Below are positions 1 through 47,073 of a stretch of 47,073 nt of DNA, in pieces. The translations under genes were made by a program, and so were the position numbers. The stretch spans positions 1 through 47,073 of the forward strand of contig CACZXL010000008.1 of NCBI GenBank assembly GCA_902785135.1, read 5' to 3'. Within the stretch, counting starts at the first letter, position 1, and each line of letters begins with the position of its first letter. The stretch comes from an uncultured Erysipelotrichaceae bacterium. GTDB lineage: Bacteria > Bacillota_I > Bacilli_A > RF39 > UBA660. The notes beneath the pieces were generated by a model. It ran no database searches and had not been told where the DNA came from. It worked only from the letters and a program-made list of their open reading frames with translations.

Positions 1-1226
1 AAATAATAATTATAAATATAAAAGAATAATATTAAGAATAAAAAATTATTGTTTTTTTTAAATATTAGATAATAGTATAAAAAATAAAAAGGAAAAGGAA
101 TTTTAGAAAAAGAAAAAGTAAATATAGTTATGTTATTTAATATAAAAGATAATCTTTCAAATATATCTATAAAGAATAATAAAAAAGGATCAAGAAAAGG
201 TATAAAAAAAGTAAGAATAGATATTGGATATATAATAAAACAGGTATATGGAATATAAATTATATTAAATAATACACTTAAAAAATTAATACTATAATAT
301 GAATTTATTATTATTGGAATTGAAATAGAAAATGATATTAAAGATAACATTAAAGATTTATATATATAGTTCTTTTCTTCTAACAAATAACTAAAATGTA
401 TAATACTAAAACTAATAGAAAAAGATAATAAAAAACCTATATCATATAAATAATATGGATTAATTAACAATAAAAATGATCCTAGAATAATGATAATCGA
501 TTCTTTATCTAAATCTAATTTATATTTTTTGACTATTAAAAAAAGTATATAACATAAGCATACTCTTATTATCGATATTTGAAAATTTGTTAAGAATAAA
601 TAGAATAATAGTATTAGAGATATTATCTTATTATTTCTTATATATTTATTTAAGATATAAATAATTATAGATATGTAACTACCAGAGATAGATAATAAAT
701 GAATAATTCCAATATTCTTATAAATATTTTTCATATCTTTATCTATATTTGTTTTATCGCCTAAAATAAATACTTTTAAATAGTCTTTACTCTTATAATT
801 ATTTATTCTATTTTCTATACTATTTTTTATACTATAAAATATATTATTATTTCTTTTTAGTAATTTAGAACTAGTACCATTAAAAGTATAATTAATCCTC
901 TTCCCTTTCAAATATCTTTTATAATTAAATATATTAAATATTGTATTATTATTAGGAATAGACATTTTACCTTTAATTAAGACATAATCATGATAATTAT
1001 ATTTATAATTACCTAGTAAAGTAACAAGTATCTTTTCTTTTCCATTTAATACTAATGTAGTCTTATTATCATTATATTTCTTTTCAATAATATAACCCGT
1101 TATATATTTTTCATTACCATTATATTTACTTTTATAATCAAATACATTTATTTCTATTAAAGATATAATTACTATAAATATTAGTATTAAATATTTATAC
1201 TTCAATATCGTCTTTAATTTTTTCAT
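1..1226 (-). CDS. comEC: ComEC/Rec2 DNA-uptake channel, N-terminal part (cut by window edge)
   Basis: A continuous minus-strand frame runs from an ATG at 1226 off the left edge without a stop, about 408 codons. It starts with MKKLKTILKYKYLILIFIV, a membrane segment, followed by a soluble region typical of the ComEC N-terminal domain. The competence-domain signature is visible as LGDKTNIDKDMKNIYKNIG and then GIIHLLSISGSYISI, which matches the family pattern G(I/L)xHLLAISGxH(I/V), with Tyr where His is usual. Many hydrophobic segments follow. ComEC is the inner-membrane channel that imports single-stranded transforming DNA. The gene overlaps the end of comEA by 32 bases, the usual comEA-comEC order. 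The C-terminal metallo-beta-lactamase-like domain, if present, lies outside the window, so intactness cannot be judged. Confidence 0.9.
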   Translation of the reverse strand, partial: MKKLKTILKYKYLILIFIVIISLIEINVFDYKSKYNGNEKYITGYIIEKKYNDNKTTLVLNGKEKILVTLLGNYKYNYHDYVLIKGKMSIPNNNTIFNIFNYKRYLKGKRINYTFNGTSSKLLKRNNNIFYSIKNSIENRINNYKSKDYLKVFILGDKTNIDKDMKNIYKNIGIIHLLSISGSYISIIIYILNKYIRNNKIISLILLFYLFLTNFQISIIRVCLCYILFLIVKKYKLDLDKESIIIILGSFLLLINPYYLYDIGFLLSFSISFSIIHFSYLLEEKNYIYKSLMLSLISFSISIPIIINSYYSINFLSVLFNIIYIPYTCFIIYPISILTFFIPFLDPFLLFFIDIFERLSFILNNITIFTFSFSKIPFPFYFLYYYLIFKKNNNFLFLILFFYIYNYY

Positions 1227-1815
1227 ATAAAGAGTCCCCTATTCCAGAGACATTTTTGATATCATCTACTTTTTCAAATTTATTCTTTTCTCTATATTCT
1301 ATTATCTTTTTAGCTTTTCCTTCACCTATTCCTGTTAAAGAGGATAATTCTTCTAAAGAAGCATTGTTTATATTAACTTTACCTATTTTAGTATCACTAT
1401 TTTTTAAACATGCATCATTATCATTATCAGGACAAACAATCTTCTTTTCTATTTCTTTTACTATTTCTGTTGATGAAGAAAACTTATCTTTATAACTTTT
1501 AATTTCGTCTTTTGTATATATTATTATAAACATTTCATCTTTTACTTTTTTACTTAAATTAATAATACTTGTATCTGCTTCTTTTTTTAAATCACCAGCT
1601 TTTTTTATTACATCAATGATTCTTGAATCTTTAGATATTTCATATACTCCAGGTGATTTAACTGCGCCTTTTATATCAACAAAAACAGTATTATTATTAC
1701 TTTTCTTCTTTAAAGAATTTGCTTTAACTGTATTTTCACCTGCTACATAATAAATAAAAATGCTTAATACAATAAATAATATACTAATAATAAATCTTAT
1801 AATTTTTTTATACAT
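1195..1815 (-). CDS. comEA: ComEA competence DNA receptor
   Basis: The product has 206 residues. One N-terminal membrane anchor (about residues 5-26) is followed by an SLBB-type domain (VFVDIKGAVKSPGVYEI at 44-60), then a charged linker with Cys128 and Cys136. A C-terminal helix-hairpin-helix DNA-binding domain follows (VNINNASLEELSSLTGIG at 147-164, with a second hairpin near 188-193). This is the standard ComEA architecture: an anchored extracellular protein that binds double-stranded DNA and hands it to ComEC. The ATG is preceded by AGGAGG seven bases upstream. That Shine-Dalgarno sequence lies in the 3' arm of a hairpin (separate entry). comEC overlaps its 3' end. Confidence is high because both diagnostic domains are in the right order. 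Confidence 0.94.
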   Translation of the reverse strand: MYKKIIRFIISILFIVLSIFIYYVAGENTVKANSLKKKSNNNTVFVDIKGAVKSPGVYEISKDSRIIDVIKKAGDLKKEADTSIINLSKKVKDEMFIIIYTKDEIKSYKDKFSSSTEIVKEIEKKIVCPDNDNDACLKNSDTKIGKVNINNASLEELSSLTGIGEGKAKKIIEYREKNKFEKVDDIKNVSGIGDSLYEKIKDDIEV

Positions 1816-1817
1816 AA

Positions 1818-1852
1818 AAAAACCTCCTATTAATCTTATTGACTATAGGAAG
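1818..1852 (-). promoter_or_regulatory. Hairpin plus T-run covering the comEA ribosome-binding site
   Basis: Read on the minus strand, CTTCCTAT (1852-1845), a 14-base loop and ATAGGAGG (1830-1823) form an 8-bp stem with one G-T pair, followed by seven T. It lies 12 bases past the ftsW-like stop, so it can act as that gene's terminator. The 3' arm is also the comEA Shine-Dalgarno sequence, so any readthrough transcript would have it base-paired. Confidence 0.5.
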
Positions 1853-1863
1853 CTTGTTTTCCA

Positions 1864-3009
1864 CTATTTTTCTAAAACTTTTTTCTGCATATAGTTATAA
1901 TTTTCTATAGATATTCTTTGAACTATAGATAACGCTAATGCAAGAGTTAACGCGAATGATCCACCATAACTTAAGAATGGTAATGGTACTCCAGTAAGTG
2001 GTAATAAACCTAAAACACCAACTAAATTAATAATTGTATGTAAGAATATATAACACGCTATACCGTAACATATCATAGCATTTTGTACACTTACACTCTT
2101 TCTTGCGAGTACCAGTATTCTATATATAATAATCATTAATACAAGTATTATAACAATACCTGTTATTAAACCAAACTCTTCTACTATTATAGGAAATATA
2201 AAGTCAGTAAATGCTTCTGGTAAATATAAATATTTTTGTTGACTATTACCTGGAGAAATACTAATTAATTTACCATTATTGATTGCTATATAACCATTAC
2301 ATACTTGGTATCCTGTTGGATCTTGATATCTAGTACATGGTTTTAAATAATTAAATCTACTTTGTTGCATTCCATTAAATACACTTTTACCTGAAATTAA
2401 TAAACCTAATAATACAATTATTATAAATATACCTGCACCTAAAGATGTTTTTAATTTTATTTCTTTTTTTACAGGTGAAGAAAAGAATAACAATACTGTT
2501 AATAAGAATAATATTAAACTTGTTCCACCATCAGGTTGAAAGAATACTAAAAAGAAATAAAATGCACCAAGTCCTACAGGTAATAAAGCTGCAATCCAAT
2601 TATTTAAATATTTTAAATTAGCTTTATAAAAAGTCCCCATGAATATAATTAATCCTAATTTAGCAAATTCAGATGGCTGTATACCAAATCCTCCAATATA
2701 TATCCAGCTTTTAGCTTCATTTGTATTAACACCCGCAACTAATAAATATAATAATAATATTAATATACCTATTGTTATAGGAACAATATATTTTTTATAT
2801 TTTTTGGTTGGAATAAATAAAACAAAGATAGACGCAAAAACACTAATAATTAATATTACTAGTTGTTTCATAAAGAATTTTGTATTAGTTCCATATTCTA
2901 GGAAAGACTTCATACTTGATGCATCTAGAATCATAAATAAACCAAATACAAACATTATGATTGATAGTATTAACAAAACTTTGTCCATTTTATTAAATAG
3001 TCTACTCAT
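1864..3009 (-). CDS. ftsW: FtsW/RodA-type SEDS peptidoglycan polymerase
   Basis: A 381-residue polytopic membrane protein with SEDS motifs: SWIYIGGFGIQPSEFAK (101-117), FFQPDGGTSLI (156-166) and LPEAFTDFIFPIIVEEFG (263-280), where Asp269 matches the catalytic Asp of SEDS glycosyltransferases. The C-terminal PLPFLSYGGS motif is also present. It polymerises lipid II glycan strands with a partner class B PBP. FtsW is favoured over RodA on the general pattern, but no partner gene is adjacent, so the paralogue call is uncertain. Unusual features are Cys225 and Cys237 in the large outside loop, in a stretch rich in polar residues before the LPEAFTDF motif. The gene stands between comEA and a short divergent gene. 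Confidence 0.85.
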   Translation of the reverse strand: MSRLFNKMDKVLLILSIIMFVFGLFMILDASSMKSFLEYGTNTKFFMKQLVILIISVFASIFVLFIPTKKYKKYIVPITIGILILLLYLLVAGVNTNEAKSWIYIGGFGIQPSEFAKLGLIIFMGTFYKANLKYLNNWIAALLPVGLGAFYFFLVFFQPDGGTSLILFLLTVLLFFSSPVKKEIKLKTSLGAGIFIIIVLLGLLISGKSVFNGMQQSRFNYLKPCTRYQDPTGYQVCNGYIAINNGKLISISPGNSQQKYLYLPEAFTDFIFPIIVEEFGLITGIVIILVLMIIIYRILVLARKSVSVQNAMICYGIACYIFLHTIINLVGVLGLLPLTGVPLPFLSYGGSFALTLALALSIVQRISIENYNYMQKKVLEK

Positions 3010-3084
3010 ACATATTCCTCTATTCCTTTATATAATAATACCATAAATAAATATATTTAACTATATATGGGTTAATTAAATAAC

Positions 3085-3111
3085 ACTTTATTTACAAGTA
3101 TGCGTATTATA
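3085..3111 (+). promoter_or_regulatory. Possible sigma-K-like promoter of the YjcZ-like gene
   Basis: AC at 3085-3086, 16 bases, then CGTATTATA at 3103-3111 fits the sigma-K pattern AC-N16/17-CATANNNTA with one mismatch. The implied start near 3118 leaves the Shine-Dalgarno sequence AAGGAGGT (3121-3128) intact. The competing sigma-A reading (TTTACA 3091-3096, TATAAA 3115-3120) would start transcription inside that sequence. This is pattern matching only. Confidence 0.3.
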
Positions 3112-3134
3112 TAGTATAAAAAGGAGGTATTATT

Positions 3135-3308
3135 ATGTACTATTATGGATATTCTGGTGGCTACGGATATAATAGCCCTTGTGCTCAATCATACCCTGCT
3201 TATTATCCTCAATATGGTTATGGACAAGGATATGGTGGCGCAATAATACTAGTATTATTTATATTACTTGTAATTGTTATTGGCTCTAGAGTATTTGGTA
3301 ATAACTAA
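3135..3308 (+). CDS. YjcZ-like small sporulation-type membrane protein
   Basis: A 57-codon gene with a perfect AAGGAGGT eight bases before its ATG and a TAA stop. The first half is Tyr/Gly/Pro-rich (MYYYGYSGGYGYNSPC...). The second half is a single membrane segment, GGAIILVLFILLVIVIGSRV. This layout, aromatic and glycine-rich head plus a GxxxILVLFILLVIIG-like helix near the C-terminus, is that of the YjcZ family of tiny Bacillus proteins associated with spores. It is short enough to be missed by automated calling. The neighbours (ftsW divergent, def downstream) do not reveal function. The gene is supported by the strong ribosome-binding site and coherent composition; the family call rests on pattern recognition. 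Confidence 0.8.
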   Translation: MYYYGYSGGYGYNSPCAQSYPAYYPQYGYGQGYGGAIILVLFILLVIVIGSRVFGNN

Positions 3309-3366
3309 ATTTGGTTTTTTTTAGAAAATGTGTTAGAATAGTCTTGTTTTAAGGACCGGTGGTAGT

Positions 3367-3915
3367 ATGATTAGAAGTAAAGATATTATAGATGAATACG
3401 ATAAAAGAATAAGAATTGTTAGTAAAGAAGTTACTTTTCCACTTGATGATAAAACTAAAAAAATTATTAATGATTCTTTAGAAATGCTTAGACTAAGTCA
3501 AATTGATGAAGAAGCAGAAAAATATAATTTACGTCCAGGTATGGGTTTATCGTTAATTCAATTAGGAATAGCAAAACGTATATTTGTTATTTGTTACGAA
3601 GTTGATGATGGAGTTTTTGAAAATTATATAGTTATAAATCCAAAAATTATAAGTCAATCAGAAGAAATGATCTATGTTGAAGAAGGAGAAGGATGTTTAA
3701 GTATCAATAGACCTGTTGAAGGTATTGTACCTAGAAACGCCAGAATAAAAGTTGAATATTATGATATAGATGGAAACAAAATAGAAAAAAGATTCAGAGA
3801 AGAATTATCTGTAGTATTTCAACATGAACTTGATCATTTAAACGGAATGTTATTCTATGATAGAATCGATAAGAAAAATCCATATAAAAACGCAAATAAA
3901 TATAGACCAATATAA
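3367..3915 (+). CDS. def: Peptide deformylase
   Basis: The product is 182 residues, normal for Gram-positive type 2 deformylases. It removes the formyl group from nascent N-termini. The metal site is complete: EGCLS with Cys110, and QHELDHLNG with His153, Glu154 and His157. Motif I reads GMGLSLIQLG (58-67), keeping Gly60 and Gln65 but replacing the usual AAPQ part with SLIQ. The start follows a GGACCGGTGGT-like ribosome-binding site. The gene ends just before a hairpin shared with the converging cvpA-like gene. Function is confident; the motif I variant is unusual but keeps the oxyanion Gln. Confidence 0.93.
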   Translation: MIRSKDIIDEYDKRIRIVSKEVTFPLDDKTKKIINDSLEMLRLSQIDEEAEKYNLRPGMGLSLIQLGIAKRIFVICYEVDDGVFENYIVINPKIISQSEEMIYVEEGEGCLSINRPVEGIVPRNARIKVEYYDIDGNKIEKRFREELSVVFQHELDHLNGMLFYDRIDKKNPYKNANKYRPI

Positions 3916-3940
3916 AAATCAACCATTAGGTTGATTTTTT
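3914..3940. terminator. Bidirectional terminator between def and cvpA-like gene
   Basis: AAAAATCAACC (3914-3924), a 4-base loop and GGTTGATTTTTT (3929-3940) form a strong stem with A-run and T-run on opposite sides. It can therefore stop both def (+) and the gene ending at 3939 (-). Confidence 0.85.
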
Positions 3941-4640
3941 ATTTAATAACACATTCTTTATCTATTTTATTATTTTCTTGTAGATATTTAACTGATTTTT
4001 TACTAACAACTTTATTTTTTACAAATACATTAATTGTTTTACAATTAAATTCTTTTTTACCTAATTGTTTCTTACTCATCAATAAATCATTTACTTTATC
4101 TATACTCTTTACTAACCCTTTTGACATATCAGAAATAATAATAGTATTATTTAAGATCTTATCTTTTAATTTAGATTCTGTAATAATAGGTTCTGTTGAA
4201 AACATAAATATAGGCATTGTTATTATTAATAATACTATAAAACAAAAGTTATATGTTTCAATAACACCTAAAATACCTCCTAATATCTTAGATGGTAGCG
4301 CTAAAATAATTGTTGCGCGTAATATTTTTTCTACTAAACCACTTATCTTAACAATAACCGCAAATATTAAACTAAACAAAGATAATAAAATAAAGAAAGA
4401 TATTAATTCATATAATAATATATTTAGTGATGAATAATTCTTTAATAATCCTACTGTATAAAATGGTAGATGTTTATATAAAACCATTGATAATGGATTC
4501 TTAAATAAGAACGCTAGAATAATAACTATAATTGTTCCTATAGTAATAACAGCTTGTTTAATAAATCCCCTTTTAAAACCATTTAAAAAACCAAAAAGTA
4601 ATAAAAATACAATCGCAATATCTATAACATTAAAACTCAT
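3939..4640 (-). CDS. CvpA family membrane protein
   Basis: A 233-residue protein with four or more hydrophobic segments in the first 170 residues, then a Lys/Asn-rich soluble tail. The N-terminus (MSFNVIDIAIVFLLLFGFLN, then GFKRGFIKQ) carries the CvpA signature of an Asp-containing first helix followed by GxxRGF. CvpA-family proteins are linked to colicin V production and envelope homeostasis, but their biochemical role is not settled. The start has AGGTGA upstream. The gene is divergent from rnhC. Confidence 0.8.
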   Translation of the reverse strand: MSFNVIDIAIVFLLLFGFLNGFKRGFIKQAVITIGTIIVIILAFLFKNPLSMVLYKHLPFYTVGLLKNYSSLNILLYELISFFILLSLFSLIFAVIVKISGLVEKILRATIILALPSKILGGILGVIETYNFCFIVLLIITMPIFMFSTEPIITESKLKDKILNNTIIISDMSKGLVKSIDKVNDLLMSKKQLGKKEFNCKTINVFVKNKVVSKKSVKYLQENNKIDKECVIK

Positions 4641-4721
4641 ATTGTCACCTCTATTAAAATTATAGTATATTTTTTTAAAAAAAGAAAGAATATATGTTAA
4701 AATATAAATGAAGGTGATTAC

Positions 4722-5651
4722 ATGACTATATCATTTAAAGTTAGTGATAAAACTAAAGAAGAAATGATCAAACATTTTGAAGATTTAAAAAGAGAAAAAA
4801 CTCCTGCATACGCTATATTTCAAGCAGATGAAGAAGATACAGTTGTTACTTTATATGAATCAGGTAAAGTTGTATTTCAAGGAGTATCCGCTGACGTTGA
4901 TGCTAATTTTTGGAAAGAAACAGAAAAAATATTAACTGGTTCATATCCAGAAGAAAAAGAAAAGAAAAAGAAAGAAGAACCTGAAGATAATACTGATTAC
5001 TATTTTATTAGTTCTATTGGTTCTGATGAAGTTGGTAAAGGAGATTATTTTGGTCCTATAGTTGTTACTGCGTCATATGTTAATAAAAATGATATTTCTT
5101 TCTTAGAAGGATTAGGTGTTAAAGATTCTAAAAAAATAACAGATGAAAAAATTATTAAAATCGCTCCTGAAATTATTAAAAAGATTCCTCATGAAACTAT
5201 TATCTTAAATAATATAGAATTTAATGATATGGTTAGAAAAGGATATAATATCAACAAAATAAACTCTATATTACATAATAGAGCGATTCTAGGTTTATTA
5301 AAAAAAGATAACTATTCATATGATATGGTTGTAATGGATCAATTTACTCCAGCTAGAAACTATTTTGGTTATTTAAAAGATACTGGAGATAATATATTTA
5401 GAAAGATTACTTTTACTACTAAAGCTGAAGATAAATGTTTATCAGTTGCTTGTTCATCAATTATAAGTAGATATACATTTATGAATGAAATGGATAAAAT
5501 ATCTAAAGAAGTAGATAAAGTGTTGCCATTAGGCGCAAGTGTTATGGTTGATGAAGCCGGTAAAGATTTAGTTAATAGATATGGAAAAGAAATACTAGAA
5601 AAATATGCTAAAATAAATTATAACAATACAAAAAAAATCCTAAATAATTAG
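4722..5651 (+). CDS. rnhC: Ribonuclease HIII
   Basis: A 309-residue protein that cleaves RNA in RNA-DNA hybrids. The N-terminal region (about 1-75) is the RNase HIII substrate-binding extension, followed by a charged linker (77-90) and the type 2 RNase H core. SIGSDEVGKGDYFGP (98-112) gives the catalytic Asp102 and Glu103, VVMDQF supplies the next acidic residue, and MVDEAGK lies near the C-terminus. The GKGDYFGP form and the N-terminal extension distinguish it from RNase HII. The start is preceded by GAAGGTGA. Its 3' end overlaps the converging MFS gene by 4 bases inside a shared hairpin. Confidence 0.93.
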   Translation: MTISFKVSDKTKEEMIKHFEDLKREKTPAYAIFQADEEDTVVTLYESGKVVFQGVSADVDANFWKETEKILTGSYPEEKEKKKKEEPEDNTDYYFISSIGSDEVGKGDYFGPIVVTASYVNKNDISFLEGLGVKDSKKITDEKIIKIAPEIIKKIPHETIILNNIEFNDMVRKGYNINKINSILHNRAILGLLKKDNYSYDMVVMDQFTPARNYFGYLKDTGDNIFRKITFTTKAEDKCLSVACSSIISRYTFMNEMDKISKEVDKVLPLGASVMVDEAGKDLVNRYGKEILEKYAKINYNNTKKILNN

Positions 5652-5663
5652 GATTCTTTTTTA
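5630..5663. terminator. Bidirectional terminator spanning the rnhC and MFS stop codons
   Basis: AATCCTAA (5636-5643), loop ATAA and TTAGGATT (5648-5655), flanked by A-runs on the left and T-rich sequence on the right. The two genes overlap at 5648-5651, so this one stem ends both transcripts. Confidence 0.8.
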
Positions 5664-6883
5664 TTTTTAATCATAGTAGAACTAATTATAAATGCTACTA
5701 CATAGAAAATACAAGTAAATATTAATATATCATCATATTTATTATTAGTAATATTTAAGATTAATTCAGACATATTATTTCCTGTTATTCCAGCAAATGC
5801 CCATGCTGATAAAGCTAATCCATGTATCTTACTTATATTTTTCATACCAAATCTAGATGATAATAATGCTGGTAAAGTTGAAAAACCTCCACCATATCCT
5901 GCATTTACTACTACTAACAATATTATAGTTATTATTCCAAATCCTAGTCCTTTAACTCCATTAGAAATAGATGAAGATAATAACGCTACCATAGTTATTA
6001 TTATAGAACTAGCAAATATTATTTTATAAATAGTATTTCTATCTTTTAATTTATCTGATATTGTTGAATACCCTATTCTACCTAATGCATTAAATGCAGC
6101 GGTAACTGATGGAATAACACTTACCATTACTAGTAATAATGCTGATTTAGCAAATGTTGTGTTTAATATTTGTTTTTCATATGTAATTAATGCAAGACCA
6201 CAATGAATATTTATAAAGAACATTAACCATATTCCTACAAATACTTTATCTTTAAACATAGACATAAGTTTAAAGCTATCACTCTTTTCAGCTTCTTCAA
6301 CCCATCCTTCAGGTTTTTTAAGAAGTAAATGTCCTAAGAACATCATTACAAAGTAAATAATTCCTAATAAATAGAACATTTTAGATATTCCATAATTCTT
6401 TTGGAATATTTCCATTATTGGAGTTGCTATTGCTTTAGCAAGACCAAATCCCATAATTGATATTCCTGTTGCTAATCCCTTTTTATCTTTAAACCATAAC
6501 ATTAATGTTTTAACTGGTGTTATATATCCTACACCTAAACCAATTCCCATTATGCATCCATAACATAAATATATTCCTAATAACGCCATAATACCAGTTG
6601 TATGTTCAATAAAGAACCCTGTACCCATCATACCTACTGTAAAACAAATACATGAAATTAATGATGATTTGTGTATATTCTTTTCTACCATTTTTCCTGC
6701 AAAGGCTGCAGACATTCCTAAGAAAAATATTGCAAAAGAAAACGCCCATCCTACTGCAAAAGTACTCATTCCTATTTGATTAGAAATAGCTTCTTTAAAA
6801 GTTGACCAGCAATAAACACTACCTATAGAACAGTGTATAAGTAATGCTGGGATGGCTGATCTCATCCATTTGTTGTTTAACAT
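5648..6883 (-). CDS. MFS transporter, oxalate/formate antiporter (OFA)-like
   Basis: A 411-residue protein with about 12 membrane helices, the normal MFS size. The N-terminal sequence GSVYCWSTFKEAISNQIG and then FFLGMSAAFAGKMVEK resemble the OFA family (G-x-x-Y-x-W, a signature near helix 1, and a loop 2-3 motif). GLGVGYITPVKTLMLWF is the family's helix-4 region. OFA members exchange small carboxylates such as oxalate/formate, lactate or pyruvate. The substrate cannot be deduced here. It appears to be a single-gene unit: a terminator for the upstream rhomboid operon lies just before it and a convergent terminator after it. Confidence 0.8.
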   Translation of the reverse strand: MLNNKWMRSAIPALLIHCSIGSVYCWSTFKEAISNQIGMSTFAVGWAFSFAIFFLGMSAAFAGKMVEKNIHKSSLISCICFTVGMMGTGFFIEHTTGIMALLGIYLCYGCIMGIGLGVGYITPVKTLMLWFKDKKGLATGISIMGFGLAKAIATPIMEIFQKNYGISKMFYLLGIIYFVMMFLGHLLLKKPEGWVEEAEKSDSFKLMSMFKDKVFVGIWLMFFINIHCGLALITYEKQILNTTFAKSALLLVMVSVIPSVTAAFNALGRIGYSTISDKLKDRNTIYKIIFASSIIITMVALLSSSISNGVKGLGFGIITIILLVVVNAGYGGGFSTLPALLSSRFGMKNISKIHGLALSAWAFAGITGNNMSELILNITNNKYDDILIFTCIFYVVAFIISSTMIKNKKES

Positions 6884-6934
6884 TTTAACATCTCCTATCC
6901 TACTTTATAATCAAAGTATATCATAAAGCAAAAT

Positions 6935-6966
6935 AAAAGTAATGTTGCAAATGCAACATTACTTTT
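6935..6966 (-). terminator. Terminator after the rhomboid operon
   Basis: A perfect 15-bp inverted repeat, AAAAGTAATGTTGCA (6935-6949) and TGCAACATTACTTTT (6952-6966), followed on the minus strand by a T-rich stretch. It sits 14 bases past the rhomboid stop. Confidence 0.85.
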
Positions 6967-6979
6967 AATATACATAATT

Positions 6980-8143
6980 TTATCTAAAGAATGCCATATA
7001 TATCATAAAGCCTGTTAATATACAAGTTATAATTGTTCCATTGATTCTTTTTGATTTACTTTCTTCATCTGTATCTGCACCAAGCATAATACTAATGCAT
7101 ACTCCACCACTAAGACCTCCAATATGTGCGAAGTTATCTATTCCTGATGAAGTAAAACCAATAAATAAATTAATAAGTATTACTGGTATTATTTGATTAA
7201 TAATTCTATTACCAACATATCCTCTATAATTAAATCCAAAATATAGTAAAGCTCCTAATAATCCAAATATAGCTCCTGAAGCTCCTGCACTTACTACTGA
7301 ATCATTTTGAAAAATAAGTGAGAATAAAGATCCCATAATCGCACTAAATAAATATATCAACAAAAACTTTCCTTTACCAAAGAAATGTTCTATTGTAGGT
7401 CCTAATACAAATAATGAATACATATTACATAATAAATGTAAAACTCCTATATGTAAAAATGCACATGTAATTAATCTATAGTATTGTCCACCCTTTGTTA
7501 ATATACCATAATTCGCTCCAAAGTTTATTAATGATTCTCTTGAAGGATTATCTAGATTTTTATTTACAATTGCTAAAATAATAAACATTATTATATTTAT
7601 TGCTATTAAAGCATATGTAAAAATTGGTTTCTTTTGTTTATACATATCGCTATACCTCTCATTATCTTTTAGATTTTTCTTACTTATATCTGATGTTAGT
7701 TTTCCTAACAAATCAAAGTCTTTTTCTTCAAATTCTAAATTATCTTTTAGATCTTTATAATACTTATTTAATATTTCATCTTTTTCTATATCTTTTTCTT
7801 TTTCTATAGTTATATATTTATATCTTTTTGTATTTTCTATTTTCTTCTTAAAATTATCACCAATATCAGTATAAATAGTTAATACATCTATAAAAGGATT
7901 TAATGTTTGTTTTGATATTTGACTAACTATATTTTTATTTTTAAAAGTATCAAATTCATATTGTTCATTATTAAAAATATTCTTAGTTACAATTCTAATT
8001 ATCCTAAATTCACCTTTTGGATTTTCTAACCAAACTTCATTATCTATTCCTCTAATTATTATTGGAACATAATCCTTTTTTATCATGAAATAGTGTATCA
8101 GTTTCATAACTAACATATCTTTTTCATTTGCTTTAGCCTTCAT
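6980..8143 (-). CDS. Rhomboid-family intramembrane serine protease
   Basis: A 387-residue protein. Residues about 1-170 are soluble, charged and of unknown fold. From about 175 on there are six or more membrane helices. Family landmarks are HIGVLHLLCNMYSLFVLGP in the helix 1-2 region, GASGAIFGLLGAL with the catalytic Ser near 287, and DNFAHIGGLSGG with the catalytic His near 341. Rhomboids cut substrate membrane helices. The long N-terminal domain resembles the Bacillus GluP layout. It is last in an operon behind lspA and rluD (9 bases after rluD). Confidence 0.9.
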   Translation of the reverse strand: MKAKANEKDMLVMKLIHYFMIKKDYVPIIIRGIDNEVWLENPKGEFRIIRIVTKNIFNNEQYEFDTFKNKNIVSQISKQTLNPFIDVLTIYTDIGDNFKKKIENTKRYKYITIEKEKDIEKDEILNKYYKDLKDNLEFEEKDFDLLGKLTSDISKKNLKDNERYSDMYKQKKPIFTYALIAINIIMFIILAIVNKNLDNPSRESLINFGANYGILTKGGQYYRLITCAFLHIGVLHLLCNMYSLFVLGPTIEHFFGKGKFLLIYLFSAIMGSLFSLIFQNDSVVSAGASGAIFGLLGALLYFGFNYRGYVGNRIINQIIPVILINLFIGFTSSGIDNFAHIGGLSGGVCISIMLGADTDEESKSKRINGTIITCILTGFMIYMAFFR

Positions 8144-8152
8144 GATATCACC

Positions 8153-9049
8153 CTATTCTTCTTTATATTTTTGTAATATTTCTTTAAACTTTTCTGGAAC
8201 ATCACAATTAAAAGTCATTTTTTCTTTGGTTCTTGGATGAGTAAACTCTATACTTTTAGCATGTAACATTTGTCCAAAGCCATCAATATTTCTATCTCTA
8301 GAATACATAGGATCATTTACTATTGGATATCCTATATATTTCATATGCACTCTTATTTGATGTGTTCTTCCAGTTTCTAGTTTACATTCAATTAGTGTTG
8401 TGTTTTTATATCTTTCTAATACTTTAAAATGAGTTATAGCCGTTTTAGAGTTTTCACTAGTAACAGCCATTTTTTTTCTATCTTGTTTATCTCTTCCTAT
8501 AGGAGCATCTATTTCTCCTGTATCATGTTTTATAACACCATGAACTAACGCTACATAAGTTCTTACTATCTTATGTTCTTTTAATTCTTCTTCAAGAAAT
8601 AAATGAGCCTTATCATTTTTTGCGACTAATAATAATCCACTAGTATCTTTATCTATTCTATGAACAATACCAGGTCTAAATTCATCATTAACCTTACTTA
8701 ATTCACTATATCCAATTAATGCATTTACTAGTGTGCCACTTGTATTACCTATTGCAGGATGCACAACCATACCAGATTCTTTATTAACAACAATTATATC
8801 ATCATCTTCATATACTATATCTAGTTTAATATCTTCTGGTTTTATATCTAAATTTTCTTCTACATAATTGATAATTATTTCATCACCATTTTGTACTTTA
8901 TAACTATTCTTAATTGGTTTATTATTAACTAATATATTTCCATTTTTTATAAGAGTTTGTATTTTGGCTCTAGTTAAATCTACCTCTTCATTAGAAGATA
9001 AATAAGTATCAATTCTTGTATTATCATCAGTTTCTACTACTAATTTCAT
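8153..9049 (-). CDS. rluD: Ribosomal large subunit pseudouridine synthase, RluD/YlyB type
   Basis: A 298-residue protein with an N-terminal S4 RNA-binding domain (about 8-70, KIQTLIKNGNILVNNK) followed by the RluA-type catalytic domain. HRIDKDTSGLLLVAKN (about 130-146) contains the catalytic Asp, and LETGRTHQIRVHMKYIGYPI is the second signature. It converts uridines to pseudouridine in 23S rRNA. I start at the ATG at 9049, with AGGAAG eight bases upstream. An in-frame GTG three codons earlier overlaps that Shine-Dalgarno sequence. It overlaps lspA by 23 bases, the lspA-rluD order common in Firmicutes. Confidence 0.92.
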   Translation of the reverse strand: MKLVVETDDNTRIDTYLSSNEEVDLTRAKIQTLIKNGNILVNNKPIKNSYKVQNGDEIIINYVEENLDIKPEDIKLDIVYEDDDIIVVNKESGMVVHPAIGNTSGTLVNALIGYSELSKVNDEFRPGIVHRIDKDTSGLLLVAKNDKAHLFLEEELKEHKIVRTYVALVHGVIKHDTGEIDAPIGRDKQDRKKMAVTSENSKTAITHFKVLERYKNTTLIECKLETGRTHQIRVHMKYIGYPIVNDPMYSRDRNIDGFGQMLHAKSIEFTHPRTKEKMTFNCDVPEKFKEILQKYKEE

Positions 9050-9470
9050 TCTTTTCACTTCCTACTATTATAATAATTGCTCCTATAACAATTGCTGTAT
9101 CTGCTATATTAAAAATAGGCATGCTTTTATTAAATATTTCAAATCCAATAAAATCTATTACATATCCATATATAACTCTATCAAGTACATTACCAAGTAT
9201 TCCACCTAATAACAATGGATATCCTATATTTTTAATATTATTTTTTCTTACATATAAGAATATTATTATAGACGCAATAATACCTATTAAAACAAATATT
9301 ATTTGCTTACCTTCTAACATAGAAAATGCTGCGCCAATATTTCTTGTATATATAAGATAGAAAAAGTTTTTTATAACATATACTTTATCAGATATGAAAT
9401 TTTGTACTAATATTTTTGATATTCTATCTACAAAAAAAATAATAAATGATATTCCTAAAAACTTTTTCAT
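9027..9470 (-). CDS. lspA: Lipoprotein signal peptidase II
   Basis: A 147-residue protein with four membrane helices. It removes signal peptides from lipid-modified prolipoproteins. The aspartic protease dyad is present: Asp97 in GNVLDRVIYG and Asp124 in FNIADTAIVIG. NIGAAFSML (44-52) is the conserved NxGAAFS loop. It is the first gene of the lspA-rluD-rhomboid operon. It implies that the cell makes lipoproteins, although I see no classical lipobox protein in this window. Confidence 0.93.
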   Translation of the reverse strand: MKKFLGISFIIFFVDRISKILVQNFISDKVYVIKNFFYLIYTRNIGAAFSMLEGKQIIFVLIGIIASIIIFLYVRKNNIKNIGYPLLLGGILGNVLDRVIYGYVIDFIGFEIFNKSMPIFNIADTAIVIGAIIIIVGSEKNEISSRN

Positions 9471-9499
9471 ACATTCACCTACTTTGATTATACCATATT

Positions 9500-11362
9500 T
9501 TACTCATACTTTAAAGCATTAATTGGGTCATAATTAGAAGCTTTTTTCGCTGGAAAATATGATGATAGTATTGTAACCATAATACTAATAAATAATCCTA
9601 GAATATAATATTTTAAAAGTCTAGAATTAATACTTATATTAAATTTATCATTAATAATATATTTTATAACATTAATTAAATGCTTAGATATAAAACATGA
9701 AAATAATCCTATACTTATTCCTAAGAATATTGCTTCACTATTAAAAATAGATTTGATATTATCTTTTGAATAACCAATACTTCTAAGTAAACCTATTTCT
9801 TTAGTCCTTTCTATAACAGTGATATTAATAATTATACTAATCATAATAATACTTACTATCAATGATAAAGATGAAAAAAACGATAAAACAAATGTTGCAA
9901 TATTTAAATACGATGTAAGTTCATCATATAAATCTGTATTATTAGATGCATTTAGACCAAGAGCTTTTAATTTCTTTTTAACATATTCTATATTCTTATT
10001 ATCGTCTATTTTAATACTTAATAAATTTGGATGAAATTTTTTATCTTCTTTTTTATAATTATCTACTAAATAATTATAGTTTATAAATGCATGCATTGTA
10101 TTATCGATTATAGATAAATTATTATTTTTAGCGATTCCTGTGATCTTAGTATTTATTCTTATAACATCATAATTATCTACTATTGTTAATTCTATATCTT
10201 TATTAATTACATCCATATTCTTATCTATTTTCTTTGCTAAAAACTTACTAATAACAACCTTTTTAGAATTACCTTTAATCAAATCTATTTCATTTATAGA
10301 ATCTATAAAAGTTAAATTATATTCTTTATTTTTTTCTTTTAACTGACTTATACTATATGTAGATGATTTATATATTTTATTAATATGATCAATACCTCTT
10401 ATCTTATTTATAATATCATCATCAAAATAATCTTTATCATATACTTTATTATTAATCTTTATGCTATAAATGTTAGGATTATTTTTATCTAGTATTAAAT
10501 CTTCTATATATCTTTTAACAGAATTACCAATAAATAAACTTAATATAATTCCAACTATACCTATAGAAGACGCAATCACTATAAATATATTTCTTCTTTT
10601 ATTATTAAATATATTTCTTAATCCATACTTTAATAAATAATAAAAATTGTTTTCTCTTTTATCTTCTTTATCTATTCTTGTTTCTTTTATTCTTTTTATC
10701 TTTTGATCACTATCTATCTTTCCATCTTTTATTCTTATAACTCTTGTAGAATATTCAATCACTTTTTCTGAATGAGTTACTACTATTACTAATTTACCTT
10801 CTAGATTTATCTCTTTTAATATTTCTAATACACTTTTACTATTATTTTCATCTAAAGCTCCTGTTGGTTCATCCGCAAGAATAATACTTGGATTATTAAT
10901 TAACGCTCTAGCAATAGCGATTCTTTGTTTTTGACCTCCAGATAAATCTTTTATTTTCTTTCTTCTAATATTAGATATATTAAGTTTATCTAACAAATCT
11001 AGTGCTCTCTTTTTCTTTTCTTTATAACTAATCTTATATTTATCTAATGGTAATATAATATTATCTATTACAGATAAAGAATTAATTAAATTAAAGTTTT
11101 GAAAAATAAAACCTATATTCTCTTTTCTATAATCATCTAAATCAATATATTTAAGATTCATATTATTAATATTAACACTACCATCATATTTAGTATCTAA
11201 ACCACCGATTATATTTAATAAAGTAGATTTACCTGAACCAGATTCACCTAGTATACAAACAAATTCACCACTCTTAAATTCAATATTAATATTATCTAAT
11301 ACTTTTTGATAACTATTATTCTTTCCAAATTCTTTTGTTAAATTATCTATTCTTAAAAGCAT
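9500..11362 (-). CDS. ABC exporter, fused ATPase and FtsX-type permease (MacB-like)
   Basis: A 620-residue fusion. The N-terminal ATPase of about 220 residues has Walker A GESGSGKST, signature DLSGGQKQR and Walker B ILADEPTGALDE. A charged linker leads to a membrane helix, a long extracytoplasmic domain (about 270-480) and three C-terminal helices of FtsX/MacB type (ERTKEIGLLRSIGYSK precedes the middle pair). MacB-like systems use a mechanotransmission mechanism on peptides, lipoproteins or antibiotics. The full transporter would be a homodimer. The ATG at 11362 is preferred over an upstream GTG because AGGTGA then has normal spacing. It starts 46 bases after sigE, where sigG sits in Bacillus, so co-transcription with the spoIIG operon is possible. 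Confidence 0.9.
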   Translation of the reverse strand: MLLRIDNLTKEFGKNNSYQKVLDNINIEFKSGEFVCILGESGSGKSTLLNIIGGLDTKYDGSVNINNMNLKYIDLDDYRKENIGFIFQNFNLINSLSVIDNIILPLDKYKISYKEKKKRALDLLDKLNISNIRRKKIKDLSGGQKQRIAIARALINNPSIILADEPTGALDENNSKSVLEILKEINLEGKLVIVVTHSEKVIEYSTRVIRIKDGKIDSDQKIKRIKETRIDKEDKRENNFYYLLKYGLRNIFNNKRRNIFIVIASSIGIVGIILSLFIGNSVKRYIEDLILDKNNPNIYSIKINNKVYDKDYFDDDIINKIRGIDHINKIYKSSTYSISQLKEKNKEYNLTFIDSINEIDLIKGNSKKVVISKFLAKKIDKNMDVINKDIELTIVDNYDVIRINTKITGIAKNNNLSIIDNTMHAFINYNYLVDNYKKEDKKFHPNLLSIKIDDNKNIEYVKKKLKALGLNASNNTDLYDELTSYLNIATFVLSFFSSLSLIVSIIMISIIINITVIERTKEIGLLRSIGYSKDNIKSIFNSEAIFLGISIGLFSCFISKHLINVIKYIINDKFNISINSRLLKYYILGLFISIMVTILSSYFPAKKASNYDPINALKYE

Positions 11363-11408
11363 ACTCTTCACCTAATAGTTTTATTCTCTATTAAGTATTA
11401 ATATTCCA

Positions 11409-12101
11409 CTATATTTTTATAATTTCTGATATTTCTTTAATAACTTTTTTCTCTATTCTTGATATATAACTTTGAGATATACCTAGTTCTCCCGCAACTT
11501 CTTTTTGAGTTAATTCCTCTCCTCCATCTAAACCATATCTTTTTATCATTATTTCTTTATCTCTCTTTTTTAATTTATTTATTTCATTTAACATTATCTT
11601 TTTCATATCATTTTCTTCAATTGGTTTAGTAACTATATCATCTTCTGTACCTAATACATCTTCTAAAGTTAATTCATTTCCTTCTTTATCATAAGATAAA
11701 GATTCCTCTAATGATACATCCGCTCTTCTCTTTTTATTTTTTCTTAAATACATAAGTATTTCATTATCAATACATCTACTTGCGTATGTGGCAAGTTTAA
11801 TATTCTTATCTCCTTTATACGTATTAATACCTTTAATTAACCCTATTGTACCTATAGAAACTAAATCTTCTAAATCTATTTTAGTATTTTCATATTTCTT
11901 AGACAAAAATACTACCAATCTTAGATTATGTTCTATTAACTTATCCTTAGCTTTTAAATCTCCATTATGAAATTTAGTAACTAATATATCCTCTTCTTCT
12001 TTAGATAAAGGTTCTGGTAATTTATCAGCGCTACCAACAAAAAATAATTCATTATACTTAGAAAAATACTTCTTTAAAATAAGTTTTATTAATTTAATCA
12101 T
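11409..12101 (-). CDS. sigE: RNA polymerase sporulation sigma factor, pro-sigma-E
   Basis: A 230-residue sigma-70 family protein very close in pattern to Bacillus SigE along its length: FFVGSADKLPEPLSKEEED near the start, NLRLVVFLSKKYENT, LEDLVSIGTIGLIKGINTY (region 2), KLATYASRCIDNEILMYLRK, VLGTEDDIVTKPIE, and the region 4 helix-turn-helix TQKEVAGELGISQSYISRIEKK. The N-terminal amphipathic pro-sequence (MIKLIKLILKKYFSKYNEL) is kept, matching the segment that SpoIIGA removes in Bacillus. I use the ATG at 12101, five bases after GGAGGG. A longer in-frame start at 12125 would overlap spoIIGA and lacks a site. Sigma-E directs mother-cell transcription after asymmetric division. Confidence 0.95.
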   Translation of the reverse strand: MIKLIKLILKKYFSKYNELFFVGSADKLPEPLSKEEEDILVTKFHNGDLKAKDKLIEHNLRLVVFLSKKYENTKIDLEDLVSIGTIGLIKGINTYKGDKNIKLATYASRCIDNEILMYLRKNKKRRADVSLEESLSYDKEGNELTLEDVLGTEDDIVTKPIEENDMKKIMLNEINKLKKRDKEIMIKRYGLDGGEELTQKEVAGELGISQSYISRIEKKVIKEISEIIKI

Positions 12102-12102
12102 A

Positions 12103-12873
12103 TTATCCCTCCAATAAAGATTCATTTAATAAACATTTAACACCATCTATATTTATAGAATCAGTTATACCTACTAAAAATATATTTCTATATCCTATAT
12201 TATCTATATATATTTTATTAGCCTTAATACACCTTAAAATACCTGAAGAACTACAGGTTTTATATGGAACATATAAATACTCTTTCTCTTCTTTAATTAA
12301 GCTTTTATCAAGCATAATAATAGGTTTAAACAGATATGGATCTCTTAACTTATTACCAGTATCTACATATGAATTAGTAGTTATCTCATAATCTTTAAAA
12401 AAAATAGTTACTTTTAAATATTTATTATAGTTTAATTTAAGATTTCTAATACTTTTCAAATAACTAAAAATACCTACAACAGATAACAATAATCCTAAAA
12501 ACAAATTATACTTATAACTATTAAAAAATATTAATCCATTATTATAAGAAAACTGATTCTTAAAAAAGAATAATAATCCTGCGAGTAATATACTAATTAA
12601 ATAAAAATAATATAATTCTTTAAAAAAAACAATAATATCTTTATAAGAAAACGCAACTATAACCATAATAACGCTAATTAATATTTTAAAAAGAAATAAT
12701 GTAATAGAATTAAAACTAATAAACAAAGATAATAACGATAATGTACCAATTAAAGAACTTAGTAATAATCTATATATTTTAATATTTCTTTTTAAAATAA
12801 TTGATGTCGATAAAAGTATTATAAAGTCATATATATAATTAATAAAAAATATAATATCTAAATATACTTTCAT
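12103..12873 (-). CDS. spoIIGA: SpoIIGA, pro-sigma-E processing aspartic protease
   Basis: A 256-residue protein that starts MKVYLDIIFFINYIYDFIIL, the standard SpoIIGA opening (VYLDxxFxxNxxxDxxLL). About five membrane helices fill residues 5-140, followed by a cytoplasmic protease half. The catalytic motif is SYVDTGNKLRDP, with Asp171. Family members are usually about 300 residues, so this one is somewhat short. It cleaves the sigma-E pro-sequence in response to the forespore signal SpoIIR. It lies one base upstream of sigE, the classic spoIIG order, which supports both calls. The ribosome-binding site is GGTGAT, six bases before the ATG. Confidence 0.93.
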   Translation of the reverse strand: MKVYLDIIFFINYIYDFIILLSTSIILKRNIKIYRLLLSSLIGTLSLLSLFISFNSITLFLFKILISVIMVIVAFSYKDIIVFFKELYYFYLISILLAGLLFFFKNQFSYNNGLIFFNSYKYNLFLGLLLSVVGIFSYLKSIRNLKLNYNKYLKVTIFFKDYEITTNSYVDTGNKLRDPYLFKPIIMLDKSLIKEEKEYLYVPYKTCSSSGILRCIKANKIYIDNIGYRNIFLVGITDSINIDGVKCLLNESLLEG

Positions 12874-12890
12874 TTTTCATCACCACTATA

Positions 12891-12924
12891 ATAATAAAAT
12901 ATATAAGTCATAAAACATGTCGAA
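12891..12924 (-). promoter_or_regulatory. Spo0A box and candidate promoter of the spoIIGA-sigE operon
   Basis: TGTCGAA at 12918-12924 (plus strand; TTCGACA on the transcribed orientation) is an exact match to the Spo0A-box consensus TGNCGAA. Its complement overlaps a -35-like TCGACA. The best -10-like TATTAT (12896-12891) lies 21 bases downstream, close to the unusual 22-base spacing known for Bacillus subtilis spoIIG. CG is rare here, so the heptamer is unlikely by chance. The box is seen; promoter use is inferred. Confidence 0.6.
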
Positions 12925-12955
12925 AAAAAATAGTTATTTCTTAAAAATAACTACT
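12922..12955 (-). terminator. Terminator after rsmD
   Basis: On the minus strand TAGTTATTT and AAATAACTA (12951-12943 and 12939-12931) flank a short loop, followed by eight T (12930-12923). It abuts the Spo0A box before spoIIGA and overlaps the rsmD stop region. Confidence 0.8.
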
Positions 12956-13464
12956 TTCTTAGAACCATATTTCTTTTCTTTATATATATCTAAATCTGTA
13001 TTTTTATTAATCTCATTTTCATATTCACAAATAATTAATCCATCTTCATTTAACATATTATTCTTAGTAACAAAATCTACTACATAATCTATATAATCAT
13101 CTTTATATGGTGGATCTAGAAATATAAGATCAAATTTGGTATTTATAAGGCTATTTAAAGCATTTTTAAAGTCATCTTTAATAACTACTGCATTATCTAT
13201 ATTAAAAGCCTTAATATTATCATTAATAGTATTAATCGCAATCTTATTATGATCTACAAAATAACACTTCTTTGCGCCATTACTAATAGATTCTATACCT
13301 AAATTACCAGAACCTGCGAATAAATCTAAAACAACACTATCATATACATAATCTTGAATAGTAGAAAAAATAGACTCTTTAACTCTATCCATTGTAGGTC
13401 TAGTACCATCTATATCAAAACCTTTAATAACTCTTCCCTTTAATTTACCACTGATAACTCTCAT
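12934..13464 (-). CDS. rsmD: 16S rRNA (guanine-966-N2) methyltransferase
   Basis: A 176-residue Rossmann methyltransferase. It opens MRVISGKLKGRVIKG and TRPTMDRVKESIFS (21-34), both typical of RsmD. The SAM-binding loop is LDLFAGSGNLGIES (46-59) and the catalytic DPPY is at 117-120. It methylates G966 of 16S rRNA. The start has GGTGAT upstream. It is a single gene ended by the hairpin before spoIIGA and preceded by the terminator-bounded surface operon. Confidence 0.93.
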   Translation of the reverse strand: MRVISGKLKGRVIKGFDIDGTRPTMDRVKESIFSTIQDYVYDSVVLDLFAGSGNLGIESISNGAKKCYFVDHNKIAINTINDNIKAFNIDNAVVIKDDFKNALNSLINTKFDLIFLDPPYKDDYIDYVVDFVTKNNMLNEDGLIICEYENEINKNTDLDIYKEKKYGSKKVVIFKK

Positions 13465-13490
13465 AAAATCACCACAAATATTATAACATG

Positions 13491-13519
13491 AAAAAAGATT
13501 ATAGAAAATCTATAATCTT
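13491..13519 (-). terminator. Terminator of the Cna_B surface operon
   Basis: AAGATTATAGA (13495-13505) and TCTATAATCTT (13509-13519) form an 11-bp stem with a 3-base loop. On the minus strand it is followed by a T-run. The stem includes the stop codon. Confidence 0.85.
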
Positions 13520-16500
13520 ATTTCTTTTTATTTTGAAAATATATTAATGCACCTACCGCAAGAATAATTGTTGCGATAATGATACCATATTTAATTCTAT
13601 TTTGACCAGTTTGAATATTAACAATTAATTCAGCATGCGCAGTTGGATTATAAATAGTAGTTTCTGTTCTAGACTTATTTGTAATAATAGCGCTACCATA
13701 AACATGTCCATCTTTATCAACAAAGAATGTCGCAACATTAATTGTCTTCTTAGGTAACTCTTTACCTTCTGGTGCTTTTACTTCTACAATTCTATATTGT
13801 CCTTCAGTAATTCTATAAATCATAGCACTACCATTCTTAGTAGTAATAGTAACTCCTTCTTCATCATCTTCTGCAACTCTATATACATTTGCATTTTCTG
13901 TAGAAGCAGTACGATCTTCATCAAGAACTACTTTAACATCACGATATTTTCTTTCACTATCAAGTTTTTGTAATTTAAATTCAGCACCATCTAATAAATT
14001 ATTATATTCATCAAACTTATAGAATTGATATACTGTTTCAGTATTATATAATTCTACAGATGCATCTGTTACTCCAGATGTCTTAGGTATATATACTAAT
14101 ACAAATCTATCTTCATCATTAGGTAATTCATAACCAGCTTTTGGAGATACTTCTTCAATTAAATAATAACTTTCAGCATCTAAGTATTGAACAATCGCTT
14201 CACCTTCTTGAATAGAAGTTTCTAGTTCTTGTTCACCTATTCCTGTAGTCTTAAAGTCATCATCTACCAATGTATAAGTAATACTAGCACAATCTTTGAT
14301 ACAAGTAGTAATTACATTTGTATCTTTATTATCTCTATATTCATAAGAACCATCTCTAATTGTTTTTAATTTTAACAATTCCTTATCTTGATTCTTTAAT
14401 GATCTATTTTGATCATAATTATTAACTTTATAAATTCTAAATTTAGCACCAGTAATTAATAATCCAGTAGCTTGATCATATTTTCTTAATATTAATTTAG
14501 TAGGTTTATTAGCTATATTAACAACATCTACTCCTACTGTTTTATTATTAACAATAAATCTTGTTATTTCATGACCATCTGTTGGTGTATCATAACCTTT
14601 TGGAGCTTGAGTTTCAACTAATATATAATTATAAGAAACATAAACTCTTTCATTATTTTCATTAGTCTTAAATTCTCCTGCAGGAAGATATCTTAAAATA
14701 ATATCACCTTTATATGGATGTAAATCACTAGTTAAATTACTTCCATTTTGACTTTCAGGATATCTATATATTTCCTTACCATAATCTTCATTATCTTGCT
14801 TATTCTTAATAACTTCCCTATTATGGAACTTAATTAATGTTCCAGTAGTTGGTGTACATTGATCTACATCAATACCCTCATTACATCTATAAACATTAAA
14901 TGTAGTTTTTTCTTGACCAACCTCTTCAGCAATTATATTACCATATTTTAAATCTCTCTTTTGGAATACTACTCTTGTAGGTGTATTCTCAATAACATGA
15001 GTTTCAGAATCTCTAGTAAATGTATCTTTTGTACTTCCTACAGTAAATTTAACTTCTGGATGTTCATCTGGAAGTATAAATACTGAATTATTTGGAACAG
15101 ATATTTCTTCAATATAGTAATCTCTATCTCTACATAAATGTTTAATTTTAATATTACCACAATGTGTATGAATTACTTCTCTTTGATTAGGTTGATTATT
15201 ATCAATTACATATCTATATAAAGCATATGCTGATCCATTATTAGCATTTTCTAAAGTACATGTACCAACATTATCAACAAATTCTAGTTTTAATCTTTGG
15301 TCTACTCCGTTATCTTTAGTCTTAAATACGAAGTCTATTGTATCAAACAACTTATATTCTTCATTATTTTCAAATTTAGATTCTACTTCAGAATTAGTAT
15401 TACCATCTAAATAACTATAAATATCTTTCTTTGTAAAGTTAAGTTCAGTAACTGTATTAGTAAGTGTTCTGTTTTCTTTACCAGTAGTACAATCACTACT
15501 CTTTGTACTAATAGTCCACTCAGGATTATCAGATTCCCTAACTAAGTAGAATCCTTGGGATTCACACGCTCTTTGATATGCATCTACACAATTAGTTGTA
15601 CCTTTTTCCTTAATCTTATAGGTATATTGCCATGGAAGACTCTTAATATTAAGTTTTCTATTATCATCTAATTGTAAATCTGTAACAGTATCAGCACTTC
15701 TAGTTTGGTTAGCAATACCACTAGCGTATTCATATCTTCCATCAGCAGTTTTCTTAAACTTAATTAAAGTATTTCCATTATATACATTAAATACTAATTT
15801 CTTTAATTCTTTAGTAGTTTGTATATATTGAGGATCATTAACATTATTAGAAATATCATTTTCAGTTTTTTTAGTTAATTCAAATTCTGTATCACAGTTC
15901 TTAAATGTATTAACTTGAGATGAACTTGTACTTGCAACTATCTTAGAATAGAAATTAGTTGCTGATTTTTGTGTTAATTCAGTAACTTCACCAAATGTAT
16001 GATATTGAGCTGGTGCAGTTTCAACAATTGTATATGTTCCAGAAGGAACACCTGAAACACAAACTTCACCATTTGTATGTGTATTTCCATTAGTTAAAGT
16101 ATCACCTGATACTAACTCACTACCTGTTGCATCAGCAGTATCATATACATAACATTGTTTTGTTGTTCCGTTTGCTGCTTTTGCAGTTTCTTTTGCAGCC
16201 TTAACTTTGATATATGTTCCACTTGATGTCTTAACTTTAAACTTAGCACCATTTAATAATTCATTATTATTATTTTTATCTACTTTAAACCAGTTAAGGA
16301 ATAATCTAGAATCACCTGCTTTAACCCAACCAGTTCCATTTGCAGCTGTTACTGGATCTGAAGGAGCTGGGAATGCAGTTTTACAACCATTTGCTGATTG
16401 TTCAGCTGTTTCAGGTAATGGTGCAGCAGTAGCAGTAAATGTAGCTGTATTTAAAGTATATCCTGCAGGAGCTTTAATTTCTTGAACAGTAAATGACCCT

Positions 16501-18812
16501 GAATTAATTCCAGTAAAGAATGTAGCAACTCCACCCTCAGTATCTGCAGTTACATCTTGACCATTTATTTTTGTTTTAAATGTAGCTTTATCTGCAGTTA
16601 CAATCTTATTTGTAGCAGAATCTACTTTAACTACTCTAAAACAATAATTTACAGGTTTATCACCTTTTTTGTTAGAATCAGGTATAGCATTTTGACCAGT
16701 AAATCCTGATGTAGGGCAATGATACCTATTATTGCTATATACCATTTGTACTGTTGCAATAGATCCATCACTTGGGAAGAATGATGATCCTGTATTCCAC
16801 ATTTTTAAAGTTCTTGTAGTAGTACCATTATTACATAAAACAGTTGCATCATAAGGTTCGTTAGAAGTTTCTTTTACTTTAAATTTTTTATCTCCATTAG
16901 CTGGTCCACCCAACATAGCAAATATCGCCATACCGTTTTCTTTAGCACAACTACCATAGAATTGATTTCTATTTTCACCATAGCCATTATAAACTATAGC
17001 TGCATCTTTACCGGTATAAGCATCTAGAGTACCAGTTCCACCTGGGCCAGGTTCTGCTGGTGGATTATCTCCAGTACCATAATACAATGTAAATTTAGCA
17101 TTGTTAACATATCCACTACAAGTCGTATCCTTTGAATATTTATATACTTTAGCAGCATAATATTTTCTTCTATTTTTATAAATCCCCGTTACAGTAAATT
17201 TATTTGATATTTTTTCAGCATTCTTATCAAGAACTACTTTTTTACATTTTGTTAAATCTTCCCACTTAGTCGAATTCTTATATACTTCACCAATATAATA
17301 TGTTCCAAACGGAATGTTTTCACCCAATGAATAAATCCCTGGAGAACTAATTACTGTAACTGAGCTATTATATGGTTGACTACATTTACTATCTTTAAAT
17401 ATTTGAAATTCAAATCTTTCATTAGTAACAAAACTTGGATTAGCTCCTTCAACTTCTTTTTGAACTCGAATTGTACCTTTTTCAACATCTTCATATTTGA
17501 ATTTAACTATTGAAGCTACACCTTGAGCATTAAATGACAACTCAGGTGAAGATACAAACACAACTGTAAACGTTACTGTATCTCCTGATTTATTAACATT
17601 TATTATTTTAAAATAATATTTTAATGTATGATCATTATCAGTTACATTTCCAGAATAACCAATTGGATTATCATATGAATCAACTAAAGCTATACAATTC
17701 GCATAGGTGTAGATCAAAGAAGGTGTACTTCCATCTTCCTTAAATGCTAAATCTTTAAGTTTTATACCAACAACTACGTTAGGAGCTGGTCTTTTAGAAG
17801 GATCAGCTTCAAAATTACTTTCTGTTAAATCTATATTATCCCAATTAACATGAGTGTGTGTAGTAACAACCCTACTTCTATATATATCAATATTCATAGC
17901 TGAAGCTTCTGAATAACCTATAGTACGTAGATTAATATATCCACCATCACCGACTGATGGTTTTTTACTTAACGCTTTAATTTTAAATACAGGTATAGAA
18001 AGATTTGGTATAGCATCACCATGGAATGTAGCGGCACTAACTTTATTATATCCCAAAGCTTTTTCTACAAAATTGAAATTTTTAACAACCACATTATTTA
18101 TTGTTGTCGGGCTTTGATATATAGTTAAATTTCCTGTCTTACTATTATAATCATATTCCTTTTCATCTAAAGCAGTATTATCATTCAAATATACTCTCAA
18201 ATTACTTTTTTTATATTTTTTTGAAATAGTAAAACTTACTTTTTCATCAGTACCAGTACGATTAAACTTTTTTTCTTTTGAAAAAATATTTTTTTCTTTT
18301 AAACTTATACTTAAATTATTTATATCTTTTAACGATTTTCTAGATAAAAATTGAACTGCAACAGGTGTCTTAACTTTATATTTGTTATCTATAGATTTAT
18401 AATAATGTTCTGGTATTTTTAAAATTCCAGATTTTTTATCATATATGCAATCATCAATAACTTCACCATTATAATTGTTCATTGCAAAAGCATAATCAGT
18501 AAAACCATCTACAATTTCTTTATTTATATTTTGTTTCAAATCAAAAGTATAATAGTTCCCTTTTTTATCTAGTTCAAAAAAAGTATCAGAAAATGTCAAA
18601 TAATCTTCTATATGTTCTGGATTAAAACCAGATATATCATAATCATATTCATTCTTTTCAGTAACTAGTATTTTTACTCTTAGTAATTCTAAACGGTTCT
18701 TAGCTTTTTCACTATTCTTCTTTCCAACTGAAGAATTATAAATTCTAAAGCCCCCAACTATTAAAGTAAGAGCAATTAATATTGAAACTAATGTTATTAT
18801 CTTTTTTTTCAT
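13518..18812 (-). CDS. Giant Cna_B (SpaA-like) repeat surface protein
   Basis: A 1764-residue exported protein: N-terminal signal/anchor (residues 7-23, hydrophobic), about 400 residues of unique sequence, then a long run of beta-sandwich repeats of Cna_B/SpaA type. Repeat starts with an isopeptide-type Lys include FRVVKVDSATNKIV, FKVDKNNNNELLNGAKFKVK, LILRKYDQATGLLITGAKF and YQFYKFDEYNNLLDGAEFKL. Matching ends with the catalytic Glu include VQEIKAPAGY, IVETAPAQY, LVETQAPKGY, LIEEVSPKAGY and IVEVKAPEGKELP. Such domains form self-made Lys-Asn bonds and stiffen pili or adhesins. The C-terminus is NIQTGQNRIKYG, a membrane helix and KKK. This resembles a sortase signal but lacks a true LPXTG. About 25 Cys are scattered along it. 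It is coupled to the upstream ChW-like gene by TAATG. Its ligand is unknown. Confidence 0.85.
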   Translation of the reverse strand: MKKKIITLVSILIALTLIVGGFRIYNSSVGKKNSEKAKNRLELLRVKILVTEKNEYDYDISGFNPEHIEDYLTFSDTFFELDKKGNYYTFDLKQNINKEIVDGFTDYAFAMNNYNGEVIDDCIYDKKSGILKIPEHYYKSIDNKYKVKTPVAVQFLSRKSLKDINNLSISLKEKNIFSKEKKFNRTGTDEKVSFTISKKYKKSNLRVYLNDNTALDEKEYDYNSKTGNLTIYQSPTTINNVVVKNFNFVEKALGYNKVSAATFHGDAIPNLSIPVFKIKALSKKPSVGDGGYINLRTIGYSEASAMNIDIYRSRVVTTHTHVNWDNIDLTESNFEADPSKRPAPNVVVGIKLKDLAFKEDGSTPSLIYTYANCIALVDSYDNPIGYSGNVTDNDHTLKYYFKIINVNKSGDTVTFTVVFVSSPELSFNAQGVASIVKFKYEDVEKGTIRVQKEVEGANPSFVTNERFEFQIFKDSKCSQPYNSSVTVISSPGIYSLGENIPFGTYYIGEVYKNSTKWEDLTKCKKVVLDKNAEKISNKFTVTGIYKNRRKYYAAKVYKYSKDTTCSGYVNNAKFTLYYGTGDNPPAEPGPGGTGTLDAYTGKDAAIVYNGYGENRNQFYGSCAKENGMAIFAMLGGPANGDKKFKVKETSNEPYDATVLCNNGTTTRTLKMWNTGSSFFPSDGSIATVQMVYSNNRYHCPTSGFTGQNAIPDSNKKGDKPVNYCFRVVKVDSATNKIVTADKATFKTKINGQDVTADTEGGVATFFTGINSGSFTVQEIKAPAGYTLNTATFTATAAPLPETAEQSANGCKTAFPAPSDPVTAANGTGWVKAGDSRLFLNWFKVDKNNNNELLNGAKFKVKTSSGTYIKVKAAKETAKAANGTTKQCYVYDTADATGSELVSGDTLTNGNTHTNGEVCVSGVPSGTYTIVETAPAQYHTFGEVTELTQKSATNFYSKIVASTSSSQVNTFKNCDTEFELTKKTENDISNNVNDPQYIQTTKELKKLVFNVYNGNTLIKFKKTADGRYEYASGIANQTRSADTVTDLQLDDNRKLNIKSLPWQYTYKIKEKGTTNCVDAYQRACESQGFYLVRESDNPEWTISTKSSDCTTGKENRTLTNTVTELNFTKKDIYSYLDGNTNSEVESKFENNEEYKLFDTIDFVFKTKDNGVDQRLKLEFVDNVGTCTLENANNGSAYALYRYVIDNNQPNQREVIHTHCGNIKIKHLCRDRDYYIEEISVPNNSVFILPDEHPEVKFTVGSTKDTFTRDSETHVIENTPTRVVFQKRDLKYGNIIAEEVGQEKTTFNVYRCNEGIDVDQCTPTTGTLIKFHNREVIKNKQDNEDYGKEIYRYPESQNGSNLTSDLHPYKGDIILRYLPAGEFKTNENNERVYVSYNYILVETQAPKGYDTPTDGHEITRFIVNNKTVGVDVVNIANKPTKLILRKYDQATGLLITGAKFRIYKVNNYDQNRSLKNQDKELLKLKTIRDGSYEYRDNKDTNVITTCIKDCASITYTLVDDDFKTTGIGEQELETSIQEGEAIVQYLDAESYYLIEEVSPKAGYELPNDEDRFVLVYIPKTSGVTDASVELYNTETVYQFYKFDEYNNLLDGAEFKLQKLDSERKYRDVKVVLDEDRTASTENANVYRVAEDDEEGVTITTKNGSAMIYRITEGQYRIVEVKAPEGKELPKKTINVATFFVDKDGHVYGSAIITNKSRTETTIYNPTAHAELIVNIQTGQNRIKYGIIIATIILAVGALIYFQNKKK

Positions 18813-19372
18813 TATTTTTCACCTACTTCTTTTAAACCTTTTGCTGCTTTACCATTATCGTAATAATCTTCTAAATAATCCTCTAATGAGATATCATCAA
18901 GTAATATTTTTAATTGAATCTTTTTAATAGGTGTTTTAGAATTTCCAGATGAACCAGCATCTAAAGTCCATTCCATCCATTTATCTTTTGAATTATAAGT
19001 TCTGTAATAAACTTCATATTTTTTTCCTAATAATCCGTATAAACAAACTCTAATTCCATACATAGGTTTATTTTTGAATGTTCTACTTTCTATATTTCCT
19101 ATTGATTTAGTCCAGTTACCATCTTGGAATACTGAATAGTCAACATCACCTTTATTATTAGATTTTACTTTTATTTCAATATTTTGAATGACATGTTGTC
19201 CATCACCGGAAACTTCACCGTTTTTAGACCATTTACTCCATCCATTTTCTTTAGTATATGTTCTATAGTAAATGTTTGCGTGTTCCCTACGCACAAATAA
19301 AAATATACTTATTCCTAGTATAAATACAGCTACTATAGATATGCAAAGTATCATAAACTTTTTATCTTTCAT
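18812..19372 (-). CDS. Membrane-anchored ChW-repeat-like surface protein
   Basis: A 186-residue protein with an N-terminal membrane helix (about residues 6-25, then RREH) and two repeats of clostridial hydrophobic W type. These are YYRTYTKENGWSKWSKNGE with a following SG-x-G and IQNIEIKV, and YYRTYNSKDKWMEWTLDAG with SG-x-S and IKKIQLKI. ChW repeats are surface modules with proposed adhesion roles. The start used is the ATG at 19372, eight bases after AGGTGGAGG; an upstream GTG lies inside that site. Its stop overlaps the start of the Cna_B gene by one base, so the two are probably co-expressed and may act together. The ChW assignment rests on repeat spacing and Trp positions. Confidence 0.75.
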   Translation of the reverse strand: MKDKKFMILCISIVAVFILGISIFLFVRREHANIYYRTYTKENGWSKWSKNGEVSGDGQHVIQNIEIKVKSNNKGDVDYSVFQDGNWTKSIGNIESRTFKNKPMYGIRVCLYGLLGKKYEVYYRTYNSKDKWMEWTLDAGSSGNSKTPIKKIQLKILLDDISLEDYLEDYYDNGKAAKGLKEVGEK

Positions 19373-19469
19373 AAATAACGCCTCCACCTATTTTTATACA
19401 TATATTAATTTTATCATAAGACCAAAAATAAGTAAATGGGTTTATTTAGTATTTTTTTACTTTTTTTGC

Positions 19470-19496
19470 ACAAAAAAACTCAAGTAAACTTGAGTT
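19470..19496 (-). terminator. Terminator of the tRNA operon
   Basis: AACTCAAG (19477-19484), loop TAAA and CTTGAGTT (19489-19496). On the minus strand it is followed by seven or more T. It lies 10 bases past tRNA-Glu. Confidence 0.88.
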
Positions 19497-19505
19497 AATT
19501 TCAAA

Positions 19506-19583
19506 TGGTGACCTATACGGGATTCGAACCCATGAATGCCGCCGTGAAAGGGCGGTGTGTTAAGCCACTTCACCAATAGGCCA
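19506..19583 (-). tRNA. tRNA-Glu (anticodon TTC)
   Basis: A complete cloverleaf on the minus strand. The acceptor TGGCCTA pairs with TAGGTCA, the anticodon loop is CTTTCAC within CCGCC/GGCGG, the T arm contains GGTTCGAATCC, and CCA is encoded. It is last of three tRNAs. Confidence 0.97.
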
Positions 19584-19590
19584 TTAATAA

Positions 19591-19668
19591 TGGTGGACCT
19601 AGATGGACTTGAACCATCGACCTCCCGCTTATCAGACGGACGCTCTAACCAACTGAGCTATAAGTCCA
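19591..19668 (-). tRNA. tRNA-Ile (anticodon GAT)
   Basis: A complete cloverleaf on the minus strand. The acceptor TGGACTT pairs with AGGTCCA, the D arm is AGCTCAGTTGGTTAGAGC, the anticodon is GAT in CTGATAA, the T arm contains GGTTCAAGTCC, and CCA is encoded. Confidence 0.97.
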
Positions 19669-19740
19669 TACAGGTTTTTTTCACTGCTTTTTAATTTTAA
19701 CTTATTATACTATGTTTGTCAAGTTAAAATAACAATAAAA

Positions 19741-19816
19741 TGGTGTCCCCTTAGGGATTCGAACCCTAGACCCACTGATTAAGAGTCAGTTGCTCTACCA
19801 ACTGAGCTAAGGAGAC
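19741..19816 (-). tRNA. tRNA-Lys (anticodon CTT)
   Basis: A complete cloverleaf on the minus strand. The acceptor GTCTCCT pairs with AGGGGAC, the D arm is AGCTCAGTTGGTAGAGC, the anticodon is CTT in CTCTTAA, the T arm contains GGTTCGAATCC, and CCA is encoded. A TATAAT-like box lies just upstream at about 19836-19841, so it probably leads the tRNA unit. Confidence 0.97.
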
Positions 19817-19873
19817 ATCCAAATTACCAGTTTATTATATCATATTTTTTGAAAAATGTTACATTTTTTTTAT

Positions 19874-20527
19874 TTATTTTATCACTTTACATATTTCACT
19901 ATGAATTTCGTCTATTTCTTTGAATTTTTCACCATTAAAGCACTCTATTTTATCCCATCTTAAGTAATCTGCGATAAATGTAGCATTATCATATACTTTC
20001 TTCATAAAGAAAGGATCTTTTTCATGTATATCGTTAATAATACCATCATTTGTTTTTCTACTATTTCTTAATTTTGTTACTTCATCAAATGGTGCGGTTA
20101 AAAATATTACTGTATCTGGTTTACCTATACCTAATTTGTTATATTCATAGTCCATAACAAAATCTATAAACTCTTTTCTTTCTTCTATATTTTCTATCAT
20201 ACAAGACTGATAAATAATACTAGATGTAGTATATCTATCTAATAAAATAGTATATCCTTCATAATATTTTTCTTTTAATTCTGTTTGCCAAGTTATTACT
20301 CTATCATTTGCGTATAAGTTATTTATAAAATATGGTGATAATTCTTCTTTATTACCATATTTTCCATCTAAATATTCTTCTACTCCTTTTCCTTGATATG
20401 AATTATAAGTAGGAAAATGATGAGTAATTACTTTATCTCCTAGTTTTTCTTTTAATAAATTATATTGTGTTGATTTACCAATACCATCACAAGCACCTTC
20501 AATTACAATTATTCTACCTTTTTTCAT
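19874..20527 (-). CDS. tmk: Thymidylate kinase
   Basis: A 217-residue P-loop kinase that makes dTDP from dTMP. The P-loop is EGACDGIGKST (10-20), LLDRYTTSS is the DR(Y/F) substrate motif, and TVIFLTAPFDEV is the usual strand before the LID. The LID region around RNSRKTNDG is rich in basic residues. The P-loop Cys13 and Ile16 are unusual, since Gly-Leu-Asp-Gly-Ala-Gly is the common form, but the core GKST is intact. It follows two unknown genes on the same strand, with an AT-rich terminator in between, and precedes the tRNAs. Confidence 0.88.
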   Translation of the reverse strand: MKKGRIIVIEGACDGIGKSTQYNLLKEKLGDKVITHHFPTYNSYQGKGVEEYLDGKYGNKEELSPYFINNLYANDRVITWQTELKEKYYEGYTILLDRYTTSSIIYQSCMIENIEERKEFIDFVMDYEYNKLGIGKPDTVIFLTAPFDEVTKLRNSRKTNDGIINDIHEKDPFFMKKVYDNATFIADYLRWDKIECFNGEKFKEIDEIHSEICKVIK

Positions 20528-20550
20528 ACTATCACCTATTTCATTTTATC

Positions 20551-20590
20551 ATAAAAAAAAGAAATTAAAATTTAAATTTTAATTTCTTTT
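20551..20590 (-). terminator. AT-rich terminator after the 160-residue unknown gene
   Basis: A perfect 28-base palindrome at 20560-20587 (AGAAATTAAAATTT and its complement), followed on the minus strand by eight T. It covers the stop codon of the upstream gene. Confidence 0.75.
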
Positions 20591-21047
20591 CATATTTTTT
20601 CATTTCTCTAAGAGCATTCATTTCTAATAATTCATCTTCTTTTTCTAATTCATCATCATAACCATTATAATAACCATTTATATAATGACCTACGAATACA
20701 GTAAATGATTCTTGACCATCATACCTTTTCTTACAAAAATCATATGTTTCTTCATCATATTTTAAATTATACTTTTCTTCATCTGTTTTCTTCAAATTTT
20801 CTACAGTTTTATATATTTTTCCAATTTTTCTTTGGATATATTTTTTATCTTCAGGTTTACTTGAATGTAATAATCTATAATATATTTTCTTTTTCATTTC
20901 ACCTGTATAATATAAATCCATAGATAAATTATCTTCTACAGGATATTCTCCTAGTTCTTTTGCACATTCAGTTATTAATTCTTGCAATCTATCAGAATCA
21001 TAGTAATCAGAAAACTCAAATTTTACTAATTCATATACTTTAAGCAT
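20565..21047 (-). CDS. Unknown 160-residue soluble protein
   Basis: Not recognised. The product is charged and Tyr-rich with no signal peptide or membrane helix. Visible landmarks are MLKVYELVKFEFSDYYDSD at the start, a Lys-rich middle (YRLLHSSKPEDKKYIQRKIG) and an acidic/basic C-terminus (DELEKEDELLEMNALREM, then KKYEKKLKFKF) that is probably helical. Its ATG begins directly after the stop of the 248-residue gene upstream, so the two are an operon and possibly partners. Coding is supported by the length, the tight junction and the terminator at its end. Confidence 0.65.
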   Translation of the reverse strand: MLKVYELVKFEFSDYYDSDRLQELITECAKELGEYPVEDNLSMDLYYTGEMKKKIYYRLLHSSKPEDKKYIQRKIGKIYKTVENLKKTDEEKYNLKYDEETYDFCKKRYDGQESFTVFVGHYINGYYNGYDDELEKEDELLEMNALREMKKYEKKLKFKF

Positions 21048-21794
21048 TTACATTTTCCTTTCTAAAGAATAGATTTTTCTTTCTTTTAATCCTATTGCTT
21101 TATTAAAGAATGTATCTACTACTTCATCAATATATTCTTCAGTAAGTTGTAATTCAGCCGCAACATCCTTATTAGTTCTTACTGAATTATTATCATATTT
21201 AATTAGAATTATATACTTCTCATTATCTTCTAAATCTAGTTGATCTAATAATTTCTCAATATCTACTTGTTCTCTTTGTTCTTTATATCCTTCTAGAATT
21301 ACCTTTTCTAGTCTTTTATTTAATAATTCTTTATTATTATCTGATGAAGTTTTAACAGGTTTTTCTTCTACTTTAGGAGTAGAAACAATTTCTTCTATTT
21401 CTTTCTTTATTTTTTCTAATTGTACACCTGTTTTTAATTCTTCTTTTTTTCTTTCACTAAAAGGACTAGTTTCTATATCAATATCCTCTGGATTTTCTTC
21501 TATTTTCTTAACTTCTTCATCTTTAATATTTTTAATTATAATTTTAACGTCAGAAGGAACTTCCTTAGCATTAACCAAATGTTTTCTAAATTCATTATAT
21601 ACATATATAAGCATAGCTTTATCATTTTCATCTTTATTTATTTTTAATAACAAATCTTGATATCTACCAGTTAACTGATTAAATGCATAAATAATTTGTT
21701 TTGTAGTAAATTCACTATTCAAAATATTATTATATCTACGATTTAAATACTTAATAGTATTTTTTACGTTTTCTCTATCATATATCTTTTTCAT
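21048..21794 (-). CDS. Unknown protein with a C-terminal sigma-region-4-like helix-turn-helix
   Basis: A 248-residue soluble protein. Residues about 1-90 are helical. The middle (about 90-165) is Glu/Lys/Pro-rich and probably disordered. The C-terminal 65 residues (LDLEDNEKYIILIKYDNNSV, then TNKDVAAELQLTEEYIDEVV) have the rhythm of a sigma-70 region 4 helix-turn-helix: an LxxxExxxxxLxY helix, then (E/K)DVAxxLxxxxxxI. It may bind DNA or be a diverged regulator. The start at 21794 is chosen because GAGGGGG lies ten bases upstream. The ATG at 21803 is only one base from it. It is the first gene of a two-gene unit. Confidence 0.6.
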   Translation of the reverse strand: MKKIYDRENVKNTIKYLNRRYNNILNSEFTTKQIIYAFNQLTGRYQDLLLKINKDENDKAMLIYVYNEFRKHLVNAKEVPSDVKIIIKNIKDEEVKKIEENPEDIDIETSPFSERKKEELKTGVQLEKIKKEIEEIVSTPKVEEKPVKTSSDNNKELLNKRLEKVILEGYKEQREQVDIEKLLDQLDLEDNEKYIILIKYDNNSVRTNKDVAAELQLTEEYIDEVVDTFFNKAIGLKERKIYSLERKM

Positions 21795-21853
21795 AACGAA
21801 CATACCCCCTCTATTGGCTTACTAATATACCATATTTTCGGAAAATGTCAAGA

Positions 21854-21890
21854 AAAAAGAGCATAAGTCCCCTACTAGTCCTTATACTCT
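21854..21890 (-). terminator. Terminator of the VanY-type peptidase gene
   Basis: On the minus strand AGAGTATAAG (21890-21881) pairs with CTTATGCTCT (21867-21858) around a 13-base loop, with one mismatch, followed by six T. It lies over the 3' end of the gene. Confidence 0.75.
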
Positions 21891-23269
21891 GAAGTTAATC
21901 CATAATATTCTTCTAAAGATATTCCACCCGCATCATGTATTTTTTTAGCAATATCTTTACCTACATATCTTAAATGCCATGATTCATATACATATCCAGT
22001 AAATTGTTCTTTACCTTTAGGAAATCTAATTATAAATCCATATTTATAACAATTTTCATCTAACCATTTAGCTTCCGCAGTATCATGGAATGATGAATCA
22101 GCAGCATTTATATCTGCCGCTAAACCTGTTTGATGTTCTGAATAACCTGGTCTTGCTGAATAAGTATCTGCAGCAGCTTTACCATCTCTTTTTACATAAG
22201 CTTCATATAAATCTTTTTGATAATCATAATCTCTAAAACCAGAAGCCACAAATAAAGATATACCATCTAATCTAGCAGCTGATTGCATTTCATAAAAAGC
22301 ATCCATAAATTCATCAGTTAATCCACCTGGATTATAAGTTGAAGGAAGTGGATAAGTTTTATTAACAATCATTATTCCATCAATATAAGTTATACCATCA
22401 ACAGTAGATAATTGTGGTTTAGTTTCAATAACTGGTTTTTCTTTCTTTTCTTCTTTCTTCACTTCTTGTTTTTTCTCCTTTTTAACAGTTACCTTTATTT
22501 CTTTATCTATTCTATCTTTTTTAGAAGTTACTGTTATATATGTAGTACCTGCTTTCTTACCAGTAACTACTCCATTCTTTACTGACACTATCTTTTTATC
22601 ATATTTATAATCTAGTTTATTATAAGTAGAATTACTAGGATTTATTTTTGCATTTAACGTTCTGCTTTCTCCTACACTAATATTTAAATTATTTGAAGAA
22701 GATATACTTTTACCTTTTATATATGTTATAAAGAAATCATCATAATTATGATTAATATTAAAAGTAATATATTTATCTTCTACTTTTACTGAAGGCGCAA
22801 GTAAGATAATATCATTCTTATTTTTAACACCATATATATCAACAATACCATTTTTATATAAGTATCTAGGTAATTTTATAGTTAGTTTATCAGTTCTATT
22901 TAAAATATCATTTTTTTCTATATATAAAGTTTTTACGTTATCAAAAAGAGCTTCATCAACATACTTTTTATATGTATTAAGTTTAAGATTCATTCCGTTT
23001 TTAAATTTACTTGAATCCATTTCCATAGTATTACTTCTATATTTTATAGTAACTGTATCAATATCATCATGAACATAATTTAATGTTTTTTTCCAAACTT
23101 TTACTTCTTGTTTATATAATTTTACAGAACCATTCTTTTTAATACTATTATATATTCTTAAATTAAGTAAAGCTTTTATACCAAATACAATTCCCATTAC
23201 AAATAGAATTAATAACGCTAAACAATACGCAATTCTATCTATTCTGAGTCTTTTTCTTCTCTTTTTCAT
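21875..23269 (-). CDS. Anchored D-alanyl-D-alanine carboxypeptidase (VanY family) with a Big_2 domain
   Basis: A 464-residue protein: a basic N-terminus, a membrane anchor (about 13-32), and about 150 residues of unrecognised extracellular sequence. A bacterial Ig-like Big_2 domain (about 195-265: ISVGESRTLNAKINPSNST, VVTGKKAGTTYITVTSK) and a Lys/Glu-rich spacer follow. The C-terminal VanY peptidase has the zinc-site motifs YSEHQTGLAADIN (about 374-386) and ESWHLRYVG (about 427-435). It trims the terminal D-Ala of peptidoglycan stem peptides. Nothing nearby suggests vancomycin resistance, so a cell-wall housekeeping role is more likely. It is a single gene. Confidence 0.88.
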   Translation of the reverse strand: MKKRRKRLRIDRIAYCLALLILFVMGIVFGIKALLNLRIYNSIKKNGSVKLYKQEVKVWKKTLNYVHDDIDTVTIKYRSNTMEMDSSKFKNGMNLKLNTYKKYVDEALFDNVKTLYIEKNDILNRTDKLTIKLPRYLYKNGIVDIYGVKNKNDIILLAPSVKVEDKYITFNINHNYDDFFITYIKGKSISSSNNLNISVGESRTLNAKINPSNSTYNKLDYKYDKKIVSVKNGVVTGKKAGTTYITVTSKKDRIDKEIKVTVKKEKKQEVKKEEKKEKPVIETKPQLSTVDGITYIDGIMIVNKTYPLPSTYNPGGLTDEFMDAFYEMQSAARLDGISLFVASGFRDYDYQKDLYEAYVKRDGKAAADTYSARPGYSEHQTGLAADINAADSSFHDTAEAKWLDENCYKYGFIIRFPKGKEQFTGYVYESWHLRYVGKDIAKKIHDAGGISLEEYYGLTSEYKD

Positions 23270-23302
23270 ATACGTATCCTCTATTTTTATGATACCACAT
23301 TT

Positions 23303-23334
23303 TAAAAAAAATAAAAAGACTTTTAAAAAGTCTT
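23303..23334 (-). terminator. Terminator of yebC
   Basis: AAGACTT (23316-23322) and AAGTCTT (23328-23334) form a stem, followed on the minus strand by T-rich sequence. It touches the yebC stop codon. Confidence 0.75.
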
Positions 23335-24043
23335 ATAATTCTACATTATGATATACATTTTGTACATCTTCTATTTCATCTAACATATTCATTAATTTAT
23401 TAAATAGTTCTAGATCTTCACCTTCTAAAGTTACTTTATCTAACGCAACCATACTTACTTCATCTAATTCTATTTCTAAATTAGCACCTGTTAAAGCTTT
23501 TTTAACATTATTATATTCTTTAGCATCCGCAGTAATAACTACTTCATCATCTTCTGTTTCAATATCTTTTACATCTACTCCAGCATCCATTAACGCTTCA
23601 AACACTTCTTCTTCATTACTATTTTTAACGGAGAATATAGCTAGATTCTCATAGAAATGAGTTACTGAATTAGTAACACCTAATTTACCATTACATTTAG
23701 TAAAAGCAGGTCTTACAAATCCTACAGTTCTATTAACATTATCTGTTAGACAATCTACTATAACAGTTGATGCCCCTGGACCAAAACCTTCATATCTAAG
23801 TGATTGATAATTTTCATCAACACCAGCATTAACTTTATCAATTGCTCTATTTATAATATCACTTGGAACTTGATTCTTTTTAGCTTTTTCAACTAAACTC
23901 TTTAATTTATCATTAGCTTCTAAATTAGTTCCACCTGATTTAGCTGCTATATATATTTCTTTAGCAAAGTTAGAATAAATCTTAGCTTTAGCAGCTCCAT
24001 TTTTTTGAATTGCAGCTTTTCTTACTTCATAAGCTCTTCCCAT
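23333..24043 (-). CDS. yebC: YebC/PmpR family protein (YeeN type)
   Basis: A 236-residue protein opening MGRAYEVRKAAIQKNGAAKA, the YeeN-like variant of YebC rather than the MAGHSKW form. Further landmarks are IYIAAKSGG, NQVPSDIINRAIDK, RYEGFGPGAS and NVYHNVEL at the C-terminus. YebC proteins were long treated as DNA-binding regulators. Recent work ties them to translation of difficult peptide stretches such as polyproline. The gene is divergent from murT, with 99 bases between the starts. The start has GGGTGAT upstream. Confidence 0.9.
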   Translation of the reverse strand: MGRAYEVRKAAIQKNGAAKAKIYSNFAKEIYIAAKSGGTNLEANDKLKSLVEKAKKNQVPSDIINRAIDKVNAGVDENYQSLRYEGFGPGASTVIVDCLTDNVNRTVGFVRPAFTKCNGKLGVTNSVTHFYENLAIFSVKNSNEEEVFEALMDAGVDVKDIETEDDEVVITADAKEYNNVKKALTGANLEIELDEVSMVALDKVTLEGEDLELFNKLMNMLDEIEDVQNVYHNVEL

Positions 24044-24117
24044 AATATCACCCTTTTACGAATAATATTTTACTATATTAAAGCAAAAAATACAACCTAT
24101 ACTTTTATATAAATCAA

Positions 24118-24126
24118 TGCTATAAT
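24118..24126 (+). promoter_or_regulatory. Extended -10 promoter of murT-gatD
   Basis: TGCTATAAT at 24118-24126 is a perfect extended -10 element, 16 bases before the murT ATG (24143). No good -35 is seen at the matching distance, as expected for an extended -10 promoter. Confidence 0.6.
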
Positions 24127-24142
24127 TAATTTAGGTGATATT

Positions 24143-25468
24143 ATGATAGGAACATTTATAGGAAAAAGTATAACAAAAATAGAAAAACTATTTAAATTTA
24201 ATGCATCTTCTTTTCCAGGGAAAGTTGTATTAAAATTATTTCCAGAGTATTTAAAAAAAGTTAAATATCCTGAAAATATAATTATGGTAACAGGTTCTTC
24301 TGGTAAAGGAAGTACAGTTAGTTTAATATGTGATATATTAAAAAATAATAATCAAAAAGTATGTACTAATAAAGAAGGATCTAATTTAATATTTGGTGTC
24401 GCTACTGCGATAGTTAATTCAGTAAGAGGAAAAAAATTGAATGCTGATGCATTAGTTTTAGAAGTAGATGAAAGATATTTAAAAATAGTAACAAAACATA
24501 TTAAACCTAAGTATTTAATAGTAAATAATATAACAAGAGATCAACCTCCTAGACAAGGTACTTTTGATATAGTATTTAATGAAATAGCTAAAGGTTTAAG
24601 TGAAGAAACTAATTTAATAGTTAATGGAGATGATCCAATACTTAGAAAATTTAGTTTAATTCATAAAGGAAATATTACTTATTTTGGACTTGATAAAACT
24701 AAGTATAGTTATAAAGATAGAGATGATATTAAAGACTATTCATATTGTCCTAAATGTCATAACAAATTAATATTTGATTATTATCATTATGGAAGTGTTG
24801 GTAATTATAAATGTACAAAATGTGATTTTAAAAGAGATAATATAGATTACTCTATTACTAAAGTAGATTATAAGAATAATGAAATAACTATTAATAATGA
24901 TAAAATAAAAGTTAAAAATTATATTTTATTTAATTTATATAATATCGCAGGAGTATACTCTCTTTGCTCTATGTTAAATATAGATAAAGATATAATAATA
25001 AATACTATAGAAAACTCTGAAATTAATAAAAAAATATTCAATGAATTTGAAATAGATAACAGAAAATATTGTATATTAAACTGTAAGGCAGAAAATAACG
25101 CTACTTATAACCTATCGTTAATTTATACTGCAATGGATAAAGAAAAAAAGACTATTGTACTAGGTCTTAGAGAAATTAGTAGAAGATATAATCATTTTGA
25201 TTTATCATGGTTATATGATATTTACTTTGAACTATTAAATGAATCAAATATAGATAAAGTAATATGTGCTGGACCATATGCTTATGATATTGCAACAAGA
25301 TTAAAATACGCAAATATAAAAGAAGAAAATATTATTATTTTAAAAGATTTAACTGATATAAAAGAAACTATTGATAATAAAACTAAAGGAAATATATACG
25401 CAATTCTAAATTTTGATTACGTAAATCCATTTATTGAAAAAGTACAAGTAAAGGAGGAAGAAAAATGA
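24143..25468 (+). CDS. murT: MurT, lipid II isoglutaminyl synthase ligase subunit
   Basis: A 441-residue Mur-ligase-like protein. The ATP loop is VTGSSGKGSTVSL (49-61). A zinc ribbon of the MurT type is inserted at about 201-226 (CPKCHNKL and YKCTKCDF). The C-terminal DUF1727 region includes VLGLREISRRYNHFDLSWLYD. MurT activates the D-Glu carboxylate of lipid II so that it can be amidated with ammonia from GatD. TGA stops the gene inside an ATGA overlap with gatD, which indicates translational coupling and that UGA is a stop codon. MurT itself looks complete, in contrast to its partner. Confidence 0.93.
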   Translation: MIGTFIGKSITKIEKLFKFNASSFPGKVVLKLFPEYLKKVKYPENIIMVTGSSGKGSTVSLICDILKNNNQKVCTNKEGSNLIFGVATAIVNSVRGKKLNADALVLEVDERYLKIVTKHIKPKYLIVNNITRDQPPRQGTFDIVFNEIAKGLSEETNLIVNGDDPILRKFSLIHKGNITYFGLDKTKYSYKDRDDIKDYSYCPKCHNKLIFDYYHYGSVGNYKCTKCDFKRDNIDYSITKVDYKNNEITINNDKIKVKNYILFNLYNIAGVYSLCSMLNIDKDIIINTIENSEINKKIFNEFEIDNRKYCILNCKAENNATYNLSLIYTAMDKEKKTIVLGLREISRRYNHFDLSWLYDIYFELLNESNIDKVICAGPYAYDIATRLKYANIKEENIIILKDLTDIKETIDNKTKGNIYAILNFDYVNPFIEKVQVKEEEK

Positions 25469-26109
25469 AAATAACTATTGGATATCTTTACTATGACTTA
25501 TTAAATTTATATGGAGATTCAGGAAATATAAAAACTTTAAAATATCATTTAGAAGAACAAGGAATTGATGTAAAAATAGAATATTTATCAGTTGGGGATA
25601 AAAAAGATTTCAGTAAATTAGATTTAATTTATATAGGAAGCGGAACTGAAGATAATATACTTGTTGCAATTGATGACTTAAAGAAAGATAAAAAAGAATT
25701 AGAAAAATACATAAAAGATAATAAATTTGTTTTAGCGACAGGTAATTCAGTAGAATTATTTGGAAACTATATAATATCAAAAAATAAAAAGACTAAAACT
25801 TTAGGTATATTTGATTATGTATCAATGTATCAAAAAAGAATAGTAAAAGATGTAAATATAAAAACAGATATAATTGATGAAAATATAATTGGTTTTGAAA
25901 ACCATGTTGGAAATATACTTACTTATGATGAAAGTATAATAAAACTAGATAACTTTTATGGAACATATATTATTGGTCCATTGCTAGTTAGAAATCCAAA
26001 ATTTTGTTCATACTTTATTAAAGAATTAATTCTAAGTAAAAATAAAGAATTTGAATTTAAAGAAGAAAACTATAAATTAGATGAACTAGCATATAGTAAT
26101 GTAAAATAA
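25465..26109 (+). CDS. GatD-like glutamine amidotransferase homologue lacking catalytic Cys and His
   Basis: A 214-residue protein in the gatD position, coupled to murT. The fold landmarks are those of GatD/CobB-type class I amidotransferases: YYDLLNLYGDSGNIKTLKYH, DLIYIGSGTEDN, GFENHVGN and GTYIIGPLLVRNPKF. The nucleophile elbow, usually (A/I)CGGYQLLG, reads ATGNSVELFG (91-100), with Gly93 where the catalytic Cys is expected. The later LHGP motif reads IIGP, with Ile170 in place of the catalytic His. Both glutaminase residues are therefore missing while the flanking sequence is conserved. It may act as a structural partner of MurT with free ammonia as donor, or carry another activity. The gene is otherwise intact with a strong AGGAGG site. 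Confidence 0.85.
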   Translation: MKITIGYLYYDLLNLYGDSGNIKTLKYHLEEQGIDVKIEYLSVGDKKDFSKLDLIYIGSGTEDNILVAIDDLKKDKKELEKYIKDNKFVLATGNSVELFGNYIISKNKKTKTLGIFDYVSMYQKRIVKDVNIKTDIIDENIIGFENHVGNILTYDESIIKLDNFYGTYIIGPLLVRNPKFCSYFIKELILSKNKEFEFKEENYKLDELAYSNVK

Positions 26110-26138
26110 AAAACTATTAACAAAAGTTAATAGTTTTT
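26109..26138. terminator. Bidirectional terminator between gatD-like and zinc-ribbon genes
   Basis: AAAAACTATTAAC (26109-26121), loop AAAA and GTTAATAGTTTTT (26126-26138) form a perfect 13-bp stem between two converging genes. Confidence 0.85.
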
Positions 26139-26952
26139 ATTTGTTTATTTGAATTGTATTAATATTTAAATTATTTCTATTAATTCTAGATTGACCTGTT
26201 ATTCTACTTAAACATAATAACACTAGAATAATACATAATAATATTACTATTAAATTAAGAACAAATATAATTGGATTAAATATAGTTCTTTTCTTTTCTT
26301 CTTTAGTTTCCTTTAACATTGTTCCACAATGTACACACATAACTGCATCTTTCGCAATTACATTATCACATTTATAACATCTTTTAAAATATCTACCATC
26401 AAATTTAGGTTCTTTCTTACTTACTACATATTCGTTAATAACTGGTGAAGAAATAACTTTTGTTTCTTCTTTTTTAACTGTCTTTTTATTAGTTTTTGAT
26501 AAATCTACAAATTCAATAGTATTGTTATTACTGTTATAACCTTTAAAACTAATTAATCTATTTTGAATATCAGAATTATGGAAAACAGCTTTTAATACTT
26601 TTCCTCCTAATAAATCACTTATTATATTATTTTCATTAAATGTATATTTTGTATCTTCGGTTTCAATTCTATTAGATATCTTATCTAATACTCTCTCATT
26701 TCTAACATTTAAATCATCATCTATTCTGAAATAATCAAATAATGTTTTAATAAATAATAAGAATACACCTAAAGCTAAACAAAATACACCAATATTTCTA
26801 TATCTTACTAGAGATACAGTTAACATTTCACTTACTTTTGAAGCACCTGCACTTTTAATAGTAAATAGATATTTAAAATATAATACAAACGATCCTACTG
26901 CGATTGCAAATGGTATAAATATCAAAAAATTAAATAACTTTTTCTTGTTCAT
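26137..26952 (-). CDS. Membrane protein with a zinc ribbon, function unknown
   Basis: A 271-residue protein: two N-terminal membrane helices (about 8-28 and 50-68), a soluble middle, and a double-CxxC zinc ribbon (CYKCDNVIAKDAVMCVHC, about 191-208). A C-terminal helix (about 228-248) is followed by a short polar tail. The zinc ribbon just before a membrane helix is a common layout in small Firmicute membrane proteins of unknown role. No enzyme motif is seen. It is a single gene between terminators. Confidence 0.75.
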   Translation of the reverse strand: MNKKKLFNFLIFIPFAIAVGSFVLYFKYLFTIKSAGASKVSEMLTVSLVRYRNIGVFCLALGVFLLFIKTLFDYFRIDDDLNVRNERVLDKISNRIETEDTKYTFNENNIISDLLGGKVLKAVFHNSDIQNRLISFKGYNSNNNTIEFVDLSKTNKKTVKKEETKVISSPVINEYVVSKKEPKFDGRYFKRCYKCDNVIAKDAVMCVHCGTMLKETKEEKKRTIFNPIIFVLNLIVILLCIILVLLCLSRITGQSRINRNNLNINTIQINK

Positions 26953-26993
26953 AATTACACCCCTCGAACTTGATTATTTATCTTAACACAAAA

Positions 26994-27032
26994 CAAATAA
27001 AAAAGCAAACATTATACGCTTGTAATGTTTAC
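26994..27032 (-). terminator. Terminator of rpsP-khpA
   Basis: AAACATTA (27007-27014) and TAATGTTT (27023-27030) form a stem. On the minus strand it is followed by GCTTTTTTATTTG. It covers the khpA stop codon. Confidence 0.75.
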
Positions 27033-27257
27033 TTTTACCTTTTTATTATCTTTTAAATAAGAACTAGCTTGAAGAATAGTTCTAATAGAATTAATAACCT
27101 TACCAGATTTACCTATTAAAGCACCTGCTTCTTCTTCACTAACTACTATTTCTATAGATATTTCATTTTCTTCTGTTTGAAATTCTTTAACGCTGACAGA
27201 ATCTGCATCTTTTACTAATGATTTAACTATCATTTCAGTTAATTCTACTATAGACAT
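27012..27257 (-). CDS. khpA: KhpA, KH-domain RNA-binding protein
   Basis: An 81-residue single KH domain. The GxxG loop lies in AGALIGKSGKVINSIRTIL (44-62). KhpA binds RNA with KhpB and affects cell division and elongation in Gram-positive bacteria. It follows rpsP by two bases, its usual place in Firmicutes. The rimM-trmD-rplS genes that often follow are absent; the unit ends in a terminator. Confidence 0.92.
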   Translation of the reverse strand: MSIVELTEMIVKSLVKDADSVSVKEFQTEENEISIEIVVSEEEAGALIGKSGKVINSIRTILQASSYLKDNKKVKVNITSV

Positions 27258-27259
27258 AA

Positions 27260-27526
27260 TTATTTACCTCTTTTTGATGCAGCAAATTTTTCCATAACAC
27301 CTGCTTTAGATAAAATATTTCTAGCAGTATCAGTAGGAATAGCTCCATTTCCTAACCATTTCATTACTTCTTCTTCTTTGATTTCAACTTGTCCATCTAA
27401 TGGATTATAAGTACCTAAATTTTCAATAAATTTTCCATCTCTAGGACTTCTAGAATCAGCAGCAACTAATCTATAAAATGGTCTTTTTTTAGCACCCATT
27501 CTCTTTAATCTAATTTTAACAGCCAT
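27260..27526 (-). CDS. rpsP: 30S ribosomal protein S16
   Basis: An 88-residue protein with the S16 pattern: [20 protein letters not shown] at the start, then [20 protein letters not shown], and [20 protein letters not shown]. It is a primary binder of 16S rRNA in 30S assembly. GGAGGG precedes the ATG. It leads the two-gene rpsP-khpA unit. Confidence 0.97.
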
Positions 27527-27559
27527 GATATCCCTCCTTCAAAACTAATAAAATTATAA

Positions 27560-27605
27560 TACAAAAAAAATATAATGTCAACCTTTTATGTTGACATTAT
27601 ATTAA
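27560..27605 (-). terminator. Terminator of cotE
   Basis: TATAATGTCAAC (27571-27582) and GTTGACATTATA (27590-27601) form a 12-bp stem with a 7-base loop. On the minus strand T-rich sequence follows. It overlaps the cotE stop codon. Confidence 0.85.
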
Positions 27606-28117
27606 TTAATAAAATTTTCATCTATTTTATCTATTTCTTCTTCTATTTTATCATCAAATACTTGCCACTCATCTTCATCATCTTCAGTTAATATCTTAAC
27701 TTTTGTATCACCTACTACCTCTATACCTAGTTCTTTTTCTATTTCAAAATCAATTGTATTTCCATTTATATTAACATTTAAACATTCAGGTTGTTTAAGT
27801 ACTTTTACTATTATCTCAGATGAATCTAAATCAACATCTATTTTAGATTTGATATTAATTACTTCGTTATAATTAATTGTCTCTTTAATAACATTAGTTT
27901 TAGTATTATTATCAGAAGAATACCATATATTAATATCAAACGATCCATCTACTACTGCATCATCATTATCTAATCTACCTTTAAATTTATGATTAACTAT
28001 CCAACAACCTAATATAGTTGATGGAGTTATATCAGAATTAACTGAATACTTATTTTTAAAATACTTCTTTCCTTTACCTATGACTGCTTTAGTAACTATT
28101 TCTCTATATTTAGACAT
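27602..28117 (-). CDS. cotE: CotE, spore outer-coat morphogenetic protein
   Basis: A 171-residue protein that parallels Bacillus CotE from end to end: MSKYREIVTKAVIGKGKKYF, then TPSTILGCWIVNHKFKG, DGSFDINIWYSSDNNTKTNV, EIIVKVLKQPECLNVNI, VVGDTKVKI, and an acidic C-terminal tail (DDEDEWQVFDDKIEEEIDKI). CotE positions the outer coat on the mother-cell side of the forespore. The ATG at 28117 is used because AAGGAGTG lies six bases upstream; a longer in-frame start lacks a site. Flanking genes (rpsP, frr) are housekeeping, so cotE stands alone between terminators. Together with spoIIGA-sigE it supports real sporulation ancestry. Confidence 0.93.
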   Translation of the reverse strand: MSKYREIVTKAVIGKGKKYFKNKYSVNSDITPSTILGCWIVNHKFKGRLDNDDAVVDGSFDINIWYSSDNNTKTNVIKETINYNEVINIKSKIDVDLDSSEIIVKVLKQPECLNVNINGNTIDFEIEKELGIEVVGDTKVKILTEDDEDEWQVFDDKIEEEIDKIDENFIN

Positions 28118-28136
28118 AAAATCACTCCTTAATATA

Positions 28137-28144
28137 ATTCTATG
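28137..28144 (-). promoter_or_regulatory. Possible sigma-E -10 element of cotE
   Basis: On the minus strand CATAGAAT matches the sigma-E -10 consensus CATACAAT in seven of eight bases. It sits 20 bases before the cotE ATG and just after the frr terminator. No convincing sigma-E -35 is seen, so this is a weak call. Confidence 0.35.
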
Positions 28145-28153
28145 CACAAACAT

Positions 28154-28182
28154 AAAAAAAGTGCTTAAATAAGCACTTTTTT
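28154..28182 (-). terminator. Terminator of frr
   Basis: AAAAAAGTGCTT (28155-28166) and AAGCACTTTTTT (28171-28182) form a stem with loop AAAT and a T-run on the minus strand, just past the frr stop. Confidence 0.88.
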
Positions 28183-28723
28183 ATATAGTCATTAATTCTT
28201 TTTCTTTTTCTTCAAGTATATCGTCTACTTTTTTATTATAATCGTTAATCAAATCTTGAACTTCATTAAGACTTCTCTTTTCTTCATCTTCATTAAGTTC
28301 TAGTTTCTTAATATCATCATTAGCTTCTTGTCTTACTTTTCTTAAAGCTATTTTACCATCTTCTGCGATACCTTTAGCTTGTTTAACTAATTCTCTTCTT
28401 CTATCTTCAGTTAATTCTGGAATAGTAATAAAAATAACTTCTCCAGTATTATTTGGAGTTAAACCCAAATTAGCTTCATATATACCCTTTTCTATATCTG
28501 ATAAACAACTCTTATCGAATGGTTTAACTTGTAATTTTCTAGCTTCTGGTACAGATACATTAGCAAGTTGATTAAGAGGAGTTAAAGCACCATAATATTC
28601 TACTTTAACAGTATCTAACATTGAAGGATTTGCTCTTCCTGCACGTATATTACTAAGTCTATCTTGCATAGTACTTATTGCTTTTTCCATTTCTTCTTCA
28701 GCGATTAATAAAATATCATCCAT
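28181..28723 (-). CDS. frr: Ribosome recycling factor
   Basis: A 180-residue protein, normal RRF length. Landmarks are LSNIRAGRANPSMLDTVKVE, YYGALTPLNQLANV, IPELTEDRRRELVKQAKGIA and VRQEANDDIKKLE. It splits post-termination ribosomes with EF-G. It is separated from tsf by a terminator; the usual pyrH between tsf and frr is missing here. Confidence 0.97.
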   Translation of the reverse strand: MDDILLIAEEEMEKAISTMQDRLSNIRAGRANPSMLDTVKVEYYGALTPLNQLANVSVPEARKLQVKPFDKSCLSDIEKGIYEANLGLTPNNTGEVIFITIPELTEDRRRELVKQAKGIAEDGKIALRKVRQEANDDIKKLELNEDEEKRSLNEVQDLINDYNKKVDDILEEKEKELMTI

Positions 28724-28782
28724 AAAAATTATATCTTCCTTTCATATATATTCATTTTACTACATCTAATACTAATTTTCAA

Positions 28783-28810
28783 TAAAAAAGATAAGAGATC
28801 AACTCTTATC
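28783..28810 (-). terminator. Terminator of rpsB-tsf
   Basis: GATAAGAG (28790-28797) and CTCTTATC (28803-28810) form a stem with a 5-base loop. On the minus strand six T follow. It overlaps the tsf stop codon. Confidence 0.88.
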
Positions 28811-29675
28811 CATTTATTTGTTTAGCAACTTCTTCAGCAAAGTTTTCTTCTTTCTTTTCGATTCCTTCTCCTACTTCATAACGAATCATATCTTTTAAAG
28901 TACTATTATTATTCTTTAAATATGTTCCTACAGTAACATCAGGATTCTTAACAAATTCTTGTTCAGTAATAACTATATCTTTATAGTATTTATTAATTCT
29001 TCCTTGAACCATTTTTTCAGCTATATCAGCAGGTTTACCTTCATTAATAGCTTGTTCTTTTAAAACTTTACTTTCTTCTTCAATAACTGATCCAGGAACT
29101 ACATCTCTACTAACATATTTAGGATTCATAGCAGCTAAATGCATAGCTACATCGTTAGCAACAGCTTCATCTGTTCCTTCAACTAAACATAAAGCAGAAA
29201 TTTTACCACCCATATGAATATATTTACCAAATACTTCACCTTCAGCTTTAGTAACTTTAGTAAATCTTCTTAAACTAATTTTTTCACCCATAGTAGCAGT
29301 AACATTAATAATATCATCATTTAATGTTCCTTCATCAGTTTTTAATTCTAATGCTTCTTCTACAGTTTTAGCATCACTATTAATAATAGTTTTAGCTATT
29401 TTTTCTAATAAGTTAGTAAATTTTTCATTAGCAGAAACGAAATCTGTTTCACAGTTTAATTCAACTATAACAGCATTATTTCCATCTACCATTACTAAAC
29501 TTGATCCTTCAGCTGCAATTCTATCAGCTTTTTTAGCAGCTTTACTGATTCCTTTTTCTCTTAACCATTTAACTGCTTCATCAATATTTTCATTACTTGC
29601 TTCTAATGCTTTCTTACAATCCATTAATCCAGCATTAGTCATATCTTTTAATTTTTTAATTAAACTTGCATCCAT
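28806..29675 (-). CDS. tsf: Elongation factor Ts
   Basis: A 289-residue protein that recycles GDP from EF-Tu. The N-terminal UBA-like domain has LKDMTNAGLMDCKKALEASN, followed by NCETDFVSANEKF (the TDFVA-type EF-Tu contact) and a C-terminal dimerisation region. It lies 14 bases after rpsB, the universal order. Confidence 0.97.
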   Translation of the reverse strand: MDASLIKKLKDMTNAGLMDCKKALEASNENIDEAVKWLREKGISKAAKKADRIAAEGSSLVMVDGNNAVIVELNCETDFVSANEKFTNLLEKIAKTIINSDAKTVEEALELKTDEGTLNDDIINVTATMGEKISLRRFTKVTKAEGEVFGKYIHMGGKISALCLVEGTDEAVANDVAMHLAAMNPKYVSRDVVPGSVIEEESKVLKEQAINEGKPADIAEKMVQGRINKYYKDIVITEQEFVKNPDVTVGTYLKNNNSTLKDMIRYEVGEGIEKKEENFAEEVAKQING

Positions 29676-29689
29676 TTAAATATCCCTTT

Positions 29690-30727
29690 CTACTTTAAAG
29701 CATCAATTAATTCAGCTTTTTTTAATTTACTATAACCTTCAACACCCTTAGCTTTAGCCATTTCTTTTAATTCAGCTACTGTTTTAGTAGATAAATCTTC
29801 TTTAGCTTCTTTTTTAGTAGTTTTCTTAGTTTCTTTAACTTCTACTTTTTCTTCTTTCTTAGTTGCTTTTTTAGTTTCTTTCTTTTCTTCTTTTACTTCT
29901 TCTTTTTTAGTAACTTTCTTAGCTGGTTTCTTTTCTTCAGCTTTAGCTTCTTTAACTGGTTCAGCTTCAGATTTTAATTCTTTTGATTCTTCTTTAACAG
30001 TTGCTGCTACAGCTTTATCATCTTCAGTAATGTAATCAACCATTTCTTTACCTGTAGCTTCAGCAATAGCATTAGCTAAAACTCCTAAAACTACTTTAAT
30101 AGCTCTAACAGCATCATCATTACCTGGGATTGGGTAATCTAAATCATCTGGATCACAATTAGTATCTACGATACCAAATACTGGAATACCTAATTTATGT
30201 GCTTCTCTAATAGCATTGTATTCTTTCTTAGGATCAACAATAACCATTGCATCAGGTATTTTCTTCATATCTCTAATACCAACAAAATAAGTCATTAATT
30301 TTTCATATTCTTTTCTGATCTTTAATACTTCTTTTTTTGGTAGAGCATCAAAAGTACCATTTTCTTCCATCTTTTCAATTTGTTCTAATCTGTTAATTCT
30401 TCTTCTGATTGTTCTAAAGTTAGTTAATGTTCCACCTAACCATCTTTCAGTTACATAGTAACTTCCTGTTCTAGTTGCTTCTTCCATAGTTGCTTCTTGT
30501 GCTTGTTTCTTTGTTCCAACAAAGATAACTTTTCCACCATCTTCTGCAATTTTCTTTAGCGCTGCATACGCTTCTTCAATTTGATCTACAGTCTTTTGTA
30601 AATCAATTATATATATATCATCTCTTGATGTATATATAAATTGTTTCATTTTTGGATTCCATCTTTTAGTTTGATGACCAAAATGAACACCTGCTTCTAA
30701 TAAATAGCTCATTGAAACTACTGACAT
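29690..30727 (-). CDS. rpsB: 30S ribosomal protein S2 with C-terminal Lys/Glu linker and a Rho-N/SAP-like domain
   Basis: A 345-residue protein, about 100 longer than typical S2. Residues 1 to about 230 are standard S2 ([60 protein letters not shown]). Residues about 235-310 form a low-complexity linker of Lys, Glu, Ala and Thr. The last 35 residues ([20 protein letters not shown], then [14 protein letters not shown]) have the pattern of the Rho N-terminal/SAP helix-extended-loop-helix fold, a nucleic-acid binder. The ATG at 30727 has AAGGAGGA upstream. It is co-transcribed with tsf from a near-consensus promoter behind a 100-base leader. Confidence 0.93.
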
Positions 30728-30868
30728 AAAAAATTCCTCCTTTTGTTTCTCTTCCAAATATCTCTTCTTTACTCCCCACTATTACTAGCACTCGGTTCAT
30801 AAATCAATATTTGTGCATTTTTTTATAAAAAGCAAACATATTATAGCATATGAATATATCTTTTACAA
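30728..30868 (-). promoter_or_regulatory. rpsB-tsf promoter and 5' leader
   Basis: On the minus strand TTGTAA (30868-30863), a 17-base spacer and TATAAT (30845-30840) form a strong sigma-A promoter. It leaves a leader of about 105 bases before rpsB. The central leader (GAACCGAGTGCTAGTAATAG, then TGGGGAG) is richer in G+C than its surroundings and could fold. An autoregulatory S2 leader is possible but unproven. Confidence 0.65.
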
Positions 30869-30879
30869 GGTTTTATAAA

Positions 30880-30908
30880 TAAAAAAAGAAGATTTTACTC
30901 TTCTTTTT
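30880..30908 (-). terminator. Terminator of the RNB-like gene
   Basis: AAAAAGAAG (30883-30891) and CTTCTTTTT (30900-30908) form a stem with a T-run on the minus strand, overlapping the stop codon. Confidence 0.8.
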
Positions 30909-33219
30909 GTAATACAAAACTCTTGAAATTTCTTCTCTTTTTATAATCAAAATCTTCTTCTGTTTTATGACCTGTTATTTCATTTAGTTTATTTATTATA
31001 TCACTATATTCTTCAATTGTTTTTTCTTTGATAGTAGCAAATCTTTCTTGTGTTAATTGTCTTTCATTTAAATGAATTAATTTAATCATTCTTTGATTCA
31101 TTAAATATAAATAATTAGGATTACCAGATATATTTAAATCACCAATATCATTATATCTTGTTACTGAATCATACCATTTATCTGTAATAGATTCTTCTAA
31201 GATATTTGATATTTTTTTAGAATCTTTATTTCTACCTAATTTTTCTAGTGTTACTTGTATATTAGATAATGATTCAGGATCAATAGCTGGTACTTTTCTT
31301 TCTTTCTTAGTGATAATAGGTAAATTATTATTTCTAGCTGTTTTTAAATATTCTTTCTTCAATATATCATTTAATATATATTCTATCTTATTTAAACCTT
31401 TTAAATTAACATTACCATTTTCATTGATATAATTATGAATTACAGTATTTAAATCTTTATAAACATATGGATCAGATGCATAATCAAGTATTTCTCCATC
31501 TACTTTTATTCTACTTTTATATATTCTTAATTCTTTTTTATTTTTAGATTTATTTGTTATATCTCTTATTTCATAAGTAAGCGCTGATACTGTTTCTCCT
31601 TCTTTAAACTCTAGATAATTTGATAAAGTACTATTTATTTTTTTATTATCCATCATGCAGTTATAAATATACTTTTCTATTTCAGAACCTTCAAACGCAA
31701 TATTAGATAAATCTACAGTATGTATTTTTAAAACTAGTATTCCTTTTTCTGAAGTTAAGGAATAACAAATATATGGGTTTTCAAGACTAAATGTATGTTC
31801 ATGAGTTAAATCTATTTCTGTTGGTCTTTTAGAATGATTTGGATCTAAAAATTCTAGTTCTTTTATATCTGCATCAAACTTATATTTATCTATATTCTTT
31901 ATATAATTATTATCTTTATTTAAATTATCAACATATAAATCTTTAGCTTCGTTAATAGCATAATTCTTCTTTTTAGAATTTATATCTAATTCACTTATCT
32001 TGTATATATATTCATCTAAAATTGAATCTAATTCAATTTTATCTTCATTTGTTAAATATAAACTACTACTAGATAAGAATAACTTATACACTTCTTTTAA
32101 ATAATCAATATTATAGTTATATCTATGTTCTTCTAGAATCATCATATAATTATTTATATATAATTGTAATATATATGATAATATACTTCTTTTATTATTT
32201 CTAACATTTACGATAGAAGGACAATCAAGTATCATCTTTTTAATTAGTTGATAATGTTTCTTATCTTTTAATAATTCAAATATAATATCAAATTTATAGT
32301 CATGTTCTTCTTTTATAGGTGTTCTTCTTAAAAGAATTGTATCACTTAATTCTTTTAATTCATTTATACATAATCTAAGTATATTCTTCTCTTTCTTATC
32401 TGGTTTCTTTAATTCTAATTTACGATATTTAATACTATCTATTACTCTATTAATTAACTCAAAATTTTCATCTAATGCATCTTCATCTATTAATCTTTTT
32501 CTAATAATAGATACATAATTAACAAAATCAACTGTTATAGAAGAATTTCTTACCATATTTTTAAAAGAAAGCATTACTTCTTTTATATCTTCGTTCTTTA
32601 GAATATAAGCATCTGTAATATCAACATAATCTCTTATTACTTCGGTTTTTTCTTCTTTTATTTTAGGTTTTATTTCTTTATCTTCTATAGATTCAATTTG
32701 AATAAGTTTCCTTACTTTTGCTTTCTCTTTATATATTTTACATCTCATTAAATTAATTATATTATTTGTTATTCTTTTATGCTTATAATCTTTCATATCT
32801 AATTCATTATAATCTTCTATTAAAGAAACAAATACTTTTCTATATAGTTTTAATTTCTTTTTAGGATCTTTTTCAGTTTTTAATTTATAAAAACTATTAT
32901 AAGCATTTGATTTAAATAAATAATCTAGTTCTATAACAAAGTAACTTATATTGTTATAGATACTACCTTCATATCCGTATTCATCTAATTCTTTTTGTAA
33001 AACTCTTAATTTTTGTTTAATATCTTTAATTTTTGGTTTAATATTTTTAATTTGTCTTTTAAATGTTTTTTTATTATATAGTTCTTCTACTGCAAAATCT
33101 AATTTTAATAATCTGTTATATTCTTTTTCTAACTCATTAATTTTGTTTACTAATTCTTGTTCATATTCTTCTTCAGATAATATTCCTTTTTTAGATAAAA
33201 CTTTATCAATATACTTCAT
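30895..33219 (-). CDS. Large protein with a degenerate RNase II/R (RNB)-like C-terminal half
   Basis: A 774-residue cytoplasmic protein. Residues 1 to about 100 are coiled-coil (Lys/Glu heptads) and about 100-450 are helical and unrecognised. From about 468 on, the order of blocks resembles the RNB exonuclease domain: EIDLTHEHTFSLENP, LVLKIHTVDLSNIAFEGSE (compare VHIADVSxYVxxGS), FKEGETVSALTYEIRD, KTARNNNLPIITK with DPESLSNIQVTLEKLG, and SGNPNYLYLMNQRMIKL near 700. The Asp cluster that binds metal in RNase II/R is absent: the segment after TFSLENP reads YICYSLTSEKG. If the homology holds, it is probably not an active exonuclease and may bind RNA. It begins 11 bases after the DUF3883-like gene, with AGGGGG as its site. 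Confidence 0.6.
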   Translation of the reverse strand: MKYIDKVLSKKGILSEEEYEQELVNKINELEKEYNRLLKLDFAVEELYNKKTFKRQIKNIKPKIKDIKQKLRVLQKELDEYGYEGSIYNNISYFVIELDYLFKSNAYNSFYKLKTEKDPKKKLKLYRKVFVSLIEDYNELDMKDYKHKRITNNIINLMRCKIYKEKAKVRKLIQIESIEDKEIKPKIKEEKTEVIRDYVDITDAYILKNEDIKEVMLSFKNMVRNSSITVDFVNYVSIIRKRLIDEDALDENFELINRVIDSIKYRKLELKKPDKKEKNILRLCINELKELSDTILLRRTPIKEEHDYKFDIIFELLKDKKHYQLIKKMILDCPSIVNVRNNKRSILSYILQLYINNYMMILEEHRYNYNIDYLKEVYKLFLSSSSLYLTNEDKIELDSILDEYIYKISELDINSKKKNYAINEAKDLYVDNLNKDNNYIKNIDKYKFDADIKELEFLDPNHSKRPTEIDLTHEHTFSLENPYICYSLTSEKGILVLKIHTVDLSNIAFEGSEIEKYIYNCMMDNKKINSTLSNYLEFKEGETVSALTYEIRDITNKSKNKKELRIYKSRIKVDGEILDYASDPYVYKDLNTVIHNYINENGNVNLKGLNKIEYILNDILKKEYLKTARNNNLPIITKKERKVPAIDPESLSNIQVTLEKLGRNKDSKKISNILEESITDKWYDSVTRYNDIGDLNISGNPNYLYLMNQRMIKLIHLNERQLTQERFATIKEKTIEEYSDIINKLNEITGHKTEEDFDYKKRRNFKSFVLQKEE

Positions 33220-33229
33220 AATAATCCCC

Positions 33230-34237
33230 CTAGTCTAACTTATATATTTTTTTCTTTGGTTCTCTTTTATATTCATATGTATTTTTATTTTTCCCTATTT
33301 TTCCATCAGTAACATATTTAATATCGCCATATTCAACACTCATATCTTTATTTGGTCTTAAATAATATAAATGACCAACTCCATCACTATCTATATATAC
33401 TCTTACAATATAATACTGGTATTCATCTTTTAATTCTTTCATATTTTGAAATTCATTTTGAGTTACATAAAAACTATCTTTTTCTTTTTCAAAATTAATT
33501 GAATCTGTTGCTTTTACTTCTAATAACATTTCTTCTTCATTTTCATCAAATGATGTCTGATCAAATCCAAAAAAATCACCTATATCTCTCGCAACCCATA
33601 TTACTCTATCTGATAACTCTTCTTTACCCTGATTAATTAATTCTTGTTTAGAAAATCTATACGAAATAAGTTCTCCATATATACCCAATTCCTTAGTACA
33701 ATTATCAACATTATGTTTTTGTTTACTATAATTAATTCTTATTTGTTGTTCATCTGGATATTTAGATGTATTACGTTTTAAACAATTAAATACATTTTCA
33801 TCAAATTTTTCGTTTTTTATAAATTTACTTAATTCTTGATAGAACTCATTTTTATTATTTAAATCAGAATAAAGTCCAAAGTTTTTAAATCCATCATATA
33901 TAGAATTATATTCTGGAGTTAAACCAAGCAAAGAAGACCAATATGTTACTGCAAAATCAAAATTACAGTTTAATATTGATCTATATACATTTAATACTTT
34001 TTCTTGTTTTTTATAAGTATCGTTTAAAACTTCTCTTTCAAGAGACTTAATATTTTTTCCTGTTTCTAATAACTTACCATATAAATAATTGCGTAGTACA
34101 CCTAAGTCACTTGATGAAGGATCATCTTTTATTAGCTTCTTTATCTTATTCATCCCGCAAGGATTCTTAATATCTATGGTACCTTCAAAATAATTAATTA
34201 ATTTATTAATATCTTCATTATTAGAAATATGACTCAT
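33230..34237 (-). CDS. DUF3883-like protein with a PD-(D/E)XK-type C-terminal domain
   Basis: A 335-residue soluble protein. The N-terminal 170 residues are helical and unrecognised. The C-terminal part has the DUF3883 order: KELGIYGELISYRFSKQELI (compare GxxGExxVxxxE), then FFGFDQTSFDENEEEMLLEV followed by KATDS (compare GYDIxSFD...xIEVKTT), and FYVTQNEFQNM (compare FxxSxNE). The LEVKAT core near 236-241 supplies the Glu-x-Lys of PD-(D/E)XK nucleases. DUF3883 domains often occur in restriction and defence proteins, but here the neighbours are rpsB and priA. The ATG at 34237 follows GGGGGA; a TATAAT box lies at 34262-34257. Function is unknown. Confidence 0.6.
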   Translation of the reverse strand: MSHISNNEDINKLINYFEGTIDIKNPCGMNKIKKLIKDDPSSSDLGVLRNYLYGKLLETGKNIKSLEREVLNDTYKKQEKVLNVYRSILNCNFDFAVTYWSSLLGLTPEYNSIYDGFKNFGLYSDLNNKNEFYQELSKFIKNEKFDENVFNCLKRNTSKYPDEQQIRINYSKQKHNVDNCTKELGIYGELISYRFSKQELINQGKEELSDRVIWVARDIGDFFGFDQTSFDENEEEMLLEVKATDSINFEKEKDSFYVTQNEFQNMKELKDEYQYYIVRVYIDSDGVGHLYYLRPNKDMSVEYGDIKYVTDGKIGKNKNTYEYKREPKKKIYKLD

Positions 34238-34276
34238 AGCGTCCCCCATGTTATAAATTATACTAACATACAAAAG

Positions 34277-34301
34277 AAAAAAAGTAAATAATTACTTTTT
34301 T
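34277..34301 (-). terminator. Terminator of priA
   Basis: AAAAAAGTAA (34278-34287) and TTACTTTTTT (34292-34301) form a stem with T-rich sequence on the minus strand, touching the priA stop. Confidence 0.7.
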
Positions 34302-36462
34302 AAAAATTGCTTGGATTTATATCAAATTCTACTCTTATTTTATTATTATTTTCTGTTAGTAATTTTACTTCATTTAAGAGTTTTATTATATTTTCTTTAT
34401 CTCTATATTTAATAATAATTTCAAAATAATAAATATTATTTATTTTAGATAATGATGATGCGGATGGACCTAAAATTATCTCTTTATCTACTTTTTTTCT
34501 TAAGTAATCACCTATCTTAGATGCTTCATTTATAGAATATTTATAATCTTTACCTCCTACTTTTATTAACGCTATAAAAGAATATGGAGGATAATATAGT
34601 TTTTTTCTAATTAGTATTTCTTCATTATAAAACTTTTCATAATCATGATTCTTAGATAGTTTTATAGAATAATTATCTGGGTTATAAGTTTGAATTATTA
34701 CTTTACCTGGAATAGATGATCTACCCGCTCTACCTGATACTTGAGAAAGTAAATCATATGTTCTTTCACATGATCTAAAATCTGGTAGATTTAGTATAGT
34801 ATCTGCATTTATTACTCCTACCAATGTAACTAGTGGAAAATCTAGTCCTTTCGCAATCATTTGAGTACCTACTAATATATCTGCTTCATGATTATTAAAC
34901 TTATCTATTATTTCTTTATGAGATCCTTTTTTAGAAGTTGTATCTATATCCATTCTTAGTACTTTAGAACTTGGGAATAATTTAGATATTTCTTCTTCTA
35001 TTTTTTCAGTACCATATCCCATTAATTTAAGACTATCTTTCTTACAGTTTTTACACTTATGATTATTCTTTTCTGCATATCCACAATAATGACATCTATT
35101 CATGTCACTAGTCTTATGATATGTTAAAGTAATATCACAGTGAGGACACTTTAATACTTCTCCACACTCTTCACACATTAAATAAGTAGAATAACCTCTT
35201 TTATTAAGTAATAACATTATTTGTTCATTCTTTTGTAATCTATCTTCTATATTTAGTAATAAATCTCTAGAAAATAATCTATTTCCTTTTCTTATTTCTT
35301 TAGACATATCAACTATATTAACAAGTGGTAATGTAGCATTATTTGCTCTATGATCTAATTTAACTAATTCATAATACCCTTTTTTAGCTCTTGCGAAGCT
35401 TTCTATTGTAGGAGTTGCAGAACCTAGTATAACTTTAGCATTATGCATTTTTCCTCTTAAAAAAGCCACTTCTATTGCGTTATATCTAGGATTATGATCT
35501 TGTTTATAAGTATTAGAATGTTCTTCATCTATAATAATGATTCCTATATTAGTAAATGGCGCAAATATAGCAGATCTAGCACCTACTACAATCTTAACTT
35601 CTTTACGAAGTATTTTCTTATATTCATCATACTTTTCACCATCTGATAAAGCACTATGTAATACTGATATATCTTCACTAAAATGAGATTTAAATCTATC
35701 TATTATTTGAGGTGTTAAACTTATTTCAGGAACAAGCATAATAGCTTCTTTTCCTAGTTTTAACTGATCATCAATTAATTTCATATATATTTCTGTTTTA
35801 CCTGAACCAGTCACACCGTTTAATAAAACTACATCTTTATTACTATTTATAATACTATTATATGCTTCTTTTTGATAAGGATTTAATTCATGTACTACTT
35901 TCTCATTTAAATCACTTTTTAATCTATATTCTTCTTTATAATACTTTTCTATAATACCTTTATCTATTAAAGATTTAATAGTTTGAGAATTAAAATACTT
36001 TGATTCAATATCTTCACTTAATAAACTATTAACTATTTCTACTTGTTTTTTAGCTTTACTAGTATTAACAAATGAATTAGCTTTATCAAAATCTATTACT
36101 CTTAAATAACCTACTAATTTATCTTTAACATTACTCTTTTTAGATGCCTTATATCCTTTAGGTAACATTGCTTGATAAACAGATACTAGATTACTAATAG
36201 TCATATCACTTATTCTTTTACCTAAATCTAATAATTCATCATTTAATATTCTTTCTTCATCTATAACATCTATAATTTCTTTTAAATCTATACTAGTTTC
36301 TTTTTTTATATCTAATATAAAACCTTCTATTACTTGTCTTCCAAAAGGTATTAATACTCTTTTTCCTATATCCACTTTATCTATTAGATTATCAGGAACT
36401 ATATAAGAAAAAGTCTTATCTTTTTTACCAATATTAATTTCCACTAATACATCTACTATCAT
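34300..36462 (-). CDS. priA: Primosomal replication restart helicase PriA
   Basis: A 720-residue superfamily 2 DNA helicase with the 3'-DNA-binding domain at the N-terminus (FSYIVPDNLIDKVDIGKRVL). The ATPase motifs are LNGVTGSGKTEIYMKL (Walker A), IIIDEEH (DEEH box) and LGSATPTIES. A zinc-binding insert with CEECGEVLKCPHC, RCHYCGYA and CKNCKK supplies eight Cys. Motifs V-VI are ILVGTQMIAKGLDFP and QVSGRAGR. It reloads the replisome at stalled forks. The ATG at 36462 has AAAGGAGG upstream. It is alone between two terminators. Confidence 0.96.
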   Translation of the reverse strand: MIVDVLVEINIGKKDKTFSYIVPDNLIDKVDIGKRVLIPFGRQVIEGFILDIKKETSIDLKEIIDVIDEERILNDELLDLGKRISDMTISNLVSVYQAMLPKGYKASKKSNVKDKLVGYLRVIDFDKANSFVNTSKAKKQVEIVNSLLSEDIESKYFNSQTIKSLIDKGIIEKYYKEEYRLKSDLNEKVVHELNPYQKEAYNSIINSNKDVVLLNGVTGSGKTEIYMKLIDDQLKLGKEAIMLVPEISLTPQIIDRFKSHFSEDISVLHSALSDGEKYDEYKKILRKEVKIVVGARSAIFAPFTNIGIIIIDEEHSNTYKQDHNPRYNAIEVAFLRGKMHNAKVILGSATPTIESFARAKKGYYELVKLDHRANNATLPLVNIVDMSKEIRKGNRLFSRDLLLNIEDRLQKNEQIMLLLNKRGYSTYLMCEECGEVLKCPHCDITLTYHKTSDMNRCHYCGYAEKNNHKCKNCKKDSLKLMGYGTEKIEEEISKLFPSSKVLRMDIDTTSKKGSHKEIIDKFNNHEADILVGTQMIAKGLDFPLVTLVGVINADTILNLPDFRSCERTYDLLSQVSGRAGRSSIPGKVIIQTYNPDNYSIKLSKNHDYEKFYNEEILIRKKLYYPPYSFIALIKVGGKDYKYSINEASKIGDYLRKKVDKEIILGPSASSLSKINNIYYFEIIIKYRDKENIIKLLNEVKLLTENNNKIRVEFDINPSNF

Positions 36463-36500
36463 ATTAATACCTCCTTTCTCTAATTGTATCATAAATAAAC

Positions 36501-36533
36501 AAAAAAAAATAAGCTATTTCTAGCTTATTTTTG
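36501..36533 (-). terminator. Terminator of the 881-residue repeat protein gene
   Basis: AAATAAGCTA (36507-36516) and TAGCTTATTT (36521-36530) form a 10-bp stem with a 4-base loop. On the minus strand a T-run follows. It overlaps the stop codon. Confidence 0.88.
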
Positions 36534-39170
36534 TCTATTTATTGGAGTATAATCTTGAATCCATACTTTTCTAGAATTTCCAGTAGGTTCAAATCCATTA
36601 CCTGGATTAGTACGAGCCCACTTATATTCAGTCTTACTATCTACTGTACGATATTTATATCTATATTGAGTTCTTGTCTTAATATTATAAGTATATTCTC
36701 CAAGATCTGATTTACTATTAACCCACTTACCTAAATCTATATAAGTAGTTTTAGAAGTAGTCTTAGTATTACCAGTTAACTCATATCCTTGTCTAGCAAC
36801 TTTTTCAGTTGTCCAGATAGTATCTTTTACATATCTTTCAGTATGTAAGTACTTATATTTATATTGTTTTCTAGTCTTAATATTATAAGTATATTCTCCA
36901 AGTTTATCTTGGCTTGTAACCCATTTATTTAATTGTTCATACTTAATAGTAGTTGTAGTAGCTTTCTTATTAGCATACTTATATCCAGTTGGAGGAGTAA
37001 TGCTATCAGTCCACTTAATATCTACTATATATGTATAAGGTCTATTATAAGCATACTTATATTGTTTAAATGTTTTAATATTATAAGTATATTCTCCAAG
37101 TTTATCTTTACTTGTAACCCACTTATCTAATTGTTCATACTTAACTGTAGTTGTAGTAGCTTTCTTACCAGTATATTCATATCCACTTGGTGGAGTGATA
37201 CTTGTTGTCCACTTAACATCTACTAAGTATCTAGTTGGATTATTATGAGCATACTTATATTGTTTAAATGTTTTAATATTATAAGTATATTCTCCAAGGT
37301 TATCTTTATTTGTAACCCATTTATCTAATTGTTCATACTTAACTGTTGTAGTAGTTGAACTCTTACCAGTATATTCATATCCACTTGGTGGAGTGATACT
37401 TGTTGTCCACTTAACATCTTCAACATACTTAATAGTAGTTCTAACTTTCCACTTATATTCAGTTTTAACTACAGTATAACCATTATTCTTATAAGTTTGT
37501 AATTCAGCAGAAGAAATAACTTTTTCATCTGTAGAAGTACTAGATGTAGTCTTTGGTGTACAATAATTATATTGATAAGTATAAGAAGTAGTTTTCTTCT
37601 TAACTCTATAGTAATAATATCTAGTATAAATATCACTACCACAATTAGATGTACATTTCTCAAAGCTTTCACTTAATAATTCATACCATAGATCTCCTTC
37701 ATATGTTGAATGAGTTGTTCTTGATTTTAATGAATCATCTATAACTACCCAGTTAGTAGAAGTTTGAGTCTTAGCTGGAGTACTAGAATATTTTCTAGTA
37801 GATGTATCAGCTGGCTTACTTGAATACCAAGTAGTATCTAATGTCCAATCATCACATGAAGTAGTTGTAGTTTTAACTGTTTTTCTAACAGTATATCTTG
37901 TATCAACTAATTTAACATCATCTGTTTCCTTAGTTGTAGCTGTTGTCCAATCTGAAGTTTCCCATTCATACTTAGTACCATATTTAATATGTTTATATTG
38001 AGTAGTCTTTGTCTCAATTTTCTTTTGACCAGTATATAATGTTCTTTCTTTCCATATCTTTAAGTTAGCTGTTTCAGTTTTAACTTCATTTGTCCAATCA
38101 TTATCATATGTCCAATTATCTTTTGTAGCGTACTTTTCATGTTTATATTCAGTTGTACCTGAACTTATTTTCTTTTGTCCTGTATATAATGTTCTTTCTT
38201 TCCATAATTGGCAAGTTTCTGCATCATATCCAGTACCATCAGCATTCTTTTCTGCTTTATATTTTGGAGTACATGTTGTATCTTCAGTCCAGTTTTCATC
38301 ATATCTCCAATTATCTTTTGTAGCGTACTTAATATGTTTATATTGAGTAGTCTTTGTTTCTACTTTCTTTTGACCAGTATATAATGTTCTATCTTTCCAT
38401 AATGAACAATTACCTGTACATTTAGTACTATCAGTCCAATCCTTATCATAAGTATATGATTCTTTAGTACCATATGCGATTTGTTCATATAAAGTTGTAC
38501 CAGATGTAACTTTCTTTTGACCAGTATATTGAGTTCTCTTATCTACTAATTTAACATCTTTAGATTCTTTAACTGTAGTATTTCTCCAGTCACCTAATTT
38601 CCAGTTTTCTGTATTAATGGTTTTCTTATATTCATATTCATAAATATATTTTCCACCATTAGGTACAACAACTGTTACATTACCATCTTTATCTGTTTTA
38701 GTATTTACATCTTGTTTTGCAGCATTTTCATTTTGTTTAATTTCTGCTAATGTACAATTACCTGTAGGACAGAAATTATAACAACCAATTTTTTCTATAA
38801 CATAATTTGATTCTTTACCACAAGTTAATGATACTTTTAAATCATATTCATTTTTATTCTTTGTAACTTTAACATAAGATTTCTTTGTATCACAAGGTTT
38901 ATTATCCTTATCAACAAATGGAATGATTAATTTATCATCAATCATCTCTTGTAAAGTCATCTTAGTTGATTTACCATCTTCTTTTGGCATTCTTTCAGTT
39001 GTATAATAATCTTCTGCTGCATCTTTCATAGTTTGAATATTATTATTAAATATTGAACTATAAAAAGGTTGTAAATTTGGCATTGGGAATAAATACATTA
39101 ATAAAAATATAAAAATAACTATTAATAATATCTTTACTAATAAATCCCTAAAAAAGTTTGAGTTTTTCAT
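36525..39170 (-). CDS. Exported repeat protein with Trp/Tyr/Thr-rich tandem repeats
   Basis: An 881-residue protein of unknown function. An N-terminal membrane anchor (about 10-27) is followed by a Cys-containing module (residues about 45-135: DAAEDYYTTERMPKEDGKST, SYVKVTKNKNEYDLKVSLTC, GCYNFCPTGNC). It resembles the module in the 377-residue protein downstream in coordinates. Residues about 190-430 hold four copies of a 49-65 residue repeat built on ERTLYTGQKK and DNWTYDxDWT. A Cys-rich stretch follows, and residues about 579-842 are four exact-period 66-residue repeats (TTSITPPSGYEYTGK, TTTTVKYEQLDKWVTSKDKL, GEYTYNIKTFKQYKY). There is no C-terminal anchor or sorting signal. The architecture suggests a long stalk held by its N-terminus. 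Confidence 0.7.
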   Translation of the reverse strand: MKNSNFFRDLLVKILLIVIFIFLLMYLFPMPNLQPFYSSIFNNNIQTMKDAAEDYYTTERMPKEDGKSTKMTLQEMIDDKLIIPFVDKDNKPCDTKKSYVKVTKNKNEYDLKVSLTCGKESNYVIEKIGCYNFCPTGNCTLAEIKQNENAAKQDVNTKTDKDGNVTVVVPNGGKYIYEYEYKKTINTENWKLGDWRNTTVKESKDVKLVDKRTQYTGQKKVTSGTTLYEQIAYGTKESYTYDKDWTDSTKCTGNCSLWKDRTLYTGQKKVETKTTQYKHIKYATKDNWRYDENWTEDTTCTPKYKAEKNADGTGYDAETCQLWKERTLYTGQKKISSGTTEYKHEKYATKDNWTYDNDWTNEVKTETANLKIWKERTLYTGQKKIETKTTQYKHIKYGTKYEWETSDWTTATTKETDDVKLVDTRYTVRKTVKTTTTSCDDWTLDTTWYSSKPADTSTRKYSSTPAKTQTSTNWVVIDDSLKSRTTHSTYEGDLWYELLSESFEKCTSNCGSDIYTRYYYYRVKKKTTSYTYQYNYCTPKTTSSTSTDEKVISSAELQTYKNNGYTVVKTEYKWKVRTTIKYVEDVKWTTSITPPSGYEYTGKSSTTTTVKYEQLDKWVTNKDNLGEYTYNIKTFKQYKYAHNNPTRYLVDVKWTTSITPPSGYEYTGKKATTTTVKYEQLDKWVTSKDKLGEYTYNIKTFKQYKYAYNRPYTYIVDIKWTDSITPPTGYKYANKKATTTTIKYEQLNKWVTSQDKLGEYTYNIKTRKQYKYKYLHTERYVKDTIWTTEKVARQGYELTGNTKTTSKTTYIDLGKWVNSKSDLGEYTYNIKTRTQYRYKYRTVDSKTEYKWARTNPGNGFEPTGNSRKVWIQDYTPINRQK
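36646..37437 (-). repeat. Four tandem 198-bp coding repeats
   Basis: The landmark TCTCCA recurs at 36697, 36895, 37093 and 37291, exactly 198 bases apart, and flanking blocks repeat with it. Each unit encodes 66 residues of the 881-residue protein. The middle two units are the most alike. Boundaries are set by period and are approximate. Confidence 0.9.
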
Positions 39171-39226
39171 AAAAAGTCCCCCTTCTTTTTAAATAAAACG
39201 TGTTCTATACTAACATAAGTTAATAT

Positions 39227-39366
39227 ATTTGTCAAATTTTAGAAACATATTTAAAACTAAACAAAAAACACATTTTTGACCTTTTTAACCTATATTAAAA
39301 AGATCCCCCTTTTCGATTGCCCATGTATTATAGTCATTTTTAACAATTTGTCAAATTTTAGAAACA
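39227..39366 (-). promoter_or_regulatory. Twin promoter elements with a 20-21 base direct repeat
   Basis: ATTTGTCAAATTTTAGAAACA occurs at 39346-39366 and, almost in full, at 39227-39246. On the minus strand each supplies TGTTTCTAAAA followed by a perfect -35 TTGACA. The upstream copy has TATAAT at 39332-39327 after 16 bases. The downstream copy has a weaker TAGTAT after 17. Both point at the 881-residue repeat protein gene. The rest of the 200-base gap holds no gene. Confidence 0.65.
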
Positions 39367-39392
39367 AAAATTAGTCTATTTTAAGACTAATT
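39367..39392 (-). terminator. Terminator of the kinase-Smr unit
   Basis: AATTAGTCT (39369-39377) and AGACTAATT (39384-39392) form a 9-bp stem, followed by TTTTGTTT on the minus strand. It overlaps the Smr stop codon and abuts the next promoter. Confidence 0.8.
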
Positions 39393-39628
39393 ATTGTTTG
39401 ACCTATATTAATATCTAAGGTATATTCTTTTACTCTTTTATCAGTTTTTAAATAGTTATGAATAGCATCTTTTAATATCCATTCACCTTTACCATGAATA
39501 ACTACTATTTTTTTATGCTTAAGTTTAATAGAATCAGTAATAAATTCATCAACTTTTATAACAGCATTTACCCTATCTTCACCATGTAAATCTATACTAG
39601 GAAGATTATTAGTAAAAATATCTATCAT
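39371..39628 (-). CDS. Stand-alone Smr domain protein
   Basis: An 85-residue protein that is nearly all Smr domain: SIDLHGEDRVNAVIKVDEFI (11-30) with the LHG motif, and KIVVIHGKGEWILKDAI (40-56) with HGKG, then a C-terminal strand. Smr domains nick branched DNA or cleave RNA and also occur at the end of MutS2. No MutS2 body is present here. It overlaps the kinase-like gene by 4 bases (ATGA), so the two are translated together. Confidence 0.85.
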   Translation of the reverse strand: MIDIFTNNLPSIDLHGEDRVNAVIKVDEFITDSIKLKHKKIVVIHGKGEWILKDAIHNYLKTDKRVKEYTLDINIGQTIISLKID

Positions 39629-40344
39629 TTTAAATCCCTCACTTTATTCTTTAAACTATATTCTATTGTACCATTTATTTCTTTAATATATTCATCAGGA
39701 TATACTCCTAAAACTGAATCATCATATTTTAAACAATTAGATAAATAAGACTTAAATTCTTTACTTACATCCATTAAATCTATTAATGCGAATAATTCAG
39801 AATCCATATTTATATCTGTTTCACATAGTATATCAAATAATAACGTAGTTAAACATTTCATATCATCCAATTGTTTACTTTTATAATATTTATCAGAAGT
39901 AGCGCCTTTAATACCCATATTATCAAAATCCACTACTTCAATATTAGTATCCTTTATCATAATATTTGATGGATTTAAATCACCATGAACGATTTCTAAT
40001 TCATTATGCATTTTTTTAATTGTATTTATTATTCTTTTTATTATCTCAAGCTTATTTTTATAAGTTATTTTAGATTTTCTAAGGTATTCTCTTACAGATT
40101 TATATTTATATAAATAATCAGTAACATAACCATAAGGTTTATTACTAACATATAATTCATACTTAGGCATAGTTAAATTTTCAAATTCATTACCCTTTAA
40201 AAGATAAAAAATATCTAAATACTCAACATTAGAATTAAATGAAAATGCATTCTTATATACATATTTTTCATCTGTCCATACTTCATCTTCCTTTAATACT
40301 CTTTTACCTTTTAACTTATCTTTATTTAAATCTATAATATCCAT
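39625..40344 (-). CDS. Protein-kinase-like (APH/RIO-type fold) protein
   Basis: A 239-residue protein with a kinase-like catalytic loop VHGDLNPSNIMI (119-130, Asp122 and Asn127) and a metal-binding DFD (139-141) in place of DFG. YVSNKPYGYVTDYL (65-78) resembles the hinge region. The N-terminal glycine-rich loop and Lys are not obvious, so the ATP site may be reduced. Such small kinases act on antibiotics, sugars or proteins. The substrate is unknown. It is co-translated with the Smr protein and driven by its own near-consensus promoter. TGA is its stop codon. Confidence 0.7.
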   Translation of the reverse strand: MDIIDLNKDKLKGKRVLKEDEVWTDEKYVYKNAFSFNSNVEYLDIFYLLKGNEFENLTMPKYELYVSNKPYGYVTDYLYKYKSVREYLRKSKITYKNKLEIIKRIINTIKKMHNELEIVHGDLNPSNIMIKDTNIEVVDFDNMGIKGATSDKYYKSKQLDDMKCLTTLLFDILCETDINMDSELFALIDLMDVSKEFKSYLSNCLKYDDSVLGVYPDEYIKEINGTIEYSLKNKVRDLK

Positions 40345-40368
40345 AAAAATACCCCTTCAACGAGGGAT

Positions 40369-40397
40369 ATATTACAATAAAGTATCTATTTTGTCAA
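40369..40397 (-). promoter_or_regulatory. Sigma-A promoter of the kinase-Smr unit
   Basis: On the minus strand TTGACA (40397-40392), a 17-base spacer and TAATAT (40374-40369), 25 bases before the kinase-like ATG. It is followed by GAGGG as part of the ribosome-binding region. Confidence 0.7.
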
Positions 40398-40404
40398 AAA
40401 ATCA

Positions 40405-41295
40405 CTATTTTCTATTTCTAGGATGACACTTAATATATACTTCTCTTAGATGCTCATTTGATACATGAGTATATATTTCTGTAGAAGATAATGACTCATG
40501 CCCTAACAACTCTTGAACTGCGATTAAATCTGATCCATTATCAAGTAAATGAGTCGCAAAAGTATGTCTAAACATATGTGGAGTGATATTCATTTTAATA
40601 CTTGTTTTATCTATTAATGAATTAATAATCTGTTCAATTCTTCTAGTAGTCAACTTTTCTTCATTTTTTCCTACTATTAAATACTCACTATTATTATTAC
40701 CCAAATACTCTTTTCTAGCATCTTTCATATACATATTAATAGAATCTAATGCAGGTTCTCCAAACGAAACCATTCTTTCTTTAGATCCTTTACCAAATAT
40801 TAATATATTCTTATTATCAAAATCTATATCCTTTATTTTTATATTAACAAGTTCTGATACTCTAACACCAGATCCATATAATATTTCTAGAATAACTCTT
40901 TCTCTTTGACCTTCTTTAGTCTTCAAATTAGGTATATTAAATATTTCTTCTATAGAATTATAATTAATAAATTTAGGTATTCTCTTTTCTTTTTTTGGTG
41001 ATGACACTAATAAAAATGGATTGTTATCAGTATAATTATTTAATACTAAAAACTTATAAAATGTCCTAAGAGAACTAAGTCTTCTAGAAACACTAGTCTT
41101 TTTTAATTTTTTAGAATCTAAATATAACAAATAATTAGTACACTTCTTATAATCCATAGAATTATAGTTATAATGTTCTTTTTTTAAGAATTCATTATAT
41201 TCAACCAAATCTTTTTCATAATTAAGTAATGTATATTCAGAATAATTCTTTTGTACTTTTAAATACTCAATAAATTTATCTATAAGTTTTTCCAT
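40405..41295 (-). CDS. xerC: Tyrosine recombinase XerC
   Basis: A 296-residue protein with the full catalytic set: Arg145 (GSGVRVSEL), Lys169 (FGKGSKER), His240 and Arg243 (HMFRHTFATH), His266 (LLGHES) and Tyr275 (STEIYTHVS). The N-terminal SAM-like core-binding domain covers about 1-95. Length and the C-terminal CHPRNRK are those of chromosomal XerC/XerD, which resolve chromosome dimers at dif. No phage or integron genes are nearby, so a mobile integrase is unlikely. XerC versus XerD cannot be settled from one copy. Confidence 0.9.
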   Translation of the reverse strand: MEKLIDKFIEYLKVQKNYSEYTLLNYEKDLVEYNEFLKKEHYNYNSMDYKKCTNYLLYLDSKKLKKTSVSRRLSSLRTFYKFLVLNNYTDNNPFLLVSSPKKEKRIPKFINYNSIEEIFNIPNLKTKEGQRERVILEILYGSGVRVSELVNIKIKDIDFDNKNILIFGKGSKERMVSFGEPALDSINMYMKDARKEYLGNNNSEYLIVGKNEEKLTTRRIEQIINSLIDKTSIKMNITPHMFRHTFATHLLDNGSDLIAVQELLGHESLSSTEIYTHVSNEHLREVYIKCHPRNRK

Positions 41296-41307
41296 CTAAT
41301 CACCACC

Positions 41308-41334
41308 AAAAAAAAGGGTTTTTAAGCCCTTTAA
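41308..41334 (-). terminator. Terminator after the 274-residue unknown gene
   Basis: On the minus strand AAAGGG and CCCTTT flank an 8-base loop (41332-41313), followed by a T-run. It overlaps the stop codon of the upstream gene and precedes xerC. Confidence 0.75.
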
Positions 41335-42155
41335 AACATTTTTTTTCTTAATTCAGGTTTTCTCGCATCTTCTACTCCATATTCATCCATAAAGATTTCA
41401 AAATCATCGTGATTAATATCTTCATCGTCAGAATCAGGTTTATAGAAACTAAATACTTTTTCCTCTTTATCATTTATAAATTCTTGGTTATCTTTAAGTT
41501 TAGATAATTTTCCATCTATAAATTTATCATCTAAAGGGTCTTTAACTTTATCTATTTTATTTTTTATTTCTTCAATTTTTTTATTTACTTCTTCAAGTAC
41601 TCCTTTTTCATAAGTTGAATCAAATTTTTTGCCTGTATCTGATAAATAAGTATATAGTGATTTAATATAATCATAATTTCTATAGAAATATGCCTTCATT
41701 AAACCTCTTAATTTATTTTTATTTTTATCTACTACATATTCTTCAGTATCATAATAATAAATTATTTGAGATAGCTTATTACATCTATCTTGATCATAAT
41801 TATTTAATTTTTCGTCATCAAATCTTAATAATTCATTAAGAAAATACTCTTCAATTGAATCATATTCTTCTGTCGCAGCCTTTGTTATAAACTTATCTTC
41901 ATTAATAGGATTTTGATATAAATATATAACATTTCTATATCTAGAAGATGTAAAAGGTATTGTTTCATCTTTTTTCTTAGAAGATGTATTCTTTTCTACT
42001 CTAACTTTATAATGAATAGGATCTAATCCTATTTTTTTAATTAAAGCATCACTATTCTCAAAACAAGTTGTAAATCTATCTAACTCTACTTGACTTCTAG
42101 ATGATAAAATATCTAATTTATTATGATCTCTATCAACAACACTTAAAGTAAACAT
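41331..42155 (-). CDS. Unknown 274-residue soluble protein
   Basis: Not recognised. There is no signal peptide or membrane helix. The C-terminal 80 residues are coiled-coil and strongly charged (VNKKIEEIKNKIDKVKDPLD and an acidic run DSDDEDINHDDFEIF). The N-terminal half is mixed alpha/beta with Tyr-rich segments (YRNVIYLYQNPINEDKF). It begins four bases after the exported 377-residue protein gene and shares its transcript, so it may be a cytoplasmic partner of that protein. Confidence 0.65.
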   Translation of the reverse strand: MFTLSVVDRDHNKLDILSSRSQVELDRFTTCFENSDALIKKIGLDPIHYKVRVEKNTSSKKKDETIPFTSSRYRNVIYLYQNPINEDKFITKAATEEYDSIEEYFLNELLRFDDEKLNNYDQDRCNKLSQIIYYYDTEEYVVDKNKNKLRGLMKAYFYRNYDYIKSLYTYLSDTGKKFDSTYEKGVLEEVNKKIEEIKNKIDKVKDPLDDKFIDGKLSKLKDNQEFINDKEEKVFSFYKPDSDDEDINHDDFEIFMDEYGVEDARKPELRKKMF

Positions 42156-42159
42156 ATTA

Positions 42160-43293
42160 TTACCTTACTATATATGGATCTTTACTAGTTCCACTACCTG
42201 ATTTATAAATAATATTTTCATCCATATAGAATACTGGATAAATATTAGCTTCTGTATATGTTTTTCTAGTTTGTAATTCACCATAATAAATTGAATAATA
42301 TGTATAAGTATTATTTGTATTACCTATAAAAGTCATAAATTTAGTATTACCAGGTCTAATAGAATATAAATAGTTATAGTTATTACATTCTTGTCTATTA
42401 ATCGCTGTACATCCAGCAGCTGTACTAACTCTATAATATTCATTTAAACTTATTGTACCAATATGTAATGAATCTGTTTCTTTACATTCAGAATCAGAAT
42501 TTATAGAAACATCACTTTCACTTCTTCTTCCTACACAGAAATCATGTTCTATAATATAATCTTTTTCTGTATCAGAGAAATACACTTCTCCATTTGATTC
42601 ATCTCTATTACTATATAAAGCTTCTAAACTTTCTTTTAATCTACTCTTAGAAAAAACATTTATTCCATAGTAATCATTTTTTTCTGTATTAAATCTATTA
42701 TCCCAAACATATGAATTTTCTGTTTTTTGTGTTGAAATAACTTTTAAATTATTATCTTCTGTTATTTCTATAATTCTATATAATCTATCACCTAACATAA
42801 TATAATTATTTGGATATTCACCCTTATAGAAATATTTTTCACCTTGAGCATATAATCCTTCTCCTGTTGTTACTAATTCTTCATTATCTTTAATATAATC
42901 TGCTATAGTCTTAGTTTGATAATATTTACCACATTTAATATATGGAGTATATCTATATGAATCACTATCTTCATATTTCTTTATTATTTCAACATATCCA
43001 GTACATGTTACATTTTTATCTTCTTGAGCATGAAATTCATTTAATAATTTATTATTAATTAATGTATCCATTTGTATCTTTCTAGACTTATCAGTAGTCT
43101 TTGGTAATAAAGTTGGGTTCTTTTTAACATATCTAATAGCGGCATTTTGTAATTTGTTTTCCATTTCTAAGTAACCATTCGCTTCACTTATATTTGGTTG
43201 TCTATTACTACATGCTACCGCAACAACAATAATAATTATTGCTACAAACAATAATATTCCTATCTTAACTATATTATCTCTAATAAAATTCAT
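42160..43293 (-). CDS. Membrane-anchored Cys-rich extracellular protein
   Basis: A 377-residue protein of unknown function. An N-terminal anchor (about 10-27, ending VVAVACSNRQ) is followed by a pseudopilin-like module (about 30-130: MENKLQNAAIRYVKKNPTLL, VTCTGYVEI, YTPYIKCG), then a beta-rich domain (EYPNNYIMLGDRLYRII) with several Cys. VAVACS looks somewhat like a lipobox, but the long hydrophobic run suggests a plain anchor. The ATG at 43293 is used because GAGGG then has a seven-base spacing; an ATG two codons earlier abuts that site. A TATAAT at 43320-43315 precedes it. Confidence 0.7.
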   Translation of the reverse strand: MNFIRDNIVKIGILLFVAIIIIVVAVACSNRQPNISEANGYLEMENKLQNAAIRYVKKNPTLLPKTTDKSRKIQMDTLINNKLLNEFHAQEDKNVTCTGYVEIIKKYEDSDSYRYTPYIKCGKYYQTKTIADYIKDNEELVTTGEGLYAQGEKYFYKGEYPNNYIMLGDRLYRIIEITEDNNLKVISTQKTENSYVWDNRFNTEKNDYYGINVFSKSRLKESLEALYSNRDESNGEVYFSDTEKDYIIEHDFCVGRRSESDVSINSDSECKETDSLHIGTISLNEYYRVSTAAGCTAINRQECNNYNYLYSIRPGNTKFMTFIGNTNNTYTYYSIYYGELQTRKTYTEANIYPVFYMDENIIYKSGSGTSKDPYIVR

Positions 43294-43363
43294 AATCATC
43301 CCTCGCTTATTTTGATTATATCATATTTTAAATAAAACAATAACATTTTTATATTATTTTACA

Positions 43364-43390
43364 TTAAAAAAGTAAGGTAAAACCTTACTT
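43364..43390 (-). terminator. Terminator of the 141-residue unknown gene
   Basis: AAGTAAGGT (43370-43378) and ACCTTACTT (43382-43390) form a 9-bp stem with a 3-base loop and a T-run on the minus strand. Confidence 0.85.
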
Positions 43391-43810
43391 AGAACCATTT
43401 AACATATTTAATAAATCAATCTTAAATTTATCTTTTTCAGCATTTTCTTTACTTATCATAACACCCTTATAAGCACCTAACTCAGTATTATGTCCTTCAA
43501 GTAATAATGCTTCTGGAGTTATTGTCTTAAGTAAAATAATATTTTTATTTGTATATACATCATAATGAAGAACTATTTCACCATGAACTTTAACAAATAA
43601 ATCATCAGTAGGAAGTGATAATTCATAAGAAATAGTATTCTTTTCTTTATCTTCACCAACTACATTACCTAAAAAATTACCTTCTTTCATTTCAGGATAA
43701 AAATCAAAGATTAACTTTTTGAACGCAAACATATTGTATTTTTTTACAGATCTTTCTCTCTTTTTGAATTCTGCTTCATTTAAATATTCAAAAATATATA
43801 CATCTCTCAT
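43385..43810 (-). CDS. Unknown 141-residue soluble protein
   Basis: Not recognised. It is a compact alpha/beta protein without signal peptide, membrane helix or low complexity. Landmarks are MRDVYIFEYLNEAEFKKRER, FDFYPEMKEGNFLGNVVGED and ITPEALLLEGHNTELGAYKG. It is a single-gene unit with its own promoter, a GGAGGG ribosome-binding site six bases before the ATG, and a terminator. That supports a real, separately expressed gene. Confidence 0.65.
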   Translation of the reverse strand: MRDVYIFEYLNEAEFKKRERSVKKYNMFAFKKLIFDFYPEMKEGNFLGNVVGEDKEKNTISYELSLPTDDLFVKVHGEIVLHYDVYTNKNIILLKTITPEALLLEGHNTELGAYKGVMISKENAEKDKFKIDLLNMLNGSK

Positions 43811-43851
43811 ATTATCCCTCCAATCTTGATAAATTTTGATTTGGCCTTGAA

Positions 43852-43880
43852 ATCATAACATAAATAAAGGTCAAAGTCAA
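43852..43880 (-). promoter_or_regulatory. Sigma-A promoter of the 141-residue gene
   Basis: On the minus strand TTGACT (43880-43875), a 17-base spacer and TATGAT (43857-43852), 42 bases before the ATG at 43810. The rest of the 166-base gap is the polA terminator. Confidence 0.65.
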
Positions 43881-43925
43881 CTTTTTCCTTATATTTTATG
43901 CTTTTTCTATTATAATTATACCATT

Positions 43926-43972
43926 AAAAAATGGAATAAATACATAAAAAGTATGTTATTTACTCCATTTTT
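43926..43972 (-). terminator. Terminator of nudix-polA
   Basis: A long imperfect inverted repeat: AAAAATGGAATAAATA (43926-43942) pairs with TATTTACTCCATTTTT (43957-43972) with a few mismatches. T-rich sequence follows on the minus strand. It lies 4 bases past the polA stop. Confidence 0.75.
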
Positions 43973-43976
43973 ACAC

Positions 43977-46550
43977 TTATTTAGTATCGTACCAATTAGT
44001 TCCTTCTTCCATATCTACAACTAAAGGTACACTTAATTTATATACGTTTTCCATCTTTTCTTTAACTATTTTTCTAACTTCTTCTTTTTCTTCATTTAAT
44101 ACATTAAATATAAGTTCATCGTGTATTTGAAGAATCATTTTACTCTTTAGTTTCTTTTTATTAAACTCATCATATATTTCTATCATTGCTTTCTTTAAAA
44201 TATCTGCCGCACTACCTTGAATAGGAGTATTTTGCGCAATTCTTTCACCTTGTTGTCTAATTATATAATTAGTATTATTTAATTCATCTATCTTTCTTTT
44301 TCTATTCATAATAGTTAAAACATAACCATTTTTATACGCATCCTCAACTACTTTTTCATTATATTCTCTAATAGTTGGGAATGTATCTAAATATGTATCC
44401 ATAAAGTTCTTAGCAGTCTTAAAATCTGTTCCTATATCTTCAGCAAGTCCAAAATTACTTATTCCATATAATATTCCAAAATTAACTGCTTTAGCTTGTC
44501 TTCTCATTTTCTTAGTAACTTCTTCTTTCTTTACATGAAATATATCCATCGCAGTTTTAGTATGAATATCTATTCCACTATTAAATGCTTTTATCATATT
44601 TTCTTCTTTAGATAAAGATGCGAATACTCTAAGTTCTATTTGAGAATAATCTGATGATATAAATATTGAATCAGATTCTGGAACAAAAGCTTTTCTAATT
44701 AATTTACCCTCTTCATATCTAATAGGTATATTTTGTAAATTAGGTTCAATTGAAGATAATCTTCCTGTTCTAGTAAGTGTTTGAGTATATATAGTATGAA
44801 GATGATAATCTTCTTTTACTGCTTTCTTAATACCTTCTATATAAGTACTATGTAATTTCGCAAGTGTTCTATAATCAATTATCTTTTCTACTATAGGATT
44901 TAAATCTACTATTTTATCTAGTATTTCTCTAGATGTAGAATATGATGTTTTTTTCTTTTTAGGATATGATATTCCTAATTTATCAAATAATACTTCTCCT
45001 AATTGTTTTGGAGATTGGATATTAAATTCAAATCCTGATATCTCATATATTTCTTTTTCTAATATATTTAATCTATCTAGTAACTTTTCACCCATTTTAT
45101 CTAAAACAGATACATCTACTTTAATACCTTCTATTTCCATAGATGCTAGTACCTTTGTTAAAGGCATTTCTATTTTTTTAAATAAATCTATAGATTTTTC
45201 TTCTTCCATTTCCTTTATAAATTTAGATTTAGTTTCATGGATAAATTTAGCTTTTATTATTCCTTCTTTTGATAATAAATCATCTGTTAATTCTTTCTTA
45301 ATAAGTTCAGAGAATAAAGTACAATCATATCCAAAATTAGATGATAAATATGCCGCATCATCTTTAACATTATAGTTAAGAATATAAGCCGCAATCATAG
45401 AATCATATTCATAGTTATCAAATTTAATTCCATATTTATTTAATAAAACAATATTCTTTTTCGCATCATATGTATTAACAATATGATCATTTAATATATT
45501 ACTAGTTATAAATAAATCTTTATTTATATAATAAGCATGTTTACCATCATATATACTAACACCTAATAATTCAGCATCATGATAATTAGTATTATCACAC
45601 TCTATAAATATACTTATTTCTTTTTCTAGTTCTAATTCATTAAGATCTGTTACTATTTTTACATCTATTTCTTCTTTAGGTTCTTCTTTTACTTCTTTAA
45701 CATCTTTTAAGAATGAATAAAACTCTAAATCTTCATATATTTCTCTCAAATTAGATGTTTTATCTCCTATTTTTAATTCTTCTAAAGAATAAGGAACTTC
45801 TACCTCTTTATAAATAGTGGCGATGTCTTTAGAATCAAACGCTTCTTTTTTACCATCTATTAATTTTTGTTTAGTCGCACCAGTAATCTTATCTATATTT
45901 TCATATATACCTTCTACTGAACCATATTCTTGAAGTAGTTTTAATGCAGTTTTTTCACCTATTCCTTTTACACCTGGAATATTATCTGATGGATCTCCTT
46001 GAAGACCTTTAATATCAATCATCTTAATAGGTTCAAGACCATAAGTCTTCTTAAATTCTTCTTCATCCATCATAATATAATCATGACTCTTTAATAGTTT
46101 AACTTTAACATTAGGACTAATTAACTGAAGTAAATCCTTATCTGAACTAACGATTAATCCTTCATACTCAGGATCTTCGTCAATCAATCTAGCATAAGTT
46201 CCTATAATATCATCTGCTTCATAATTATCTATTTCAAAGCATTTAATACCAAGCGCTCTTGTTAATTCTCTAGATGGTTTAAATTGTACTTTTAAATCAT
46301 CTGGTGTCTTAATTCTACCAGCTTTATATTCTTCATATTTTTCATGTCTAAAAGTTTTACCTTTATCAAATGCCACAATCATATATTCTGGTTTTTCATC
46401 TTTAATAATCTTATTAAGCATACTAGAAAAACCATATAGTGCATTTGTAGGAAAACCTTTTGAATTTTTCATAAGATTTCCAGAATACGCAGTTGCGTAA
46501 TAACTTCTAAATAATAAATTGTTGCCATCAACTAATATAACTTTCTTCAT
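43977..46550 (-). CDS. polA: DNA polymerase I
   Basis: An 857-residue protein with the full three-part layout. The N-terminal 5' nuclease (about 1-290) has LVDGNNLLFRSYYA, SSDKDLLQLI and GVKGIGEKTALKLL. The 3'-5' exonuclease-like domain (about 295-460) lacks the metal-binding Asp-x-Glu (IFIECDNTNYHDAELLG), as in Bacillus enzymes. The polymerase domain has motif A SSDYSQIELRVFAS near 634, motif B RRQAKAVNFGILYG and motif C LQIHDELIFNV. It fills gaps and removes RNA primers. Its ATG directly adjoins the stop of the Nudix gene upstream, so the two are co-transcribed. Confidence 0.96.
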   Translation of the reverse strand: MKKVILVDGNNLLFRSYYATAYSGNLMKNSKGFPTNALYGFSSMLNKIIKDEKPEYMIVAFDKGKTFRHEKYEEYKAGRIKTPDDLKVQFKPSRELTRALGIKCFEIDNYEADDIIGTYARLIDEDPEYEGLIVSSDKDLLQLISPNVKVKLLKSHDYIMMDEEEFKKTYGLEPIKMIDIKGLQGDPSDNIPGVKGIGEKTALKLLQEYGSVEGIYENIDKITGATKQKLIDGKKEAFDSKDIATIYKEVEVPYSLEELKIGDKTSNLREIYEDLEFYSFLKDVKEVKEEPKEEIDVKIVTDLNELELEKEISIFIECDNTNYHDAELLGVSIYDGKHAYYINKDLFITSNILNDHIVNTYDAKKNIVLLNKYGIKFDNYEYDSMIAAYILNYNVKDDAAYLSSNFGYDCTLFSELIKKELTDDLLSKEGIIKAKFIHETKSKFIKEMEEEKSIDLFKKIEMPLTKVLASMEIEGIKVDVSVLDKMGEKLLDRLNILEKEIYEISGFEFNIQSPKQLGEVLFDKLGISYPKKKKTSYSTSREILDKIVDLNPIVEKIIDYRTLAKLHSTYIEGIKKAVKEDYHLHTIYTQTLTRTGRLSSIEPNLQNIPIRYEEGKLIRKAFVPESDSIFISSDYSQIELRVFASLSKEENMIKAFNSGIDIHTKTAMDIFHVKKEEVTKKMRRQAKAVNFGILYGISNFGLAEDIGTDFKTAKNFMDTYLDTFPTIREYNEKVVEDAYKNGYVLTIMNRKRKIDELNNTNYIIRQQGERIAQNTPIQGSAADILKKAMIEIYDEFNKKKLKSKMILQIHDELIFNVLNEEKEEVRKIVKEKMENVYKLSVPLVVDMEEGTNWYDTK

Positions 46551-47057
46551 CTAATCACCTATTTTCTCTTTATACTTTAATACTTCTTCTAAAACAAATA
46601 TATGTCCTTTATGCATTTTACCTTCATCTATAACTTTTCTAAGTTCTTCTTTAGTTAAGTAATGCATACTTTCTACTTCTCTTTTATCTAATACTAAATC
46701 ATTAATATCAATATCCTTCTTTAAATAAAATATAAATCTAACAGGAAAATCTACGCATATATGCCCTAAATCTATTACATTTTCATTACTTATATCAAGT
46801 CCAATTTCTTCTTTAACTTCTCTAATAATAGTTTCATACGGTGTTTCACCATGATCTATATGTCCACCAGTTGCAGAATAAATATTTCCTTTTTCTTTTG
46901 ATGTAAGTTGCATTAAAAATTCACCTTTAGAGTTTTCTATATATATAATCGCTACACCTATATGTTCATCAGGTCCAAAAAATTCATCTTTAGTACCTCT
47001 TTCAACTACTTTTCCAGTGATTTCACCATTACTATTATAAACATCTAATAACTCCAT
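46551..47057 (-). CDS. Nudix hydrolase
   Basis: A 168-residue protein with a complete Nudix box: GGHIDHGETPYETIIREVKE (64-83) then EIG (84-86), fitting Gx5Ex7REUxEExGU. The N-terminal part (MELLDVYNSNGEITGKVVER) resembles the isopentenyl-diphosphate isomerase/YfcD-like subgroup. It cleaves a nucleoside diphosphate linked to another group. The substrate is not readable. Its stop codon abuts the polA start, suggesting a link to nucleotide-pool cleaning or simple co-transcription. GGTGAT lies upstream of the ATG. The 16 remaining bases at the right edge hold no feature. Confidence 0.88.
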   Translation of the reverse strand: MELLDVYNSNGEITGKVVERGTKDEFFGPDEHIGVAIIYIENSKGEFLMQLTSKEKGNIYSATGGHIDHGETPYETIIREVKEEIGLDISNENVIDLGHICVDFPVRFIFYLKKDIDINDLVLDKREVESMHYLTKEELRKVIDEGKMHKGHIFVLEEVLKYKEKIGD

Positions 47058-47073
47058 ACTATCACCAATTTAG

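What the first reader, a model, noticed from the sequence alone, without database searches (positions are those of the whole stretch)
25465..26109. GatD homologue without catalytic Cys and His next to an intact MurT
The nucleophile elbow reads ATGNSVELFG (Gly93 for Cys) and the LHGP motif reads IIGP (Ile170 for His), while the surrounding GatD sequence is well kept and translationally coupled to murT. A GatD that cannot hydrolyse glutamine suggests that MurT uses free ammonia, takes another amine donor, or no longer amidates D-Glu.
Basis: partly seen in the sequence, partly recalled or inferred. Interest (0 to 1): 0.62.

Follow-up and report, generated by a model that had tools for sequence, protein, structure and literature searches.

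The report
MurT ligase with dead glutaminase partner
In a large group of uncultured gut bacteria, the two-part enzyme that normally caps a cell-wall building block with ammonia taken from glutamine has lost its glutamine-splitting site but is otherwise carefully preserved and remodelled, so it probably attaches something else, most likely an amino acid, to the cell wall.

Summary
GatD (25465-26109) has Gly93 and Ile170 where S. aureus has catalytic Cys94 and His189, an altered oxyanion loop (GGG to GSG), and is the only GatD in its genome. It is not an error or decay. Of 152 GatDs compared, 29 keep Cys and His and 123 lack both; none is intermediate. The replacement TGN[SA]xELFG is itself conserved, and dN/dS is 0.04-0.25. 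MurT keeps its ligase residues, but the C-terminal loop that has been compared with the amino-acid site of MurE switches from NDxxxDGxDxSW to [IV]SRRYxxxDLSW only in dead-GatD pairs. A second dead-GatD/MurT family in the same bacteria lies beside diaminobutyrate transaminase and ornithine-racemase genes; in the tested genomes of the family those genes occur only with that pair. Best explanation: an active MurT ligase with GatD as non-catalytic subunit, joining a free amine, probably an amino acid, to the D-Glu alpha-carboxyl. Ammonia-dependent amidation is the main rival: published S. aureus GatD C94G, the same substitution, keeps NH3-dependent activity at pH 8.5. The donor is inferred, not shown; the window genome lacks both diamino-acid genes. 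New variant of a known kind.

The parts
24143..25468 (+). murT: Mur-ligase-type subunit, 441 aa, divergent member of the MurT family
   Evidence: Pfam MurT_C and Mur_ligase_M above cut-off; solved MurT chains E 3e-53 to 3e-41; AlphaFold model pLDDT 88 matching MurT structures
25178..25189 (+). codons 346-349 of murT, Ser-Arg-Arg-Tyr, replacing the canonical ND...DG loop
   Evidence: S346, R348 and Y349 each in 114 of 120 dead-GatD partners; absent in 27 of 27 canonical MurTs
25450..25457 (+). ribosome-binding site AAAGGAGG of gatD
   Evidence: sequence
25465..26109 (+). gatD: GATase_3-fold subunit without Cys and His, 214 aa
   Evidence: Pfam GATase_3 54.9 bits; top structural matches are GatD 5n9m, 6gs2, 9sq9, 6fqb with TM up to 0.88
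25465..25468 (+). ATGA overlap of the murT stop and the gatD start (translational coupling)
   Evidence: sequence
25738..25749 (+). codons 92-95 Thr-Gly-Asn-Ser, replacing [I/V]-Cys-Gly-Gly of the nucleophile elbow
25972..25974 (+). codon 170 Ile at the position of the catalytic His
26108..26139 (.). inverted repeat flanked by A and T runs between convergent genes, probable terminator
   Evidence: read by eye from the sequence; not tested

Best explanation
The locus makes a MurT-GatD complex in which GatD has become a pseudo-glutaminase: a conserved, non-catalytic subunit that MurT still needs. MurT still activates a carboxylate of the peptidoglycan precursor with ATP, by inference the alpha-carboxyl of D-Glu on lipid I/II, but the attacking amine is no longer ammonia released from glutamine in GatD. 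It is a free small amine from the cytoplasm, most likely an amino acid held by the remodelled MurT C-terminal loop (SRRY), giving a branched or bridge-bearing stem peptide instead of isoglutamine. Shown here: loss of the glutaminase site, its fixation across the lineage, purifying selection, kept ligase residues, coordinated change in MurT, and physical linkage of a sister family to diamino-acid supply genes. Inferred: the acceptor, the amino-acid donor, and the structural role of GatD.
For: Both catalytic residues are lost together and replaced by a conserved motif. GatD dN/dS is 0.04-0.25, like MurT. MurT keeps the P-loop Lys, N81, E107, D109, E110, R132, D133 and R137 and most zinc cysteines; mutation of several counterparts harms S. 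pneumoniae MurT/GatD (PMC6085368). The MurT donor-side loop switches in step with GatD state (27 of 27 against 114 of 120), and the net charge of segment 337-355 moves from -3.0 to +0.2. S. aureus MurT could replace MurE in vitro, and its DNAADD loop was likened to the lysine site of MurE (PMC3266927). In the second dead-GatD/MurT family, gene order is EctB-MurT-GatD-Orr-ATP-grasp in G004 and G006, EctB-MurT-GatD-racemase in G465, MurT-GatD-EctB in G447 and Orr-MurT-GatD in G553. EctB or Orr occurs in 6 of 18 genomes with this family and 0 of 35 without.
Against: The window genome has neither EctB nor Orr, and the main family shows no recurrent amino-acid gene beside it, so its donor is unidentified. 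The gate residues D353 and D359, which face GatD in canonical MurT and border the proposed ammonia path, are kept. S. aureus C94G/MurT keeps NH3-dependent activity. An alignment of the MurT C-terminal domain with MurE was too weak to confirm that the SRRY loop sits at the MurE amino-acid site. A canonical MurT-GatD exists on a plasmid of Leifsonia, a genus of Microbacteriaceae, where B-type walls are known, so such bacteria do not necessarily carry the dead form.
Confidence: 0.5

Rival explanations
1. Ammonia-dependent amidation. MurT still makes D-isoglutamine but takes free NH3, which should be plentiful in the gut; GatD only holds MurT in its active form.
For: S. aureus GatD C94G with MurT amidates lipid II with NH3 or NH4Cl at pH 8.5, and MurT alone does not (PMC3266927). 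Gate acids D353 and D359 of MurT are kept.
Against: The S. aureus enzyme used no NH3 at pH 7.5. It does not explain the MurT loop switch or the amino-acid genes beside the sister family.
Confidence: 0.3
2. Ammonia supplied in trans. Another glutaminase or amidase in the cell hands ammonia to MurT-GatD.
For: MurT and the GatD fold, with the gate residues, are kept.
Against: No partner gene recurs beside 80 loci, and the only GATase_3 match in the genome is this GatD; other glutaminase families were not searched.
Confidence: 0.08
3. The pair no longer acts on D-Glu of peptidoglycan: it has a regulatory or other ligase role, or is decaying.
For: NCBIfam isoglutaminyl synthase models score far below cut-off (101.8 of 400 and 203 of 800).
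Against: dN/dS well below 1; acceptor-carboxylate Asn81 and the Mg/ATP acids invariant; the genome keeps MurC, MurD, MurE and MurF.
Confidence: 0.12

Closest known systems
MurT/GatD lipid II isoglutaminyl synthase (S. aureus, S. pneumoniae, S. pyogenes)
   Same: Operon order, folds (GatD TM up to 0.88; MurT matches solved MurTs), P-loop Lys, acceptor Asn, zinc cysteines, Arg for glutamine capture in the window protein.
   Different: No catalytic Cys or His, altered oxyanion loop, MurT donor-side loop SRRY instead of NDxxxDG, GatD about 25-35 residues shorter in the window genome than most.
S. aureus GatD C94G laboratory mutant
   Same: Same Cys to Gly change; with MurT keeps NH3-dependent activity at pH 8.5 (PMC3266927).
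   Different: Only one residue changed; His, oxyanion loop and MurT are wild type.
MurE and other Mur amino-acid ligases
   Same: ATP-dependent activation of a carboxylate and attack by an amine; specific donor contacts come from the C-terminal domain in MurE (PMC3829189).
   Different: MurT has no UDP-binding N-terminal domain and works with a GatD-like partner; loop sequence unrelated.
B-type peptidoglycan bridges with D-Orn or DAB (Microbacteriaceae)
   Same: The alpha-carboxyl of D-Glu carries an amino acid (general knowledge; wall analyses in PMC4156110, PMC5945732); the sister family sits with DAB and racemase genes.
   Different: No wall chemistry is known for these uncultured bacteria; the ligase of actinobacterial B-type walls was not examined here.

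Membership tests
MurT/GatD lipid II isoglutaminyl synthase | GatD class I glutaminase with catalytic Cys | tested here: not met
   Gly93 at S. aureus C94
MurT/GatD lipid II isoglutaminyl synthase | GatD catalytic His in the HGP motif | tested here: not met
   Ile170 at H189
MurT/GatD lipid II isoglutaminyl synthase | Oxyanion-hole GGG in GatD | tested here: not met
   G58-S59-G60; position 59 is G in 29 of 29 canonical and mostly M, S or A in dead GatDs
MurT/GatD lipid II isoglutaminyl synthase | Glutamine-capturing Arg (R128) of GatD | tested here: met
   R125 in the window; R in 110 of 123 dead GatDs; not kept in most of the second family
MurT/GatD lipid II isoglutaminyl synthase | MurT ATP and acceptor residues (P-loop Lys, Asn85, Asp/Glu pair, Asp136, Arg140) | tested here: met
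   K55, N81, D109, E110, D133 and R137 present and invariant in 120 of 120
MurT/GatD lipid II isoglutaminyl synthase | MurT DNxAD-type loop before the DxSW motif | tested here: not met
   EISRRYNHFDLSW in the window
MurT/GatD lipid II isoglutaminyl synthase | NCBIfam equivalog cut-off for MurT and GatD | tested here: not met
   203 of 800 and 101.8 of 400 bits; no genome of the class sample passes the GatD cut-off, so a weak test
MurT/GatD lipid II isoglutaminyl synthase | Glutamine-dependent amidation of lipid II | not testable with these tools
   needs biochemistry
Mur ligase superfamily | Mur ligase middle domain and fold | tested here: met
   PF08245 above cut-off; Foldseek matches to MurT, MurF, MurC and MurE
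Amino-acid ligase of B-type peptidoglycan bridges | Linkage to genes that make or racemise a bridge diamino acid | tested here: inconclusive
   seen for the sister family; not for the window family
Amino-acid ligase of B-type peptidoglycan bridges | Amino acid on the alpha-carboxyl of D-Glu in the wall | not testable with these tools
   needs wall analysis of a carrier

The most novel reading that the evidence does not exclude
MurT with pseudo-GatD is a family of cell-wall amino-acid ligases related to the glutamine-dependent amidase, with donor specificity set by the MurT C-terminal loop. Members attach amino acids, including diaminobutyrate or D-ornithine in the sister family, to the alpha-carboxyl of D-Glu and so start B-type cross-bridges.
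Probability: 0.3. Interest if true: 0.85.

Novelty: new variant of a known kind. Interest (0 to 1): 0.68.

Why it matters
I found no paper in the held open-access library describing a natural MurT/GatD with a lost glutaminase site, yet the form is common in a large lineage of gut bacteria (289 loci in one genome scan). If the donor is an amino acid, it names a candidate for an enzyme step, linking an amino acid to D-Glu of the stem peptide, for which my literature searches gave no gene. If the donor is ammonia, it is a natural counterpart of the S. aureus C94G mutant and shows that the coupled glutaminase can be dispensed with in nature. Both outcomes can be tested with two proteins and lipid II.

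Tried and rejected
Sequencing error: rejected, since the same residues occur in many independent assemblies. Second active GatD: none found. Decay: rejected by dN/dS. Second MurE in the genome as a partner: the window genome has two MurEs (DNPR and DNPG), but two MurEs also occur in many relatives without MurT, so there is no link. MurE-MurT C-terminal profile alignment to place the SRRY loop: too weak. Orr as a general marker of cell-wall use: elsewhere in the class it lies next to a GlmL/MutL-like gene (named by eye), as expected for ornithine degradation. Testing Microbacteriaceae chromosomes: not possible, because the genome search accepts only G handles as centre; one plasmid pair from Leifsonia is canonical. 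Viral contigs: no relatives.

Full report
WHAT IS THERE. The window carries a two-gene unit, murT (24143-25468, 441 aa) and gatD (25465-26109, 214 aa), overlapping by ATGA with AAAGGAGG before gatD. It is flanked by yebC and a zinc-ribbon protein gene, both on the other strand. Pfam gives MurT_C, Mur_ligase_M and GATase_3 above cut-off. Solved MurT and GatD chains are the only PDB sequence matches at E 0.001. AlphaFold models of both (pLDDT 90.3 and 88.0) have the solved GatDs (TM up to 0.88) and MurTs as top structural matches. In the GatD model a strand (88-92) runs straight into a helix (93-99), so the nucleophile elbow is kept with Gly93 at its tip.

THE ACTIVE SITE. Against S. aureus and streptococcal GatD, G93 stands at catalytic Cys94 and I170 at catalytic His189; the oxyanion GGG is GSG. 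D18 and R125, the counterparts of D19 and glutamine-capturing R128, are kept. The window GatD is the only GATase_3 match in its 93.6% complete genome.

IT IS LINEAGE-WIDE. All 12 genus genomes searched, and nearly all genomes of the family that have GatD, carry the dead form. A scan of 84,980 species genomes found 289 relatives; the 80 kept are from mostly uncultured Bacilli and related bins. That scan used the TGN motif as one of two patterns, so motif conservation in it is biased. In sequences fetched without the motif, 43 dead GatDs have T92 in 42, G93 in 42, N94 in 39 and S or A95 in 41. Among 152 GatDs, 29 have Cys and His and 123 lack both; none has one only. A MurT tree without the switching columns needs one change between the states (quick tree, unrooted, support 88 for the split). 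Two genera of the family (G034, G154) have canonical pairs that group with canonical ones of another family, which suggests horizontal gain.

IT IS SELECTED. For close pairs GatD dN/dS is 0.04-0.25, like MurT. In the same 60 genomes MurT_C is found in 27 and GatD in 26; the one extra MurT_C match is a weak one below cut-off.

MURT KEEPS ITS LIGASE SITE BUT IS CHANGED. Invariant in 120 of 120 partners of dead GatD: P-loop K55, N81, E107, D109, E110, N129, D133, R137. Mutation of several counterparts abolishes or reduces S. pneumoniae activity (PMC6085368). The loop before DxSW differs without overlap: canonical N-D/N-x3-D-G-x-D (27 of 27, one with S for G) against [IV]-S-R-R-Y (S346, R348, Y349 each 114 of 120). 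The active-site loop RDQLDRYGE becomes RDQP[PA]R[QN]GH in most. Net charge of segment 337-355 moves from -3.0 to +0.2. In S. aureus this loop (DNAADD) was compared with the lysine site DNPAND of MurE, and MurT could replace MurE in vitro (PMC3266927). It lies between the GatD site and the ATP site (PMC6113224). My own profile alignment could not confirm the equivalence. The acids D353 and D359 at the GatD-facing gate are kept.

A SISTER FAMILY POINTS TO AMINO ACIDS. A second dead-GatD/MurT family occurs in the same bacterial family (all lack Cys and His). Its MurT loops vary (for example DEVYEGLDAQET and TDTKDKHHGSED). In G004 and G006 the order is diaminobutyrate transaminase (EctB, above cut-off), MurT, GatD, ornithine racemase, ATP-grasp; in G465 EctB, MurT, GatD, alanine-racemase family; in G447 MurT, GatD, EctB; in G553 Orr, MurT, GatD; in G507 MurT is fused to the ATP-grasp domain. 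EctB is in 5 of 18 genomes with this family and 0 of 35 without; EctB or Orr 6 of 18 against 0 of 35, p = 0.0008. The genomes are related, so the p-value is only a guide; EctB occurs in four genera, adjacent in three. The racemase of G465 may be the ordinary alanine racemase. DAB and D-Orn occur in B-type walls (PMC4156110, PMC5945732).

INTERPRETATION. The simplest reading that covers all of this is a ligase whose amine donor changed from channelled ammonia to a free amine, probably an amino acid, with GatD kept as the partner that MurT needs; S. aureus MurT alone is inactive. For the window family the donor is unknown: its genome has no EctB and no Orr. Plain ammonia-dependent amidation is the main rival, since S. 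aureus GatD C94G does exactly that at pH 8.5. Other amines are possible too: polyamines are linked to D-Glu in Veillonella and Selenomonas walls (PMC12826042).

LIMITS. No complex was modelled. The genomes are mostly metagenome bins. Chromosomes of bacteria with known B-type walls could not be reached; one Leifsonia plasmid pair is canonical. A dead pair is present in the clostridium Vescimonas fastidiosa MM35, a named strain, which gives a way to test.

Noticed in passing
L269 4299-4991 (Vescimonas fastidiosa pMM35_01): Dead GatD annotated as hypothetical protein beside a Mur ligase family protein; shows the form outside Bacilli and in a named strain.
   Followed up: partly
L267 (MT837974.1): Record labelled Bacteriophage sp. 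(unverified) carries murT, dead gatD and a RecD2-like helicase, so it looks like a bacterial contig.
   Followed up: no
L242 7019-9385 (G507): Natural fusion of a sugar-transfer-type ATP-grasp domain with MurT; unfused ATP-grasp genes of this kind sit next to other pairs of the second family.
   Followed up: partly
L034 and L032 (window genome contigs C11 and C14): Two MurE genes, one with DNPG and one with DNPR in the donor motif; not linked to MurT presence.
   Followed up: yes
window 21875-23269; L017 2167-3282; L266 7054-7938: A VanY/M15-type D-Ala-D-Ala carboxypeptidase gene lies near murT-gatD in the window, in G016 (by eye) and on the Leifsonia plasmid.
   Followed up: no
L258 5956-8133 (G064): Separate dead GatD with Glu and Arg at the Cys and His positions, and a MurT with DRRYLITQW; possibly an independent loss.
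   Followed up: no
L257 6116-8124 (G089): Dead GatD with TGC instead of TGN: a Cys one residue after the usual position; MurT loop SRKYFTSET.
   Followed up: no
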